Positions 1 to 64,000 of a stretch of DNA of 64,000 bases are shown in pieces. Position 1 is the stretch's first letter, and each line of letters opens with the position of its first letter. The position numbers and the translations under genes were made by a program. Source of the DNA: a virus; IMG/VR virus record IMGVR_UViG_3300032242_001644, positions 22,413-86,412 of that record; one strand, written 5' to 3'. Below the pieces are notes generated by a model. That model was not told the origin of the DNA, did not search any database, and was given only the letters and a program-made list of their open reading frames with translations.

Positions 1-1219
1 CTTTTAAACTCTGGATGGCATTAAGTCCATCGTCACCCGCTGGGAATGCTTCGCTAACTAACGGCTGTAATTGTCTAATAGCGGCATCGCGTTGTTCTGG
101 GTCTTGGATAGCACTAGTTTCACCTAGTCCCATTACCCATGATTCAAACTTGTCAAAATCAGTGACTTCAATATCTTCTTCTATCTCTTCAGAATTCATT
201 TGTTCAGTAGATGTCATGGCGACTATGTCGTCGTAGCCTACGTCGGACGCTTCTTTCATGAGTCTGTAGATCACTGGAAATACAGATGCAATGTCCTCTT
301 TGAAATTCTTAACTGTAAATTTGTCTGTGTAATCAGCGATTACATCTTCTGGAATTTCTTCTTGAATGTTTGCCTGGAAAGACTCTTTGTATGCTTGGTA
401 GTGGCTTTGTTTTGCTAACTTAGCTAGGGTTTCGCGTAGCTTGTTTAAGTGGCCTTGACTGCGTTCAACGATACCATTTGTATCGCTATTCATTAGATCG
501 TTACGCACAACATAATTACTAAAACTTCTTAATTGAGCAATTTCTTCACTCATGCCTACAATGCTCTTGCCTATGTCGTCATATGGTGCGCCACCATTGG
601 CCACGTGACGTTGCATGGCACGGGCACCTGCCAAGTGGATGAAAGGATATTTAAAACGCTCCCCGTCACCGTTCTCAACAAACAATGCTGAGATGTTTCT
701 GCTTCTAGCACCAGGAGTCATTTCTTCTGGTAGTGCATTTTTATGTTTAATAATTAACCGTGTGTTTTCAAGTTTCTGAAAACTGGTTTTATTTGTACCG
801 TACATTGCTGCTTCACTCATAATACTTTCTCCGACTTGGGCGTTGTTCTGACTTAGGAATTTAAAATCATTTTTATCTAGATTATCTTTGGCAATGTCTC
901 TAGTGTCAAACGACAGTAGACGACTTTTTGCAAACATACGTAATTCTTTTAAGAAATCGTACCATTCATTTTTTTGTACAGGATCCATATCTTCTGCTAG
1001 GTTATCGCTGTAGTAAACTTTCATGCTACCGTTTTCTGCAAGACTAATACTAACATGCCCAATTGGTGTTTCACCGTGCATATAGTCAAAGTCGAAGAAT
1101 GCCGCTTCCTCGGGATTGATAGTCACTTGTCCGTCGGGTGCGCCTAGTGTTAGCCCTGTAAATCTACTTCGAATTTTGTAGAATAGGTCTGTGCTAATTG
1201 ATTTAATCGTGTTTTCCAT
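1..1219 (-). CDS. Unknown phage protein, C-terminus cut by window edge
   Basis: An open frame runs from an ATG at 1219 to the left edge without a stop, about 406 codons, so the C-terminus lies outside the window. I do not recognise a named family. The protein begins MENTIKSISTDLFYK and has a mixed alpha/beta N-terminal half, a central stretch with FKYPFIHLAGARAMQRHVA (an aromatic and basic segment), then long helical segments. The visible C-terminal part is strongly acidic (SEEIEEDIEVTD). It follows the large terminase gene by 14 bases in the same direction, so it is probably co-expressed with the late packaging genes. It also has its own late-promoter-like octamer 7 bases before the ATG and no clear ribosome binding site. 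A soluble virion-associated or assembly protein is plausible, but this is inference from position only. Confidence 0.75.
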   Translation of the reverse strand, partial: MENTIKSISTDLFYKIRSRFTGLTLGAPDGQVTINPEEAAFFDFDYMHGETPIGHVSISLAENGSMKVYYSDNLAEDMDPVQKNEWYDFLKELRMFAKSRLLSFDTRDIAKDNLDKNDFKFLSQNNAQVGESIMSEAAMYGTNKTSFQKLENTRLIIKHKNALPEEMTPGARSRNISALFVENGDGERFKYPFIHLAGARAMQRHVANGGAPYDDIGKSIVGMSEEIAQLRSFSNYVVRNDLMNSDTNGIVERSQGHLNKLRETLAKLAKQSHYQAYKESFQANIQEEIPEDVIADYTDKFTVKNFKEDIASVFPVIYRLMKEASDVGYDDIVAMTSTEQMNSEEIEEDIEVTDFDKFESWVMGLGETSAIQDPEQRDAAIRQLQPLVSEAFPAGDDGLNAIQSLK

Positions 1220-1226
1220 GGTAATA

Positions 1227-1234
1227 TATTTATT
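1227..1234 (-). promoter_or_regulatory. Late-promoter-like octamer AATAAATA
   Basis: On the minus strand the sequence reads AATAAATA followed by TATTACC and the ATG at 1219. It resembles the T4 gp55/gp33-dependent late promoter (TATAAATA). It overlaps the last codons of the terminase gene, so the downstream gene could be transcribed independently of it. Confidence 0.45.
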
Positions 1235-2826
1235 TAAAATCCAGAACTAAAGAACGGCATTGGAAGTTGTTCTTCCGTTAATCTTTCAGACATTTTGTCA
1301 TAGATTTGTGGATCCCAATCTGCTAGTACATCTGCCATACGTATGCACAATAGCATGGCCATAACTAGGTCGTCGTGCTCGCCTGTTTTTGCACCAAATC
1401 CAACACCATGCGCTACGAATGTTTTTAATTCGGACAACAGGGGTTTAGAGTATATCTGCATTCTACGTGTTTCAATTAGACTCTTGAATTTAGAACATGC
1501 TGTAATCTTACTGCGATGTGTGGTGTTAAAGCCCTTACGGAATTTACGTATATGGCCCTTGCGTATTGGCTCACTTAGGAATAGCCCATTAATCGATTCT
1601 TCGCCAAGGTCCTTAATGACTACCAGTGCTGCTTCACCAATTGAGTTGTTTTCAACACTGTAATAGATATTAGACGCACTGCCAGCGCCACCTTTTTCCA
1701 CCATCTGATCATTAATGTATTTTGTGATATCGCGTAGATGTCGAACTTGAGATTGGATAGGTGTTAGATTATGTCGCCATTCTGCCACCTGTTTCATTGT
1801 GGGCATTTCAAATACTTGAATAGCGGCATAGTCACCGCCTGTACCTAGACTAGGATCTAATGCCACAAGGTACGTGCATTTGGGATCAATTTCTTTGTAC
1901 CAACGAGTTTGTCCCATAGTCATAATAGGATCAACACCTTTCATTTCAGATAGGTGTATGGTGTTGATTAGTGTTTCGTCGAAGATTAAGAATTCACAAT
2001 CAAACTCACGACGGAAACGTTCTTCACCAATTTTGGCACGCTCAACGTTGGCCCATGCTTCGTCACGGAAAGGATTTTCACTCCAGTGTGCAAAGAAAGG
2101 AAAGAATCCATTTACACCTAGCTCAGTTTCGTTTCCATGTTCGTCAAACTTTCTATTAGCTTCTGTCCAGATTAGAGCAAATTGATCTTCATCACTGTTT
2201 GGTGTCGATGTAATCATACACTTACCACCTGTTGACAGCGTAGGACTTAATGCTGTCCAGAATTCTTTGGCTTTTTCTGGCGGTTGTACGAATGCAAACT
2301 CATCACAATAAATTAGTGAAAGGGATTTACCACGACCGGTATTTTCTGTTGTGGTAGTTGCTTGAATACGTGCGCCATTATCGTATTCGATAGTATTTCT
2401 GTTATATGAGTAAACACCGGCACGAATAAAGTCCGGCAAATTTTCGTAACCAAAACGGTAACGATTCATAATATCCTGCGCACCTTCATATTTGTGAGCA
2501 GCGATTAGTACTTGACATTCTGGTATAAACATTGTATACCATAACAGATAACCAGTAGCGCAAGTAGTTTTACCCATCTGGCGCGGTAACATGGCAATGC
2601 TATCTTTGTGATTATGATACGATTGAATTAATCGTTCTTGATATTCGTACGGCTCAAAGGGGATAGCACCTCGAACCGGGTGTTGAATCTTTAGAAACGT
2701 TTTACAAAAATATAAAGGCCCATCTACCGGATCCATACACTTTTCAAGATGTTGAATCTCTTCTAAAGTATATTTCTGTTTGGCGTGGGCCTTTTTAATT
2801 AAGACGCCATCGAGGCTTTTACTCAT
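1234..2826 (-). CDS. gp17: Terminase large subunit (T4 gp17-like packaging ATPase/nuclease)
   Basis: This is the DNA-packaging motor: it cuts concatemeric phage DNA and pumps it into the prohead at the portal. At 530 residues it is somewhat shorter than T4 gp17 (610). The ATPase domain shows Walker A LPRQMGKTT around residues 80-88 and Walker B LIYCDEFAF around 171-178, with the catalytic glutamate next to the aspartate. The C-terminal RNase H-like nuclease domain shows its three acidic positions in VALDPSLGTGGD, YSVENNSIGE and GEHDDLVMAM. The ATG at 2826 has an upstream AAGGACG ribosome binding site and lies 15 bases after the preceding gene. The gene belongs to a minus-strand operon that also carries gp16-like and gp4-like genes. 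All key residues look intact. Confidence 0.97.
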   Translation of the reverse strand: MSKSLDGVLIKKAHAKQKYTLEEIQHLEKCMDPVDGPLYFCKTFLKIQHPVRGAIPFEPYEYQERLIQSYHNHKDSIAMLPRQMGKTTCATGYLLWYTMFIPECQVLIAAHKYEGAQDIMNRYRFGYENLPDFIRAGVYSYNRNTIEYDNGARIQATTTTENTGRGKSLSLIYCDEFAFVQPPEKAKEFWTALSPTLSTGGKCMITSTPNSDEDQFALIWTEANRKFDEHGNETELGVNGFFPFFAHWSENPFRDEAWANVERAKIGEERFRREFDCEFLIFDETLINTIHLSEMKGVDPIMTMGQTRWYKEIDPKCTYLVALDPSLGTGGDYAAIQVFEMPTMKQVAEWRHNLTPIQSQVRHLRDITKYINDQMVEKGGAGSASNIYYSVENNSIGEAALVVIKDLGEESINGLFLSEPIRKGHIRKFRKGFNTTHRSKITACSKFKSLIETRRMQIYSKPLLSELKTFVAHGVGFGAKTGEHDDLVMAMLLCIRMADVLADWDPQIYDKMSERLTEEQLPMPFFSSGF

Positions 2827-2841
2827 GTACGTCCTTGAATA

Positions 2842-3495
2842 TTACTTGGTTTTGTATTGCTGATACAGATTAGCCAACCCTTCTCTAATTGACTCAACAC
2901 TCTCCATACCCATTGGATTATCACCTTGCTTGTAACTATGCTTGTGCATGGTCTGCTGACGGCCTAAACCACCTGACAACTTGTTGACCATGAAGTCAGT
3001 GTCTTGATACTCTGGATCAGGAGTCGTAGATGCATCATATGCACCTTCTTTTTCCATTTCATCTTCTTCAGATTCGTGATCAGTACTTAGTTCGATGTCA
3101 TCATTGCCGTCGCCGTCGATATCAATACCTATCTCTTTTTCACCACCAAGGTCAACACCGTCAATATCGTGTGTTGCATCATGATTTGGTTCATCAGTAA
3201 CAGCTGGCAACATTTCTGGTTTATCACCCATTGAGCTGATGCTGGCAATGTGCGGTTCAGAAGTCAATGCTGGCATTGCTGGACCTTTCTGGCTAATCAT
3301 ATCAGGATTAACTTTGGTCATTAATTTTAATAGACTTTCAATGTTGTCCATTCCTTGAGCATTTAAATTAACACTCATTGATGGGTGTGATGGAGGCATT
3401 TGGCCGCCTTCTGTCCATTGACCCATGTCACCACATTCTGCAATAACTGGTTTGTCTAGGTCATAAATTTTCTTGTATAATTCGTTGAAGTTCAT
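2842..3495 (-). CDS. Acidic unknown protein with Asp-rich segment
   Basis: I do not recognise this 217-residue protein. It starts MNFNELYKKIYDLDKPV, a short helical opening, followed by a low-complexity, Met/Pro/Ser-rich middle. Around residues 110-135 lies a strongly acidic segment that includes DIDGDGNDDIE, which resembles a calcium-binding DxDxDG loop. The C-terminus is helical (SVESIREGLANLYQQYKTK). It sits between two co-directional genes in the gp16-gp17 operon, 15 bases before gp17, with an AAGGAA ribosome binding site before its ATG. The position suggests a late virion or packaging-accessory protein. The calcium-loop likeness is a short motif only and should not be taken as function. 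Confidence 0.7.
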   Translation of the reverse strand: MNFNELYKKIYDLDKPVIAECGDMGQWTEGGQMPPSHPSMSVNLNAQGMDNIESLLKLMTKVNPDMISQKGPAMPALTSEPHIASISSMGDKPEMLPAVTDEPNHDATHDIDGVDLGGEKEIGIDIDGDGNDDIELSTDHESEEDEMEKEGAYDASTTPDPEYQDTDFMVNKLSGGLGRQQTMHKHSYKQGDNPMGMESVESIREGLANLYQQYKTK

Positions 3496-3506
3496 AGTAC
3501 GATTCC

Positions 3507-4094
3507 TTATTCGTTTTCTGGCAGCTTGTTTTGATGCGATCCTACTGGACTAGAAGTTTTACTTCCATAGTCTGGTCCTGCATCCTTTGCGCCTGCCTTA
3601 ACGTCCTTCTGACCTAGGTCTTTTTTACGTTGCTTGGATGCTTTGTCTAAATCTTTTAAGAAACTCTTATTGTATGCATCGCCAAAATAGTTTTTAAACT
3701 TTTCGCCTTTTTCATACGGAGTATCTAATAATGCCTTTGCATTAGTTTTTGCACTTGGATCATAATTAATATCTGCTTCATTAGCACCACGAACGCGAAT
3801 GTGTGCTTCATGCATGCCAAAATCAGCTACTAACATGTTTACAATTTCTGGACTAATAATTGGATAGTCCAGATCTACTTCGTACATGGTAACAGATGCA
3901 TTTTTTACTTCTGGAAAATCCATTGGACTTTCTTGTACAGGAGTAGTTTTAGTCTTTTCAAATCTGCAAACACTGTATTTTTCCAATGCGGCTTTAAATT
4001 TAGCTTCAAAGCCCTCAGGAATAGGACATGCGATTTTAATTTTAAAAGGGTAAACCTTTTTGCTTTCGGTGAGATATTCTTTTAGGGTTTTCAT
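3507..4094 (-). CDS. Unknown conserved-type phage protein (MKTLKEYLTES start)
   Basis: A 195-residue protein of unknown function. The N-terminal tag MKTLKEYLTESKK followed by a beta-strand (YPFKIKIACPI) is an arrangement I associate with virion or prohead proteins of marine T4-like phages, but I cannot name a family. The first ~110 residues look like a compact alpha/beta domain. The remainder is lysine-rich and probably disordered (KQRKKDLGQKDVKAGAKD), ending in Ser/Pro-rich sequence. It lies 11 bases before the acidic gene and just after the gp16-like gene. Its ATG is preceded by a late-promoter-like AATAAATA only 5 bases away, with no ribosome binding site between, so a leaderless transcript is possible in addition to read-through from upstream. 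Confidence 0.7.
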   Translation of the reverse strand: MKTLKEYLTESKKVYPFKIKIACPIPEGFEAKFKAALEKYSVCRFEKTKTTPVQESPMDFPEVKNASVTMYEVDLDYPIISPEIVNMLVADFGMHEAHIRVRGANEADINYDPSAKTNAKALLDTPYEKGEKFKNYFGDAYNKSFLKDLDKASKQRKKDLGQKDVKAGAKDAGPDYGSKTSSPVGSHQNKLPENE

Positions 4095-4099
4095 AGTTG

Positions 4100-4107
4100 T
4101 ATTTATT
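4100..4107 (-). promoter_or_regulatory. Late-promoter-like octamer AATAAATA, 5 bases before ATG
   Basis: The minus strand reads AATAAATACAACTATG. The octamer overlaps the stop codon of the gp16-like gene, and the expected transcription start would fall at or next to the ATG at 4094. Confidence 0.45.
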
Positions 4108-4582
4108 ATTTTCCGCCCAGTTTTTTCATTAATTCGTTACGGTCAATGTGTACAAAGCCCGCACCATTAATGATGTTTTCCCCGGCGCTTTCCGGAGTAT
4201 CACGGTCAATCTTAAGTTTCTTTAACTGTAGATCAACAACTTTTAACTTTTTATCAAACTTGGCTGCTTTGGCGTCAATAGCATTTTTCAGCATGCCGCC
4301 TGCTACTTCGAATATACGCCCACTATAGCGCACTTCTACATTCATGCCTAGATCCATTAGGTCATCATAGGCTGCTTCTGCCTTGTCTGCTAGTCTATCT
4401 AGTTCCTGATCGCCCATCATTTCGAGGCCATCTAAACTGGGTAAACTTTTGGATATTCTATCAACTTCCTGAAAACTCTGTTCTAAACTACGTACATCTT
4501 CTTTGCTGTCAACAGGAACTGCTTCTACTTTAGTTGGAGTAGAATCGTCAAGATTGAATAATGTTTCTAGTTTCTTTGTCAT
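4106..4582 (-). CDS. gp16: Small terminase subunit, gp16-like
   Basis: Probable small terminase, the ring-forming DNA-recognition partner of gp17. The 158-residue length matches T4 gp16 (164). The protein is mostly helical, with a central coiled-coil region (about residues 60-130: DRLADKAEAAYDDL, then AKAAKFDKKLKVVDLQLKKLK) as expected for the oligomerising core. The C-terminal tail NGAGFVHIDRNELMKKLG resembles the conserved C-terminal NNAVFVGST.ELQK segment I associate with this family. The assignment rests on this tail, size, helical pattern and location two genes upstream of gp17 in the same operon. It follows the gp4-like gene by 11 bases. Confidence 0.75.
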   Translation of the reverse strand: MTKKLETLFNLDDSTPTKVEAVPVDSKEDVRSLEQSFQEVDRISKSLPSLDGLEMMGDQELDRLADKAEAAYDDLMDLGMNVEVRYSGRIFEVAGGMLKNAIDAKAAKFDKKLKVVDLQLKKLKIDRDTPESAGENIINGAGFVHIDRNELMKKLGGK

Positions 4583-4593
4583 AAAACTACTTA

Positions 4594-5031
4594 TCAGCGT
4601 TTGGCACCTTGGTGAAAAATATCATTCTCATTTACGACCCTGAAGACGAGCCCTTGCTGTTTGCACCAAGCGGTTGCTGCTTCCCATTTGGCAAGATTCT
4701 TGATATATTGCTCTTGGTTGTACTTACTCTTACCAACTTGCTCTCTAAAGGTTTGACTAGCGGGTTTAACTTCGATAACTTCTGCATGTTTTTTTCCATT
4801 TTTATCTGCATACACCATGAAGAAGTCCGGAACGTAGATTGTATATCTACCAGTTAACGGATCCTGATAGGGTATTTGTATGCTTTCGCTTGCCCAATTT
4901 AATACACCGGGATTTTCATCAAGCATACGCATAAACACAAACTCCCAGGAACTGCGTGCCAAGGGAGTTTTCTTTCCTACATATTTGTCGGGATTCTTCA
5001 TATCGAAGCGTCCCTGGGCGAATTTAGCCAT
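4594..5031 (-). CDS. gp4: Head completion nuclease-like protein (T4 gp4 family)
   Basis: A 145-residue protein matching T4 gp4 (gp50/gp4), which finishes filled heads before tail attachment and has a TnsA/restriction-enzyme-like nuclease fold. Family signs are the opening MAKFAQGRF..KNPDKYVG, then RSSWEFVFMRMLDENPGV, the segment PYQDPLTGRYTIYVPDFF, and IEVKPASQT. The PD...E.K arrangement (PDFF, then VIEVKPA) provides the catalytic acid and lysine of the PD-(D/E)XK fold, and it looks intact. The ATG at 5031 overlaps the stop of the preceding gene as TAATG, so translation is likely coupled. It lies directly upstream of gp16-like and gp17, a reasonable place for a packaging and head-completion function. 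Confidence 0.88.
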   Translation of the reverse strand: MAKFAQGRFDMKNPDKYVGKKTPLARSSWEFVFMRMLDENPGVLNWASESIQIPYQDPLTGRYTIYVPDFFMVYADKNGKKHAEVIEVKPASQTFREQVGKSKYNQEQYIKNLAKWEAATAWCKQQGLVFRVVNENDIFHQGAKR

Positions 5032-5408
5032 TACTGTACAATATTTCTTGTTTGGTTATATTTGTCAACACTGGCAATTTTAAATCCTAATGTAGACGAG
5101 TTGGACCTGTTGTTATTTAATATTTCTCCAACTAGTGCAGATAATTGTATACCTTCAAAATTCTTCAATGTATCTAATAATTTAAAGACTGGCATTGAAT
5201 CAATCTTTGCCTGTTTTAACAAAACCATTCCCGTGGTCTGTGCGGCCTGATCCCCAAACCCCTTACTGGTAAAAAATCCAATAACTGCATCGACATCGGC
5301 GCCTGCAAACACCAGCGGTACTTGACCGTATTGATCAAAATATAATTTTGTACCAGCGGCACTATCATTAGGAGTTGCCCAAGGTAAATTAGTTTTAGTT
5401 GTGCTCAT
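5031..5408 (-). CDS. Small unknown virion-operon protein
   Basis: A 125-residue protein without a family I can name. I choose the ATG at 5408 (MSTTKTNLPW) because it overlaps the TGA of the upstream gene as ATGA. A start nine bases further upstream is possible but less likely. The sequence is alpha/beta with FDQYGQVPLVFAGADVDAVIGFFTSKGF near the middle (residues about 26-54, a strand followed by a helix) and a later helical region. No signal peptide or membrane segment is visible. It is sandwiched between the second tube-like gene and gp4, with overlapping junctions on both sides, so a role in tail or neck assembly is a reasonable guess. Confidence 0.7.
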   Translation of the reverse strand: MSTTKTNLPWATPNDSAAGTKLYFDQYGQVPLVFAGADVDAVIGFFTSKGFGDQAAQTTGMVLLKQAKIDSMPVFKLLDTLKNFEGIQLSALVGEILNNNRSNSSTLGFKIASVDKYNQTRNIVQ

Positions 5409-6577
5409 CCGTACCATCCTACATTAGTTACTCCATCCGGAATTACTCGTTGTATAATGTCACCGTTGGGGCCAATAGATGGTATCATTGTATATCCGGG
5501 AGTACTTGGTTCAGTTACTGCTTTGGCAGTAGCAGTGGTTGTATCTTGATTATCGTTTGTATTCTGGCTCTTAGGAAATACTGAGCCAACTAGTCCGCCA
5601 ACAATGCCAACTGCCCCGGCAATGCCAACGGGACTAGTTAAAATATTAATTGCTTCATTCTTAAGACCAGCACTGGTAAGATTTCTAAGATTAGTCATGG
5701 TGTTGACCGCAGTGACCGCAGTTGACAAGAATCCCAATGGACTGTTAAATGCTGTTCCGTCGGCAACACTACCAAACACTGATTCTAATCCAGACAACAC
5801 ACCACCTTGACCAGTTAGTGTTGCAGTGCCGCCACCTGCCATACTTAATGGGCTTGGTAAGTTGTCATAATGTAATGTTGCAAATCCTTTAGGTGTTCCT
5901 TTCTTAACCGCGCCGCCGGAATAGATAACACTTTCGTAGGCAATGGTCATGGTATTTTCCATTGGTGTTTGTGAATCCGATTGACTAACCTGGCCGTGTT
6001 GCCAGGCAGTGATCATTGGGTTAACTAGTGTGTAGCCAAGGAATCTACGCTGACTCATTGTATAGATGCTGATGCTTTTAAAGAATGGTACACTGACATC
6101 ATTATCAAAACCGTTTCTATACATGTTTCCTAGATAAGGATTTGGAGAATAGGCATTTAGTGGGACATTACGATCTCTGTAATAATAGCCGTAGTACAGT
6201 GCCCACATGGCATTGGTTACACCTTCGGAATCATCATGCAAGGTAAGATTAATTGGGTCGTAGCTGATCATTTTCTGCACAACTTTTTTACGGTTATACT
6301 GATTTTTAGTAACAGTTTCAATTGTGAATTTAGGAAGGTCCGCAGTCTTGATCAACATTTCTGTTTCGCCAATGTGCTTGCCCTTGAAAGTTGGGCTTTG
6401 CATGGCCATGGGATCAATTTCAAATACCACATGGTAGGAGAATTTAGTGCGGGGAGCCAGTCTATAGTTACCATCGAGATACAGTCGTTCAGCATGACGC
6501 CAATCACCTAGTTGACCTTTGGGATTAGTGATGCCTTGTGCTACGCCGGTTAAAAATTTTGTAAATGGTGAGGCCAT
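5405..6577 (-). CDS. Second tail-tube-like protein (gp19/gp54-type)
   Basis: A 390-residue protein whose first ~240 residues look like an enlarged tail-tube fold. It has a strand-rich start (FSYHVVFEID), then LIKTADLPKFTIETVTKNQYN and SYDPINLTLHDDSEGV, and later MENTMTIAYESVIYSGG. These match the order of elements in tube proteins, where the RP..FEE strand and the late AYE/RYD strand are landmarks. The remaining ~150 residues are Gly/Ala/Thr-rich with a hydrophobic stretch (VGIAGAVGIVGGLVGSVF) and an unusual disordered region. It follows gp19 and lies behind a terminator hairpin, with its own late promoter and GGAG site. It could be the baseplate tube initiator (gp54 role) or a tube terminator. 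I cannot decide between them from sequence alone. Confidence 0.7.
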   Translation of the reverse strand: MASPFTKFLTGVAQGITNPKGQLGDWRHAERLYLDGNYRLAPRTKFSYHVVFEIDPMAMQSPTFKGKHIGETEMLIKTADLPKFTIETVTKNQYNRKKVVQKMISYDPINLTLHDDSEGVTNAMWALYYGYYYRDRNVPLNAYSPNPYLGNMYRNGFDNDVSVPFFKSISIYTMSQRRFLGYTLVNPMITAWQHGQVSQSDSQTPMENTMTIAYESVIYSGGAVKKGTPKGFATLHYDNLPSPLSMAGGGTATLTGQGGVLSGLESVFGSVADGTAFNSPLGFLSTAVTAVNTMTNLRNLTSAGLKNEAINILTSPVGIAGAVGIVGGLVGSVFPKSQNTNDNQDTTTATAKAVTEPSTPGYTMIPSIGPNGDIIQRVIPDGVTNVGWYG

Positions 6578-6595
6578 TGATGTCTCCGATACAAT

Positions 6596-6603
6596 TATTT
6601 ATT
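6596..6603 (-). promoter_or_regulatory. Late-promoter-like octamer AATAAATA
   Basis: The minus strand reads AATAAATAATTGTATC, then GGAG and the ATG at 6577. It sits immediately after the gp19 terminator hairpin, so the tube-like gene probably starts a new transcript here. Confidence 0.55.
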
Positions 6604-6605
6604 CA

Positions 6606-6634
6606 TAAAAAAACCCGAGTAAAAACTCGGGTTC
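6606..6634 (-). terminator. Rho-independent terminator after gp19
   Basis: A perfect 9-bp stem AACCCGAGT / ACTCGGGTT (6612-6620 with 6625-6633) has a 4-base loop. Read on the minus strand it is followed by a run of seven T. It ends the gp19 transcript before the next late promoter. Confidence 0.85.
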
Positions 6635-6654
6635 TTGCCAGAACATAAACGTTA

Positions 6655-7296
6655 TTAAATGTTACCGCCACCTGTAGTAGCTGTACCAAGTGTTCTTGCG
6701 CCGATTGTACGACCAATACCGTCAACAACACCACCTTTATATTGGATAGCGTTATCGTAGCGCAGTGTCAATGCAACTGTTGCTTCTTCGTTAGTTGCAT
6801 AGTTTAGATCACCGTAGTCAGCGGCTTGAACAAAACAGCCATACATTTCAATTGTTTCTAAAATGTTTGGAGTCTGAGCACCGTTTCCGCCGTCCATCAC
6901 TTCAATTTTAGTTGTAAACTTGTAATCTTGTCCAGATGCTGCACCAGCTTGCTCATAGAAGTCTAATTGCTTCTGTAGTTGCTCACCGACTAGACGTTGA
7001 ACGTTGCCTGAAGCATCATCACGTAGAGTAAGTGTCATTGCTTCCCATGTGTGCTTACCAGCCAAATAAACCTTGCTGTTGTAAACGTCTAGGGTGATTT
7101 CTTCAAACGCAACCTTAGGACGAGTTGCATCCTTAACCTGTTTTGTTAATTCTGTAGTAACTGTGCCATTGGCACCGAAACCTTGTAGAAGTACACGGAA
7201 TCTGTACTTTAGTTTTGGCATTAACAAGCCTTGCGAGCTTGAGCTTGCGTCACTTGCTAATGGTACTGTAAATCTTGATAGTGTTGAAATTGCCAT
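6655..7296 (-). CDS. gp19: Tail tube protein (T4 gp19-like)
   Basis: The 213-residue tail tube monomer forms stacked hexamer rings inside the contractile sheath. The central region follows the gp19 pattern: LMPKLKYRFRVLLQGFG, a hydrophobic strand after the N-terminal arm; ATRPKVAFEEITLDVYNSKVYLAGK, the conserved RP..FEE strand and hairpin; WEAMTLTLRDD; and near the end LTLRYDNAIQY. T4 gp19 is 163 residues, so this one carries extra length, including a Gly/Thr-rich C-terminal tail (GGVVDGIGRTIGARTLGTATTGGG). It has its own late promoter and a CCGGAG ribosome binding site, and ends at a strong terminator. It lies directly downstream of the sheath gene, as in T4. Confidence 0.93.
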   Translation of the reverse strand: MAISTLSRFTVPLASDASSSSQGLLMPKLKYRFRVLLQGFGANGTVTTELTKQVKDATRPKVAFEEITLDVYNSKVYLAGKHTWEAMTLTLRDDASGNVQRLVGEQLQKQLDFYEQAGAASGQDYKFTTKIEVMDGGNGAQTPNILETIEMYGCFVQAADYGDLNYATNEEATVALTLRYDNAIQYKGGVVDGIGRTIGARTLGTATTGGGNI

Positions 7297-7317
7297 ATTA
7301 TTATGCTCCGGATATTG

Positions 7318-7325
7318 TATTTACC
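7318..7325 (-). promoter_or_regulatory. Late-promoter-like octamer GGTAAATA
   Basis: The minus strand reads GGTAAATACAATATCCGGAG before the gp19 ATG at 7296. The spacing between octamer and ribosome binding site is like that of other late genes in the window. Confidence 0.5.
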
Positions 7326-7333
7326 ATTTAGGT

Positions 7334-7357
7334 AAAGTGAGGAATTACCCCCACTTT
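7334..7357 (-). terminator. Hairpin between gp18 and gp19, possible attenuator
   Basis: A 9-bp stem pairs 7334-7342 with 7349-7357 (one G-U wobble in the minus-strand RNA). It lies just after the gp18 stop and before the gp19 late promoter. No T-run follows, so it may be a weak terminator or an RNA-processing structure rather than a strong stop. Confidence 0.35.
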
Positions 7358-7360
7358 AAC

Positions 7361-10300
7361 TTATCCCTTTAGCTCTCCTGTATTCAATAGACGTAATGGA
7401 ATGTAGATGAATTCGATTGCTTTTACTGGCTCAATCGCAATGTCAAGATACAATTCATTTCTGTCAATTCTAGTTTTTGTGTTGTTAGTTTCATCACAAA
7501 CTACAGCAAAGTCATAGATAGCACGTAGACCGACTAATTCAAGCAATAGTGATTCTGCTGCTTGTTTAATTTCGTCACGTGTAATCTTATCGTTAGGTTC
7601 AAATACATACGGCTTAGCTAGTTTGTTCAACTGGCTACGTAGATATACAACCAAACGTGCTACATTGATACGATCTAAAGCACTTGCGTTTTTAGCACGA
7701 GTCTTCTGACCATAGTTAACTAGGCCAACACCGTTGAAGAATGTAATTGGGTTAACTTTAATATCATACAATGTATTACGTTGACCTTCGTTCAAGCTAA
7801 CTTGTTGGAACTCACCGCTGGCTGCGTCGATATAACCAACTGCTGTTGCGTTGGTAATACCACCACGACGTGTTCCTGCTGGAGCAAACCATGGATAGCT
7901 AACTTGGTCACTTAGCGTGATAGTTTTTAGCATCATGTGGCTAGCTGGAACAACAATATAGTTGCCGTAGTTGTCAGTTGTGTAACCGTTTGGATAAAAT
8001 GCTGCGGTGTACTCGTCGTATGTAACGATACCCTTGTCATTGTTATCCAATGCACCTGCTGCGTTTCCGCCCCAGTTGGTTAGTGTTGTAGCATCTGCTT
8101 TTAAACGTAATGGTGTATCAGCAACTACAAAAGATGTCAACTTACGATCAATGTTCAAGTTAACTAGGTTGCTCATTAGCTCTGGATAACCAGGGCAAGC
8201 AATCAAGTTGAACACACGTAGTTCTGTTTCACGGATATCGCTAGTAGTATCAACAGTGGCTTTCAATGCAGATACAACTGCCTTACGCTGTGCTAAACGA
8301 CCAAATGTACCTGAGCCATCTTCGTTAGTACCGCTTTCACTAACCCAACGATCAGTCAGGTAAGCAGCTTGGCTTTCGTTGTTGAAGCGAACGTTATCAG
8401 CTGTACGGTCAACGTGACCACGTGCAAAACGTTTTACATTGAAACCGCTACGACGTAGGTTCCATAGCAACATACCTGCAGGGTATAGTGCTGGATCTGG
8501 TGCATCTGTATCTAAGAAATCACTAATTAGTAGATCCTTAATTGTTGATGCATGTACACTCTGACCGTTAGTATCCCAACGTGCATCGGCAAACAATACA
8601 CCTTCTTCAGTTGTTTGGTCTGACTTGTCAAGTAAAACATATTTCTGTAGGTCACCGCTGTAACGATAGATAGTTGGATAGTTTTCTAGATCAGCTGTGC
8701 TAATCCATATGTCACCATCAACTAGCATAGTACCGTCACTTTGTGTAGTTGGCTTGCTGGCTGCAACTTGTGGACCTGCTGGGTCTGTGGAAGGGAATAT
8801 GTTTTTATAACCTTTCCATGTTGTACCATTGTGAACCATAATGTCCACTTCTTCGATCATACTTGAATACCATAGTTGACCGTCTAGTGCTTCTTCTAAT
8901 GGTGCGCTTGCTGCTGCAACATAGTCAGAACCTAGTGGCTTCCAATTACTTGCGATGAAATCATCACCTTCAGCAGCATATGCACCTGCAGGAGCCATGT
9001 ATAAATTAGCTGTTGCAGTTAATGCATTTGATCCGTCAAATCCAATAAATCCAATGTCTAAAAACACATCGTCGGTATCAGCAATACGAATTTCACCACC
9101 TAAGATGTGCTTAATTTCAATTCGTCCGCCAACAACGTTTGCAGTGACATTGACTAAATTAGAATTTGTAAATGCTGTTGCAATAGTGTTTGCATCACGA
9201 GCATCGCCAAAGAATTCGCCAAATGTAACAGTTACTGGGCTTGACAATGCTGCTTGGCCTTTTAAACTTTCTCTAATAGTCACTTGAAGTCCGGCACCAT
9301 GTGCTGACAATGTGCCTGTACCAATTATACCGGAAGTAACGGTAGTTGCTGCACCGGCATTAACACGCTTGAATAATTTAAATGATGCTGTTTGTGGAGT
9401 AGTATCATATCCTGTATCTTCTGTATAGTTGTACTGTGCAAATACAGTATTTGTAGGGATAGATAATCCACCAATTTTGTCTAATTCAAAGATAGCAGCT
9501 TGTGGGCTGGCCAATAATGGAGCTGATTGCTCAACCCATGCTAGTGTAGTACCATTCCAACGCTTGACTCTCCAACGTGCGCCTAGATTAGGTTCAGTTG
9601 TTTTAATCCATACGCTACCTGTAGGACGGTTGTCGCTCGCTGCCTTGAATGGAGGAACACTAGTATGTGGAGACATTTGTAATACTGGGCACTTGTATGT
9701 GCCAGCTGTCATACCAATAGTTGCTAGTAGATTAGTTGGACTACCATCTGCTAATGTAATTGTACCATTATGTGCTTCGCCAGTTGTAAACAACTGTAGA
9801 CGACCGTTAACACCTAATGCAGTAACACCCGTAATAGCTAGTGAGTTAATTTTGTTAACTAAACTTTGTAGTGTTGTACCTGGATTACTTACCAGTGTAC
9901 CGTTAATTGTACATGTTGCATCGTTAGCAACTGTTGCATTTGCAGTTCCTACGATTGTAGGGAATGCATTTGTCCACTCGTTGTCACCAACTAGAACCCA
10001 CTTGTTGCTGATCACACCAGTGGATGGGTTTACAATACGCTTGTTATAGAATATTTTTGGTGTTGATGTATATGTAACAACTGCATAATCGCCGGACATG
10101 CCAACGCTGGTCTTTGGAGCCCAACCGTAGTCTTGTGTATTTTCTAGCTTGTCAGCGTCGTCAACTGTTAATACAATTGGTTTTTCGTTCATAAACGACT
10201 GACCGCCATCAACTTTTGCGGCTCCATTCCACTCAAAAATACCATAAGTAGAATTAGTAGTGTCTAACCACCATTGTCCGTTTAATGGATTTGATCCAGG

Positions 10301-10675
10301 TGCAGCAGATTTTGCTGCAAGGTCGTTTAAGTTTACGTTAGCACGTACAACCCATGCTGAATTTGTAACACCCATCAAGCTGTAGGCAGCTTGAAGTCCG
10401 TATTCGTTTTGTTCTCCGCCGTGTACTGGGCTTCCGCTTGCTGTACGAGAAAAAGTTGGAACACCAAAAAGATCTACTAGGTCTCGTTGGCTTGTAACTT
10501 TATATGCTTTACCAGCGTTGGCTTTTAATGTGCCCTGAGCAGTACCGGTACCGCTGGCGTTTGTTTTGTCTTGCGCTGTGGCCACTATAATCAACGGAGT
10601 TGTTCCAGCTTCTGCTGGTGTATAAAAACTCTCGTCGACTACTGTAACTTGTACGCCTGGTGATGATAGTGCCAT
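7361..10675 (-). CDS. gp18: Tail sheath protein (T4 gp18-like), greatly enlarged
   Basis: This is the contractile sheath subunit. The N-terminus (MALSSPGVQVTVVDESFY, then TTPLIIVATAQDK) and the C-terminal domain (NYGQKTRAK...RLVVYLRSQL, then AIYDFAVVCDETNNT, EPVKAIEFIYIPL) are typical of contractile sheath proteins. At 1104 residues it is about 1.7 times T4 gp18 (659). The extra ~500 residues lie between about 130 and 700. They contain a segment like flagellin/hook IN motifs (TLQSLVNKINSLAITGVTA, near 270-290) and several short repeats built on G-x-W...NG-x-W (for example GQWWLDTTNSTYGIFEWNG; also GDIWISTADLENYPTIYRY near 640-660). These are probably surface-exposed domains of the sheath. A late promoter lies about 37 bases upstream, with an AGGAG site. 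Confidence 0.95.
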   Translation of the reverse strand: MALSSPGVQVTVVDESFYTPAEAGTTPLIIVATAQDKTNASGTGTAQGTLKANAGKAYKVTSQRDLVDLFGVPTFSRTASGSPVHGGEQNEYGLQAAYSLMGVTNSAWVVRANVNLNDLAAKSAAPGSNPLNGQWWLDTTNSTYGIFEWNGAAKVDGGQSFMNEKPIVLTVDDADKLENTQDYGWAPKTSVGMSGDYAVVTYTSTPKIFYNKRIVNPSTGVISNKWVLVGDNEWTNAFPTIVGTANATVANDATCTINGTLVSNPGTTLQSLVNKINSLAITGVTALGVNGRLQLFTTGEAHNGTITLADGSPTNLLATIGMTAGTYKCPVLQMSPHTSVPPFKAASDNRPTGSVWIKTTEPNLGARWRVKRWNGTTLAWVEQSAPLLASPQAAIFELDKIGGLSIPTNTVFAQYNYTEDTGYDTTPQTASFKLFKRVNAGAATTVTSGIIGTGTLSAHGAGLQVTIRESLKGQAALSSPVTVTFGEFFGDARDANTIATAFTNSNLVNVTANVVGGRIEIKHILGGEIRIADTDDVFLDIGFIGFDGSNALTATANLYMAPAGAYAAEGDDFIASNWKPLGSDYVAAASAPLEEALDGQLWYSSMIEEVDIMVHNGTTWKGYKNIFPSTDPAGPQVAASKPTTQSDGTMLVDGDIWISTADLENYPTIYRYSGDLQKYVLLDKSDQTTEEGVLFADARWDTNGQSVHASTIKDLLISDFLDTDAPDPALYPAGMLLWNLRRSGFNVKRFARGHVDRTADNVRFNNESQAAYLTDRWVSESGTNEDGSGTFGRLAQRKAVVSALKATVDTTSDIRETELRVFNLIACPGYPELMSNLVNLNIDRKLTSFVVADTPLRLKADATTLTNWGGNAAGALDNNDKGIVTYDEYTAAFYPNGYTTDNYGNYIVVPASHMMLKTITLSDQVSYPWFAPAGTRRGGITNATAVGYIDAASGEFQQVSLNEGQRNTLYDIKVNPITFFNGVGLVNYGQKTRAKNASALDRINVARLVVYLRSQLNKLAKPYVFEPNDKITRDEIKQAAESLLLELVGLRAIYDFAVVCDETNNTKTRIDRNELYLDIAIEPVKAIEFIYIPLRLLNTGELKG

Positions 10676-10711
10676 TCGTGTATTCTCCTAATGGTTTGAA
10701 TCTTGTATAGA

Positions 10712-10719
10712 TATTTAGT
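10712..10719 (-). promoter_or_regulatory. Late-promoter-like octamer ACTAAATA for gp18
   Basis: The minus strand reads ACTAAATATCTATAC, with AGGAG and the gp18 ATG (10675) downstream. It lies between the divergent gp18 and HNH genes. Confidence 0.5.
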
Positions 10720-10776
10720 ACCATTTGGCAAAAACACCCCGCAAAGGAAGCCTAAAAAGGGGCGCAAAAGGTCAGC

Positions 10777-10784
10777 TATAAATA
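10777..10784 (+). promoter_or_regulatory. Late promoter TATAAATA, 4 bases before ATG
   Basis: An exact T4 late consensus octamer is followed by CATT and the ATG at 10789. The transcription start would be expected at the start codon itself, giving a leaderless message. A weak AAAAGG lies further upstream of the octamer and would not be in the transcript. Confidence 0.6.
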
Positions 10785-10788
10785 CATT

Positions 10789-11130
10789 ATGCGTCCATTA
10801 TGTCCATGTTGCCAGAAAAGTCCTCGTGCTATTAATTACTACAAGGACAAAAAGGTATTTTATAGAAAGTTCTGCGAGAGCTGCGCAAAGAACGGGGGTA
10901 AGGACAAGGGTACACCACGCTGGTATCAGCTAGGATACCGTAAGAAAGATTTTTGTGAAAAATGCGGTTTTAAAAGCAAACACTCTGAACAGTTTAACGT
11001 CTTGTTTGTAGACGGGGATCTTAACAACTGTAGGCCTATTAACTTAAAAACAGTATGCGCCAACTGTCAACGCATACTGCAAAAAGAAGGTGTTAAGTGG
11101 CGGCAGGGCGATCTATTACCAGATTTTTAA
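10789..11130 (+). CDS. HNH/endonuclease VII-like zinc-ribbon protein
   Basis: A 113-residue, cysteine-rich basic protein. It has CxxC-type pairs at the N-terminus (LCPCCQ), in FCESCAK, in FCEKCGFK and in VCANCQ, enough for two zinc sites. The C-terminal half, FNVLFVDGDLNNCRPINLKTVCANC when read in pieces, follows an HNH pattern (V.G.LNN...NL..VC.NC). The usual first histidine of the HNH is an aspartate (VDGD), so catalytic activity is uncertain. Similar small proteins occur in marine T4-like phages. It reads opposite to its neighbours, and its last 38 bases overlap the end of the convergent dNMP kinase gene. It may be a nuclease or a DNA-binding regulator. Confidence 0.75.
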   Translation: MRPLCPCCQKSPRAINYYKDKKVFYRKFCESCAKNGGKDKGTPRWYQLGYRKKDFCEKCGFKSKHSEQFNVLFVDGDLNNCRPINLKTVCANCQRILQKEGVKWRQGDLLPDF

Positions 11131-11725
11131 CTGTGTTATACAGTGAGTCAATTGTTCTATTGTTGTCAATAATATGATCAAAGTCTGTTCCTGCCCAGGC
11201 TGTTTCACTAGCGTGTATACCTTCGTCTTTTAGCCACTGAATTGCCTTAGTATCACCCTTGTTGGCTTTACAGGCAATGTCATACCAGTGTGGTATTACA
11301 CCACGCTGTACCCATATGATTTTCCCACCTTGTGCTTTGATAGCTCGAATTTCGTTAGGAAACCGACAGTCGCTAATGACCACATGATCTTTACTGGTTC
11401 GGAGTTTGTTTTCTAGACTAGCAATCCAAATGTCATCATGGAAACCTTTACGACATACTTCTGTGCCCCAGAGTTGCAGCATTAATCGAGGAGTTAGTTC
11501 GGGCATGTTTAAACGAGATGCCCACCACGGATCTACTTGTTCACGCCACTCACGTGCTTCTTTAGTGCGACCTTCAAGTAGTGTTCTATCCCAGCCGAAC
11601 ACTGCTGCCACTGCATCTTTAAGAGTTGATGCAAAACTTTCTCTGCGGAACTCGTGGAAATTTTGTAGGTAATCTGCTACAGTATCCTTGCCGCTACCAA
11701 TAAAACCGCATACGCCTATGATCAT
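11093..11725 (-). CDS. 1: Deoxynucleoside monophosphate kinase (T4 gene 1-like)
   Basis: This enzyme phosphorylates deoxynucleoside monophosphates to diphosphates for phage DNA synthesis, acting in the cytoplasm. The 210-residue protein starts MIIGVCGFIGSGKDT with a complete P-loop (GFIGSGKD, residues 7-14). It also has LMLQLWGTEVCR and an acidic DCRFPNEIRAIKAQGG segment, both typical of the T4 dNMP kinase family (241 residues in T4). The gene is isolated among virion genes, downstream of gp13, and overlaps the convergent HNH gene by 38 bases at its 3' end. The ATG at 11725 has an AGAGG-type site a few bases upstream. Confidence 0.9.
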   Translation of the reverse strand: MIIGVCGFIGSGKDTVADYLQNFHEFRRESFASTLKDAVAAVFGWDRTLLEGRTKEAREWREQVDPWWASRLNMPELTPRLMLQLWGTEVCRKGFHDDIWIASLENKLRTSKDHVVISDCRFPNEIRAIKAQGGKIIWVQRGVIPHWYDIACKANKGDTKAIQWLKDEGIHASETAWAGTDFDHIIDNNRTIDSLYNTVKNLVIDRPAAT

Positions 11726-11779
11726 AATTGTCCTCTTTAGAACAAGTATAATACAGTTTTATTAAAAAGTCAAAGATTT

Positions 11780-12538
11780 TTAACCAATAATCCAGCTATA
11801 GCCAATGCCGCCGGATGCCGATGTTGCTAATTCGATTGTTAATCGATCTATGTCAGCTTGGCCTTCGGCTTTCATTGCGGCACCGTTTAGACTAGTTCCG
11901 CCCTGTGGGCCAGCAATTTGACTGAACAATTCACGAGCTTGTCCAAGCATGATTTTACAATTAGCCAGTGTATAGTCTTTAATCCACTGTCCTGAATAGG
12001 TGTCGTTGATAATTGCAGCATCTGGTTTTATATTGTAGATCCATAGTAGAATCTCTTCGTCTGAACGCGGACGTTGTTGTATTACTAGTCTCTTGTTTTG
12101 TGGATTCCAAGTAAAATTAATAAACGATCCAAACATTCTACCTACTAGTTCTTGATACTGTGCAAACAATTCGTAGGTCAACAAGCCACCCATATTTGTC
12201 GATGACAACAAATAGGTATTAGTGTAGGCTAGGTTAAACGGTTCAAATACTGTACCACCTTGTCCACCACCTGATCGTGAACCGATCGAACGTCGGAACA
12301 ACTGTCGTACCTGTTGTATTTCTTTGGGCAGTATATATTCGTTCTGATCTACTTTCAGTGTTAAGAACGCATAGCTTTCTTCCACAGCATTATCGCTACG
12401 CTGACGGAATACTGCAAGAGCACGATTAAGTGCTGTTTCATAATGTATAGGGTCTAGCTCTACATCGATCATGCCTTCACCTAGCATGGCTTTGCAGTAG
12501 TTAAACACTTCTTGTTTTGATGGATCAATTTGGCTCAT
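11780..12538 (-). CDS. gp13: Neck protein, gp13-like
   Basis: A head-tail connector protein that with gp14 forms the neck between portal and tail. The 252-residue sequence has the family's N-terminal helical part (FNYCKAMLGEGMIDVELD, then YETALNRALAVFRQRSDNAVEESY) and a strand pair ENEYILP-type (DQNEYILPKEIQQVRQLFRR). The later segment RLVIQQRPRSDEEILLWIY and the C-terminal Gly-rich end complete the pattern. T4 gp13 is 309 residues. In T4, genes 13, 14 and 15 run in one direction; here gp13 is on the minus strand, divergent from gp14 and gp15. The ATG at 12538 lies 5 bases after a late-promoter octamer, with no ribosome binding site in between. Confidence 0.82.
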   Translation of the reverse strand: MSQIDPSKQEVFNYCKAMLGEGMIDVELDPIHYETALNRALAVFRQRSDNAVEESYAFLTLKVDQNEYILPKEIQQVRQLFRRSIGSRSGGGQGGTVFEPFNLAYTNTYLLSSTNMGGLLTYELFAQYQELVGRMFGSFINFTWNPQNKRLVIQQRPRSDEEILLWIYNIKPDAAIINDTYSGQWIKDYTLANCKIMLGQARELFSQIAGPQGGTSLNGAAMKAEGQADIDRLTIELATSASGGIGYSWIIG

Positions 12539-12543
12539 GCTAG

Positions 12544-12555
12544 TATTTATAAATA
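12544..12555. promoter_or_regulatory. Palindromic double late promoter between gp13 and gp14
   Basis: The 12-base perfect palindrome TATTTATAAATA contains TATAAATA on the plus strand (12548-12555) and on the minus strand (12551-12544). The plus-strand copy is 1 base from the first gp14 ATG (12557) and 7 from the second (12563). The minus-strand copy is 5 bases from the gp13 ATG. Confidence 0.65.
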
Positions 12556-12556
12556 T

Positions 12557-13927
12557 ATGACTATGCCAAGACTCAGTTTATACAAGCCCGAAAAGGGCAA
12601 TAATTACAAATTTATCGATAAAACCGTTTGGTCAATGTTCCAAGTTGGTGGCACCGATGTGTTTGTTCACAAGTATTTAGGTTCAGGTGCGCCTGTTGCT
12701 GGTACTTCAAGTCCTACGATTCCGCAGTATGATGCATTGAATCCGTCAAATATTCAAGATTTGCTGTTCTTGGAAAATAGAGATCGTACTTACGATACAA
12801 ATATCTACCAGTTGCGTGGAGTGTACAATGTGCAAGATACTGATTTTAATCTAAGTCAATTTGGCTTATTCTTGCAAAACGACACAGTGTTTATCAGTTT
12901 TCACATTAACGATACTGTAGAAAAACTTGGTCGTAAAATTATAGCAGGCGATGTTATCGAACTGCCGCATTTGAAAGACGAATATGCTCTTAACGATCTA
13001 ACATTTACTCTAAAACGTTTCTATGTTGTTCAAGAAGTAAACAGAGCCAGCGAAGGATTTTCAGCAACTTGGTATCCACACCTATATCGTGCCAAGTGTA
13101 CACCAATGGTTGACAGTCAAGAATTTAAACAGATCCTTGATGCTGCTGCGGATACTGCAAATGATCGAGGAGTGTGGGCAGAAAATACCACTTACTATCC
13201 CGGTGATGTTGTTAAAGGTGCAGATGGACTATATTATAATGTCATTGCAGAAGTGACAAATATTTCGCCGCCTAACTCGACCTATTATACATTGGCCAAC
13301 AGTCTACGTGATATTGTCAGTACTTACAAGAAAGAACTAGCAATCACACAGGCCGTATTAAACCAAGCAGAAGCAGATGCTCCAAAGAGTGGATTTGATG
13401 TTACTAAATTCTTTACACTCGCTGTTGATTCTGCAGGACACCCAGCACTGGTCACTGCCGATGAAGATACCATTGATGCCAGTACATTTACCATTAGTGG
13501 CGTAGATGGTGAGGCAACTACTGTAGATGCGTCAACTGTGCTGCAAACACCCACTAAAGAAGGATACGATAAAACGTATCTTATTGGCGACGGAGTTGCG
13601 CCAAACGGTGCTCCGTTTACCAGCGGTACAATATTTCCATCTGGTAATCCAGTTGAAGGACAATTCTGTTTACGCACTGACTTCTTCCCTAATAGACTAT
13701 TCCGTTATTCAGGTAAGCGTTGGATCAAGTATGAAGATAATGTTAGAATGAACATGAGTAATATTGGCGCAGACGATGCTGCTGCTGGCATAACCACAGC
13801 CAACGGTATACGTCTTACACAGAAAAGTACGTTTGTTAATAATACAGCAACTGATAATATCAACGGACATATTATTAAAGAAAGACAAAGTCTTAGCAAG
13901 GCTCTTAGACCAAAGGCGGATGAATAA
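12557..13927 (+). CDS. gp14: Neck protein, gp14-like, with added domain
   Basis: The partner of gp13 in the neck. Recognisable blocks are SLYKPEKGNNYKFIDK and VGGTDVFVHKYLG at the N-terminus, AGDVIELPHLKDEYAL, and SEGFSATWYPHLYRAK; all match gp14 of marine T4-like phages. At 456 residues it is much longer than T4 gp14 (256). The extra part includes, near residues 205-250, a WAENTTYYPGDVV...LYY segment like the chitin-binding-type repeats in the fibre at 42.5-47.9 kb. A C-terminal GKRWIKYEDNVRMNMS segment also belongs to the extra part. The start is at 12557 (MTMPRLSLY) or 12563 (MPRLSLY); a TTG further upstream would overlap the promoter. The stop overlaps the ATG of the homing endonuclease as TAATG. 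Confidence 0.85.
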   Translation: MTMPRLSLYKPEKGNNYKFIDKTVWSMFQVGGTDVFVHKYLGSGAPVAGTSSPTIPQYDALNPSNIQDLLFLENRDRTYDTNIYQLRGVYNVQDTDFNLSQFGLFLQNDTVFISFHINDTVEKLGRKIIAGDVIELPHLKDEYALNDLTFTLKRFYVVQEVNRASEGFSATWYPHLYRAKCTPMVDSQEFKQILDAAADTANDRGVWAENTTYYPGDVVKGADGLYYNVIAEVTNISPPNSTYYTLANSLRDIVSTYKKELAITQAVLNQAEADAPKSGFDVTKFFTLAVDSAGHPALVTADEDTIDASTFTISGVDGEATTVDASTVLQTPTKEGYDKTYLIGDGVAPNGAPFTSGTIFPSGNPVEGQFCLRTDFFPNRLFRYSGKRWIKYEDNVRMNMSNIGADDAAAGITTANGIRLTQKSTFVNNTATDNINGHIIKERQSLSKALRPKADE

Positions 13928-14454
13928 TGTATATCTATAAATTTACACATATAGAAAACGGCAAGTGCTACATTGGACAAACTATTCAAGATCCAAATCA
14001 ACGTCGTCTAGAGCATATTGCAGATAGTCGATATACTGCTAAGACATACCATTTTCATAATGCTCTACGAAAATATGGCATAGATGCATTTACATTCGAT
14101 GTAATTGATTCTGCAACATCATTAGATGATTTAAATAAATTAGAAGAAAAGTATGTATTATTATTTGATTCGATTAACAATGGATATAATATTCGAAATC
14201 CGGGCGACAATAAAACACATAATCCCGCTAGTATCGAACGTATGAGAGAATCTCAGCGTAATGCTCATGCTAGAAGAAAAACATTAGGTACAGATACGTG
14301 GACACGTAAAGACGGCGGCCCTATGAAGGGTAAGACGCAATCAACAAATACAAAAGAAAAGATGCGAATTGCGCACTTAGAAGCAACACATTGTAGAGGA
14401 AAAACATGGAAATTAATAGATGGAAAACGTGTTTGGCTGGAGGCTTCGGTTTAA
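13927..14454 (+). CDS. GIY-YIG homing endonuclease with NUMOD3-like tail
   Basis: A free-standing homing endonuclease of 175 residues. The GIY-YIG core is YIYKFTHIENGKCYIGQT (residues 2-19), followed by the catalytic arginine region (QRRLEHI), the Y..H..LRKYG element, and LEEKYVLLFDSINNGYN with the metal-binding glutamate. The C-terminal part has two NUMOD3-like DNA-binding motifs (SIERMRESQRNAHAR; NTKEKMRIAHLEATH). The ATG overlaps the gp14 stop (TAATG), so it is translated by coupling to gp14. The gene fills the space between gp14 and gp15 and appears to have separated gp15 from its original start. Its codon use is AT-richer than its neighbours, which fits recent acquisition. Confidence 0.93.
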   Translation: MYIYKFTHIENGKCYIGQTIQDPNQRRLEHIADSRYTAKTYHFHNALRKYGIDAFTFDVIDSATSLDDLNKLEEKYVLLFDSINNGYNIRNPGDNKTHNPASIERMRESQRNAHARRKTLGTDTWTRKDGGPMKGKTQSTNTKEKMRIAHLEATHCRGKTWKLIDGKRVWLEASV

Positions 14455-14517
14455 CACCGTTGAAATATTATTCAGTTCTTTTATGACGGTCAAATTAGAC
14501 GATATGTAACACAATTT

Positions 14518-16089
14518 ATGCGCATCTTCATTGGGTTTAAGACTCAAGCAGGCGATGGCACACTGAGACAAATTCCAGTAATGTACGGTGACATGACCAA
14601 ACAAGTTGCCAGCATTATTAAAGAAAACAGCGAAAACAAAATGCCCAGTGTGCCTCGTATTGCCTGTTACATCACTGGTATTGAAATTGCACGTGACAGA
14701 CTAAGTGATTCAAGTTTTGTCAGCAAGTTAAACATTAGAGAACGTGCTTATACCACTGCTGCGGGCAACATTGAGTACGAAAATTATCAAGGTGGTGGCT
14801 ATACTGTTGAGCGTTTAATGCCAACTCCGTACAAGTTGACAATGAAAGCAGACATCTGGACCAGCAACACTGACCAAAAGTTACAGGTCATGGAACAGAT
14901 ACTAATGTTGTTTAATCCTAGTTTAGAAATACAAACTACGGACAACTATATTGACTGGACCAGTCTAAGTGTGGTCGATCTAACTGGGACAAATTTTACC
15001 AGTAGATCAATTCCAGTTGGGTCTGCCGACGATATTGATATTTGTTCTTTAGACTTTGAAATGCCTATTTGGATCAGTCCTCCTACCAAGGTCAAGAAAC
15101 TTGGTGTTGTTAAAAACATTATTATGAATATTTTTGGTGAGCAAGGTGATGTTAGTGACCTGTCTAATATATTGTTTAATGATCCAAATGCACAGGCCAC
15201 ATCAACTCCGGGTAATTTTGGAGTAATATTACTCAAGGCCAATAATGGTCAGCCTCATGACTATAATGTTGAAGTGTTAGATGCCAATGAAGCAGTAAGT
15301 GAAGTAGGACTTGAAGCGCCCACTAAACAAAGTTATCGTATTGATTGGCATAAGGTTCTTGAACTGTACGGCGGTTATCAGCCAGGTATCAGCCAGATAT
15401 TTTTTAGACAACCTAGCGGCAATGAACTAGGCGGAACTTTCACAGTTAATGAAATAGATCCGTCGTTTATCGTTGTTACTATTGACCCTGATACAATACC
15501 CACTAATTCGTTAGGTGCAATTACCGCAATTATTGACCCTTATAAATTTAATCCCATTGCAACATTTGGCAGTAAAGCTGATATACCGCAAGGCACACGC
15601 TACTTAATTCTTGATGATATTAACATATTAGAAGACAGGTATTGGACCACAGAAGTTCGAAGAGTAAATGCACTTACTAGCCAATTTGATCTTGCAGTTC
15701 CATTCTCATCACTGACTGCCTATCAGGTGTTTGTTGAAAAGACCGAAGTGATTTCATCGGTTGTTGAACACAACGGCAATGTTAGAGTTGTTCTTGATAC
15801 TGCGGTTCAGAATGCCAAAGTTACAATTAAAACCATGACAGGTTATGACGGCCCAGATGCTTGGAAAAATACCGATATGACTGACACGGTGGTTGCTGCT
15901 AATTCTGTAATTGAATGGAATGGTGCCAAATGGGATGTGGTGTTTGTTCCAGGCCCAGTGGTTAATCCAATCTATACTACAAATGCAAAAACTGGTATAC
16001 AGTACAAATGGGATGGAGAGCAATGGGTCAAGAGTTTCGAAGGCGAATATGCCAGCGGATACTGGCGATTCGTTCTTGACCCAGTATAA
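14518..16089 (+). CDS. gp15: Tail completion/sheath terminator protein, gp15-like
   Basis: Caps the contracted-tail assembly and joins it to the neck. Family blocks are LRQIPVMYGDMTKQVASI, PRIACYITGIEI, MPTPYKLTMKADIWT and LQVMEQILMLFNPSLEI, with the DFEMPIWISPP segment; all correspond to gp15. At 523 residues it is about twice T4 gp15 (272). The C-terminal half is an extension ending in two short VIEWNGAKWD / QYKWDGEQW units. Important: gp15-like sequence continues upstream of this ATG. Positions 14464-14517 read in frame as IIQFFYDGQIRRYVTQF after an Asn codon, back to a TGA at 14461, but contain no ATG, GTG or TTG. The working start is therefore either this internal ATG or a rare ATT. The stop overlaps the next gene (TAATG). 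Confidence 0.85.
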   Translation: MRIFIGFKTQAGDGTLRQIPVMYGDMTKQVASIIKENSENKMPSVPRIACYITGIEIARDRLSDSSFVSKLNIRERAYTTAAGNIEYENYQGGGYTVERLMPTPYKLTMKADIWTSNTDQKLQVMEQILMLFNPSLEIQTTDNYIDWTSLSVVDLTGTNFTSRSIPVGSADDIDICSLDFEMPIWISPPTKVKKLGVVKNIIMNIFGEQGDVSDLSNILFNDPNAQATSTPGNFGVILLKANNGQPHDYNVEVLDANEAVSEVGLEAPTKQSYRIDWHKVLELYGGYQPGISQIFFRQPSGNELGGTFTVNEIDPSFIVVTIDPDTIPTNSLGAITAIIDPYKFNPIATFGSKADIPQGTRYLILDDINILEDRYWTTEVRRVNALTSQFDLAVPFSSLTAYQVFVEKTEVISSVVEHNGNVRVVLDTAVQNAKVTIKTMTGYDGPDAWKNTDMTDTVVAANSVIEWNGAKWDVVFVPGPVVNPIYTTNAKTGIQYKWDGEQWVKSFEGEYASGYWRFVLDPV

Positions 16090-16499
16090 TGCATAAAGAG
16101 ATAGATACTAGTATGCAAAAACATGCTGGTATCTTATTCTTATCTAAACAAACCTCCAAGGTCCTGATCATCCTTGAGGACACAAAATGGACAGTGCCCA
16201 CATTCACACGCACAGATGTGGTGTTACAGGATGCTGCTCCTATAATTGAACTCTACTACAACAAACCTGCTAAGTTAATTCCTTTAGAATTATATGTCAG
16301 CAGTGACAGCGGTTTTGAATTTTCCACCTACGTGTGTCTTGTAGATAGTGAGTTCACAATAGAAAAATGCCCAACATATTGCTGGGCAAGTTTTGATCAA
16401 TTACCTAAGAATCTTCACACTGGCTTAAAAACCACATTGACCAACAAGGTTATTAACGATAAAATTAATACCATGTTGGTCGTAGCCAAACAACTTTAA
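16089..16499 (+). CDS. Nudix-fold-like protein lacking the Nudix box
   Basis: A 136-residue protein following gp15 with a TAATG overlap. It resembles the Nudix hydrolases found at this place in aquatic T4-like phages: HAGILFLSKQTSKVLIIL (residues 12-29), then WTVP (34-37), AKLIPLELY (61-69), CWASFDQLP (98-106) and LHTGLKTTL (109-117). The catalytic Nudix box GX5EX7REUXEEXGU should follow WTVP. Here that place reads TFTRTDVVLQDAAPII with no conserved Gly and no REXXEE. The protein therefore probably keeps the fold but not pyrophosphohydrolase activity. It may serve as a structural or binding partner in the tail. Its TAA and the stop of the convergent fibre gene share the four bases TTAA. Confidence 0.65.
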   Translation: MHKEIDTSMQKHAGILFLSKQTSKVLIILEDTKWTVPTFTRTDVVLQDAAPIIELYYNKPAKLIPLELYVSSDSGFEFSTYVCLVDSEFTIEKCPTYCWASFDQLPKNLHTGLKTTLTNKVINDKINTMLVVAKQL

Positions 16500-19400
16500 G
16501 CCTGCGCTTCGCCCCAACGTAGAATAACGTTAACTGGGGTATTTGAGCCGCTGACCTTGTACACGTTAATGGCCAATACGTCTGGACCATTAGGGAATGT
16601 ACCGCGTCCACCAATTGCGGTTGATGTCATTTCTTTCAATCCTGATAAGTCTAGCGTATCAGTATTGCCTGGGTTACTAACGAATGAGAAGACTTGCTCA
16701 CCCGGCAATGCATATGCTGATCCAAACTGGAATACTGGCGTTGCACCTGCTGCAATAGTTGCATTGGATGTTTGTGTAAATGTCACACGATAAACAGTTG
16801 TTGCACCAAACGTTCTTGTTGCGGTTGCAGCTACGGATGTACCAGCTGGGAACTGTGTATAGTTAGTTGCAATTTTAGTTCCAAGGTTGGCACCGCTTGA
16901 TGTCCAAGATGCACTGGTAAAGAACAAGTAGTTGGTAATTACATAGTTGGCTGCAGAACCTGCTGCTGTCACTGTAACAGTTTGGTCGTTGCTCGCACCT
17001 GATGCACTAGTGGCGTTTGCCGCAGCACTCATAACAACTCTTGTATAACTTGTACCGCCAATGTTAATATAACTTGGAGTAATTGTTTGAATTGTTTGAG
17101 ATCCAGTTATATAAGTTGCCAAAGATAACGAATCACTAGTTGCAATACCGCTTGATGCATATTGTGTATCAGTGATTAAGAAATCAGTTCTAGCAGTATT
17201 TAATGCACTTCCGTATGTTGATGTTGCCGCTGAAGTAGCAGTGATTGTAATATTATTTCCAGATCCTGCTGTAGATGTATTATTTGCAGGACCGCTCATA
17301 ATAACCTGTGCATATGACACGCCACTAATTGTAGTAAAGTTAGAAACAACGCTTGAGATTGTATGAACTGTTGTAATAAATGTTGCCACTGATAGACTAT
17401 CAGTAACTGATATTGTTATACTGGATAACTGCGATTGCGTTATTAAGAAATCTGTTCTTGACGCACTTAACGCTGTATTATAACGAGCAGCCACTGAACT
17501 TGTTATTGATGCAGTAAGATTTTGTGCTCCATTTGACACTGCGGCCGGACTTGTTCCATTTGCTACCGCAGACATAACAATACGAGTATACGGGATACCA
17601 GCTAGTGTAATATAGCTGTTAGTAATAGATACAATAGTTTGTCCACCAACTACATAACCGGGTATGTTAATACCATCTCCAGTTGATAACGGGGTAGTAA
17701 GGCCGGAAATTATTGAATTAGCAACTAGAAAATCTGACCTTGCAGTACTAACAGCACTGTTATATACTGGACTTGTAGAGGCTGCAAAACTAGCCGCTGT
17801 AATTGTTTGCACTACTGGATTAAATGATATCGCAGTCAATGATGCAGTAATTGGTGCAAAACTCTTGGCTGTTAGCGTGGTTGTAAATGCGCCTTGTACT
17901 ATGGCTGTTGCTGTTGATACATTACCGCCCCATGTTACACTACCGCCGGATGCAACTTGAGCAAAACTTGGCTGTCCACCAGCACCTAACGAGTTCAATC
18001 CAGTCCAGGTGATCAATGTAGGATCAGTTGGATAGTTAATTGGATTCAAAATACCTTGAACAATAATTGCGCCGCCGCCTGACACTGTGTCAGATGTAAT
18101 GGAAATACCCGATAACAATAATTGCGCACGATTTAGCAATTCTCTTACACCCAAGTCACCAGTTTGTGCGTTTGATACACTGGGTGCTAGACGAATTAAG
18201 AAAGCAGTATTAGTGCTAGTACTGGCGCTAACTCCGGTCGCTGCGTAGTTAAAAATGTATCCACGATCGCTGTCAAACTGACCGTCAATCATGTATGCAC
18301 TACCCCAGTGACTGATTAACGGAGTAATTGTATTACTGATTAGGATAACACCAGCATTTACATTATGACTTGCTGCGGGACTTCCTGTAAATGTTCGTTG
18401 GGCACCTGCTGCAAACTGTGATAGACTAGAACCGCGTGAACAACCAACTAGGCTAGTACCGTTGTTTGCTGTATATGAAATTAATTCACTGTCAACAACT
18501 ACTGTTCCTGCAGGTGGAAAGTAGTATGCATTAGTTAGTGGCAATACTGTGTCTGATGCGGTGATCGCTGCGGATAATTTATCTTTTGCACCTTCGTTGA
18601 TAACTTCGTAGCGAACTGGTTGGTTACCTGAACGCATGTAAGCCTCGATGTTGTAGTTGCTGTTACGGAAACGATGCACGAATACATAATTACCGTCGGA
18701 TCCTCTAAGCATAAAATCAATAAATCCAGCACCATACCACGTGTGTTGGATACCAATCATCTGCATTTTAGTAACATCGATATTATAACCACTATCACCT
18801 CGGCCGTCTGCTGTGTCTCTATTCCAATAGGCCTGCGGCACTATTAGATCGTTAGTTTTGGCCATTTTGGCAGAAGTTAAATCAATAGTTCCTCGATAGT
18901 CAGGACTAACTGTTAGACTTGTGTTGCTGTTAATTTGTGTTACCACATGACTCATACCGCGAATAACAACTCTATCACCTGCGGCAAGTTGTTCTGTAAA
19001 TCTTGTACCAGTACCGGTGACTTGGTTTGAGTTTGCAGCAAGTGCAATAGATCCAGCTACTTGAAATGTACTTGAACGTTTTACAACGGCTAATTTTTGT
19101 CCGTCGTATTGCCAGAACATACCGTTTTGGTCGTCAAAAATACCTGCACGAACTGTTGAACCGTGCCATGATCTAACACTTATAACACAAGGATTACCAA
19201 TAGATGCTGTGGTAGCGCCCAGAGTTTGTTGTGCAATTATTGTTAAAATACGTTCGGTTAAAATACTAAACACAGTATAGTTACCGTTGTATCCCGATGT
19301 AATTACACCGCTGATGCTAATTCCGCCGTTAACTTGACAGCCGTGATCAACGTCGTCTAGAACAACAGTTATAACACTACCTACGCCCGTTCCCGAAGAA

Positions 19401-22024
19401 GTGATACTTGCAATGTTATAACTAGGTGCAAATAATGCACCAGTGTTATACATAACACCTTTACCCGATTGATACCGAATATACTTCTTACTCATACGGA
19501 TTGCAGTTGCACCGTGTGTTGGGCCACCAGTTCCTAACATAACACCGCCGTCGAACGGTCTGTGAATAAAGAAACTGTCTGGTCTACCGTAAACGTATCC
19601 AGTTAACGTATTATTGATTGTACCAGCTGCTCTGGCAGTGTACAAGAATGTGTTAGATGCAGGCACTTGTTCAACAAAGAACGGACCTGCTGCTAGTTGT
19701 GCTCCTGTGTCCGAACTGGTAATTTGAATTGTAACAGTATTACCTGGTACAAATCCGTGTGGTGCTGGAAAGGTAACTTGGATAGTTGAAATTGCACTAT
19801 AGGTGATTCCAGTATTGGCATTGGCTATTTGTGCTGTGGTATTTGCATTTAATGTAAATGCACTGATAAAATTAATTGTTCCTGCTGTGATAGGGGTTCC
19901 AGTTATTGAAACAGACTGTATTAATCCGCCTGTGGAAATTGCAGAAATTTGAATAGTGGCATCGTTATTTCCGTCTACAATTGTAACAACATCATTCTGC
20001 GCATACCCTCTACCTGAAGCAACAATAGTTACAGTATCAATTACGCCGCCTGTTGTTGCAATAGCAACTGTTAGGCCAGTACCTAGACCAACGTTGGTTG
20101 TGGTAAATGTACCATCAACGTAACCTGTGCCTGGTACTAAGGAAGCAGAGCTAAGTGATAGTACAGAATTTAATGCACTGGCTGCGGTAACAATTATTGA
20201 TGCATCGTTTGTTGTACTTGCTCCACCCAACAGTGTTCCTGCGGCCGTTAGGGTATTTCCTGAAACATAACCAGTTCCTGGGTTTACAATTTGTGCAGTG
20301 TAGGCAGTTCCATTTCTTAATATGTTAAAAACTGAATTACTACCGTTGCCGCCTGTCGGTGCAACATTTGAATATGTTTGTGTACTACCAGTAATTGTAG
20401 TGGCTAATGAACCGCTTAACGAAACAGTGCTACCAACAACGCTGGTTACTAGCAATGATTGTCCGTCACCTCGGTCAATTACCAAACCTGGACTAATAGA
20501 AGCTGTATTGTCAATCGTAATTGAGTTGGCACCGGATGTTGCTGTTACAGTCAATGTAGTACTGGCCACGGTTCCGCCTGAACCAGTTACTGCTGTGATC
20601 TGTGTTCCTGCAGCAATGCCTGTTCCAGTCAACGGTGCGCCCACAGGAGGTGCACTTCCGCTAAATCCAATAAAGTTTGTACCAGATGCTGAAATCAAAC
20701 TAGTGGTAATAGTTCCAGATGCTCCTGCTGAGTATACGGAAAAATTAGGAATACCAACGCTGGCGCCTGTATAATATGCACCAGTTCTTAACTGAGTATA
20801 GTTTGTACTAAGTACATCACCGTTGTTTGTACCTACCTTGGACTTGGCATAGTAGGTAAATTGAGTAGCAGAAACAACAGAGTTAACTAAAAAACTTCCT
20901 TCTGCACGACTGAATCCTGATACCGAAACAGCCAATGCTTTAATAGTAAATGGTTGATTAACTGTAAAATTATGAGCATTTTGTGTTGTGACTGTGATTA
21001 AACTAGATCCAGACCCACTAGTTCCTGACGATGCATCTGTAACTACGTTAATAACTGGTTGATCACTGTTTGGAATTTCATAGATTGATGGATAATTTCT
21101 CATCAATGCAATTGTTTGCCACTTGGTTGGCTGTAGTCCGTATTCAAAGTCAGCGTCAAGCATACTTTGTGGAATACCAACTTTCATACGTTCCATTGCG
21201 TCACTGGCAATTGGATTTAATTTAACAACCTGTGCAGGTCCTTCAACAAATACCTGAAGAGTATCTGACAACATCATGCCGCTAGTGTCAAAATCAAAAT
21301 AGATTGTTGTTACTTTATCAGCACCGTATAATGCACCAGGAAAATCACTGTCATAACTTTCGCTGGTAGTAAGTTCAATAGGATATGCAGGGTCTGCAAA
21401 ATTATAAATGATTGTATTTTTAGTAGTGTTTGTTATTAACAATACATCTTCTTGGTGGTACATTCCCGGAATTTTTACATAACCACGATTTGTTGATACT
21501 GCAGGGATCGTTGTTGTTCCACTTGTTGCACTGTTAACAATAATGCCAGATAGGGTGCTTAGTGCTGCTCCGACGCCGGTTTCTGCCACATATCCGTTGT
21601 TGATTACTTGAGATACTGTGCTTTGTAGATAGCTAAATGCTGTATTAGATAAAATATAATTTTTTATTAAATTATTAATATAATTGTATGTTGCTGCTTC
21701 TGGTGCTGGAGATACCAGTTCGACACCATATTGCCAGAATTTAGTAGCATTGGTAGTGGTCAACATGTTTGAACCATGACGCAAATCACTGATGTATCCG
21801 TCAATTATTCCGCTAATCTCTTTTCTTAATAATCCAAGATCGTAAACATAATTTGCATAAGGTTGCACACTAAATGATACGTTACGTTGAATAAATGCAA
21901 TTGCTTCTTCTTGTACAAACTTTTTGTTTGCATTAATTAAGAATCTTGCGTTAGGATATAAACTTGTTGTAGGTGCCGCTGTTCCGGGTACAAATTTATA
22001 AGTTGATATCTGCTTCTTTGCCAT
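16496..22024 (-). CDS. Giant repeat-rich fibre/adhesin, 1842 residues
   Basis: A very large virion surface protein, probably a tail fibre or adhesin. The first ~90 residues contain a helical module (FLINANKKFVQEEAIAFIQ, later LRKEISGIIDGYISDLRHGSN) that recurs in two other giant fibres here. The middle is a chain of beta-rich, Gly/Thr/Ser-rich domains. These include turns of the type NPGTGYVSG and GRGYAQNDVVTI, and two segments like the YYV repeats of the 36.4-42.4 kb protein (FFVEQVPASNTF, FLVNSVVSATQF). Near residues 1418-1680 are three ~75-residue repeats built on AR(S/T)DFLI. The final ~150 residues form a globular beta domain (VNVILRWGEAQA end). No signal peptide is present. Receptor contact is inferred, not shown. 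Confidence 0.85.
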   Translation of the reverse strand: MAKKQISTYKFVPGTAAPTTSLYPNARFLINANKKFVQEEAIAFIQRNVSFSVQPYANYVYDLGLLRKEISGIIDGYISDLRHGSNMLTTTNATKFWQYGVELVSPAPEAATYNYINNLIKNYILSNTAFSYLQSTVSQVINNGYVAETGVGAALSTLSGIIVNSATSGTTTIPAVSTNRGYVKIPGMYHQEDVLLITNTTKNTIIYNFADPAYPIELTTSESYDSDFPGALYGADKVTTIYFDFDTSGMMLSDTLQVFVEGPAQVVKLNPIASDAMERMKVGIPQSMLDADFEYGLQPTKWQTIALMRNYPSIYEIPNSDQPVINVVTDASSGTSGSGSSLITVTTQNAHNFTVNQPFTIKALAVSVSGFSRAEGSFLVNSVVSATQFTYYAKSKVGTNNGDVLSTNYTQLRTGAYYTGASVGIPNFSVYSAGASGTITTSLISASGTNFIGFSGSAPPVGAPLTGTGIAAGTQITAVTGSGGTVASTTLTVTATSGANSITIDNTASISPGLVIDRGDGQSLLVTSVVGSTVSLSGSLATTITGSTQTYSNVAPTGGNGSNSVFNILRNGTAYTAQIVNPGTGYVSGNTLTAAGTLLGGASTTNDASIIVTAASALNSVLSLSSASLVPGTGYVDGTFTTTNVGLGTGLTVAIATTGGVIDTVTIVASGRGYAQNDVVTIVDGNNDATIQISAISTGGLIQSVSITGTPITAGTINFISAFTLNANTTAQIANANTGITYSAISTIQVTFPAPHGFVPGNTVTIQITSSDTGAQLAAGPFFVEQVPASNTFLYTARAAGTINNTLTGYVYGRPDSFFIHRPFDGGVMLGTGGPTHGATAIRMSKKYIRYQSGKGVMYNTGALFAPSYNIASITSSGTGVGSVITVVLDDVDHGCQVNGGISISGVITSGYNGNYTVFSILTERILTIIAQQTLGATTASIGNPCVISVRSWHGSTVRAGIFDDQNGMFWQYDGQKLAVVKRSSTFQVAGSIALAANSNQVTGTGTRFTEQLAAGDRVVIRGMSHVVTQINSNTSLTVSPDYRGTIDLTSAKMAKTNDLIVPQAYWNRDTADGRGDSGYNIDVTKMQMIGIQHTWYGAGFIDFMLRGSDGNYVFVHRFRNSNYNIEAYMRSGNQPVRYEVINEGAKDKLSAAITASDTVLPLTNAYYFPPAGTVVVDSELISYTANNGTSLVGCSRGSSLSQFAAGAQRTFTGSPAASHNVNAGVILISNTITPLISHWGSAYMIDGQFDSDRGYIFNYAATGVSASTSTNTAFLIRLAPSVSNAQTGDLGVRELLNRAQLLLSGISITSDTVSGGGAIIVQGILNPINYPTDPTLITWTGLNSLGAGGQPSFAQVASGGSVTWGGNVSTATAIVQGAFTTTLTAKSFAPITASLTAISFNPVVQTITAASFAASTSPVYNSAVSTARSDFLVANSIISGLTTPLSTGDGINIPGYVVGGQTIVSITNSYITLAGIPYTRIVMSAVANGTSPAAVSNGAQNLTASITSSVAARYNTALSASRTDFLITQSQLSSITISVTDSLSVATFITTVHTISSVVSNFTTISGVSYAQVIMSGPANNTSTAGSGNNITITATSAATSTYGSALNTARTDFLITDTQYASSGIATSDSLSLATYITGSQTIQTITPSYINIGGTSYTRVVMSAAANATSASGASNDQTVTVTAAGSAANYVITNYLFFTSASWTSSGANLGTKIATNYTQFPAGTSVAATATRTFGATTVYRVTFTQTSNATIAAGATPVFQFGSAYALPGEQVFSFVSNPGNTDTLDLSGLKEMTSTAIGGRGTFPNGPDVLAINVYKVSGSNTPVNVILRWGEAQA
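16960..17775 (-). repeat. Three ~75-residue repeats in the giant fibre
   Basis: The three units share Y-x-x-A(L/V)xxxR(S/T)DFL(I/V), a DSLS or DGIN turn, a QTI or HTI strand, and a (T/A)xVxMSxxAN.TS end. Sequence identity is clear at the protein level and variable at the DNA level. Such units usually stack as a fibre shaft. Confidence 0.7.
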
Positions 22025-22052
22025 TTAAATCTCCATGAGTTTCTGTTTACTA

Positions 22053-22655
22053 TTAACCTAATGCTACACTTAAGGCAATCGTTAATAGTTTAATATTTGA
22101 ACCGCCAACTGTTAATGTTCCGGCCACTGTGGTATTTCCTGCAACACTAACGTTGCCGCCTAGTGCTGTATCATTGCTGGTTGTCAATGAGGTAAAATTG
22201 CCAGCAGCAGGATTTATAGTTCCTATGGCAATGTTATCAATTGTTCCTTCGTTGGTTGGATTAAAAGCAAGATCTCCAGATACACTTAATGTTGTAAATG
22301 TTCCTGAACCGGGTGTTGTTGAACCAATGTTTACTTTGTCTATTGTTCCCACAACTGAAGAAGAATTAATTATAACTCTTCCTGATAACGTTGTAGTTCC
22401 AGATACTGTTAATCCGGATAAGGTTCCTAAGCTGGTTAAACTGCTGTTTGTAACAGTTGAACCTAGAGAGTTAGTACTAATTAGTAGAGTATTGCCGCTT
22501 GATATAGATCCGGTTGACAGTGATAGTGTTCCGCCCAGCGTAAAATTATTAGTTAAACTGAGGTTACCGTTTGCATCAACAATAAATCCTGGGCTAACAA
22601 AGCCCGTAGCGGATCTTAACGGGTCTATTGTAAACGGACTAACTAAATTTGCCAT
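22053..22655 (-). CDS. Small fibre-shaft protein
   Basis: A 200-residue Gly/Ser/Thr-rich protein made of short beta repeats such as SLTSLGTLSGLTVSGTTTL and IGSTTPGSGTFTTLSVSGD, the latter occurring twice (also IGTINPAAGNFTSLTTS). These motifs are characteristic of trimeric phage fibre shafts; the same GxFTTLxxSG pattern occurs in the 598-residue fibre at 26-27.8 kb. The N-terminal 30 residues (MANLVSPFTIDPLRSATG) probably hold the attachment region. It has its own late promoter and a TAAGGAAGA ribosome binding site, and lies 28 bases before the giant fibre gene. It may be an adaptor or a short fibre. Confidence 0.75.
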   Translation of the reverse strand: MANLVSPFTIDPLRSATGFVSPGFIVDANGNLSLTNNFTLGGTLSLSTGSISSGNTLLISTNSLGSTVTNSSLTSLGTLSGLTVSGTTTLSGRVIINSSSVVGTIDKVNIGSTTPGSGTFTTLSVSGDLAFNPTNEGTIDNIAIGTINPAAGNFTSLTTSNDTALGGNVSVAGNTTVAGTLTVGGSNIKLLTIALSVALG

Positions 22656-22676
22656 ATTGATCTTCCTTATTAATTG

Positions 22677-22684
22677 TATTTATA
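22677..22684 (-). promoter_or_regulatory. Late promoter TATAAATA
   Basis: An exact consensus octamer on the minus strand, followed by CAATTAATAAGGAAGA and the ATG at 22655. Confidence 0.65.
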
Positions 22685-22712
22685 CGTTAGGTGTGTATGC
22701 TAATTTGTTAAT

Positions 22713-23177
22713 TTAAAAGTTTTTAATGTCAATTGCATCAATCGCTTCATGTGTTGTACATGCCAATACCTCAGCTTCTAACGCATTACTAGCGTCTCGT
22801 ATTGCTTGTCTAGTTTGTAACACCTCTAGCGTTTTAGAAGTTGTATTTTCCAGCTGATCCTGCTCTCTAGCTCTTTCTAGTTTCCAGTCTAATGCCATTA
22901 TCTTTTCGGCGGCTTTATTCTTAATCTGCGGGATTTTTGATTCTTTGTGTTTTTGCAAAGAATCCGCTTCTTTATCTGCATTGTATTTTGCAACCTGCTG
23001 GGCCAGTGTTTTTCCCGGCATAGTATGTACAACTACGCCGTTGATCAATTTTAATGTGGCCAATAATTCTTTTGTCGGATCGTATGGATATGCGTAACAG
23101 GTGGTGTGTGCCTCTGTTTCATTATCAAAATAATTAGTAGCTTCGTTGGTCAGTGTATCAAATGTGAGATATTTCAT
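22713..23177 (-). CDS. Coiled-coil protein, possible fibre chaperone
   Basis: A 154-residue protein that I cannot assign to a family. Residues 1-60 form a small beta-rich domain (MKYLTFDTLTNEATNYF, then ATLKLINGVVVHTMPG). Residues 60-135 are a long charged helix likely to form a coiled coil (YNADKEADSLQKHKESK, AAEKIMALDWKLERAREQ). It lies directly after two paralogous surface proteins, 13 bases downstream of the first, with an AGGAC ribosome binding site. Size, architecture and position are like phage fibre-assembly chaperones, which fold or trimerise the neighbouring adhesin. That role is inferred from context only. Confidence 0.65.
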   Translation of the reverse strand: MKYLTFDTLTNEATNYFDNETEAHTTCYAYPYDPTKELLATLKLINGVVVHTMPGKTLAQQVAKYNADKEADSLQKHKESKIPQIKNKAAEKIMALDWKLERAREQDQLENTTSKTLEVLQTRQAIRDASNALEAEVLACTTHEAIDAIDIKNF

Positions 23178-23189
23178 AATTGTCCTGTT

Positions 23190-24593
23190 TTATAAATCAT
23201 TAAATGGTTTTGTATCATACATCAATGGTACAATACATGGGTAGTCTGTGCTGTTGTAATTACTACCAATAATTTGAGTAGCTTGAGTTCGTACTATATT
23301 TGCTCTTGCAGCATCAGCAGTTGTATTCATTAACCAATCACTGGCTATATGTTGAAAATAAAGTCCCGATCCGCCGTCTGCGTTCTCCCCATTTTGGCAC
23401 ATAAAATCGCTTTTGCCAATTGGCGTAAACTGATATCCTCGACTGTTAGGATGCTCAAAGTCATAGATGGTCTTGCCATCGCTCACACGTATCAATGCAC
23501 AATATACACCAGCTTGGTAATAGTAGCTGGCACAGTATGCGAGTACGTATCTACCATCAGAGCTAACCACAAATCTAATACCGTAATATACACCTTGGTC
23601 AATACCATAACTAGTTGTATTGCTTGAACTTATGATTCCACCTTCAGCTAGTCCAGTTGTCCCCCAACGATGTACCCAGAATCCGTAACTAGGAATCATC
23701 TGTACAAACACAATTTTACCGTTGTCGCACATAACCGGAACACCTCGGTAGTTGTCTTCCGTTCCTCCACTGTTAGTTGGAACTCCGGTGCTTGCCGCAT
23801 ACGTAGTACTATAATTACCCACTGTATTAAAATATGTATAAAGATTACTCGAAGTGGCTTGAGTAAATGCTGCTGCTTGTTCTATTGTTCCGTAAAATTC
23901 TCTGTTTGAATATTGACTTAGACGAGGAACACTACTATAAACTACCGGTTTGTGAACATAGCTACCATTACTTTCAATAATGCATAACTGATTTGTTTTG
24001 GCATTGTAGCTAACACGGCCGTATCTAGTGTTAGCATATCCTGTATTTTTTGTAGTAACAGTGGCGTATCCTTCACCTACGTTGAATCGCTGCATGCCGT
24101 ACCAGGTTGCACTTCTTGGTCCAATAGAAATGCTGGTACCGTTATTAAAAATAGCATATACTTGGTCTGACTCATTAACAATTGTACCCACATCTCTAAA
24201 GGCTTGAGCACGGTATGATAATTCTGTACTCTGTCTAACAAGATCGCCAGCAAATCCCGAACCCATTGCATGACTCATGTTACCTAAAAATCCTGCACTC
24301 GGTGCACCTTGACTAAAACAATCACTGGTGCTACCTGGCAAGCCAGCAGTGTATGCATATCTGCTGGCATAGTATCCGTCACTACTAATTGCGCCTGTAC
24401 TGGTCATCTGTGCTCCGCCACCACCTCGATTAGTGTTGGTAATCATAAATCTGCCTATGCAATTATAATTATGATCGTATATAGAATAGCCCCCATAACT
24501 GCCGCCGTTATTAGACCAAACTGCAAAAGCAGCCTGTAAGTATGCATTGCTTGGTGTATAATTTGTTAGTGTATTGCCCAGTAAAGTTGGCAT
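23190..24593 (-). CDS. Probable receptor-binding surface protein (paralog A)
   Basis: A 467-residue protein closely related to the next gene upstream. Shared landmarks run along the whole length: WSNNGG..GG.S.YDHN..C.GRFM at residues about 25-55, then GRVSYNAKTNQLCIIE, YRGVPVMCDNGKIVFVQMIP, VSSDGRYVLAYCASYYY and a PIGKSDF block. The regular VSSDGRYVL / VRVSDGKTIYD pattern suggests a beta-propeller or blade-like sandwich. It is rich in Tyr, Asn and Gly. No enzyme motif is visible. Being part of a tandem duplicate between fibre genes suggests a host-range protein with two alternative or cooperating specificities. Confidence 0.75.
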   Translation of the reverse strand: MPTLLGNTLTNYTPSNAYLQAAFAVWSNNGGSYGGYSIYDHNYNCIGRFMITNTNRGGGGAQMTSTGAISSDGYYASRYAYTAGLPGSTSDCFSQGAPSAGFLGNMSHAMGSGFAGDLVRQSTELSYRAQAFRDVGTIVNESDQVYAIFNNGTSISIGPRSATWYGMQRFNVGEGYATVTTKNTGYANTRYGRVSYNAKTNQLCIIESNGSYVHKPVVYSSVPRLSQYSNREFYGTIEQAAAFTQATSSNLYTYFNTVGNYSTTYAASTGVPTNSGGTEDNYRGVPVMCDNGKIVFVQMIPSYGFWVHRWGTTGLAEGGIISSSNTTSYGIDQGVYYGIRFVVSSDGRYVLAYCASYYYQAGVYCALIRVSDGKTIYDFEHPNSRGYQFTPIGKSDFMCQNGENADGGSGLYFQHIASDWLMNTTADAARANIVRTQATQIIGSNYNSTDYPCIVPLMYDTKPFNDL

Positions 24594-24615
24594 TTATTGA
24601 TTCCTTGAATTTATA

Positions 24616-26025
24616 TTATGCATTAACATTGAACAATGCAGTGTCATACTGTACAGATGTAAACATTGGATAATCTGTTGAGTAAAAATTAGATTGCATA
24701 AATCCAGGAACATAACTTCTGCACATGTTTGTCTGAGCAAGATCTGCGTTTTCATTCATCAATGCATCACTCAAAATACTTTGATGATGTATTCCAGCAC
24801 TGCTGTCAGCGTTGACGTTTTGCAACATCACAAAATCACTCTTGCCTATGGGAGTATAAAAAAATCCGTAACTTGTATCGTTATTTTCATCCCATATAGT
24901 TTTGCCGTCACTTACTCGTACCAAGAACACTTTGGTTCCTGCGCCGTAATAATAGTAAGGACAATGCACTAATACATATCTGCCATCCGATGATACTTGA
25001 TGTCTAATACCGTATCGTAAACCCTGTGCTACTCCCTGAGTGGTAGTAAGTGATCTATTGATTAATGCTCCAGTGTGTGTGCCGTCTGAATTCCACCGAC
25101 TCATCCAAATACGATTGTTTGGAATCATCTGTATCCAAACAATTTTATCGTTATCACACATAACTGGAATACCTCGATAATTGTCTTCTCCACTATCATT
25201 GGCAGGTTTGCCAGTGGCTGCTGCATATGTTGTAACATAATTATTAGAGTTATTAAAAAATGTATACAATGGCCCACTAGTACCAGCAGCGTATGCGGTA
25301 GTCTGCTCCGTAACTCCCCTAAACAGTGACGGTGCATAATATCTCAAGCTAGGTACAGAACTATATACTGTAGGTCGAGCACCGTAAGAATCATTAACTT
25401 CTATAATACAAACTTTTTTAGTTTTTGCATTGTAACTGATGCGGCCTTGAATACTATTCATGTTATACCCGCTTTGTTTAGCAGTAATTGTAGTATAATT
25501 CTGAGTGTTAACAACTCGCTGATGCACATACCAATTCATACTGCGTTGACCAATACGAAGGTATCCGCTGGTTGACATAAAGATTGCATAGTCTTGATTT
25601 GTTTCGTTTACAATAACTCCGCTTTCTGCAAGGCCGGCAGCACGATTTTCATATCCTGATGATCCCATAATGTCTCCAGCACCATTTGATCCCATGGTGA
25701 ATCCAATTGACAATAAGCAGTTGCCAAGGTAACCGTTATATTGAGGCTGTCCGTAGGTTGCATTAGCTGCCGGAACATCAGCTGATGTTTGTGTGTATGC
25801 ACTGCCAGCATATGTATCAGTAAATTCGTTCGCGCCAGTAGACGACATTGCGCCGCCACCGTTAACGTTGCTGTTATTCAACATAAATCGGCCCATGCAG
25901 TGGAAGTTGTGATCATATACGGACCAACCACCTTGGCTACCATTGTTGCTCCAGCAGGCAAATGCAGGCTGCTTATATGCCTGGCCCGGAACATTTCCGC
26001 CTACAAAATTAGATAATAATGCCAT
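24616..26025 (-). CDS. Probable receptor-binding surface protein (paralog B)
   Basis: A 469-residue tandem paralog of the preceding entry. It shares the WSNNG / YDHNFHCMGRFM start, GRISYNAKTKKVCIIEV, YRGIPVMCDNDKIVWIQMIP, VSSDGRYVLVHCPYYYYG and SDALMNENADLAQTN near the C-terminus. Divergence is highest in the first third (residues about 55-130) and the last 40 residues, where a binding surface would be expected to vary. The start has an AAGGGAAA ribosome binding site. Both copies have kept intact reading frames, so both are probably used. An alternative reading is that they are subunits of one hetero-oligomer. Confidence 0.75.
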   Translation of the reverse strand: MALLSNFVGGNVPGQAYKQPAFACWSNNGSQGGWSVYDHNFHCMGRFMLNNSNVNGGGAMSSTGANEFTDTYAGSAYTQTSADVPAANATYGQPQYNGYLGNCLLSIGFTMGSNGAGDIMGSSGYENRAAGLAESGVIVNETNQDYAIFMSTSGYLRIGQRSMNWYVHQRVVNTQNYTTITAKQSGYNMNSIQGRISYNAKTKKVCIIEVNDSYGARPTVYSSVPSLRYYAPSLFRGVTEQTTAYAAGTSGPLYTFFNNSNNYVTTYAAATGKPANDSGEDNYRGIPVMCDNDKIVWIQMIPNNRIWMSRWNSDGTHTGALINRSLTTTQGVAQGLRYGIRHQVSSDGRYVLVHCPYYYYGAGTKVFLVRVSDGKTIWDENNDTSYGFFYTPIGKSDFVMLQNVNADSSAGIHHQSILSDALMNENADLAQTNMCRSYVPGFMQSNFYSTDYPMFTSVQYDTALFNVNA

Positions 26026-26034
26026 TTATTTCCC

Positions 26035-27831
26035 TTATACTAGTTTCCAACCGTAAGTTGCACCCGAATAAACCAGTGCTACACTTACATTTTTTATGTT
26101 TAAAATTAAATCTTCTGCTAGTCCCATGATCAAACTAGAGTTCCTTGCAACGGTTAAATTGTTACGATCAAATGTTCCAGCTAGATCAGCAATATACACA
26201 ATTGCATTTGTTGCAGGAGACGCTGGTAACGCTATTGTAAAAGGTGCCGTTGCAGTATTGGCAAAATATTTTGTACCTGCTGTTGCAGTTATTGCTGTTG
26301 CAATGGTAGTCCAAGCGCCGCCGCCGGAGGCATCAACATAGGCTTTTGTTGCCGCGTCTGAATCAGCAGAAGGAGTTGCAAGGCTTGTAATTTTAAAATT
26401 ATTCATATTAACATTGCCACCAAAACTGCCTGTTCCACTTGCACTCAATGTGGTAAATGCGCCGGCAGACGGTGTTGCAATGCCTATGGGTAAATTTATA
26501 GAGCCTGTTGCTGAATTAATTGCAGTAAGTAGTGCATCAGTTGATATAGATCCAGACAGGCCAGCAAATGAAGTAACTCCGGTATTTGTTATTAACAAAT
26601 TATCACCGTATGTAGCATGATTGTCTTCTACAACAACACTAACACCCGTACCTGATCTAAATTTAAAAGAACTAGTTGCAGTGTTTGCTGCGGTACTAGC
26701 ACCAAAACTATCTGTAAAACCCGAATAAGCATTTACAGTAGAATTTGTTGAAATGGTTATTCTTCCGTTGGCTACTGAAGTAACAATTCCTGTTCCGCCT
26801 GCTATACGCAGATTAAACCCTGTAAGAGATAGTTCGTCATCAGTTGTAAGTGTTGGCGCTCTGCCAGTTACAGTTAGCTGATTGGTTGCCGGATTTGTGG
26901 TCAGTGTTATGCCAGTTCCGCCTACAAGATTTAATACAGATGAGTTTGAAACACTAGTATTCAACGCAGTTTGTCCTGTTACTGCAACAGAATTAAACGC
27001 TTGATTGGCAAATGTAACTTGTTTGTTTATAGCATCAGTTGTTATTAGGATACCGTTGTTGCCTATTAGTCGAATCGTATCTCCGGGTAATGTTGCTTTA
27101 ACAGTGAGCTGACCAGGTGCTTCAATTGATTTAAAATTTTGTGTTGATTGAATAATACTGATAGTATTTGCCGGCTCCGATGGCATTGTGGTAAACACTA
27201 GCTGTTGAAGAGTTGCTGCACTAACCGAGGCAGCAGTTACCCAACCAATTACTAAAATACCAGTTGATGAATTCCAAGAAGTGACTGTGGATATCGACGG
27301 CAAGTTGCTATTTGAAACTAGTTGGCCTATTAAGATAGTTCCAGTTAATTTGTCTAATGGCACAGTTATAGTCAATGCAGTAACATTGGTCACCGCGGAC
27401 CACGATGTACTATTAGCAGTTGCTGGCGCATTTAATGGCACCAGTGCTATGGTTGATCTGGCATAATTACCAAAGAAGCTGACAATACTGCCTTGCACTT
27501 CTAAACTTGCTGGTTCAACAATTAACTGGGCGTAAGAGTTTGTGGCATCTGATCTAATGTTTATCAGCGGTCGGGTTAAATTAGTTCTACCATAGATTGT
27601 TATGGCTGTTTGTCCCGGCATTGCTACCAATGTAGCATGAATAGTTTCTCTTTCGTTTTTTCCAAACTCTACATTAATGATATATTCGACAGATACAAAA
27701 TCACCCACGGGCCAACGATCAATTGCTGTACTAGTATAAATTGCCACACCGGTACTGTGATATGCTAGATTCGTACCTCTATTCAGTACTAATGTTGAAT
27801 TTGTACCTTTTGTAAAAAATGATGTTGACAT
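26035..27831 (-). CDS. Tail fibre protein with KAYVD shaft motif
   Basis: A 598-residue fibre. The C-terminal third carries the widespread phage fibre motif ITSLATPSADSDAATKAYVDA (as pieces, near residues 482-502), followed by a ~95-residue beta-rich tip (KYFANTATAPFTIALP ... YGWKLV). Upstream are long Thr/Ser/Asn-rich beta stretches with repeated LxLxGGTGIxxT units (LNLVGGTGITLTTNP, LRIAGGTGIVTSV), and one GAFTTLSASGTG unit also found in other fibres. The N-terminal ~100 residues probably form the attachment domain. It has a good late promoter and an AAGGATC ribosome binding site. It is the first gene of the 16-28 kb fibre operon. Confidence 0.85.
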   Translation of the reverse strand: MSTSFFTKGTNSTLVLNRGTNLAYHSTGVAIYTSTAIDRWPVGDFVSVEYIINVEFGKNERETIHATLVAMPGQTAITIYGRTNLTRPLINIRSDATNSYAQLIVEPASLEVQGSIVSFFGNYARSTIALVPLNAPATANSTSWSAVTNVTALTITVPLDKLTGTILIGQLVSNSNLPSISTVTSWNSSTGILVIGWVTAASVSAATLQQLVFTTMPSEPANTISIIQSTQNFKSIEAPGQLTVKATLPGDTIRLIGNNGILITTDAINKQVTFANQAFNSVAVTGQTALNTSVSNSSVLNLVGGTGITLTTNPATNQLTVTGRAPTLTTDDELSLTGFNLRIAGGTGIVTSVANGRITISTNSTVNAYSGFTDSFGASTAANTATSSFKFRSGTGVSVVVEDNHATYGDNLLITNTGVTSFAGLSGSISTDALLTAINSATGSINLPIGIATPSAGAFTTLSASGTGSFGGNVNMNNFKITSLATPSADSDAATKAYVDASGGGAWTTIATAITATAGTKYFANTATAPFTIALPASPATNAIVYIADLAGTFDRNNLTVARNSSLIMGLAEDLILNIKNVSVALVYSGATYGWKLV

Positions 27832-27847
27832 TTATGATCCTTTTTAG

Positions 27848-27855
27848 TATTTAGT
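27848..27855 (-). promoter_or_regulatory. Late-promoter-like octamer ACTAAATA
   Basis: The minus strand reads ACTAAATACTAAAAAGGATC before the ATG at 27831. The same CTAAATACTA core appears before other fibre genes. Confidence 0.55.
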
Positions 27856-27920
27856 TGAAAACTACCAGATCTATACTGCCTAACGATTTACACTGATAAT
27901 TAAAATAAGAAGAGGTTTAT

Positions 27921-28448
27921 ATGAATAGATACACGTATGCTTTAAAATCCACAGGTCAGAATACCGGTACAATTATTGGTCTTTTTCCATGGGGCACCAT
28001 TGTTGATCCAGCAACTACAGATCACAAGAAAAGCCAAATAAGTTTTCACGAACACGGTGTTGACTTTTTACGACAGCTAGCCGGAAAGAATATTTCGGTT
28101 GTGTTATTTCTAAATCAATTTAAACCCTACATGTTACCCATGGACGATTTAAAGAATTTTGCAGATTCTGTAGAGCAGTTTGTTCGAGATCAAGGCGTGG
28201 CTGTACTTGGCATGTATTGGTGCCCTGGCATTGAAAAGAAAGACCCGTTTGTTGTACCAAATCCCGGAATGTTTGTTCGTGTTACTGAAAATCTTGGAAT
28301 TGATTGGAATAAGATCCCAGTGTTATCTGGCAGTGAAGTTGACTTATCTGCTGCTACTAAAGTTAAGGCAACACCTATTATGATAGGCTCTAAACACAAC
28401 AAATATACTAGTTATTCCAATCTTGCTGATTGGATTTCTAGCATATAA
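27921..28448 (+). CDS. HAD/GmhB-like protein with degenerate active site
   Basis: A 175-residue protein with the layout of the HisB-N/GmhB HAD phosphatases (heptose bisphosphate phosphatase group). The motifs in order: motif I equivalent LFPWGT (21-26) where LDRDGT is expected; motif II equivalent LNQ (64-66) for TNQ; MYWCP (98-102), like the family's YYCP; VPNPGM (112-117) for KPHPGM; and SGSEVDLSAA (136-145) for GD...D..AA. The nucleophile pair DxD is gone, and the lysine and GD are changed, so phosphatase activity is unlikely. It is on the plus strand with an AAGAAGAGG site, divergent from a fibre gene. Its last 37 bases overlap the end of the convergent SGNH gene. It may be a sugar-binding pseudoenzyme tied to the neighbouring glycosyl cassette. 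Confidence 0.7.
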   Translation: MNRYTYALKSTGQNTGTIIGLFPWGTIVDPATTDHKKSQISFHEHGVDFLRQLAGKNISVVLFLNQFKPYMLPMDDLKNFADSVEQFVRDQGVAVLGMYWCPGIEKKDPFVVPNPGMFVRVTENLGIDWNKIPVLSGSEVDLSAATKVKATPIMIGSKHNKYTSYSNLADWISSI

Positions 28449-29188
28449 TTATATAATATATTAGCCCATTTTTCGTGCTGTTCAGCCGTGGGGTGTCTTG
28501 GAACAATATTAAATATATTGTCTCTAGGAAAATGACATGATGCCGGCCAAAATGCTGACGATCTGTCAAATGGTCGATAATATTCTTTTCCAATTAGTCC
28601 GCTAATATCCTGAGAGTGCGGTGGTAAAATATCAAAATTTAATTCATCAATTCCGTTAAACTGCAATATTTTAATTCCTAAGGAATTTGCTACACTAGTC
28701 AATGCTACACTATAGTTAACTAATAATTCTAGTTGATAAAAATCGTGTGTCCAATGTCTAAAAAAGTAATCAGCAAGATGCGGGAATTTATTTTGAATGT
28801 TTTTGTCTGATACCTCCATCGGAGTAAAACTATGGTAAGGTCCCGGTTCTTGCCCTGGGTGGTATTTTTGGCGATAAAGAGATCGTATATTAATTTCATA
28901 TGGGTTAACGATCTCGAGTCTAGCTGGCCCCGACCACTGTATTACAACCATACCGTCAGTTCCGTAGTTAGCAGCATGTGAAGCCATTTCTTCCATTGCT
29001 ATTCGAAATATACTTCCATTACTTCTACCCGGCCACCCTCGATTGGTTAATTGACTGACATTGAGTAGTTTACCTAGATGGGCAGGCCATGCTAGAGTTT
29101 TATCTTCGAGGAGGCTTTCCCCAAATTGTGTAATTTCACTACCCCAAGTTAAACTACATCCGACTGCTAGTAACCAATCGGTTTTCAT
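28412..29188 (-). CDS. SGNH/GDSL-type hydrolase-like protein
   Basis: A 258-residue protein with the SGNH esterase pattern: block I GCSLTWG (residues 10-16, nucleophile Ser12), block II around GWPGRSNGSI (about 51-60), and a C-terminal HPTAEQH segment (about 231-237) placed where the catalytic Asp/His block lies. Such enzymes remove or transfer acyl groups on sugars or act on lipids. It is the last gene of a four-gene minus-strand operon, and its ATG overlaps the TGA of the oxygenase gene (ATGA). No signal peptide is visible, so it would act inside the cell or on virion components. Its 3' end overlaps the convergent HAD-like gene. Confidence 0.8.
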   Translation of the reverse strand: MKTDWLLAVGCSLTWGSEITQFGESLLEDKTLAWPAHLGKLLNVSQLTNRGWPGRSNGSIFRIAMEEMASHAANYGTDGMVVIQWSGPARLEIVNPYEINIRSLYRQKYHPGQEPGPYHSFTPMEVSDKNIQNKFPHLADYFFRHWTHDFYQLELLVNYSVALTSVANSLGIKILQFNGIDELNFDILPPHSQDISGLIGKEYYRPFDRSSAFWPASCHFPRDNIFNIVPRHPTAEQHEKWANILYNYMLEIQSARLE

Positions 29189-29934
29189 ACAGCAGTTAAC
29201 GATCTGTTGTTTAGGTACATTTCAATTCCTTCCATTGTTGCAGGATCATCAAACAAACAATGAGGTCTCCACGGATTTGATACTGTATTTTCTTCAGTAG
29301 ATAAATCAAATGCAATGCTTATTCGTAATTCGTTACCTTTGTATACTGAACTTTCGTGAGGCACATAGCTAGGAAACATAATAAGATTTCCCTTAGTTGT
29401 AGGAAATACATCAGTTTGATCTATCCGGATAGGATTAATAAGTTTTAAACTTGTAGGTGCAGACGTTGGGTAATAAGTTCCACTTATATATGTATGTGCA
29501 TCAGCCATGTGGTGATGGAGACTGATCCATTGTCCGTCTCTTAACACATTTGCCCATCCATGTATATATGTTTTAATACGGGGGTATTTTAGTTCTTTAA
29601 GAAATAAAAGATAATGTTTCCTGACTATATGAAATAATTTAGTTAACTCAGGTGTCATTTCGAATCTTTCCAAATGCTCACCCCCTTGCACCGATTTGTC
29701 CCAAAAAATACTGTGTTGTTTCCAGTGTTGTGTCCACGGATACGGATCATTACTTCCCTTAGGGACTTCACTTACTAGTTCTTCTTTTGAAATATGTTCT
29801 TCAAATTTTAAAATTTGTGTTACTAGTTTATTGTAAAAATCGTCAGATCCTTCCGACCCTTTATATAACGGTATTTTTAAATTTGGTGCAAACTTAGTTA
29901 ACGGAGTTTCGGAATTAAACCAAATTAGTCCCAT
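29185..29934 (-). CDS. 2OG-Fe(II) oxygenase
   Basis: A 249-residue 2-oxoglutarate/iron(II) oxygenase of the type annotated TIGR02466 / 2OG-FeII_Oxy_5, common in marine T4-like phages. The core reads SLHHHMADAHTYISGTYY (residues 138-155, with the HxH/D iron ligands), then NLIMFPSYVPHESS (193-206, distal His203) and ELRISIAFD (212-220, Arg214 for 2-oxoglutarate). The ligands look complete, so it should be active, probably as a hydroxylase. The substrate is unknown. It lies 11 bases downstream of the carbamoyltransferase and overlaps the SGNH gene by four bases, so it is clearly co-expressed with them. Confidence 0.87.
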   Translation of the reverse strand: MGLIWFNSETPLTKFAPNLKIPLYKGSEGSDDFYNKLVTQILKFEEHISKEELVSEVPKGSNDPYPWTQHWKQHSIFWDKSVQGGEHLERFEMTPELTKLFHIVRKHYLLFLKELKYPRIKTYIHGWANVLRDGQWISLHHHMADAHTYISGTYYPTSAPTSLKLINPIRIDQTDVFPTTKGNLIMFPSYVPHESSVYKGNELRISIAFDLSTEENTVSNPWRPHCLFDDPATMEGIEMYLNNRSLTAV

Positions 29935-29945
29935 AATAATTTTCC

Positions 29946-31715
29946 TTATTCTTTTTCTGCGTTTAAATTGTGGGGAACAGTTATTAATTTTCCAATTTCT
30001 GGAAGATACAAATATGTTAAATCACTTTGTCTTAGGGTATGTAATGCATCATCAATAGTTTCAACTAGGGGATCACCGCCTAGATTAAAACTAGTATTGA
30101 ATAGAATAGGAACACCGGTAAGTTTATTAAACTCTTGAATTAGTGCGTAATAATTTTTGTTTTCTTCTTCAGTAACTGTCTGTATACGGCATGTTCCATC
30201 CACATGAATAATACTAGGAATTTTGTCTTCTACACCCGGCTGGCAATCAACAGCATACATCATAAATGGACTTGCATCCATACCTCGTAGATCAAACCAA
30301 TCATGTACAGCTTCTTTTAAAATTGTACCGGCAAAGGGTCGAAACCATTCACGGTGCTTAACTTCGTTAACAATATCTTTACCGTCCTTTACTCGTGGAT
30401 CAAATAGAATACTTCGATTACCTAATGCACGTGGACCAGCTTCGCTACCACCTTGATACATACAAACAATAGTTTCTTCACTGATTAATTTTGCAATATC
30501 GGCAATAGATGCATCGATAATAGATTCTCCATCTACTAAGTTAATATCATATTTTCCATTCTTTTCAAAATAGTTAGGTCCATGATATATTGTTTTTTGT
30601 GGATGACGAGTTAGATCGTTTGACAGTTCATAGTAGACAACTTTTGCAGCGCCAATACATGTACCACCGTCGTGTGCAATTGGTTCTACATATAGATTAA
30701 CACCGTCAGGTAAATGTTTTAAATATTCATAGTTGCCAACACAGTTTAATCCAAACCCTCCAGCGATAACAATATTTTTCTCCCCTGTGCGTTCTATTGC
30801 GTCTAATATTAAACGTACAATTTGTTGTTCGCATGCCTTTTGTACTGCATAGGCAAGATCCATTTTTGTTTCAATTGAATCGTTGTCTAGTGCAGGAAAT
30901 GCCACACGATCGATATGAGCACCGTTAGGATAGTTAGGTACAAATAAATTACGATTACTTAAATGTCTGCCTTCTTCTCCCATAAAAATTGTAGGGATCT
31001 TACTATTTTCTTTACCGTATGGCGCTAATCCCATTGCTTTTCCAGCTTCAATAAATGCAAAACCACAATAATCAGTCATTGCTTCGTAGCATTTTGTAAT
31101 ACCTGGATGATCTGTAAAAATTACATCATGTATATCTTCGGGTTTTCCTCGATTTTCATGGGGCACTTGATATTTTGCATAAGCCGGTTGAGGTCCACGA
31201 ACACCAATGTGTTTATAGTGAGTTCTAAAATTAGCAGGATAAGATGCTGAAAAAATAGTCTCTAATTCATATCCAATTACGCCGCTGTCACCTAAAGGAA
31301 TAAATGTTCCGGCACCGTCTACAATTAAACATGCTGCTGTTTCAAAACCACTATTATAGAATGCGCAGGCTGCATGCATTTCGTGGTGTATATGACCAAG
31401 ATCAATTACTTGGGGGTGTGTTTCGGTGTCAACTTTTTGTTCAATTAGGCCTAATTTTCTTGCAAGACCTGTGTATATATCGTCACCGGCCCAATCAAGT
31501 TTAGGTCCTTTGGATAGTGGGCTGGTATGCGCAACCACTAGATAATCTAACTTATCAGTATATTCTTTAATTTTCATCATGCCGGCTAATGGACTGCCGT
31601 CATATTTTTTTCGGCTAAGTCGTTCTTCTTCAATGTAAAAAACTAACTCACCGTCTTTAAGTAAACAAGTAGCACCGTTATGTCCTCTTGTGATTCCTGC
31701 AATCCATTGTGCCAT
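29946..31715 (-). CDS. Carbamoyltransferase (NodU/TobZ/HypF-type)
   Basis: A full-length 589-residue O-carbamoyltransferase. The N-terminal kinase-like domain begins AGITRGHNGATCLLKDG and contains EEERLSRKK and the metal-binding HIHHEMHAA (residues 109-117 approx.). The second half has AGGFGLNCVGNYEY, GGSEAGPRALGNRSILFDPR, EWFRPFAGTIL and FNTSFNLGGDP. All are family signatures of enzymes that use carbamoyl phosphate and ATP to carbamoylate hydroxyl groups of sugars or antibiotics. Every key block is present. It lies 9 bases after a glycosyltransferase and 11 before the oxygenase. A sugar on the virion, on host envelope glycan or on phage DNA is the likely target; the neighbourhood of adhesins favours a glycan. 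Confidence 0.95.
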   Translation of the reverse strand: MAQWIAGITRGHNGATCLLKDGELVFYIEEERLSRKKYDGSPLAGMMKIKEYTDKLDYLVVAHTSPLSKGPKLDWAGDDIYTGLARKLGLIEQKVDTETHPQVIDLGHIHHEMHAACAFYNSGFETAACLIVDGAGTFIPLGDSGVIGYELETIFSASYPANFRTHYKHIGVRGPQPAYAKYQVPHENRGKPEDIHDVIFTDHPGITKCYEAMTDYCGFAFIEAGKAMGLAPYGKENSKIPTIFMGEEGRHLSNRNLFVPNYPNGAHIDRVAFPALDNDSIETKMDLAYAVQKACEQQIVRLILDAIERTGEKNIVIAGGFGLNCVGNYEYLKHLPDGVNLYVEPIAHDGGTCIGAAKVVYYELSNDLTRHPQKTIYHGPNYFEKNGKYDINLVDGESIIDASIADIAKLISEETIVCMYQGGSEAGPRALGNRSILFDPRVKDGKDIVNEVKHREWFRPFAGTILKEAVHDWFDLRGMDASPFMMYAVDCQPGVEDKIPSIIHVDGTCRIQTVTEEENKNYYALIQEFNKLTGVPILFNTSFNLGGDPLVETIDDALHTLRQSDLTYLYLPEIGKLITVPHNLNAEKE

Positions 31716-31724
31716 TTTTAATCC

Positions 31725-32651
31725 TTATTTGGTTGTTTTGTTAATATGTGCTTCTATACTTGCGTATAGTTTTTCAAAATCGTCATCTGATAAACTCAAT
31801 GCTTGATCATTAATTCTATCTGCTAAATGTCCGTTAAAATCAGTTATACGAATCGGCGAATATCTTTTCTTAAATTCTGGTTTTTCCCATATATTAAAAT
31901 GATCAGGATATGATACATTTATTGCATAAGTACTACCCAATACCACTGTTCCCGGTATATTAAATAAGTAGGCAAAATGTTGTCCCACGCTGTCGCATCC
32001 TATAAAGTAATCAGACAATTCAATTACAGCTGACCATTTTCTTAAATCTAAATTTTTAGGGTGTACACTAAATGTATCCCCGGGTGTTGGGAACTCACTC
32101 ATACACAATACATTATAGGACTTTCTTAATCTTTCTGCAAGTTTTAAATAATCTTTTTGCTCTAAACTTCTAGATCCAGTATCTGCTACGATGTTTATAT
32201 CTCGAGTCACACTGGCACCCCGGCCGTAGGGCTGTATTACTATCGTTTTTTCTTTCCCGTGATTTTTCTTAGCAGCTTGAATTGTCGCAATCCCGTGCAA
32301 TTCTTCATCTTTATTCAAATAAATTTTTGATTTTGGCAGACTGCGTATTTCAGAGTGTCCGTTGATTTGTTTATCAAATGCTTGACCAATACTACAACGT
32401 TGATTATAATAGTCGTTATCTCTGTAAGGTTCTGTTGTTACTATCCTGCCATTTTTAATAATAGACTCAAACAGGCCTTTATGATTTACATCGAATGCTT
32501 TGTCTTGAAGAACAGGGTGCCCAAAGAATACATCTAAACCCGACTCACAAACTATATAAAATTCATCGTGTGTTTGTGCATATAACTCTAAAGCAGGCAA
32601 TGCTGACACTACTCGTCCGGTACCGCCGTTTAGAAAGAAAACATCATACAT
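31725..32651 (-). CDS. Glycosyltransferase family 9-like (heptosyltransferase-type)
   Basis: A 308-residue GT-B glycosyltransferase resembling the ADP-heptose:LPS heptosyltransferase family (GT9). The N-terminal domain has FFLNGGTGRVVSALPALELY (Gly-rich loop then SALPAL), with FFGHPVLQD further on. The C-terminal donor domain has IVIQPYGRGAS, LKLAERLRKSYNVLCMSE, and the family signature SDYFIGCDSVGQHFAYLFNIP, corresponding to the GxDTGxxHxAxxxxxP block with Ser in place of Thr. The cytoplasmic location is standard. It is the first gene of the modification operon, directly behind a late promoter within a terminator hairpin. A HAD protein shaped like GmhB, an enzyme of ADP-heptose synthesis, lies at the other end of the cassette. 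Confidence 0.82.
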   Translation of the reverse strand: MYDVFFLNGGTGRVVSALPALELYAQTHDEFYIVCESGLDVFFGHPVLQDKAFDVNHKGLFESIIKNGRIVTTEPYRDNDYYNQRCSIGQAFDKQINGHSEIRSLPKSKIYLNKDEELHGIATIQAAKKNHGKEKTIVIQPYGRGASVTRDINIVADTGSRSLEQKDYLKLAERLRKSYNVLCMSEFPTPGDTFSVHPKNLDLRKWSAVIELSDYFIGCDSVGQHFAYLFNIPGTVVLGSTYAINVSYPDHFNIWEKPEFKKRYSPIRITDFNGHLADRINDQALSLSDDDFEKLYASIEAHINKTTK

Positions 32652-32653
32652 AA

Positions 32654-32698
32654 AAAAAATACCCCTATATTCTTATGAATATTTATGGGGTATTTTTT
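32654..32698. terminator. Bidirectional terminator hairpin with a late promoter in its loop
   Basis: A perfect 12-bp stem (32654-32665 AAAAAATACCCC with 32687-32698) has A/T runs on both sides, so it can stop transcripts from either direction. A second 6-bp stem ATATTC/GAATAT (32667-32672 with 32677-32682) sits inside the loop. On the minus strand, CATAAATA (32687-32680) within this structure is a late-promoter-like octamer for the glycosyltransferase operon, whose ATG lies at 32651. Confidence 0.75.
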
Positions 32699-32722
32699 GT
32701 CAACTAGCTAAATGTGGCTATA

Positions 32723-32995
32723 TTATATTGTTAATGACGACAATGTTAATTGTTGATCAAAGTTAGGTCTATCTGGCCACTCAATTTGATTTAAATCTTC
32801 TAGGTCTTTATATGTTTCCGGAATATCTCTTAGTTTTTGTTTATACTCTTTCCAAGCATCAATTATTGCTTTGGGAGAATCAAAATTATATTGGGTCTCA
32901 GATTCTAAAAGCATACCGTCACGTTGTGCTCTTACATCATCCCATGTTTTTTCAGGAACAATTGCTAGATTTTCTTGTAAATTATTATCAGTCAT
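32723..32995 (-). CDS. Small tail-assembly-chaperone-like protein
   Basis: A 90-residue acidic protein. The central block KTWDDVRAQRDGMLLESETQ followed by AWKEYKQKLRDIPE matches the pattern of phage fibre/tail assembly chaperones (W..VR..RD..L......W..YRQ.LRDIP, as in Phage_tail_APC/TAC). Such proteins help fold the neighbouring adhesin and are not part of the virion. It lies directly downstream of a cysteine-rich adhesin, with the ATG at 32995 next to the adhesin's stop region. The 214-residue gene at 34.1-34.7 kb carries the same motif, so this looks like a minimal version of that chaperone. Confidence 0.75.
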   Translation of the reverse strand: MTDNNLQENLAIVPEKTWDDVRAQRDGMLLESETQYNFDSPKAIIDAWKEYKQKLRDIPETYKDLEDLNQIEWPDRPNFDQQLTLSSLTI

Positions 32996-32996
32996 T

Positions 32997-34061
32997 TTAA
33001 TACCATATCCTTACATATCCGGATGCACCGTTTCCGCCTGCAGAATGATTCCAGCAACAGGTTGTTGTTGCCCCGCTGGTTCCGCCGCCACCGGGGAATT
33101 GTCCCGGCAGTCCCGGCATAATTCGAGCACAATTTGAGTAATCGGTTGAACTACATGTATAGTTAGTAGTGCCAGGAATATTATATGCAGACGTAGTACC
33201 ACTGGCTGCTGCTGCGCCAGGATCGCCGCCGCGGCCGGCAACACCAGCAGTGTTTGTACACGAACTATTGAATTTTATATAGCCCCAGCATTGACAATTG
33301 AAGTAAGAATACTGAGCATCGCCACCAAACGCTGCACTGGCTGCGTATGAAATTTGTGTACTGCTGTTACCGTTACATCCCGGAGTACCGCTGTTACTTC
33401 CACCTACTTGCAAATCAGCACTATAGCCAGTACATCCGGTCCAAGCGCCATTATCGGCGCAAGGGCCGCCAAAGCCACCAACACCCCATTTTGTACCGCA
33501 ATTGCTATAATACATACAACCACAGGTCATGTAACACTGACTAATACCGCCAGCGCCACCTTGAGCATCTGCGCAAAAAGATCCGTTTCGTTGAACAAAA
33601 CTACACCCGCCTCTAGCTCCACAACAGCAAAAACTGTCCTGTCCTTCGCAAAATGGGGCTCCACATCCGCCAGCTCCTGCACATAACGTCAACACATCGC
33701 CTGCAACAACAGGAAAATTTCGTTTTACATAAGTTCCAGCACCTCCGCCAGGATTTATACCGCAACAGTTTGCACTTGCGCCACTACCACCACCGCCGCC
33801 GCCACCCCATAGCTCAACAGTGACACTGGTTACACCAGTAGGTACAGTAAAGGCACAGCAACAACCAACTGGCAAATATGTGCCTTGGACGCAGGGACAT
33901 GCAGATGCGGTCATTCCACCATTTTCACCTGCTGTGAGATCTGGACTGCAACCAAATACATCAAGGGTTCGTGTATAACCAGCACCAGTTACAGTACATC
34001 CCACATTCCATGGGATTACACAACATGGTGACGATTTTAAAATGCATACTTGATACGCCAT
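32997..34061 (-). CDS. Cysteine- and glycine-rich adhesin 1
   Basis: A 354-residue protein with 34 cysteines (about 10%) and very high glycine. The N-terminal ~75 residues form a separate Cys-rich part. Then comes FTVPTGVTSVTVELWGGGGGGG, whose pattern FTVP.GV......WGGGGGG marks the start of the phage glycine-rich tip domain. Cys clusters such as FCCCGARGGC and VGCCCAF occur throughout, and the C-terminus is GGNGASGYVRIWY. No signal peptide is present, so disulfides would not form in the reducing cytoplasm unless after lysis; metal or cluster binding is an alternative. It belongs to a set of three related genes and is followed directly by a chaperone-like gene. It is probably a fibre tip that contacts the receptor. 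Confidence 0.8.
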   Translation of the reverse strand: MAYQVCILKSSPCCVIPWNVGCTVTGAGYTRTLDVFGCSPDLTAGENGGMTASACPCVQGTYLPVGCCCAFTVPTGVTSVTVELWGGGGGGGSGASANCCGINPGGGAGTYVKRNFPVVAGDVLTLCAGAGGCGAPFCEGQDSFCCCGARGGCSFVQRNGSFCADAQGGAGGISQCYMTCGCMYYSNCGTKWGVGGFGGPCADNGAWTGCTGYSADLQVGGSNSGTPGCNGNSSTQISYAASAAFGGDAQYSYFNCQCWGYIKFNSSCTNTAGVAGRGGDPGAAAASGTTSAYNIPGTTNYTCSSTDYSNCARIMPGLPGQFPGGGGTSGATTTCCWNHSAGGNGASGYVRIWY

Positions 34062-34065
34062 TTTT

Positions 34066-34710
34066 TTATCCTTTGTTTAAACCAAGTCTTTCAGCTTCTG
34101 CAGCAACAGCCAAACTTTCTGGACTTCCTATGATTGCTTCTGGAGGATAAGTGTTTTCTCCCTTGTACCAAACACAGTTAGGTTTTTCACTATCCGGAAC
34201 ACCAATTCGAGCACTCTTAGGAAACGGAGGTACGTAATCATGCCAAAATACCGTATCAGGAGTTCGGCCAGCAGCTAGTTCTCTAGTGATTAGATCTCTT
34301 AATAGCTGTCGATATTCTACCCATTCGGTCTTTAACGGATCTGGGGTGTCGACGTTAAACATATTGTCTGATCCCTTTAACATGTTATTTCTAGCGGATC
34401 TAACATCATCCCAGACCATTGGGGGTTTATAGACCATGTTAATACCATTAGTTTCCCAATTGTAGGTGCAGGCCGCGATATTAAGATCAAGCAGATCAGT
34501 ATCATCTGTGTGGCTCACATCCGATGAATCAACAAATACTCTATAAAATAGTGACCCTGGCACTACTTCCACGAATTCTCTATAGGGTCCTAACACTTCT
34601 TCTCTGTTATGATCAGGAAGTTCAGTCTCTTTATAATTAGTTGATTCAATATGACCTGGATTTGGGCTATCGGCCTTCCAGACTATTCTATAAATTTTTT
34701 CAGTGCTCAT
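34066..34710 (-). CDS. Chaperone-like protein between adhesins 1 and 2
   Basis: A 214-residue protein. The N-terminal ~95 residues (MSTEKIYRIVWKADSPNPGH ... ETELPDHNREEVLGPYREFV) form a mixed alpha/beta domain with no family I recognise. The middle carries the assembly-chaperone motif MVWDDVRSARNNMLKGSDN and EWVEYRQLLRDLI, also found in the 90-residue gene downstream. The C-terminal ~60 residues are Pro/Glu-rich. It lies between two cysteine-rich adhesin genes, 4 bases before adhesin 1, all co-directional. Assistance in folding or trimerising these adhesins is the most reasonable role. Confidence 0.7.
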   Translation of the reverse strand: MSTEKIYRIVWKADSPNPGHIESTNYKETELPDHNREEVLGPYREFVEVVPGSLFYRVFVDSSDVSHTDDTDLLDLNIAACTYNWETNGINMVYKPPMVWDDVRSARNNMLKGSDNMFNVDTPDPLKTEWVEYRQLLRDLITRELAAGRTPDTVFWHDYVPPFPKSARIGVPDSEKPNCVWYKGENTYPPEAIIGSPESLAVAAEAERLGLNKG

Positions 34711-34724
34711 TATTTTTCCTTATG

Positions 34725-35579
34725 TTACATCCAAATTCTAACCATGCCTGTAGCACCGTCACCGCCGCAGGAACATATGCCGCAACAGCAACTTGGCCAA
34801 CCCGGAGTTCCGCCGCCACCGGGAAACATACCAGTGAACCCACAAATGCCGCCAAATTTTCCGGTGCCGCGTTCATCGACGTACTGACTGCAAAAGTCAT
34901 AACCGATGTGCATGTTTCTTCCGCCAAATGGTGAGCCACCGCCCCAGCCCCAACCGTGACACCACGGTTGACCAGCATCATTACCGATAAGACGGCCGCC
35001 GTCATATCCTCTAAGATTCAAGTCACCACCTGTGCCAGGAAACCCACCGTTTGGTGTTACGCCACTTCTACAGGTTTCAGCACATCTACTTTCTCCGCCG
35101 TAGCCGCCTTCTGCACAGAAGTTAGTTAGACCTGGGCCAGTTACATAGGTAGTAACACCTTTTTGTCCACAGCAACAGGCACTGCTGCTGCCTGGAATGC
35201 CGCCTTGGCCGCCAGCACCTACACAGATTGTATAGCTCGATCCTGCTGATACCGATGACAGGTATTTTTTTGCATATGCGCCACCACCGCCACCGGTGCC
35301 AAAGCCGCAGCACCAGCACCATGCTCCGCCGCCACCGCCGCCACCGCCGCCCCAGATTTCAATAAACATCTGAGTAACACCAGTAGGTACAGTAAAGGCA
35401 CAGCAATAACCGCTGCCAAGGTTGCCAGTACTTTGATAGCCGTTAGAGCCGCCGGTCATTTGAAAAACACAGGTGCCTATATAAGCACCTGGTGCCAGTG
35501 TACATGATCTAACAGAGCTATATGCGCCCGATGGAGTAGCATCATTAAAACTAACAACTTGAGTTGTATAACGTCCCAT
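34725..35579 (-). CDS. Cysteine- and glycine-rich adhesin 2
   Basis: A 284-residue protein with 22 cysteines. The N-terminal ~65 residues are a short attachment region. The Gly-rich domain starts FTVPTGVTQMFIEIWGGGG with nine consecutive glycines, then WCWCCGFGTGGGGGAY, SACCCGQKG, and ends with the motif CCCGICSCGG followed by GATGMVRIWM. It shares the whole architecture with adhesins 1 and 3, including a YVTGPG(L/I) block near the middle that it has in common with adhesin 3. The glycine pattern resembles polyglycine-II tip domains of phage adhesins such as S16 gp38. The dense cysteines do not fit that comparison and are the unusual part. Confidence 0.8.
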   Translation of the reverse strand: MGRYTTQVVSFNDATPSGAYSSVRSCTLAPGAYIGTCVFQMTGGSNGYQSTGNLGSGYCCAFTVPTGVTQMFIEIWGGGGGGGGGAWCWCCGFGTGGGGGAYAKKYLSSVSAGSSYTICVGAGGQGGIPGSSSACCCGQKGVTTYVTGPGLTNFCAEGGYGGESRCAETCRSGVTPNGGFPGTGGDLNLRGYDGGRLIGNDAGQPWCHGWGWGGGSPFGGRNMHIGYDFCSQYVDERGTGKFGGICGFTGMFPGGGGTPGWPSCCCGICSCGGDGATGMVRIWM

Positions 35580-35588
35580 TTTTTTTCC

Positions 35589-36422
35589 TTAATACCAAAT
35601 TCTTACAAGGCCGCTGGCGCCACAGCCGCCGCAGTTGCAAATTCCGCAACAACATGTCATCGGTGCTCCGCTACCACCACCGCCTGGAAAATCTCCGCCA
35701 ATTCCGCCACAGTTGGCCATATATGGGCAACATGATATATGCGACATCATAGCACCAGTGCCGCCGTTTGCTGGTGCCGATCCACCTTTATTTTCAAATC
35801 TACATCCTTTTGGGTGCCCAAATAAATGCCCACCTTCGCCGCAGGCACAAACTGCATTATTTACATAAGTGGTGGAGTTAGGACAACCGTATGCGCAATT
35901 TGGCCAATTTGATCCATAACAGGAAGCATTACATGCATTGCACGGCCCGCTTAGTGCTCCGCAGCCGCCGGTTGCACATAAACTAGATATGCCAGGTCCA
36001 GTAACATAACTTGTACCACCGGTTGTACCGTTTGTACACTGTCCGCATCCCATAAGGCCGCCGCTGCCAGCACAAATTGCATAAACACTTCCGCTAGTTG
36101 TGGGTATAGTTACTGCAACGTAGGCGCCACCTCCACCACCGGTGCCCGCAGTGCAACAACAACAATTGCCGTTGCCACCACCACCGCCACCTGCTCCCCA
36201 GATTTCAATGAATATTGAACTTATGCCTGTTGGTACAGTCCAACTACAAGACCCAACAGCAGATGTAACATCTATAGTTCGTTTTGCCTGCGTTGGCGGT
36301 GCTGCTTGATTAATTGTTAAATTACAACTGATCGTTATTCCGTTGTTTTGACACATTTGACGATCAGGAACACTGACGCAAATACAATCAATTCTATCTG
36401 GTAATGTTTGAAAACGTGCCAT
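35589..36422 (-). CDS. Cysteine- and glycine-rich adhesin 3
   Basis: A 277-residue protein with 31 cysteines. The N-terminal region (MARFQTLPDRIDCICVSVP) differs from the other two adhesins. The tip domain begins WTVPTGISSIFIEIWGAGGGG and includes NCCCCTAGTGGGGGAY, SYVTGPGISSLC, NACNASCYGSNWPNC and a closing CCCGICNCGGCG, GASGLVRIWY. The CCCGIC-CGG ending is nearly identical to that of adhesin 2. The gene starts within 2 bases of the giant repeat fibre's stop, so it is co-expressed with that fibre and may form its tip. The frame is intact and there is no signal peptide. Confidence 0.8.
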   Translation of the reverse strand: MARFQTLPDRIDCICVSVPDRQMCQNNGITISCNLTINQAAPPTQAKRTIDVTSAVGSCSWTVPTGISSIFIEIWGAGGGGGGNGNCCCCTAGTGGGGGAYVAVTIPTTSGSVYAICAGSGGLMGCGQCTNGTTGGTSYVTGPGISSLCATGGCGALSGPCNACNASCYGSNWPNCAYGCPNSTTYVNNAVCACGEGGHLFGHPKGCRFENKGGSAPANGGTGAMMSHISCCPYMANCGGIGGDFPGGGGSGAPMTCCCGICNCGGCGASGLVRIWY

Positions 36423-36423
36423 A

Positions 36424-39400
36424 TTATACTAACTCCTGAATTCCAATTGCAACTATATTGACCTGTGCAACGTTACTGCTTGCATACAAGTACGTATTTG
36501 GTGGAATAAGGATTCCAGTTCTTTCAAGAATACCTAATGTTGCAATCAGTGCATCGTATTCTATAAAATCAGCATACAGGGGTAACGGTGTCATTGTTAA
36601 AATATTTGTTCCACTAGCATATCCAGTACCAATTGCTATCGGTCCTCCGTTAGGAGTAGCTGATAGTATAATTTGTGAGCTGTTAAGAACAGCCTTGACA
36701 TAGTAAGCAGGAATCATATAGAACAATTGATTGCTGGTACTTGTTAGAGTAATCGCTGCACCGCCTACTGTTAATGCCAGTGTAAATGTTGTACCGCTTG
36801 CAATACTCTGTATATAGTAGGTTTGAAATGCTACAACGTTACCAGTTGTGGCGCCAGTAAACACTACCGGTTGGCCAACAATTAAATTTGTGGTACTTGA
36901 TGTAGTAACCACGTTTCCTGATGAAGCTGTTGTTGTGCATACATAAGGAAGTCCAATGGTATTTGCCATTGTGATAACACCGCCAAACACCGTACCAGCT
37001 GTATTAGTAAATATGACTGGTTGATTAGGTAAGAAATAATTAGTGCTGCTACCAGTAGCAAGTGTAATAATATTGCTGTTTACTACCACTGTACCTGTTG
37101 ATGTAGACAGCGGTGTAACGCTACCGCCCGATGTAGACGATATTGTAAACGTAAGTGGTGTTGGTACACTCTGCACATAGTAACCGGTATACGGCGTTAA
37201 AGCAGTTCCTGTTGGATTTACCACCTGCATGGTAAATGTATTAGTGCCAGTTGCCCAAGTAATAGCTGCACCGCTAGGTGTTAAACTTAGCGTAAATGTG
37301 TTGGCTGTTGGAATACTCTGCATATAGTAAATTGTGCCTGCTGTAATACCGCTGATAAATGTATATCCAGTGAATACCACAGCTTGGTTAACTGCTAAGA
37401 ATCCAGTGTTACCCGGAGTATATAGTGTTGTGCCGTTAATTGCTGTTACTGTAATAGTTGCGCCAACAAATGTTATTGGAGCATTAGCTGCAATAGGAGC
37501 ATTCATGTTAGCCAATAGCCCGGCTGTACTACCATACGCCGACATGTAACCGTTTGCTGTGGCAGTAATTGATATACTTGTTCCGGCTAGTGCATTGTTA
37601 ACTGTGGTAGCTAAGGTAAATGTTGTTACACTTGGTATTGTAGCCACATAGTATGTGGTGTAAGGCATTAGGCCGGTTCCGCCACTGAATACCGAACCAG
37701 TGAATACCATTGACTGGCCCACTGACAAGTTAGCAGTTGATGGTTGAACATATACACCGCCATAAGAGTTGGTTAATATTGCAACTTGGCCACCCCATGC
37801 TTGTGCCACTGTAAATGTTGTTGCACTATTAATGGTCAATACATAATAAGTAACACCGTTGTTTAAACTACCAATTGCTGCACTGAATACAATTGGCATG
37901 CCAATTGACAGTGCGCTTGTACTTAAACATGTAATCAAGTTAGTACCAATTGCAGTACCTGTAACTAGTGTCAAGTTACCAACAGTTAATACGTTACTAC
38001 TTGTTGTAGTGGTAATAATTGGTAATACCTGTGATTGATACACGTTGTTGGCAGTGACGTTGGTTAACAATGGAACCATCATCATGGCAGCATTTGAACC
38101 ACCGTTTGTACCAACGCTGATTGCAGCGCCACCTGGTGTAGCAGCTACACTGAATGAACCACTGACGCTATCACCAACCTGGGTTGTTATGTAATAAACT
38201 GTACCAGATGTAATACCAGTTCCAAATACAGCATTACTGCTGTTAAGAATACCATAGAATACAACGGCTTGGTTAATCTGTAATTTACTTGTAGATTGAT
38301 ATAGAGTAGCACTACCAGTAGCGGTAGTTAACGGCAATGCTGTACCGTTGGCAAATTGATATGCTGCTGTAACACCCAAACTTCCCGGAGGAGCTAACGA
38401 TACAGATATACGACGCTCGTCGTAAACATTGGTTACATAGTAAACTCTGGCTGCAACGAGCGGGCCAATTGATGTACTCAATGAGAATGGCATACCAACA
38501 TACATGGCAAATGTACTGTTAACCACGGCCAGCATGTTGTTTCCGTTCATTGCCGCGGTAGCGGTCATTGTAAATGTTCTTGGAACTAGTGTAGAACCGG
38601 TTGTGTTGTCAATTACCCAAGATCTGTGTGGGCCAACTTGTACTGACATGTTACCAGTTGTTGCTGTCAATGTAACTGCTGTGGAGTTTTGATATGCTGT
38701 GATGGTAAATGTAGTGCTTGTTGGTACAGTTAAAATATAGTATGTAGTAGCAGCGGATGCATTGCCAAATACTGCACCGTTGAACACTACTGGTTGATTG
38801 ACCTGTAGGAATGTTGTGGCCTGTTGTACGTTGATACTACCTGTTGTGCTAGTCTGTACAAATGCTGTACCGTTAAATGTAGCACTGATAGTAAATGTTG
38901 TACTTGTTGGGATAGTTAATATATAGTACACAGTACCAGATACTAAGTTTCCTAAACCACTACTAAACACCACTGGCATACCAATTGCCAGTGTTGATGT
39001 ACTAGCACAAGTAACTGTATTACCGGTGGCGCTTGTTGCCGTTACGGCAATATTAGCTGTAGTATATGTATAAGGAGCACTGCCAGTACTGGCTGTTACA
39101 AATAACGGAGGTACCGGCATCACACTAGACATTAACATAGATCCAGATGCAGCGGCTGTTAATCCAATTGGCAATATTCCCTGTCCAAGTTGACCACTTG
39201 CACCTGCTGCCTGTGTTGATCCGCCAATTAATGCTATGGTAAATGTGTTGTAACTAGGAGTACTTTGTATGTAATATGTTTGTCCAGCTGCCAGTGCTGC
39301 TGGGATACCAAACGTAGTTCCAGTAAACTGTACAGGTTGTCCTGTTGTTAAGTTTGCTGTAGATTGATAAACATTTAATGTAGTGATACTGGTCACTAAT

Positions 39401-42400
39401 GTAGTTGCAAGTATTGGGCCACCCAATGTAGCAGAAATATTAAATGTTACGCTGCTTAAAATAGCATTTACATAATAGGTTGTACCTGCAGTAATGCCAC
39501 CGAGTGTATTGTCAAATACAACTGGCATGCCCACTGATAATGTTGTAGTAGAAGTACAGGTTAAAGGATAACTAGGGCTAGTTGCACTAGTTGCTGTTAC
39601 TGCAATAGCTGCTGTTTGATAGGCCAGTGTTGTGATAACGTTGTTAGTTAGTGCAATACCAGTAATGGCTGTACCACCTGAGATTGATAATACAGTTGGG
39701 CTTGCGCTACCTGGTTGGATAGGAGTTGCACTCAGTGTGAACAATACTAGACTTTCAATAGATCTAACATAGTAGGTAGTACCCATGGTAATACCAGTAT
39801 ATGTAGTTGCAGCCTGTGTTAACTGGAATTGCATTGCCTGGCTTAGATACAAGATAGACGTAGCCTGTTGCAAATTCATCGATCCAGTTGCTGTAGTCTG
39901 TATGAATACAGGGCCGCCGCGTGTTGCAGACACAGTGAATGTGGTTCCTGATGGAATCGATGCAACATAATAAACCACGTTTGCCTGCAAGCTGCCCATA
40001 CTGCTGCTGAATACCACTGGCATACCCACCGCCAATGCATATGTGCTAGCAATGGTAATTAAGTTTGTTGTAACTGCTGTGGCTGTTACAGCATATGTGT
40101 ACATGGATAACTGGTTACTGCTGACGCTACCGCTGATCATTGGAATTGGTTTTGGACCAATACTGGCAACCATTGTACCGGTAGTACTGGTTAGTGCAAA
40201 TGTAGAACCACCAAGTGTTGTTGAAATAGTAAACGATGTTGTTGTTGGAACTGATGCAACATAGTAGGTCGTACTAGTTACACCAGCTGTAACACCACCA
40301 AACGCACTGCCTGCAAATGTGATTGGCTGTCCAACTGACATGTTGTTAGTTGCTTGAGATACAGTCATTGACGTTGTACCAGATTGTAGAGCAAAAGGTG
40401 TACCACCGTAGGTTGCTGAAATCTGGAATGCAGTACCGCTGTCAATAGTTGCTACATAATACACTGTTCCAGCAACAATATTTTGTCCGCCCGTTGTAAA
40501 CACAACTGGCTGACCCACTGATAATGTTGCTGTACTAGAACAGGTAATTTGATATGGTGCTACGCCACTTGTTGCACTAGTACTAATTGCAGAAGTAGTG
40601 TATGCGTTGGTAGTTGCTGACGACGAACCAATATTAATTGTTGGAACAATTAACAACATCGATCCAGTCATTGTACCAGTTGCCACTGTTGGTGCAAAGA
40701 ATGCACCTCCAAATGTTGTTGAGATCTGGAATGATGTGTTAGAAACAATGTTCTGCACATAGTAAATCTGACCTGCTGTAATACCGCCAATTGTTGTTCC
40801 TGTGAACACAATTGGTTGATTAATCTGCAGTGCAGTAGTTGCATGATAGAAGTTTGCTGTTAAACCGCTGGTAGCTGTTAATGGATATAAACTACCGTTA
40901 GGTGTAGTGGATATTGAGAACGTTGTACTGCTAGCAATGTTTAGTACATAATAAACTGTGTTGGCAACAATAGTTGAAAAACTAGTATCAAAAACAATTG
41001 GTTGACCAGTGGCCAATGTAGTTGTGTTTGAAGTGATTAATCCAGTAGTTGCTGTGGCAGTTACTGCTACGGCCGCTGTTGTCAATGCTGTAACACTAGT
41101 TGAAGCAATAGTCAACGGTACTGGAACTTGCGTTGTAGTTGTTACCATTGTACCACTAGATGTAACCAACGTTACTACTGAGCCGCCTGGCTGTGTTGCC
41201 ACTGTAAATGTTGTCGTACTTGGAATGGTAGAAACATAGTAAGGAATGTTAGTAGCTACGTTACCAAATGTTGTACCAGTAAACATAATTGGCTGGTTCA
41301 ACTGTAAATGAGTTGTAGCCTGTTGCATGGTCACTGCACTAGCACTGGTACTTAGAGTAAATGCGGGGCCGTTTAATGTTGCACTAATGTTAAAAGTTGT
41401 AGTGCTGTAGACGTTTAAAACATAGTAAACTGTACCAGATACAATAGTTCCTACTGCGCCACTGAATACAACTGGCATTCCAGTTGTTAGTGTGTTTGTA
41501 CCACCGGCTGCTGTGGTAAGATAACCGTTAGCACTGGTTGTTGATGCTGTTGCACCAGTTATAGATATCGATTGTGTTGTAAAAACGTTAGTACTTGCTG
41601 TGGTAGCCGTTATAGTTAACGCTTGTAATGTGTTAGGTTGTGTTGAAGTAACAGCATTAGATACTGTTAATGCAGCAGAAGTTGTTACAGTTGGAATATA
41701 GTTAGGAGAAGTTAACTGTAAGGCATACATGGTACCAGTTGCTGTGGTTAGGGCAAATGCTGTTCCGTTTGGTGTGCTAGATACTGTGAATGTTGTGCTG
41801 CTAGAAACTGTTAGTACATAGTAAGTAGTGTTGTAAAATACACCACCAAAAGTAGTACCTTGGAACTGAATTGGCATGCCAATAGACAAGTTACTAGTTG
41901 TTTCTTGTACAGTAAAGTTAATAAATGCAGTGGTTAACGAAACAATTGCACCGTTCCATACTGCAGATACTGTGAAAGTAGTAGCACTTGGAATAGTCAA
42001 CACATAGTAGACTACACCCGCTGTTAGACCACCCACTGATGATCCAAACACCACTGGTTGGCCAACTACAAATGCTGATGTTGCACTAACTGTAATTACG
42101 TTTGTTCCTGCTGTAGTTGACGAACAAATAAAACTAGTTGTTGTAAAAACGTTTGTACTAGTTGTGGTATTACCAATGGTCAATACTTGTTGTGTTTCTA
42201 CGCTGGTTGTGGCTGCGCTCGATGCAGCAGCAAACGGATACAATCCCTGCACACTTCCCACTGTTTGAGCAGCAAGCGGAGTCGATGACAAAGCAAGTCT
42301 TACTTTTGTATCTGTGGCGCTTCTGTTGGTGAAGTTAGTGTTAACTACCGTGTTACTAGGTCCAGTGTTTGCCGGGCTAGTTACTAGCTGGTAATTGAAA

Positions 42401-42447
42401 GGATTACCGTTTAAATCTTGTGCGCCATATTTAGCCGCTGTTGTCAT
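36424..42447 (-). CDS. Giant fibre of ~22 YYV repeats, 2007 residues
   Basis: A very long, low-charge protein composed almost wholly of ~60-residue beta repeats. Each has a (V/I)xF start (MPVVFSS or QPIxFTGTTFG), a G.xYYVx.I.S..TFxIS strand pair and an LTTATG(S/T)M end. I count 22 YY(V/I/M) cores. Two alternating variants can be told apart (MPVVF.. and QP.xFTGTTFG), so the true unit may be a ~120-residue doublet. Thr, Ser and Val dominate; cysteine is nearly absent, in strong contrast to the next three genes. A short start (MTTAAKYGAQDLNGNPFNY) and a non-repetitive end (LATLGILERTGILIPPNTYLYAS) flank the repeats. It is probably a long shaft. A GGAG site precedes the ATG. Confidence 0.85.
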   Translation of the reverse strand: MTTAAKYGAQDLNGNPFNYQLVTSPANTGPSNTVVNTNFTNRSATDTKVRLALSSTPLAAQTVGSVQGLYPFAAASSAATTSVETQQVLTIGNTTTSTNVFTTTSFICSSTTAGTNVITVSATSAFVVGQPVVFGSSVGGLTAGVVYYVLTIPSATTFTVSAVWNGAIVSLTTAFINFTVQETTSNLSIGMPIQFQGTTFGGVFYNTTYYVLTVSSSTTFTVSSTPNGTAFALTTATGTMYALQLTSPNYIPTVTTSAALTVSNAVTSTQPNTLQALTITATTASTNVFTTQSISITGATASTTSANGYLTTAAGGTNTLTTGMPVVFSGAVGTIVSGTVYYVLNVYSTTTFNISATLNGPAFTLSTSASAVTMQQATTHLQLNQPIMFTGTTFGNVATNIPYYVSTIPSTTTFTVATQPGGSVVTLVTSSGTMVTTTTQVPVPLTIASTSVTALTTAAVAVTATATTGLITSNTTTLATGQPIVFDTSFSTIVANTVYYVLNIASSTTFSISTTPNGSLYPLTATSGLTANFYHATTALQINQPIVFTGTTIGGITAGQIYYVQNIVSNTSFQISTTFGGAFFAPTVATGTMTGSMLLIVPTINIGSSSATTNAYTTSAISTSATSGVAPYQITCSSTATLSVGQPVVFTTGGQNIVAGTVYYVATIDSGTAFQISATYGGTPFALQSGTTSMTVSQATNNMSVGQPITFAGSAFGGVTAGVTSTTYYVASVPTTTSFTISTTLGGSTFALTSTTGTMVASIGPKPIPMISGSVSSNQLSMYTYAVTATAVTTNLITIASTYALAVGMPVVFSSSMGSLQANVVYYVASIPSGTTFTVSATRGGPVFIQTTATGSMNLQQATSILYLSQAMQFQLTQAATTYTGITMGTTYYVRSIESLVLFTLSATPIQPGSASPTVLSISGGTAITGIALTNNVITTLAYQTAAIAVTATSATSPSYPLTCTSTTTLSVGMPVVFDNTLGGITAGTTYYVNAILSSVTFNISATLGGPILATTLVTSITTLNVYQSTANLTTGQPVQFTGTTFGIPAALAAGQTYYIQSTPSYNTFTIALIGGSTQAAGASGQLGQGILPIGLTAAASGSMLMSSVMPVPPLFVTASTGSAPYTYTTANIAVTATSATGNTVTCASTSTLAIGMPVVFSSGLGNLVSGTVYYILTIPTSTTFTISATFNGTAFVQTSTTGSINVQQATTFLQVNQPVVFNGAVFGNASAATTYYILTVPTSTTFTITAYQNSTAVTLTATTGNMSVQVGPHRSWVIDNTTGSTLVPRTFTMTATAAMNGNNMLAVVNSTFAMYVGMPFSLSTSIGPLVAARVYYVTNVYDERRISVSLAPPGSLGVTAAYQFANGTALPLTTATGSATLYQSTSKLQINQAVVFYGILNSSNAVFGTGITSGTVYYITTQVGDSVSGSFSVAATPGGAAISVGTNGGSNAAMMMVPLLTNVTANNVYQSQVLPIITTTTSSNVLTVGNLTLVTGTAIGTNLITCLSTSALSIGMPIVFSAAIGSLNNGVTYYVLTINSATTFTVAQAWGGQVAILTNSYGGVYVQPSTANLSVGQSMVFTGSVFSGGTGLMPYTTYYVATIPSVTTFTLATTVNNALAGTSISITATANGYMSAYGSTAGLLANMNAPIAANAPITFVGATITVTAINGTTLYTPGNTGFLAVNQAVVFTGYTFISGITAGTIYYMQSIPTANTFTLSLTPSGAAITWATGTNTFTMQVVNPTGTALTPYTGYYVQSVPTPLTFTISSTSGGSVTPLSTSTGTVVVNSNIITLATGSSTNYFLPNQPVIFTNTAGTVFGGVITMANTIGLPYVCTTTASSGNVVTTSSTTNLIVGQPVVFTGATTGNVVAFQTYYIQSIASGTTFTLALTVGGAAITLTSTSNQLFYMIPAYYVKAVLNSSQIILSATPNGGPIAIGTGYASGTNILTMTPLPLYADFIEYDALIATLGILERTGILIPPNTYLYASSNVAQVNIVAIGIQELV
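36700..42200 (-). repeat. ~22 tandem YYV-type beta repeats (coding)
   Basis: Degenerate tandem units of about 170-190 bases encode the shaft of the 2007-residue fibre. DNA conservation is partial and protein conservation is clear. Individual copies also occur in the fibres at 16.5-22.0 and 42.5-47.9 kb. Confidence 0.75.
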
Positions 42448-42476
42448 ACTTTTTCTCCTAATTTCCTAAATTTATA

Positions 42477-45400
42477 TTACCAAGCATTTGTCCACATTGT
42501 ATTTAGCGAAAGTGCTCGATCAACATATTTCTTATTTGTAATGTCAGTCCCTGCACTTGGCACAGCAGTAATTGTACCAGTTCCGTTGACTGTTAGTGTA
42601 GAGCCCGATGCAAAAGTAGCACTGGATCCGCTGGCCACTGTGATGACCGACCCAGAAGTTGTTACCAATGAGCCACCACTTGTAATTGTAGTTATTGAAT
42701 TTAAATTCGTTGTAGTGTTTAACTGAATTGTTTTACCAGCGGCCGCTGTAATTGCAAGATCTACAGAGTTTTGTGTTGTGATTTGATTTGCATTAATAAT
42801 CACGTTACCGGATGTTAAACTGCTAACTGCCAACACAGCACCACCTGCACCTAGCTGACTGGCCAAGAATGCTTTAATTGCTCGTTGTGTTGGTACTACA
42901 CTATCACTGTTTGCAGAGAATGTTGCATCTGTGGTAAACTGGACTACGCTTGCACCGCCTGATGCAAATTGTAGTGCGTTCAATCCACTCAAGTTAAACA
43001 AATTAGCATTCAATGTTGCAACACCAGTGGCCTGTTGAACTGTGAACAATCCACCTACTCTAAAGTTACCGTCTTGGTCAGTTGATGTAAAGAACACACG
43101 ACCGCCTGCACTATTGATAGTTTCATTCAACTGTACAAGGTTAGCTGTTGAGAATTTATTTGGATAACCCGTTGCTCCAAAGTTTCCAGAACCAACATAC
43201 AAGAAGTCGTGTCCTGTTAAACGTACCTGACTGTACTGAATAGTTGCTGTCACAGTGTCTGCATGATTTGGTGCATTTACTGTGCTAAATCCTGGGTTGA
43301 CTTGAACGTATGCACCGTAATTACCTGGGCCGCCAAGAACAGGAGCAATAACTTGAACAAGTGTATAATAGATTCCATTGCCTTGGAAAACTAGGTTAGA
43401 GCCAGCTACTGGAACCGATTGTAATCCACTTAGGGTGATAAAATAGCCAACTGGTTGAATATCAGCATAGCCGTCGCCGGAAATGGATACAGTTGCATCT
43501 TTATATGAGCTGCCTCTACTGGTCCATGTTGGTTGACCTAACACGCCGCTGGCTTGTCGTCTAACTGTTACGCTTGCTTGTGATGTTGCGTTTGAATCAG
43601 TAATTACAATGGTAGGCGTTGAAACGAATCCAGTACCAGGGTTGATAATTCTAAATTCAGTAATAACACCCGATAATACCTTGGCTCTTACCAGTGCTCC
43701 AGTTCCACCGCCGCCACCGGTGAATGTAACTCTTGGTTCAATGATATATCTGCTAGTGAAGTCTAAGTTAGTAACAACACTGGTTCCAGATACTGCAACA
43801 TCCCATCCGGCTAGTTGCACAGTCATTGTACCAGATGCAGCACTCAATGTGATTGCAGTTCCGCCTGGGCTAGTTGCAATACTGAATGTTGTTGCAGTAA
43901 AGTTTGCGGCTACAACATAATAAATTTGTGTTTGCGTTGTTACGCCACCAAAAGTAGTGCCAGTGAATACAATTGGTGATCCAACTGGAATAGTTGATGT
44001 ATTAGACACATTGAACACTGTTGTTGTGCTGCTAGAAACAGTTAGTGGAGTGAATGATTCTTTTAAGATATTTGCATTCTTTGTAGCGCCATTGTACCCA
44101 GCAATAAATCCATATTGTCCTGCACCTGTACCGTCTGTTAGTACAACTCGCATACCGTTGTAGGCAGCAGTATTGGCAGCATCGGCTGCTGACAATGTTA
44201 ATACCGTCGATGTACCTGTTTGTGCATTATTAACAGCACTTGCATAGTTTGCACCGCCTGTGATAATACGAATTTCAGTAATGGCATTTGAATAAATGCT
44301 AGGTGCCGATACTACTGCCCCAACACCGCTACCAGAAAATATGCTAGTACTTGCAGTTGTATAGTTTTGACCAGCATTTGAGTACTCTAACCATAAGACT
44401 TGGCCGCCGCCTAACAACACGTTAGACACCAATGCTTGACTTGAGCGAGTATTTACAGTACCTGTAATTGGTACTTCTGTCGGACTTCCAGCTTCTGCCA
44501 CGCAACCGTATGTACCATAAGAACTGTTACCGTTGGTAGCACGAATGGCACCACCTGTTTCTGACAAGTAACCTGCATAACCATAGTATGAGAACACAGA
44601 CACTGCTTCAACTTTGGCTAAATTTGTACACCAAACAGCAATACCGTCGGATAAAATATTAGTAAAGTCGTTCAATGTCATTGACTTGTTGCCACCGCCG
44701 TGTAAACTGCCGTCAATCTTACAACCAACGCAACCTGTACCAAATAGCGATACGTTTTGTACATACGGACTTCTTGTACTGATCCAGACACGTTCATCCG
44801 TTGTTCCAGTTCCGGGATCTAAGCTAAAGAATGCTCCGGACGTAGGACGTTTTGTACCATACCCGTTAGCCGTTGTTAGGCCACCAAATAGGTTTTTAAC
44901 AGTCATGTTTCTTGCACCAGTACCGTCTCTCATGTAGAACATGTTGCTCATACTGTAGCCAATGGTAATTGGCCCTGTAACATTTCCAGTAGTTGCTTGA
45001 CTTAATGTAAGTGTATTAGTTGACGAGTTAGTAACTGTTGTGCCATCTGGAATTGACGTATGACCATAAATTCCCATGCCGTTTACAATTCCACTATTGC
45101 TGGTAACTGTTAATGATGTTCCTGAGCTACTGCTGGCTGTGGCCGCAATTGTAAATGGTTGTACAACTACTGTTCTTAATTCATCGCCTACTAGAGACGT
45201 AAATGCAGGCACACTGATTGGCAATATTTCAGAATATGTACCAGTTTTGATATACAGGGTTGTATTTGGTTTAGTAGATGTAGGTATCGACAGGGTGGTG
45301 CCTGCGTTGACAGCATCAGACACCAATGTGATTAAACTCTGTGCCTTTGTTGATGTTCCTGCTTCAGCAGTATACGAACCGTTAATTGTCTGTGTTACTG

Positions 45401-47897
45401 GTGAGCCCACACTGTTAAGAGTTTGATAATTGCTTGCAGGTGCAGTATTGGCTAAAATATTAGCCGATATAGTCGACAAGTAGTTCAACGCAGCAACAAT
45501 TTGTGCTTTTTGTTGAAGTGTATTAGTTGATGCATATGTTGTTTGGCCACTATAGTATAGTTGCGCAGTAATAGTTGATTCAACATTTCCGCCGCGGCCA
45601 AGATCAAATATAGCTGCATCGATAACATATCCTGCATCTCTTACTGTTACTGCAGAATCGTAGTAGTACTTACCGGTTGCTGTTCCTGTACCACTTGCTG
45701 GTCCGGCTGTGCCAAGGTATGTTGCAGCCAGGGTAAAGCTGGTATTGGTAGTAATAGCACTGACATAATAAGTTGTTGTGGTGTTTAGTGCTACGCCACT
45801 TAATTGTAACGCACCTGTTAAGCTAGAAAACCTAATTGGCATACCAACTGTTAAGCCGCTGGTATCGGTTGTGGTAAATGCACTAGATGCAGTACCTGTC
45901 ACACTGACTTTGTAAGTATAACTTAGATAATTTGTTACTTCGGCGGTCATAAAACTCTTATTGGCACCCAACAAGAATTGTGCGTTTGGATTTGCAGGAC
46001 CCAATGCTATCTGGGCACAGGCATAAGCAATAGTTTTCCAAGGTTTATCAATACTGACACCATAGCCAGCACCATCGGTACCGTTTATGGATACATAATA
46101 AACATCACTGACAATACCATAGCTAGTCCACTGTGGATCTGAGCCAACAACTTTTAATACTTGTCCATCTGTGCCAATCGGCAATCTAGCGTTGCCTGCC
46201 GCGGAGTAATAGATCATATCTCCGCGAGTGGTTGTTACATTGGTTGCAGCGCCTTGAGATAATGAATTCCAATATGTCCCACTAATATCATTATCAGGAC
46301 GAGTTCCTGTGGTTGAACTATGAGCCAAAATACAGATATAACTGTTTGATGCATAGCCAACAGCATCGCCTAATTTATAAGCAGTGCTGGTTGCCCAAGG
46401 TCCTTTCCAAAAAATACCAGTGTTTAGCAATGACCAAGAAGTAGTGTCTACTGATGGATTAGTATTGGCATTGTCGAGTACAGCAACGTATACATATGCG
46501 CCATATGTTATAACATCACCTGTACGGTATGTAGGACTGGCGCCTGCTGACCATGCTCCACGAGTATTAAATCCTGTAGTTACTACATCCCAGTAGGTAG
46601 TTGAAGTGCTTGGAGTATGACCAATGTTGTTTGTCGATTTAGATACGTATACATATCCTCCATAGGTTACAACATCGCCTAAAATATAGGAAGTTGACGG
46701 ATTATAACTATTTGTGTATTCTAAACCTGGTACAAATAATGAGAAGTTTGAAAGATTAATTGTGCTGCCGCTGGATGTATGAGCAGTTGAACATAGGTAC
46801 AGATCAGCGCCGTACTTTACAATATCATTTAAATGATAATCAGTGCCAGTTGTCCAGCCTGCAGATATCCAATTAAAGCCTTTGGTTACTACGTCCCAGT
46901 TGCCAATGGTAGCTTCGAGGGTGGTTAAACTCAAATGGCCTGTATTACAAATATAAACAATGCCGCCATATTTGACAATATCACCAATCTTGTAGTAAGT
47001 AGCAGTTGTCCAGCCTGCGCTGATCCACTGCATACCGTCATTCATTAGCTGCCAATTGCCTGCGGTTAAATCGGTATAGAAACCGCCGTTGAGTGTTACA
47101 CTAGAAGTATGTCCGGTTGTACAGATATAATCCTTGGCACCGTATTTGATAACATCGCCAATTTTATAAAAATTGTTAGTTGTCCAAGTATTTTGCCATT
47201 GCATGCCATCAACTAGTAATTGCCAGTTAGCAGCATCTCCGTAAAATCCACTGTTAACAGTTCCACTGGAAGTGTGACCAACTGAACAGATATAATCTTT
47301 TGCGCCAAACTTGACAATGTCACCGATCTTATAGAAAGTTGATGTTGCCCAAGTATTTTTCCAAGTGATACCGTCGGCAAACAATTGCCAATTAGCACTG
47401 TCGCTATAGAATCCGCTGTCTGCTACTGCATTAGACGAGTGTGCTGTGGTACAAATATATTCTTTTGCGCCAAACTTGACAATGTCACCAATGTAATAAA
47501 AGGTAGTTGTTGCCCAAGTTGATCTCCACTGTGTACCGTCAACTAGTAGTGTCCAGTTGGCTGAAAGATCTGTATAGAAACCGGTGTAGTCAACATTGGT
47601 AGAGGTATGGCCAGTTTTACAAATGTAATCTTTGGCACCTATTTTAATGATGTCATTAAGTTTATATACTGTATTCTTGGTCCATGTTCCTGCCCAAGCA
47701 ATACCGTCGCTCATTAGCGACCACTTTGCTGTTGCATTGTTAAGATCGGTGTAGAATAGTGTGTTAGCTGTATGTCCAACTTTACAAACATAGCTCTTAC
47801 CACCGTAGGAAACTATGTCATCTTTAACATAATTGGTGCCGGTGGCCCATGGGCCTTGCCATACAAATCGTAATCTACCTAGTTTAAATTCAGCCAT
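42477..47897 (-). CDS. Giant fibre with 10 chitin-binding-like repeats and a beta-helix
   Basis: An 1806-residue multi-domain fibre. Residues 1-550 are ten ~55-residue repeats of the type W...T.Y..GDIV..G...YIC...HTS..........NW.L..DG..W, resembling CBM5/12 carbohydrate-binding modules. Then follow a helical module (FLLGANKSFMTAEVTNYL, VRDAGYVIDAAIFDLGRGGN, about 640-780) and a right-handed beta-helix start (LYIKTGTYSEILPISVPA, about 880). Next come Gly-rich beta domains, including two YYV repeats, and a C-terminal NKKYVDRALS fibre motif. The carbohydrate-binding repeats suggest attachment to polysaccharide. A late promoter and an AAGGAT site precede the ATG at 47897. Confidence 0.87.
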   Translation of the reverse strand: MAEFKLGRLRFVWQGPWATGTNYVKDDIVSYGGKSYVCKVGHTANTLFYTDLNNATAKWSLMSDGIAWAGTWTKNTVYKLNDIIKIGAKDYICKTGHTSTNVDYTGFYTDLSANWTLLVDGTQWRSTWATTTFYYIGDIVKFGAKEYICTTAHSSNAVADSGFYSDSANWQLFADGITWKNTWATSTFYKIGDIVKFGAKDYICSVGHTSSGTVNSGFYGDAANWQLLVDGMQWQNTWTTNNFYKIGDVIKYGAKDYICTTGHTSSVTLNGGFYTDLTAGNWQLMNDGMQWISAGWTTATYYKIGDIVKYGGIVYICNTGHLSLTTLEATIGNWDVVTKGFNWISAGWTTGTDYHLNDIVKYGADLYLCSTAHTSSGSTINLSNFSLFVPGLEYTNSYNPSTSYILGDVVTYGGYVYVSKSTNNIGHTPSTSTTYWDVVTTGFNTRGAWSAGASPTYRTGDVITYGAYVYVAVLDNANTNPSVDTTSWSLLNTGIFWKGPWATSTAYKLGDAVGYASNSYICILAHSSTTGTRPDNDISGTYWNSLSQGAATNVTTTRGDMIYYSAAGNARLPIGTDGQVLKVVGSDPQWTSYGIVSDVYYVSINGTDGAGYGVSIDKPWKTIAYACAQIALGPANPNAQFLLGANKSFMTAEVTNYLSYTYKVSVTGTASSAFTTTDTSGLTVGMPIRFSSLTGALQLSGVALNTTTTYYVSAITTNTSFTLAATYLGTAGPASGTGTATGKYYYDSAVTVRDAGYVIDAAIFDLGRGGNVESTITAQLYYSGQTTYASTNTLQQKAQIVAALNYLSTISANILANTAPASNYQTLNSVGSPVTQTINGSYTAEAGTSTKAQSLITLVSDAVNAGTTLSIPTSTKPNTTLYIKTGTYSEILPISVPAFTSLVGDELRTVVVQPFTIAATASSSSGTSLTVTSNSGIVNGMGIYGHTSIPDGTTVTNSSTNTLTLSQATTGNVTGPITIGYSMSNMFYMRDGTGARNMTVKNLFGGLTTANGYGTKRPTSGAFFSLDPGTGTTDERVWISTRSPYVQNVSLFGTGCVGCKIDGSLHGGGNKSMTLNDFTNILSDGIAVWCTNLAKVEAVSVFSYYGYAGYLSETGGAIRATNGNSSYGTYGCVAEAGSPTEVPITGTVNTRSSQALVSNVLLGGGQVLWLEYSNAGQNYTTASTSIFSGSGVGAVVSAPSIYSNAITEIRIITGGANYASAVNNAQTGTSTVLTLSAADAANTAAYNGMRVVLTDGTGAGQYGFIAGYNGATKNANILKESFTPLTVSSSTTTVFNVSNTSTIPVGSPIVFTGTTFGGVTTQTQIYYVVAANFTATTFSIATSPGGTAITLSAASGTMTVQLAGWDVAVSGTSVVTNLDFTSRYIIEPRVTFTGGGGGTGALVRAKVLSGVITEFRIINPGTGFVSTPTIVITDSNATSQASVTVRRQASGVLGQPTWTSRGSSYKDATVSISGDGYADIQPVGYFITLSGLQSVPVAGSNLVFQGNGIYYTLVQVIAPVLGGPGNYGAYVQVNPGFSTVNAPNHADTVTATIQYSQVRLTGHDFLYVGSGNFGATGYPNKFSTANLVQLNETINSAGGRVFFTSTDQDGNFRVGGLFTVQQATGVATLNANLFNLSGLNALQFASGGASVVQFTTDATFSANSDSVVPTQRAIKAFLASQLGAGGAVLAVSSLTSGNVIINANQITTQNSVDLAITAAAGKTIQLNTTTNLNSITTITSGGSLVTTSGSVITVASGSSATFASGSTLTVNGTGTITAVPSAGTDITNKKYVDRALSLNTMWTNAW
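46230..47895 (-). repeat. Ten tandem CBM5/12-like repeats (coding)
   Basis: Ten copies of about 165 bases each. Copies 2-5 are the most alike (GDIVKFGAKDYIC...HTSS), while copies 8-10 have lost the cysteine or the HTS. The gradient suggests recent expansion from the middle copies. Confidence 0.75.
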
Positions 47898-47939
47898 TTT
47901 CTTGTATCCTTAGTCTTACAGCAGTTATAATTGACTCTT

Positions 47940-47947
47940 TATTTATC
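47940..47947 (-). promoter_or_regulatory. Late-promoter-like octamer GATAAATA
   Basis: On the minus strand this octamer overlaps the stop of the 119-residue gene and lies 42 bases before the ATG at 47897, with AAGGAT in between. Confidence 0.45.
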
Positions 47948-48305
47948 ATGCATTACCCTGGTCAGGATACGTGTAAGATTGGTTTATCCTAACCACTAAT
48001 TCGCCGTTGTCGTTCAAGTAGTAGTACATACTTCGGCGATCCCATCGATATTGTTCATAATTTAAATTTGGATAAACCAAATTATGATAAACATCACGAC
48101 CTTCAAAGAAGTCTACTCCCATTTGAAAATCTGTATAATCGTCATTTCCGTCTGCTGGATTATTAATAGTAATCGAGTCAGTGCCAGTTAATTGATCAAT
48201 TCTGGCAAAATATAAATCCCCGTCGTCTGTTCTGCGGAGAGCATACATATATCTCTCATCATCTTCTAACATTTGATCCGGATTATGTCCAATATAGTGT
48301 GTCAT
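47946..48305 (-). CDS. Small acidic virion-type protein
   Basis: A 119-residue protein rich in Asp and Tyr. It opens MTHYIGHNPDQMLEDDERYMYALRR and has RTDDGDLYFARIDQL, then DFQMGVDFFEGRD and a Tyr-rich end (YEQYRWDRRSMYYYLNDNGEL). The strand-turn-strand pattern with DDGDLYF and NDNGELVVRI suggests a small beta sandwich. I associate similar short proteins with virion structural genes of marine T4-like phages but cannot name a family. It lies between two giant fibre genes in one operon, 9 bases after a 109-residue gene. A bridging or cap role in fibre assembly is possible. Confidence 0.7.
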   Translation of the reverse strand: MTHYIGHNPDQMLEDDERYMYALRRTDDGDLYFARIDQLTGTDSITINNPADGNDDYTDFQMGVDFFEGRDVYHNLVYPNLNYEQYRWDRRSMYYYLNDNGELVVRINQSYTYPDQGNA

Positions 48306-48314
48306 AAATTATCC

Positions 48315-48644
48315 TTAAATTAGTTCAACGTAACTTATAATTGCATCAACGCTGTCATCCAGGTTAGAATTAATATATAAGGTGTTACTAGTCGACATGA
48401 TGAGCTTCTCACCACCGTTAACTACTCTCATACTTGAATTTGGAGGTAACACTAGCCCCTTTGCATAGTATGCAGTCACTGACGTGTCGTCTTTTAATTG
48501 AATATCAATCATAACAACTCCGTCGGTTAAATTTGCAAGACTAAAACCAATGATCGTTGTGCGACTGTTTGCTGCCGTAGCAATTGCTTCCACAGGAACT
48601 TTTCCTATGTTTTTAATTATTGCGTTTCTAAAAAATGATGCCAT
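48315..48644 (-). CDS. Small beta-sandwich virion protein
   Basis: A 109-residue protein: MASFFRNAIIKNIGKVPV followed by alternating hydrophobic strands (TTIIGFSLANLTDGVVMIDIQL), LVLPPNSSMRVVNGGEKLIM and a final strand (SVDAIISYVELI). The strand order and the polar LPPNSS turn are like those in the 113-residue gene at 60.5-60.9 kb (LNIPAGETVFFDTERLVL), so the two are probably distant paralogs of an Ig-like fold. Both lie next to the giant fibres. The gene follows the 2052-residue fibre by 5 bases. Role unknown; fibre connector or decoration is inferred. Confidence 0.7.
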   Translation of the reverse strand: MASFFRNAIIKNIGKVPVEAIATAANSRTTIIGFSLANLTDGVVMIDIQLKDDTSVTAYYAKGLVLPPNSSMRVVNGGEKLIMSTSNTLYINSNLDDSVDAIISYVELI

Positions 48645-48649
48645 GTTCT

Positions 48650-51600
48650 TTATCCAAAAATGATTGCACTTAAAATACCAATGTCTTGCGCTTCTGCTGC
48701 ACTGACGCCGCCGCCTGCACCCTGACCTGCGTTAATCCAATTTGATCCGTCCCAAATTTCAACACGGAAATTGCCCGGATCTACGTTATATCTCATCATG
48801 CCTACGGCAAACAACGGTGGGCGTTGTTCAGTTAAACCTGTAGGAATTACAAAACCACCGGTACTGTTAATCTTAAAATAACCATTGCCGGTTTGATTAA
48901 TATAGGTGATACTGTTATTTACAGTATTTGTAATTGTGTTATCTTTAAACGAAAAATTACCAGTACGAACTGCGCCTGCACCATTTGGTGCAAGTATTAA
49001 ATTTTCATTTGTGCTAGTTGTTGATATTGTGTTACCAGTAACATTGATATCACCCGCTGTTAATGTTGTTACATTAAATCTTGTTGAATTTAAATCAGCA
49101 ACCTGTGTACCATCAGTATAAAATCTAATAGTGTTGTCATTTGCACCAGGCGTTAATTCAGCGGTAATTTTTGTATTACCATCTGCATCTTCCACACCGT
49201 CTAATCTAACCCAAGTAATACCGTTATATCCTTCATAACGAGCCAGTGTGGTATTGAAACGAATCATGCCCTCAGTTGGAGTTACTGGTCGTTGATTCTG
49301 ACTAGTTCCCGGAGAGTATGCACTGTCACCTGTACCAGATGGTAATTTTAATGCCTGATTAGAATTGATACTGACAATACCGGTACCGTTGGGTTGCAGT
49401 ACTAGATCTGTATCTGCAGCACTGATTCTAATGGTGTTATCTTGGATTTCGAATTGTTCTAATTCAATAAATCCGGTTCCAGCTGCTTTTAATTGTAAGT
49501 TACTGTTAGTAGCAGTAGTTTGAATTATATTACCGCTGATGGTTATATCGCCATCATTAAATGTTGCCGCAGTAATTGTGCCGCTGTTGTTGATAATACT
49601 AGTGGTTGTTGTACCTGTAACTGTTAAGTTTTGATCAATTGCAACATCATTATTTGGAACGTATATTCTTCCAGTTCCCGCTGCCTGTAGATTAAGATCA
49701 TTATTGCCAATTGTAGTGGTAATAACATTGTTGTCAATCTGCACATCCTTAAATTGTGCAGTTGCACCCACAGTCAAGTTACCGTTTAAGGTATATGTGC
49801 CGGTTTGTGTTACATCGCCGGTTTGTGTAGTTGCACCAGTTTGTGTTACAGTTCCTACTATTGTAGTACTGGCCAGTGTGGTTAATCCAACCACAGTCAA
49901 TGCTTGATCTAGTTGAACGTTATTATTTGGAACATAGACTTTTCCACTGCCATTGGCCTGTAACTCTAAATTAGAATTAGAAACGGTTGTAGTAATTACA
50001 TTACTGTTGACCGTAATATCACCTGTACTGAATGTTCCCGATGTGACAGTTCCAGTATTGTTTATACTGGTAGTAGTAGTAGTGCCAGTAACAGTTAATG
50101 TTTGATTTAATAAAACATTGTTACTTGGTACTAGAACTTTGCCAGTACCGCTAGCCTGTAATAATAAATCATTAGAACCAATAGTGGTTGTGATAACATT
50201 ATTGTCAATCTTAACATCTTTAAATTGTGCTGTATTGTTTACAGTTAAATTGCCTGTTAAGACAAAATTACCAGTTTGATTGGTATTACCGGTGTGGGTT
50301 GTATCACCGGTATGTGTTAAGGTGCCTGTTATACCAGTTGTACTTAATGTTGTTGTTCCGCTGACCTGTAATGTTTGACCAAATTGAACATCATTAGTTG
50401 GAACTGTAATTTTTCCAGTACCTGCTGCAATTAATTCTAGATTCGAATTAGTAACAGTTGTACTAATGGTATTGCTGGTTACTTGAATATTTCCGGTACT
50501 AAAGGTTCCCGATGTAACTGTTCCGGTATTGTTTATTGTTGTTGTAGAACTAGTACCAGTTACTGTTAACCCGTTGGCAATTTCAACATTATTACTTGGA
50601 ACTAGTACACGACCAGTACCTGCCGCTAGCAGTTGTAAATTATTATTACCAATAGTAGTGGTAATGACATTGTTGTCAATCTGCACATCTTTAAATTGTG
50701 CTGTATTATTAACTGTTAAATTACCAGTTAGAGTAAAATCACCAGTTTGTGTAGTATCACCAGTTTGTGTAGTTGCACCAGTATGAGCTAGTGTTCCTAC
50801 AATAGTAACATCAGCGGTAGTTGTAGTGCCAATAACTCTTAACTGTTGTGCCAATTGCACATCGTTAAGAGGAACAATTATTTTACCTGAGCCGTTTGCA
50901 ATTAATTCTAAATTACTATTTGATTGTGTAGTTGTGATATAATTTTGAGAAATTAGAATATCACCAGTTGAAAATGTACCGGCTGTTACTGTGTTAGGTG
51001 TGGTAAGAGTAGCAATAGTTGCTAGTCCGTTAACTGTTAAATTGTTATTAATCAGTACATTTGCTGTTGGTATAATTACCTTTCCGGTACCGTGCGCATT
51101 TAGATTTAAATTATCGTTTCCTACTGTTGTAGCAACTGAATTTCCAGAAATTAATATATTGTTAAATTGTGCGTCACCGCTGACTGCTATTCTACCAGTA
51201 ACATTTAAATTACCAGTTTGGGTGACTGTGCCCGTTTGAACAACATCGCCAGTTTGGGTGACTGTGCCAGTTATATTAACATCTTTTGTATTGGTTGTGC
51301 CGTTAACTGTTAAGTTCTGAGTCAGCTCAACATTATTACTAGGTACTAGGATCTTTCCGGAACCGTTTGCACGTAATTCTAAATTTGAGCTTGAATCAAT
51401 TGTGGTAATAACATTAGAATCAATTCTAATACTGCCAATGTCTGCTTCTGTGGCATAGATTCCTTTCCACTGTAGCGTTGGACTACCTAGATTATATGTG
51501 CTGGTAGTTGTAGGGAGAATATCGCTGTTTACACCTGCAACAAAACTAACAGTATCAGTAGTTTGGTCACCAATAGTAATATTACCTGCAATGGTAACAT

Positions 51601-54600
51601 TACCAACGACATCAAGATTACCTGCAACATGCACATTGCTTTGTAGATTAATTAAATTACTTGCCGCGGTTACATTAAAGTCTTGTGATAATGTTTGTAT
51701 TGTGTTACCAGTGATTCTAAAATCACCAGTTTCAATTTTGGTGGCATCAACATAGGTTATGTTGCCTAGACCATTGTTAAAGGTCAGGCTTGTTCCAAAT
51801 GTAACATTACTATTAGTGAAATTAACTTCGCCAGTGTGTTGATTAACAGCAAAGTGATCACCAACATTAAAATTTCCTTCATTGTCAACATACGTATAAT
51901 AAATCTGTGCGCCGTTTGTTTTAACAACTTCATTACCATCAATTTTATCGTTAGGATCGTTAGTTGTTAGTTTGCCTGCACCAATATATGCAACGTTATG
52001 ACTGATAAAATATCCAACAACCCCAACACCGTCGCCAACAATACCATAATTTCCATATACGCTTGCTGATCCAATTGAACGCATTTCAGCGCCAAAATCT
52101 GAATAATCGGCAAAATCAATTATTGTTGAGCGGCCGCCTGCACTGGTTCTAATATCTTGTTGTGTGTAGCCGTCATCGACCATTGCTGTGGAATTATTTG
52201 CACCATCAAAGTGCATCATCAATACGGTGTTGTTATCTGGCTTTAGGGCTGCGGTTGGTGCTGTAAAGTTTGCAGTATATTTTGCAACGCCTTTTTCAAT
52301 TCTTAGATCGTCTATGTATCCGTAAAATAAACTAGTTTGAGTAAAATTAGCTCCGATAACCACTGGACATTGAATATAATTGTTGTTGTCTGTATATGTG
52401 GTTCCGCTTTGTGTTCCATTAACAAACATTTTAGTGCTTGTTCCTGATTTAGAAACAGCAATATGTGTCCATGTGTTTAATGGTACTGCGGCGGCACCTG
52501 TGATTACGTTAACACCATTAACAAGAAATGTTGGAACATAAGTGGTGTTTAAATATAAAACAGGAGTCACTGATGGATTTGATGGTCGGAAGTCTGTTAA
52601 GATTTGATTTAATCCAACTCCGCCTGTTCTATACACCCACAGTTCAATAGTAAAGTTTCCTGTACCAAACGCAAAATCAGGTGACGATGCTAGACTAAGA
52701 TAATCAGTAGTTCCGTTTAATATTAAACTTGCAGTACCATATTTGTAAATTGATGATGATAATTTTGCTCCACCGTGTACTGTTATAGTTTTGCCAGGAC
52801 GGTTAGTGATCGTATCAAATCCCAGTACGCGGCCGTTAATATTATAAAAGTCGCCATCAATACTGCTAATTGTGCCTGTTGCTAGTACTGTAGACCCATC
52901 GGCAGCAAAAGATGTCAGTGTATTGCCAACTGCCCACGTGCCTGTCTTGTTGGTAATTTTAATTCTAGTTTTGCCGGCGCCTGCAAATCCATTTGTACTG
53001 CTGTAAAGGTAAAAACTACGTCCAGCAAAATATGTAAAAGAATTTAACCACTCAATTCTAGTGCCGTTGGTTGCTGCAATTGCGTCGCCGCCGGGAACAA
53101 TAAATGTAGCATTGTGGAATAACATTGCTGCTTCGTTACTAGTTGCATCTAAGATGGACCCGTCAACATATGCGCCCATTCCGGCGTCACCTCGATCATA
53201 CCCACGAGGATCGGGTGTTGGCTGTGTCCAAAATGCTAACCCTGCATACACCGAGTGTTCATTTCCGCCTCGAACTATATCATAGATCATAGCATCAACT
53301 ATCACGCCCATATTATTCTTAGTTGATACTGGATCAAATGTTGTAGGTGCGTAGGTTACTGTTGCGTAGGCATATGCTTCTTCTTTAAGAAATTCTTTGT
53401 TTAGTGAAAGAATAGTGGCAGCATTGACCAATACGCCCGATGTAACGGCTGCGCTATTGGCTGTTATGCTTGGAAGATTTGCTTTTAATGTTCCATTATT
53501 AATAACATAATTTACATTATCTAATAGACCTTGTAGTTTTGTACCTGTAGTGCCGTCTGATGCTAGCGGTCCTGCACTGGGATTTAATGGGTTAGACGGG
53601 GTTTTGGTAACTGTTCCGTTAGTTACCAGGGCTGTAATTATATTTTTAATTCTAGTAACAGTACCAACAGTTTGTGTTTTAATACTGTTAACAGATAATA
53701 CACTGGCGGTACCTTGTGTAATTACAGATATGTTTTTAACATAGGGACTACGAGTAGTTACCTTTCCGCCAGATTGGAATGAAAATGCATGTCCTGTATT
53801 GTTAGCGGCATCGTGATAAAAATTACCAAAGGTGCAATCTTCAACAGTAGTTTCACCTGTTAATGCAACAGCATTTTTATACATAGTTGATGCTGTTGGA
53901 TAGATGAATACACTTCGTATTCCTGCACCTTTAACAGATACTCCCGCAGGAACAACTAGAGGAAACGTTTCTTCGTAACGACCAGGGTAGATGAATACTG
54001 TAGTGCCAGACGTAGCTTGACTAAGTGCATGAGAAATAGTTGCAAATGGATCGTTTTGATGTGTGCCGGACTTTGTATCATTGCCGTTAGTTGCAACATA
54101 GATAATATTGCCCTGCGTTAATGATAAATTAATTCCATTAATAATTAACGAGTCAGCGGTTACAGTTTGAGAATGTAAATTCTGAACCCAAAGATCTTTC
54201 CAGTGTTTATCGCTACTGCCTAATGAGTATAGATCAGTTGTACTTGGTATAATATTGCTGTCAATTTTAGCATTAAAAGTAACAGTGTCGTTATAGGGAA
54301 CTGCTTGATTAGTACTACCAATTTGTATATTGCCATCAGCACTGATATTGCCCGTTGCGGTAATGTTACCGGTAACATTGGTATTACCATAGATATCAAC
54401 AGTTCCGGTACCGTGAGGACGTAGTTCTAAGTTTGCATTGCTAGCAGTTGTTGAGATTGTATTATTTTCTAATTTTAAATCATCAACTAGTAATTTTGAT
54501 TGATATACAACTAGGCCACCTGCAGCACCTGCTAGATTTAGCGTGCCTGTATTGCTGGTAATTGTACTACCAGAAATATTGATATTTCCAATATTAATAT

Positions 54601-54808
54601 TATCGCTGGTAATATTAATAGTGCCGGTACGTGTTGTACCATTTACTGTCAAGTCTGCTGTTATGTCAGTAGGATTGGCGACATTTATGCCGATGCGCTT
54701 ATTATTAACATCTAGATAAAGTAGGTTCGTCTCGAAGGCTAAATCCACACCATTTCTGATGAGGTTGTTCTTCAAGAGCGGACCGCTAATTCGACCAAGC
54801 TGGCTCAT
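48650..54808 (-). CDS. Giant beta-helix fibre with LamG-like insert, 2052 residues
   Basis: A multi-domain fibre starting MSQLGRISGPLLKNNL, a start shared with the next gene upstream. Order of parts: fibre-type head repeat (LELRPHGTGTVDI); a pectate-lyase-like beta-helix beginning IIYVATNGNDTKSGTHQNDP (about 235-260); a helical module (LNKEFLKEEAYAYA, GVIVDAMIYDIVRGGN, about 470-520); and a LamG/concanavalin-type lectin domain (about 680-875, LNGTTDYLSLASSPDF, FTIELWVYR, TWTHIAVSKSG, YIDDLRIEKG). The remainder is ~12 repeats with L(E/N/Q)L.A.GTGK(V/I).VP..(N/D)V and TQTGDTTQTG linkers. The C-terminal MIRFNTTLARYEGYNG..W motif occurs in many phage fibres. Strongly predicted to be a receptor-binding shaft with a lectin. 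Confidence 0.88.
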   Translation of the reverse strand: MSQLGRISGPLLKNNLIRNGVDLAFETNLLYLDVNNKRIGINVANPTDITADLTVNGTTRTGTINITSDNINIGNINISGSTITSNTGTLNLAGAAGGLVVYQSKLLVDDLKLENNTISTTASNANLELRPHGTGTVDIYGNTNVTGNITATGNISADGNIQIGSTNQAVPYNDTVTFNAKIDSNIIPSTTDLYSLGSSDKHWKDLWVQNLHSQTVTADSLIINGINLSLTQGNIIYVATNGNDTKSGTHQNDPFATISHALSQATSGTTVFIYPGRYEETFPLVVPAGVSVKGAGIRSVFIYPTASTMYKNAVALTGETTVEDCTFGNFYHDAANNTGHAFSFQSGGKVTTRSPYVKNISVITQGTASVLSVNSIKTQTVGTVTRIKNIITALVTNGTVTKTPSNPLNPSAGPLASDGTTGTKLQGLLDNVNYVINNGTLKANLPSITANSAAVTSGVLVNAATILSLNKEFLKEEAYAYATVTYAPTTFDPVSTKNNMGVIVDAMIYDIVRGGNEHSVYAGLAFWTQPTPDPRGYDRGDAGMGAYVDGSILDATSNEAAMLFHNATFIVPGGDAIAATNGTRIEWLNSFTYFAGRSFYLYSSTNGFAGAGKTRIKITNKTGTWAVGNTLTSFAADGSTVLATGTISSIDGDFYNINGRVLGFDTITNRPGKTITVHGGAKLSSSIYKYGTASLILNGTTDYLSLASSPDFAFGTGNFTIELWVYRTGGVGLNQILTDFRPSNPSVTPVLYLNTTYVPTFLVNGVNVITGAAAVPLNTWTHIAVSKSGTSTKMFVNGTQSGTTYTDNNNYIQCPVVIGANFTQTSLFYGYIDDLRIEKGVAKYTANFTAPTAALKPDNNTVLMMHFDGANNSTAMVDDGYTQQDIRTSAGGRSTIIDFADYSDFGAEMRSIGSASVYGNYGIVGDGVGVVGYFISHNVAYIGAGKLTTNDPNDKIDGNEVVKTNGAQIYYTYVDNEGNFNVGDHFAVNQHTGEVNFTNSNVTFGTSLTFNNGLGNITYVDATKIETGDFRITGNTIQTLSQDFNVTAASNLINLQSNVHVAGNLDVVGNVTIAGNITIGDQTTDTVSFVAGVNSDILPTTTSTYNLGSPTLQWKGIYATEADIGSIRIDSNVITTIDSSSNLELRANGSGKILVPSNNVELTQNLTVNGTTNTKDVNITGTVTQTGDVVQTGTVTQTGNLNVTGRIAVSGDAQFNNILISGNSVATTVGNDNLNLNAHGTGKVIIPTANVLINNNLTVNGLATIATLTTPNTVTAGTFSTGDILISQNYITTTQSNSNLELIANGSGKIIVPLNDVQLAQQLRVIGTTTTADVTIVGTLAHTGATTQTGDTTQTGDFTLTGNLTVNNTAQFKDVQIDNNVITTTIGNNNLQLLAAGTGRVLVPSNNVEIANGLTVTGTSSTTTINNTGTVTSGTFSTGNIQVTSNTISTTVTNSNLELIAAGTGKITVPTNDVQFGQTLQVSGTTTLSTTGITGTLTHTGDTTHTGNTNQTGNFVLTGNLTVNNTAQFKDVKIDNNVITTTIGSNDLLLQASGTGKVLVPSNNVLLNQTLTVTGTTTTTSINNTGTVTSGTFSTGDITVNSNVITTTVSNSNLELQANGSGKVYVPNNNVQLDQALTVVGLTTLASTTIVGTVTQTGATTQTGDVTQTGTYTLNGNLTVGATAQFKDVQIDNNVITTTIGNNDLNLQAAGTGRIYVPNNDVAIDQNLTVTGTTTTSIINNSGTITAATFNDGDITISGNIIQTTATNSNLQLKAAGTGFIELEQFEIQDNTIRISAADTDLVLQPNGTGIVSINSNQALKLPSGTGDSAYSPGTSQNQRPVTPTEGMIRFNTTLARYEGYNGITWVRLDGVEDADGNTKITAELTPGANDNTIRFYTDGTQVADLNSTRFNVTTLTAGDINVTGNTISTTSTNENLILAPNGAGAVRTGNFSFKDNTITNTVNNSITYINQTGNGYFKINSTGGFVIPTGLTEQRPPLFAVGMMRYNVDPGNFRVEIWDGSNWINAGQGAGGGVSAAEAQDIGILSAIIFG
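48900..51420 (-). repeat. Tandem LxLxAxGTGK fibre repeats (coding)
   Basis: About eleven of the gene's twelve copies lie here in tandem, with TQTG linkers. They encode the C-terminal shaft of the 2052-residue fibre. The same repeat family, also twelve copies, forms the shaft of the paralog at 54.9-59.7 kb. Confidence 0.7.
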
Positions 54809-54928
54809 GCGCTCTCCTATTGACCCCGTGTTTCACGGTTAACCACCTTGCATTGCGGGTTTACCACAGTTTAATATCGGGGACTTTTGGTCAAATCCCT
54901 CAGTAATAGTATTTAGCGAATTTGGAAA
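54809..54928 (-). promoter_or_regulatory. Long structured leader with late promoter
   Basis: The 120 bases before the 2052-residue fibre start with a late-promoter-like GCTAAATACTATTA (octamer at 54910-54917). They contain a hairpin CCGTG-TTT-CACGG (54826-54838) and a GGGA...TCCC stem. An AGGAG-type site lies near the ATG. Long leaders are unusual in this window, so translational control is possible. Confidence 0.5.
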
Positions 54929-57900
54929 TTAACCCAGGATCAAGCCCCAAAGATCAGTAATGGCAGCAATCTCAGCAGCATTTAACAGAGCAACATTACC
55001 GCCACCTAACGATACATATTCAATTCCGTTAAAAACCTCGGCCACACTTAAATTTGTATTAAATCTAAAGTCACCAAGCACTGGATTTGTTGGGCGACTA
55101 GCTTCATCACCTGCTGGGATACCAATTCCGCCTGCGCCGCCGAACTGAACATACCCGTATCCTGTATTTTGCACAACAATAGCAGAAGTGGGGTCTTCGT
55201 TTTGTATATTGTTTGTGTTAAATTCAATGTTACCAAGTTTTAATTGACCAGCGTTATCCGGAGTTAGTACAATATCGGACCCAACACTAGTTGATGAAAT
55301 TGTATTTCCGCTAAACTGTAAATTATTGTTCACTAACATCGAATTGAGATTCAATCCAGCTGATGTCAGTGTCATTGCTGTGGTGTTATTGGCTACAAAA
55401 TTAATGCTGTTGTTGGTAGGATGGGCAAGAACTGTAGTTCTACGATCTGTTGAAAATAATCCGCCAAACGTAACTCTAGCTCCGTTCCATCCTGAAAATA
55501 ATGTATCAGATGTGTTTAATCTAATGTCTCCAATATTGTTTGTACTACGGGCAGCGGTAGTACCTGAAGGAATTTTTAATGCATTAGTGGCTGATATTAT
55601 TGCGCTGCCTGCACCAACTGTTAGCTCAATGTTGTCATTCAATGCCGTTGCTTTAATACTATTTGCATCGAACGTAATTTTAGGTAATGTTACATTTCCA
55701 AGACCTGCTGCAACTAATTTAATATTTGTAGAGGGCTGACTTGTTATATAATTCTGAGAAATTATTAAATTACCGTTGGTAAACATATCGGAGTATACAG
55801 TTCCGCTATTGTTAATAGTAGTGGTTGCTGTTGTTCCATTGACCCGCAATTGATTTGTTATTGCTACATTGTCATATCCTACACGTACAACTCCGCTGCC
55901 TGCGGCACGTAATTCTAAATCGGCATTAGATGCTGTGGTTGTAATCACATTATTAACTATCGACATTTCAGCAAAAAACGCACTAGTGTCAGTTACTGTT
56001 AAATTATTAGAAATACTAAAATTACCAGTTTGAACAACATTGCCAGTTTGTGTTTTATTTCCTGTGAGCAATTCGTTAGCAATTACAAGATTCTTAATCG
56101 AAGTGGCACCTGATACTTTCAACTCGTGATCAATTAACAGTGGATCATAGGCTAAATGTATATCTTTTGTTGCTCTTAACACTAAATCAACATTGCCCAA
56201 TGTGGTAATGTAGTTGTCTTTAAAAACAATGGTACCATCGCTGAAACGATCCGAAGTAATTGTTCCGCTGTTTGTTATTCCTGCAGTTGTTGTTGACCCG
56301 TCAACTTGTAAATTTGCCGCAACTCTAAATACATCATCAATTACCACGCGACCGGTTCCTGCAGCACGTAATTCTAAATCTGCGTTTGTATCAGATGTAG
56401 AAATTATGTTGTTAACAATATCAACATTGTTAAAATATGCAGCTTGGGTAACCGTTAAATTATTAGATAATGTGTAATCGCCTGTTTGATTAGAATTACC
56501 TGTTTGATTGCTAGTGCCTATATGTGTCAATAGTACCGGTGCAAGTGCATTACCAATGACAGTATTGCCTAATGTTGATGTTCCGGTAACAGCCAAATCA
56601 TTACTAATTAATACACTATTAGACGCTGCTGATACTTTTCCAGATAAATTAGGGGACAATATTAAATTATCATTGCCCACGGTGGTGGCAATATAGTTTT
56701 GTGTTATTACTATGTTGCCTTCTGTAAATGTGTCAGCTGTTATAGTTCCACTGTTGGTAATACCGTTTGTGGTAGTGGTACCTACAACACGTAAATTATT
56801 TGTAATAGTTAAATTATCATTGACTAGAACTTTGCCAGTACCTGCTGCACGTAGTTCTAGATCAGAATTGGTATTAACTGTGGTAATTTGATTGTTAACA
56901 ATATTAATATTATTAAAATATGCTGCTTGAGTAACGGTTAAATTACGAGATAAGTTATAATTACCGGTCTGTATAGTATTGCCTGTTTGGTTACTAGCAC
57001 CGGTGTGGGTTATTGCTCCGTTAATAACAGTATTAGCCAGTGTTGATAATCCGTCTACTTTTAGATTGTTTGTAATTTCAACATTACTAACACCTATAAC
57101 TTTTCCGGTTGAGTGTGCTTTTAATAATAAATTATGATTTAATCCTGTTGTAGCTATTTGGTTATCAAAAATAACGATATCACTATCATTTAATCTAGGT
57201 AAAGACAGTGTATCGGTAATTGATGCATTACCAACTGTGGTTATACCCAACGCATTTAAATTATTTTGTATTTGTACATCTGCTACAGGAACCAAAACTT
57301 GTCCGCTACCTGCTGCATATAATTCTAAATCGGCATTAGATGCTGTGGTTGCAATTTGTCCAGCTGACACTGTGATAGTTTCGAATGCCGCTTGCACAGT
57401 TGCAGATATATTTCCAGTAAGTCCGATGCCGTTAGATACGTTTCTATTGCCGGTTTGTGTTGTTGACCCAGTTTGATGAATATATCCAGTTATATTAACA
57501 TTTTTTGTTGTGCTAGTACCATTAACTGTTAGTTGATTACTGATCAACAACTCATTATTTTCAAACAGAATCTTTCCGGACCCGTGAGTTCTTAATTCTA
57601 GATCTGCATTAGAAAGGGTAGTTTGTATAATATTGTCAAAAATTTGTATATTACTATCGATTACGGATAACTGATTGATTATTTTATTCCATCGTTTACC
57701 AGGTAATATTAATGGTTCGCCTAGCCCTGTTACAAATGTATCGTTACCTAAACTAAATCTTCGATCAGCTGACGGTAAAATATCCGAACTAGTGTCTGCT
57801 TTAAACTCAGTCATATCAACAAGTTGATCGCCGAGAGTTAATGTACCTTTAACGGAAAAATTGTTGCCTACTGAAATATCTTTATTTGCTAAAATATTTT

Positions 57901-59698
57901 GTGTTAAGTTTAAATTGTCAGTATTTGATACTAGATTAACATCTCCATATGTACTTGAAATTGTATTTCCGTTAAATTTTATATTTCCAGTAGAAACTAA
58001 AGTTGAATTAATTTTAGTTTCAGATCCAGCAGTGGCAAAATTAATAGAAGATGCCCCTTGTGCGGTTACACCTACTCCATTAAATGTTACATCTCCCGTT
58101 GCATGGTCAACTGAAAATGCATCGCCTACACGAAATGTTCCTCTATTATCTAAACTTTGATAATATACACGGCCGCCGCCTATTTCAATAACTTCATTAG
58201 TTTGATTGTTTACTGACGGATCGTTAACAACATCTGTTCCGGCACCCACGTATGCAAAATTATAATCAACAAGATATATTAATGTATTTGGGCCATCTGC
58301 ATATGCACCATATATTCCGTATACTGTGGCAGATCCAATACTTCTTACCTCGGCACCATATCTAGTAACACCAAGATTTGCGTCGTATCTTCCGATACCT
58401 GTAGTTGCATGAAGAGAAATATTTGCAAAGTAGGTAAAACAATTTAACCATTCAACACGCACACCGTTAGTCATGGTCAATGCATCGGCGTTGGGCGTAA
58501 TCATTGTTACGCTTTGGAATAACATACTTGCTTCTTTAGTTGAAGTATTTGCCACGGCGCCGTCAACCAGTGCTCCTCGACCAGCATCGTGGGCATTGAC
58601 CATTGTTTCTTTGGTAATAATAGAAACATTTTGGATATACGGGCTACGAGTTGTTACCTTAATGTCCGATGCAAATCTAAAAGCATATCCAGTATCGGCA
58701 CTACTACTATAATAAAAATCCTTAACTGTTAAGTCATTAATGGTAGTTTCACCATTTAATAAAAATACATCTTTGTTATTTGTCCCAACTGTGGGTACAA
58801 TAGTAACTGATCGTATGCCAGTTCCTCTAACAGTTACACCGGCCGGCACTGTCAACGGTAGTATTTCAGTATATGTTCCAGGGTATATTAAAATCTCATC
58901 ACCTGCTGATGCCGATAGCAATGCTTTTTTAATTGTTAAAAATGTATTGGCTTCATGATCACCATAGTTAGCGTCGTTACCGTTTACTGACACATACCAA
59001 AGTTTACCCGGACGTAATGTTAAATTTACACTACCTGATTCAAAAACATCAGTAGTAATAGTTTGTCCGTTTAATAAGTTTGCATAGGTATTAAGCCACC
59101 TGTTTCCACCAGTTGCAGGATCTTCGCCTAATGAATAAAAAGTATCCTGTGTTGGCAAGAAGTTGCTGTTAACACCTGCTGCAATATTAACTTGATCTTG
59201 AGAACTATTGTTACCAAATACAATAGTACCATCAATTAAAATATCCCCACTGGCATAGATATCTCCAGTTACATTTAAATTAGTTGGGATTTCAACTGTG
59301 CCAACACCGTGTGGGCGTAGTTCTATTGATTGGTTAGTTGTTGTAGACGAGATAATATTATCATTGAAATTTAAATCGTCTGTGCGTATATTAGGAGATA
59401 TAATGCTGCCAAGTGCATTTAAGTATAAATTGCCCGTGGTAGAGCTAATTGTATTAGCATTAGGAGTGTTAATTGTTAAGGTTGGTAATTTAAGAGCGTT
59501 TGCAATTAAATCAGTTGTCTTAAAAGATGAATTTACGTTTAATGCAGTCTGTGCATCAGTTGCGCTGGTGTTTATACCAATGCTTTTATTAGTAACATCA
59601 AGGTATAGTAGTGTATCATCTACTGAAAGATCAATACCTTGTCGCTCAAGGTTGTCCCTGAGCATTACACCTGAAATTCGCCCTAGTTCTTGTCCCAT
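54929..59698 (-). CDS. Giant beta-helix fibre, 1589 residues (paralog without LamG)
   Basis: A paralog of the 2052-residue fibre. I use the ATG at 59698 (MGQELGRISGVMLRDNL) because a GGAG lies 6 bases upstream; the TTG at 59710 gives four extra residues and overlaps that site. The beta-helix segment LWYVSVNGNDANYGDHEAN (about 231-250), RSPYIQNVSIITKETM, VEWLNCFTYFANISL and the C-terminal LELRAAGTGKV repeats (12 copies) line up with the paralog. The LamG-like lectin and the helical module are missing. The late promoter and ribosome binding site are good. Duplication followed by domain gain or loss is the most direct explanation. Two related fibres could give two specificities. Confidence 0.87.
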   Translation of the reverse strand: MGQELGRISGVMLRDNLERQGIDLSVDDTLLYLDVTNKSIGINTSATDAQTALNVNSSFKTTDLIANALKLPTLTINTPNANTISSTTGNLYLNALGSIISPNIRTDDLNFNDNIISSTTTNQSIELRPHGVGTVEIPTNLNVTGDIYASGDILIDGTIVFGNNSSQDQVNIAAGVNSNFLPTQDTFYSLGEDPATGGNRWLNTYANLLNGQTITTDVFESGSVNLTLRPGKLWYVSVNGNDANYGDHEANTFLTIKKALLSASAGDEILIYPGTYTEILPLTVPAGVTVRGTGIRSVTIVPTVGTNNKDVFLLNGETTINDLTVKDFYYSSSADTGYAFRFASDIKVTTRSPYIQNVSIITKETMVNAHDAGRGALVDGAVANTSTKEASMLFQSVTMITPNADALTMTNGVRVEWLNCFTYFANISLHATTGIGRYDANLGVTRYGAEVRSIGSATVYGIYGAYADGPNTLIYLVDYNFAYVGAGTDVVNDPSVNNQTNEVIEIGGGRVYYQSLDNRGTFRVGDAFSVDHATGDVTFNGVGVTAQGASSINFATAGSETKINSTLVSTGNIKFNGNTISSTYGDVNLVSNTDNLNLTQNILANKDISVGNNFSVKGTLTLGDQLVDMTEFKADTSSDILPSADRRFSLGNDTFVTGLGEPLILPGKRWNKIINQLSVIDSNIQIFDNIIQTTLSNADLELRTHGSGKILFENNELLISNQLTVNGTSTTKNVNITGYIHQTGSTTQTGNRNVSNGIGLTGNISATVQAAFETITVSAGQIATTASNADLELYAAGSGQVLVPVADVQIQNNLNALGITTVGNASITDTLSLPRLNDSDIVIFDNQIATTGLNHNLLLKAHSTGKVIGVSNVEITNNLKVDGLSTLANTVINGAITHTGASNQTGNTIQTGNYNLSRNLTVTQAAYFNNINIVNNQITTVNTNSDLELRAAGTGKVLVNDNLTITNNLRVVGTTTTNGITNSGTITADTFTEGNIVITQNYIATTVGNDNLILSPNLSGKVSAASNSVLISNDLAVTGTSTLGNTVIGNALAPVLLTHIGTSNQTGNSNQTGDYTLSNNLTVTQAAYFNNVDIVNNIISTSDTNADLELRAAGTGRVVIDDVFRVAANLQVDGSTTTAGITNSGTITSDRFSDGTIVFKDNYITTLGNVDLVLRATKDIHLAYDPLLIDHELKVSGATSIKNLVIANELLTGNKTQTGNVVQTGNFSISNNLTVTDTSAFFAEMSIVNNVITTTASNADLELRAAGSGVVRVGYDNVAITNQLRVNGTTATTTINNSGTVYSDMFTNGNLIISQNYITSQPSTNIKLVAAGLGNVTLPKITFDANSIKATALNDNIELTVGAGSAIISATNALKIPSGTTAARSTNNIGDIRLNTSDTLFSGWNGARVTFGGLFSTDRRTTVLAHPTNNSINFVANNTTAMTLTSAGLNLNSMLVNNNLQFSGNTISSTSVGSDIVLTPDNAGQLKLGNIEFNTNNIQNEDPTSAIVVQNTGYGYVQFGGAGGIGIPAGDEASRPTNPVLGDFRFNTNLSVAEVFNGIEYVSLGGGNVALLNAAEIAAITDLWGLILG

Positions 59699-59713
59699 AG
59701 TAGTCTCCAATAG

Positions 59714-59721
59714 TATTTATT
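59714..59721 (-). promoter_or_regulatory. Late-promoter-like octamer AATAAATA
   Basis: The minus strand reads AATAAATACTATTGGAG, then ACTACT and the ATG at 59698. It shows the shared AAATACTATT core seen before several fibre genes. Confidence 0.55.
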
Positions 59722-59746
59722 GGATATGAGAGCTATTGACTTTTGG

Positions 59747-60547
59747 TTACGTGTCGAAACCTGTAATTACAGTAACGTATACTGTACCATACACGCCCAG
59801 ACTTGGCACAGGAGTGGCAAAGTTAATATAATAACCTGTTGGGTAGGCAAGATTAGTCAGAGTTGATTTACCCACAATAGTAACACTTGGGCCTGCAACG
59901 GCTGTGTTTATTGTTTGTGAAACAACAATAGTTGATGCTGTTACACCAGTAACTGTTAGATTACCGTTGTTAGTGGTGCTGCCGGATACTGTAATAGTTT
60001 GTCCAGTATGGAATCCAGCTGTTAAAAAATTTATTGTTGCAGTATTACTACTGGTAATTGTTTTTGTGCCTGATGTAAAACTAATAATTGTACCTGTTAC
60101 ATTACAGGGATTTTGTATAACTGTATAGTTGGTTCCAAACAGTTGAAATACGTTTTCAACATAGACCATTAATTGTGCGCCGGTCCATGGTGCACCGTTT
60201 TCAATAGTCGCTGGAGGTGTTGGACTCAATGGTCCGAATAGTGTTTCAACTGTATCACCAGAACCCAATGTGCTGTAGGTTACCTGTGATGGTACTTTAA
60301 ATTTAACGTTACGCCATGCACCTGCTTGATACACTTCAAATTCGCCATAGCCTGCACCAAGTACCTGCGTGTTCATTCTCATTTGGCCTTCTTTTGCTAA
60401 ACTAGTTTGTGGACGTTGAGCATCATTTCCAACAGGAATCTGTAGACTATTCTTCGAATTAGTTACAATTCTGCCGTAGGGATTTACAAGAAGTGTTCGA
60501 TCACTTACAGAAAATTTAGAAATGTTTTTTGTTTTTAAAAATTTCAT
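59747..60547 (-). CDS. Virion structural protein, fibre-associated
   Basis: A 266-residue protein whose start is MKFLKTKNISKFSVSDRTLL. Blocks such as SLQIPVGNDAQRPQTSL, GQMRMNTQVLGAGYGEFEVYQAGAWRN and LMVYVENVFQLFGTNYTV follow the pattern of small virion proteins near fibre genes of marine T4-like phages (P.G.MR.NT..GEFEVY). The second half is an Ig-like, Gly/Thr-rich region with ITVSGSTTNNGNLTVTGVTAST. The ATG overlaps the TGA of the 113-residue gene (ATGA). Structural role inferred from motif type and operon position. Confidence 0.75.
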   Translation of the reverse strand: MKFLKTKNISKFSVSDRTLLVNPYGRIVTNSKNSLQIPVGNDAQRPQTSLAKEGQMRMNTQVLGAGYGEFEVYQAGAWRNVKFKVPSQVTYSTLGSGDTVETLFGPLSPTPPATIENGAPWTGAQLMVYVENVFQLFGTNYTVIQNPCNVTGTIISFTSGTKTITSSNTATINFLTAGFHTGQTITVSGSTTNNGNLTVTGVTASTIVVSQTINTAVAGPSVTIVGKSTLTNLAYPTGYYINFATPVPSLGVYGTVYVTVITGFDT

Positions 60548-60885
60548 ACTGTTAATGTACTAACTGTTGCTGTAATTCTTCCAGATCCGTTGATTGCTGT
60601 TAGTTTACCCGATACAAAATCAGTGTTGGCCAATACTAGTCTTTCAGTATCAAAGAATACTGTTTCTCCTGCAGGAATATTTAAATTTTTAACAATGCAA
60701 TTATCGTCACTTACAGTCAATCCGCCACGTATCACATGCAGTTCTAAAGAAACTGCATTTATAGTTTCGTCGGCAGCATTAGGAGTTGCAGTATTGCAAA
60801 AAATCATAACTGTAATTGCATTTGCTCCTGAGCTAGTGTACAGAGTTGTATCTGTTCCGCTGGTAATTGGTGTACTTGTAATCAT
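60544..60885 (-). CDS. Small beta-sandwich virion protein (113 residues)
   Basis: A short protein of alternating hydrophobic strands: AITVMIFCNTATPN, VSLELHVIRGG, CIVKNLNIPAGETVFF, ERLVLANTDFVSGKLTAI. The IPAGETVFF..ERLVL turn parallels the LPPNSSMRV..GEKLIM turn of the 109-residue gene at 48.3-48.6 kb, so both probably have the same fold. The 3' end overlaps the next gene by four bases. It lies among virion-structural genes. No catalytic motif is visible. Confidence 0.7.
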   Translation of the reverse strand: MITSTPITSGTDTTLYTSSGANAITVMIFCNTATPNAADETINAVSLELHVIRGGLTVSDDNCIVKNLNIPAGETVFFDTERLVLANTDFVSGKLTAINGSGRITATVSTLTV

Positions 60886-60894
60886 CGTAATCTC

Positions 60895-61839
60895 TTAAAA
60901 TAACATGCTAAAAACTAATGCTTTGTTTTTACTTATTAACTCATCGGACTTGGATGAATTAACGAAATATATTCCACTATCTGCTGCACCGGGCGTTTTA
61001 CTATAAACAATGCTGGTTCCACTAACTGAAGATGGATCTACAGTTATTTGATCCAACTGTATTGCATAATTTGTTTCTACCTTACCTGTTCCGTTGGTTA
61101 ACAATAACAGGTTGCTAGTAGAATTTGTATTCTCAATAATGTTTTGTCTAAATTCAAGATCATGAATAAATGTTTTATCAGAAAACGCTGTTACATTATT
61201 GTGTCCATCAACTGTTAATCGAATAGAGCTAAAAGAAACACCGTCATTTAATACGTCTTTATCTCTTGCAATAACAGTAGTATCATCAGATCCTAACGAC
61301 GGTTGAGGAGCTCTGTTGGCAATGGCATAGTCAACATATCCTTTGTTGGGAATATCGTTGTCTCTACCTCTATTTCTAATCTGTGTTGTATAATCGTTTG
61401 GTGCCATTATTGTTGGCACGGTAATTACACCTATGTGATCACCAATTAGAGCTAGATCACCACCACTGACTGTGGCATCGGTAATAATTGTTCTTACCTT
61501 AATTTTACTATTTGTTGAAGTATAGCCTGCTTGCGTATTTTCAACAAACTCCCACGCTGACGACGTTTCGTTATACAGCACTGCAACATTATTTGCACTA
61601 CCTCTGTTAACTTCAATGCCTGCATAGGTTAATGTAATACCAGAGTGACTTGGGGACTCTCCAGTATTGACATTGATAATATTATCTTCAATGTATAAGT
61701 TATTCACATTTACGTCGGTACGTGTACCCTGAACCGTGAGGTTCCCAGTTATAACAACCAAACTAGTATCTAAGGTAATAGTTCCGTTGTTAGTTGCCTG
61801 TACTTTGTAGTCGCCGTTGGTGCGAATAACTTGAGTCAT
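60895..61839 (-). CDS. Virion structural/fibre-like protein (314 residues)
   Basis: Begins MTQVIRTNGDYKVQATNNGTITLDTSLVVITGNLTVQG in short strands, a type common to fibre-base proteins of T4-like aquatic phages. Blocks include LYIEDNIINVNTGE, SHSGITLTYAGIEVNRG, and a NIPNKGYVDYAIANR fibre motif (D.PNKGYVDYAIA; the KAYVD-type element). Near the C-terminus is a single SNLLLLTNGTGKVET repeat, the same family as the LxLxAxGTGK repeats of the two giant beta-helix fibres. The shared repeat suggests that it joins the same fibre assembly. A AAGAGAT-like site precedes the next gene, which follows by 9 bases. Confidence 0.78.
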   Translation of the reverse strand: MTQVIRTNGDYKVQATNNGTITLDTSLVVITGNLTVQGTRTDVNVNNLYIEDNIINVNTGESPSHSGITLTYAGIEVNRGSANNVAVLYNETSSAWEFVENTQAGYTSTNSKIKVRTIITDATVSGGDLALIGDHIGVITVPTIMAPNDYTTQIRNRGRDNDIPNKGYVDYAIANRAPQPSLGSDDTTVIARDKDVLNDGVSFSSIRLTVDGHNNVTAFSDKTFIHDLEFRQNIIENTNSTSNLLLLTNGTGKVETNYAIQLDQITVDPSSVSGTSIVYSKTPGAADSGIYFVNSSKSDELISKNKALVFSMLF

Positions 61840-61853
61840 TGTCTAATCCTAAA

Positions 61854-62249
61854 TTAGTATTTGCCAGTTACTAGTGTTAGCTGAATATAATCTTCAGAAG
61901 AATCATTCACTAGAACCCATGTGTAGCGATTACCACTGAAATCAGTAGCAGTACGCTTGTGCAATTGGCGAATAACCACTGGGCCGTTGTCTGCTGCTTG
62001 GCCTTGATTTGTGTAACCAGTCATGACCATTTGTCCCGCAGCAGTAATACTGGAGACTAGTAAACACTTGCCTGTACCGTCGGCGTTGGTTACTTTGTAA
62101 CTTCTTGATCCTGTTTGTTTTACAATGTAGGCTGCTTTTGCAGTACCAAATGTAGGAATACGGGCAGATACTTTGATACCTGCTTGTGTTGTTGCGTAGT
62201 CACCAAATACTAATGTACCGGCAACATCTCTTTTTACTGGGCGTCCCAT
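61854..62249 (-). CDS. MGRP-type small virion protein
   Basis: A 131-residue protein starting MGRPVKRDVAG. The middle, KAAYIVKQTGSRSYKVTNADGTGKCLLV, corresponds to VKGYIVEQTGSKRFKCKDENG in the larger gene upstream, so the two share a domain. Proteins of this MGRP type lie next to structural genes in other marine T4-like phages. It ends with YTWVLVNDSSEDYIQLTLVTGKY, beta-rich. The leader before the ATG (AAGGAG site) has a hairpin and an 16-base element conserved with the leader of the upstream paralog. Probably a minor capsid or decoration protein, judging by its position two genes from gp23. Confidence 0.78.
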   Translation of the reverse strand: MGRPVKRDVAGTLVFGDYATTQAGIKVSARIPTFGTAKAAYIVKQTGSRSYKVTNADGTGKCLLVSSITAAGQMVMTGYTNQGQAADNGPVVIRQLHKRTATDFSGNRYTWVLVNDSSEDYIQLTLVTGKY

Positions 62250-62270
62250 TTTGTTTCTCCTTAATGTATT

Positions 62271-62340
62271 GACGTTCTAGGTCTACGGGGATGGTACCCC
62301 ATAAAGTCCGGACCTATTTTAGCGGACAGTTATATTTATT
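62271..62340 (-). promoter_or_regulatory. Leader with conserved hairpin element, copy 1
   Basis: A late-promoter-like AATAAATA (62340-62333) is followed by a leader holding a GGGG/CCCC stem with a 6-base loop (62287-62300). Directly after it comes the element GTAGACCTAGAACGTC (62286-62271), then AAGGAG and the ATG at 62249. The same order occurs before the 356-residue paralog. Confidence 0.65.
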
Positions 62341-62345
62341 ACAGA

Positions 62346-63416
62346 TTAAAATCCGCCTGTTGCTGTGTTATAGGCAAACTGAAGACCCGGTCCGTTTAGT
62401 TTTGTACCATCTTGACCAAGTGCAAATAATTGAAAATTACATCCGCCATTGTACTCGGTCATCCAAATACGGATTGGATACCATTTTGTAGAATCCATAG
62501 TTAAACTATTACGAGCACCACATTGAGCAGCTTGCCCTGGCATAGTTTTATTTGAACTATATAAATCATAGTTTGAAACAGTATATCCGCTTACTGCGTT
62601 ACTACCGATCCATACTGCGTTGTCATCGTCTGACTGACTAAAGAAGTTCCATTTTTGTGTTGTTGGAACTTTTACATAGCCCAGCCACTCCATTGAGAAG
62701 TTTTGTTGTCCTAATACTGCTCCATCGCTTTGCTGACCCCAACTTATGTATGTATCAACTACATCTGCTAAATGTTGGCCAGTTGTAAACAACGAAGTGT
62801 TCCAAGAACCGATAGCAGAACCTGCGGCAGTACCTAAATTACCATTGTATTTTCTACGTAGTAATCCTGTAGCTGAGTTAGATACTGTACTAATACCACC
62901 GCTGGCTGTGGCCGGAGTTCCTCTATCTGCATAGCTAACACCAGTAAATGCTGTAACTGCTGTTTTGAATGTTCCAGAACCTGGAATTGGGTATGTTACG
63001 TCAATGTCATCACCTTCTAAATCAACAGAGTTATTCATTGCGGCATTTGTACCAGCTTCTTCAACTTGCCAACGTCCATCAGTTGTACTTGTATCAAAAC
63101 TCCATGGCATGCTACGATCTTGGCCGTTGTAATAGAACGTTGCTTTGTGGCGGGCAATTTTTGTTGCCTGTTGAATTGTGTTGTCATCATACTTAAATGT
63201 GATAGACATTTCACCTGCTTGTAGGTCTGCGCTGGCTTTATCTTTTAGATAACAAATAGCAGTAACGCCATTCTCATCTTTGCATTTGAATCTTTTAGAA
63301 CCTGTTTGTTCTACAATGTAACCTTTGACACTTGAAGTACCATTATGAAATTGTACTTTAAGATTATTGAGTACATTTGCACCAAAGAATTGTTGTTTGC
63401 TTAATGGACGTCCCAT
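62346..63416 (-). CDS. MGRP-type virion protein with PA14-like domain
   Basis: A 356-residue protein starting MGRPLSKQQFFGANVLNNLK and sharing the EQTGSKRFKCKDENG domain with the 131-residue gene downstream. Residues about 219-340 form a PA14-like carbohydrate-binding domain: MEWLGYVKVPTTQKWNFFSQSDDDNAVWIG, split here as two known blocks (WLGYVKVPTTQKWNF; SQSDDDNAVWIGSNAVSGY), and WYPIRIWMTEYNGGCNFQLF. PA14 domains bind glycans. The gene is next to gp23, so a glycan-binding head decoration is a reasonable inference; a tail location cannot be excluded. It has its own late promoter and conserved leader. Confidence 0.82.
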   Translation of the reverse strand: MGRPLSKQQFFGANVLNNLKVQFHNGTSSVKGYIVEQTGSKRFKCKDENGVTAICYLKDKASADLQAGEMSITFKYDDNTIQQATKIARHKATFYYNGQDRSMPWSFDTSTTDGRWQVEEAGTNAAMNNSVDLEGDDIDVTYPIPGSGTFKTAVTAFTGVSYADRGTPATASGGISTVSNSATGLLRRKYNGNLGTAAGSAIGSWNTSLFTTGQHLADVVDTYISWGQQSDGAVLGQQNFSMEWLGYVKVPTTQKWNFFSQSDDDNAVWIGSNAVSGYTVSNYDLYSSNKTMPGQAAQCGARNSLTMDSTKWYPIRIWMTEYNGGCNFQLFALGQDGTKLNGPGLQFAYNTATGGF

Positions 63417-63433
63417 TTGTTTCTCCTTAAATT

Positions 63434-63488
63434 GACGTTCTAGGTCTACGCGGTGGGTGCCGCATAATAATTAGACATAGTATTTAGC
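63434..63488 (-). promoter_or_regulatory. Leader with conserved hairpin element, copy 2
   Basis: A late-promoter-like GCTAAATACTATG (octamer 63488-63481) is followed by a leader with a GCGG/CCGC stem and a 6-base loop (63450-63463). Then comes GTAGACCTAGAACGTC (63449-63434), AAGGAG and the ATG. Compared with copy 1 the stem shows one compensatory pair change. Confidence 0.65.
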
Positions 63489-63496
63489 CACAAAAG

Positions 63497-63521
63497 AAAA
63501 AGGACTCCGAAGAGTCCTTTT
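63497..63521 (-). terminator. Rho-independent terminator after gp23
   Basis: A strong GGACTC/GAGTCC stem with a TTCG tetraloop on the minus strand is followed by TTTTT. It separates the capsid gene transcript from the next late promoter 9 bases away. Confidence 0.9.
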
Positions 63522-63548
63522 CTTGTTTAACAAACTATTAGGTTTGAA

Positions 63549-64000
63549 TTAGCTGAAAGATACAGAAGTATCAGTAATGCCAACTTGACCTAGGTAGTCA
63601 GCTGCGTTACCTAGAGAAGACGCAGCGTTAGACAACTCAACATAACCATAACGTGTCATGAATGAAACGACTGGTTCGAATGTTGATGGATCCAATACAA
63701 CACCACTGCTCATCAATGGAATGTATGGGCAATAGAATGCAGGAGCGTCAGACTCAGAAGCGCCTTTGTAACCAACTAGTACGCCTGTGCTGTCAGCGGC
63801 ATAACCGTCAACATAAACACGCATAGAGCTGTTCAATGTACCAACGAACTTAGTGTTTGTTGGAGCTTCGAATGTGCCTTCTGTAGTACGAGCAAACGCA
63901 CTGGTTGTAGCAGACTGAAGAATTGTCAATGCTTGGTTAGAAACAACAGCCCAGTTACCAGAACCACGACGTGTACGTTGAGCAATCAAGTTGCTAACAC
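63549..64000 (-). CDS. gp23: Major capsid protein gp23-like, N-terminus outside window
   Basis: The C-terminal ~150 residues of the T4-type major capsid protein; the frame is open through the right edge. Matching blocks are RTRRGSGNWAVVSNQALTIL (the family's RRG.GN...S..V...L), VGTLNSSMRVYVDGYA, LVGYKGASESDAPAFYCPYIPL and FEPVVSFMTRYGYV. These follow the end of T4 gp23 closely, including the YKG....A..FYCPYVPL signature. Gene order in T4 places gp20-21-22 upstream, which here would lie beyond 64000. A strong terminator follows the stop, consistent with a highly expressed transcript. Confidence 0.96.
   Translation of the reverse strand, partial: VSNLIAQRTRRGSGNWAVVSNQALTILQSATTSAFARTTEGTFEAPTNTKFVGTLNSSMRVYVDGYAADSTGVLVGYKGASESDAPAFYCPYIPLMSSGVVLDPSTFEPVVSFMTRYGYVELSNAASSLGNAADYLGQVGITDTSVSFS

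Follow-up and report, generated by a model that had tools for sequence, protein, structure and literature searches.

Organisation of the locus

The window, a 64,000-nt stretch of DNA representing the terminal part of an 86-kb virus record, carried on its minus strand a gp23-type capsid gene, a terminator-like hairpin and two successive units of an RNA leader followed by a gene whose product starts with MGRP (356 and 131 aa, respectively). The leader nearer to the capsid gene (63.4 kb) was named leader 2 and the other one (62.3 kb) leader 1. In the order of the minus strand, the following features were recognised:

63549–63998, minus strand: 3′ part of a gp23-type major capsid gene, truncated where the record stops (Pfam PF07068, E = 1.4e-42)
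63495–63521, minus strand: terminator-like hairpin AAAGGACTC-TTCG-GAGTCCTTT where the capsid gene ends, followed by a T-rich run (sequence)
63481–63486, minus strand: late-promoter-like TAAATA of leader 2, 13 nt before UUAUG, short class with no P1 (sequence and family motif count)
63447–63466, minus strand: P2 of leader 2, UAUGCGG - CACCCA - CCGCGUA, 7 bp (sequence, RF02980 alignment, covariation)
63454–63457, minus strand: P2 loop CCCA of leader 2, complementary to UGGG at 63415–63412, putative pseudoknot stem (sequence; family-wide pairing and loop/start covariation)
63434–63446, minus strand: P3 of leader 2, GAC - CUAGAAC - GUC (sequence, RF02980 alignment, covariation)
63423–63428, minus strand: Shine-Dalgarno (SD) site AAGGAG of leader 2 (sequence)
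62346–63416, minus strand: MGRP gene, 356 aa, with a C-terminal GLEYA/PA14 lectin-like domain (ORF list, domain match)
62333–62338, minus strand: late-promoter-like TAAATA of leader 1, 28 nt before UUAUG (sequence; family motif count)
62306–62327, minus strand: P1 of leader 1, GUCCG/CGGAC (RF02980 alignment; P1/spacer rule)
62284–62303, minus strand: P2 of leader 1, UAUGGGG - UACCAU - CCCCGUA, 7 bp (sequence, RF02980 alignment, covariation)
62291–62294, minus strand: P2 loop CCAU of leader 1, complementary to AUGG at 62249–62246, putative pseudoknot stem (loop/start covariation)
62271–62283, minus strand: P3 of leader 1, GAC - CUAGAAC - GUC (sequence, RF02980 alignment, covariation)
62257–62262, minus strand: SD site AAGGAG of leader 1 (sequence)
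61854–62249, minus strand: MGRP gene, 131 aa, predicted all-beta (model pLDDT 84.5; distant PA5oct virion homologue)

Elsewhere in the window (54929–59710), a 1593-aa protein with repeated segments matched PHROG baseplate wedge and tail fibre families.

Two matching leaders had been noticed in an earlier sequence-only reading, and they proved to be real: the exact 16-mer GTAGACCTAGAACGTC occurred twice in the window, at 62271–62286 and 63434–63449, both on the minus strand, with 0.28 chance matches expected there at ≤ 3 mismatches. The stems GGGG/CCCC and GCGG/CCGC, the differing 6-nt loops (UACCAU and CACCCA) and the AAGGAG sites were all as described. The paired bases of the supposed 4-bp stem also held, but not its length, as they form the inner part of the 7-bp P2. 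Likewise, the conserved block reported after the stem was present but was not a separate element: its first three bases (GUA) belong to the 3′ arm of P2, and the remainder is the whole of the second hairpin, P3. The upstream hairpin P1 was found in leader 1 and was missing from leader 2.

Relatives of the leader and covariation of its stems

Relatives were collected from IMG/VR by searches with the 16-mer, with P3-variable patterns and with a pattern combining the SD site and the MGRP start, each giving at least 120 matches. The last pattern is blind to the hairpins, and inspection revealed P2 and P3 in all 71 newly found leaders among its listed matches; most of their loop variants fitted NUNRAAC. 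Five pattern matches were obtained in GTDB genome contigs, one with a weak model score (22.9 bits) and the rest with none, and none of the 120 listed pattern matches for leaders before ATGH starts passed the P2/P3 parser.

In an alignment of 65 leaders (A1), which includes two false positives left in the count (L176:6927 and L110:5807), 96.1% of cells paired, compared to 75.4% after shuffling and 25–52% when partners were slid. A total of 127 cells were doubly changed, versus 32 ± 5 in shuffles, and covarying pairs comprised all four tested in P3 (4/4) plus inner P2 pairs. The selection on RNA structure proposed from the two window copies was therefore borne out. Support for the leader structure is comparative and comes from the relatives; single-sequence folding gave z-scores of −0.84 and −1.59 for the window leaders, no better than many shuffles and with alternative pairings offered, and was dropped as proof of structure.

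The same data bear on a rival explanation, namely that the motif has no RNA function and reflects 5′ ends that were recently duplicated or moved as a recombination cassette. The window and one further record (L017) each carry two adjacent leader and MGRP units in the same arrangement, and the leader pair inside the window's record may be a tandem duplicate. Against this explanation, however, stand hundreds of records, usually with one copy each, with many different yet paired stems, including 38 distinct P3 5′ arms, in addition to the doubly changed cells. Recent duplication was excluded as the explanation of the motif because compensatory changes are seen independently in hundreds of homologues that are not linked, and we regard this rival as exceedingly improbable.

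Some positions hardly varied. The P3 loop NUNRAAC was near-invariant, even in leaders picked without selecting for it, and a U-G pair in P2 was kept in 234 of 247 leaders; this combination suggests contact with a protein. The P3 loop is anticodon-like, with U at position 2 and a purine at position 4, which is a resemblance only. In a subgroup including L169, L125, L127 and L159, AUCGGACUUCU was conserved between P3 and the SD site, and its CUUCU can pair with AGGAG, giving a possible extra hairpin over the SD site. Its arms hardly vary.

Probable membership of Rfam family RF02980

Both window leaders are probably members of a known, uncharacterised Rfam family, RF02980 (freshwater-2), with scores just below gathering: 49.1 and 46.9 bits (E = 1.8e-5 and 4.9e-5) against a gathering score of 49.9. 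Among 20 related loci, 16 had leaders that reached this score (17 leaders, with a maximum of 76 bits). The alignment spanned both window leaders end to end (model positions 1–84), and the features shared with the family were the P1/P2/P3 layout (P1 in leader 1 only), UUAUG...CGUA, the CUAGAAC loop and AAGGAGAAAACAAAUG. Each window copy showed the 7-bp UAUG../..CGUA hairpin followed by the hairpin with the CUAGAAC loop, and AAGGAG and AUG lay directly 3′ of the hairpins. Other Rfam families did not match the window leaders.

RF02980 is typed Cis-reg with no function named in the Rfam output, and the structure line of cmscan would not display a pseudoknot. A literature search, which did not cover the original family description, found no paper naming freshwater-2. 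Compared with the Rfam output only, the present analysis adds a phage late-gene context, the MGRP gene as partner and a predicted start-codon pseudoknot covarying with codon 2; assignment to one late virion gene and this pseudoknot would be new.

Genomic context of the leader

In phages with a T4-type capsid gene, the RF02980 leader occurs as a 5′ UTR element and is generally single-copy: searches with model R1 gave one strong leader copy per record in large records (up to 524 kb), and two in the window's record. A late-promoter-like TAAATA precedes the leader and an MGRP virion gene follows it, usually beside the gp23 capsid gene. TAAATA was present within 75 nt upstream of 237 of 241 leaders, versus 20 expected from mononucleotide shuffles, mostly at 13–37 nt from P2, and a gp23 gene lay upstream on the same strand in 158/198 cases. 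The late promoter of T4 is TATAAATA, and by analogy the upstream TAAATA was read as a putative late promoter. The P1 hairpin was present if the spacer between promoter and P2 was at least 20 nt, and missing if it was shorter. The downstream product started with MGRP in 240/254 cases and otherwise with variants such as MAR or MAK.

In the L404 record (G021:359789–360597), two adjacent MGRP genes were accompanied by one strong leader, before the first gene, the second having no leader of its own. In L125, a manA RNA and a glutamine riboswitch, both above Rfam threshold, were found upstream of the leader (2328–2532 and 2812–2861), and this phage therefore carries several cis-regulatory RNAs close together.

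Predicted pairing between the P2 loop and the start codon

The 3′ end of the P2 loop was CCCA, CCCG or CCAU, complementary to AUGGG. In the window the pairings are CCAU:AUGG for leader 1 and CCCA:UGGG for leader 2, so that the two differing loops both still fit the start codon. Comparison of 46 leaders with ATGGC starts (obtained with extra ATGGCA scans) and 200 leaders with ATGGG starts revealed that the loop base opposite start position 5 was G in 28/46 of the former and in none of the latter (Fisher p = 5e-25, uncorrected for kinship), and C in 3/46 and 148/200, respectively. A change of codon 2 from GGN to GCA thus goes with a change of the facing loop base from C to G. Several of the remaining ATGGC loops were GUCA or GCUA, which pair with UGGC via G-U pairs. 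When each leader's own start was compared with a start swapped G/C at position 5, the own start paired better in 190 leaders, worse in 6 and equally in 50; among the 46 ATGGC leaders, 9 paired equally with the swapped start and 4 worse with their own.

Kinship was taken into account with a protein tree built without the first four residues, on which start class required 14 changes, 10 of them on well-supported branches. In independent contrasts the loop followed the start in about 6 of 10 and went the opposite way in none, a modestly significant result once kinship was respected (median p = 0.03). P3 type did not explain the base swap and was excluded as a confounder. No covariation with the loop was seen for start position 6, and the ATGGG/ATGGC signal comes from a single variable start position.

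In geometry, the leader matches an H-type pseudoknot whose stems would be stacked. The predicted loop/start stem is short (3–5 bp), the paired loop bases are usually preceded by 1–4 nt and abut the 3′ arm of P2 (L2 gap of 0 nt in 168/246 leaders and 1 nt in 54/246), and an L3 of 26–45 nt holds P3 and the SD site and returns to the start codon. On comparative evidence only, loop/start covariation and H-type geometry point to a pseudoknot in these mRNA leaders, as in translational operators of the gene 32, S15 and S4 type.

Translational control was one of three roles guessed at in the sequence-only reading, and is now favoured among them in view of the covariation between hairpin loop and start codon. 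A second option is that the leader is mainly a 5′-terminal structure protecting late mRNA from decay, with start-codon pairing irrelevant. P1 or P2 would begin from a few to ~30 nt from the inferred transcript start, and stem sequences vary freely with pairing kept, both of which suit a stabiliser; such an element, however, needs neither an invariant P3 loop nor an exclusive single-gene partner nor a loop that tracks codon 2, and we consider this role unlikely. Slightly less probable still is a protein operator acting via P2 and P3 alone, or a small-ligand aptamer, with loop/start complementarity as a by-product. The near-invariance of the P3 loop irrespective of selection and the retained P2 U-G pair are what such a binding site would show, but in separate lineages a changed start codon is accompanied by a changed loop, and none of the independent contrasts went in the opposite direction.

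MGRP proteins and cultured relatives

Both genes encode MGRP proteins, as had been stated, and their link to the virion comes from Pseudomonas phage PA5oct, in which a distantly homologous protein is annotated as structural and as detected by ESI-MS/MS. The N-terminal domain is common to the MGRP proteins, and their C-terminus varies. The 131-aa protein was predicted to be all-beta (pLDDT 84.5), and a fold search with MGRP revealed no PDB relative, the only matches being uncharacterised phage proteins, e.g. of Agrobacterium phage Atu_ph07. The C-terminal GLEYA/PA14 domain of the 356-aa protein, whose lectin-like fold is familiar from adhesins of yeast, is missing from the neighbouring MGRP copy.

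MGRP genes with a homologous N-terminal domain were found in the cultured jumbo phages PA5oct, Paride, Phosso and Atu_ph07. In PA5oct and Phosso a TAAATA motif precedes the gene, almost directly abutting the SD site, and, unlike in the window, the gene does not adjoin the capsid gene. The leader model detected no P2/P3 leader at the MGRP genes of PA5oct, Phosso and Atu_ph07 in the searched records; weak matches in Atu_ph07 and Hallingskeid (E = 0.005–0.01) were not at any MGRP gene, and blastn of the consensus leader against cultured phages returned short chance matches only. As PA5oct, Phosso and Atu_ph07 carry MGRP genes without it, the leader was gained in one phage group or lost in others.

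A putative translational operator

We consider it likely, with a probability of roughly three in four, that the leaders are RF02980 translational operators whose pseudoknot would occupy the AUG. Comparison of sequences supports P2, P3, their position, the gene partner and the loop/start-codon covariation; transcription start, repression and effector are the parts of the operator reading that we infer. If transcription begins at the adjacent upstream late promoter, the RNA would form P2 and P3, in some leaders preceded by P1, and the P2 loop would reach the start codon (UGGG, UGGC or AUGG) and pair with it, producing an H-type pseudoknot with the SD site in its long connecting loop. While standing, the pseudoknot would occupy the AUG and MGRP translation would be held down or gated, until a ribosome or a protein opens it. 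With the AUG inside the predicted pairing and the SD site left in the connecting loop, control at initiation appears to be the simplest reading, either by occlusion or by entrapment as for S15 and S4 (PMC10931766). Such an operator would most likely set the dose or timing of MGRP relative to the capsid protein, and a regulator, possibly the MGRP product itself, would be likely to contact the P3 loop NUNRAAC and the P2 U-G pair.

A broader proposal, which we put forward tentatively and at somewhat less than even odds, is that RF02980, a widespread family, is a translational switch of phages: its loop would pair with the start codon of one late, capsid-adjacent virion gene and coevolve with codon 2, and a dedicated opener, perhaps MGRP or the capsid protein, would keep virion parts in proportion.

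Comparison with known leader pseudoknots

The pseudoknot of T4 gene 32, with two coaxial stems in the mRNA leader of a T4-type phage and tied to translation, provides an example from a phage of autogenous control involving a leader pseudoknot (PMC3014915). It lies 67 nt upstream of the start codon, whereas here the start codon is itself included in the predicted pairing, and it serves a replication protein (single-strand binding protein) rather than a late virion gene; autogenous control, a feature of gene 32, is for the MGRP leader a candidate role only. In E. coli rpsO (S15) and the alpha operon (S4), a pseudoknot around the ribosome binding site represses by entrapment (PMC10931766), a likeness to the present leaders without homology. 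An S15-like U-G/C-G motif was rejected and the leaders were not filed under it, as the P2 U-G pair adjoins G-C, not C-G.

According to a 2010 review, the gene 32 pseudoknot was perhaps still the only viral one in translational autoregulation (PMC3014915). Many large uncultured phages carry the RF02980 leader before a gene that usually follows the main capsid gene, and an orphan Rfam family is thereby assigned to phages with a T4-type capsid gene as host, is given a partner gene and acquires a proposed mechanism that is specific and can be tested. If the reading is true, this late virion gene would add a second type, with the pseudoknot at the start codon and RNA structure coupled to capsid stoichiometry.
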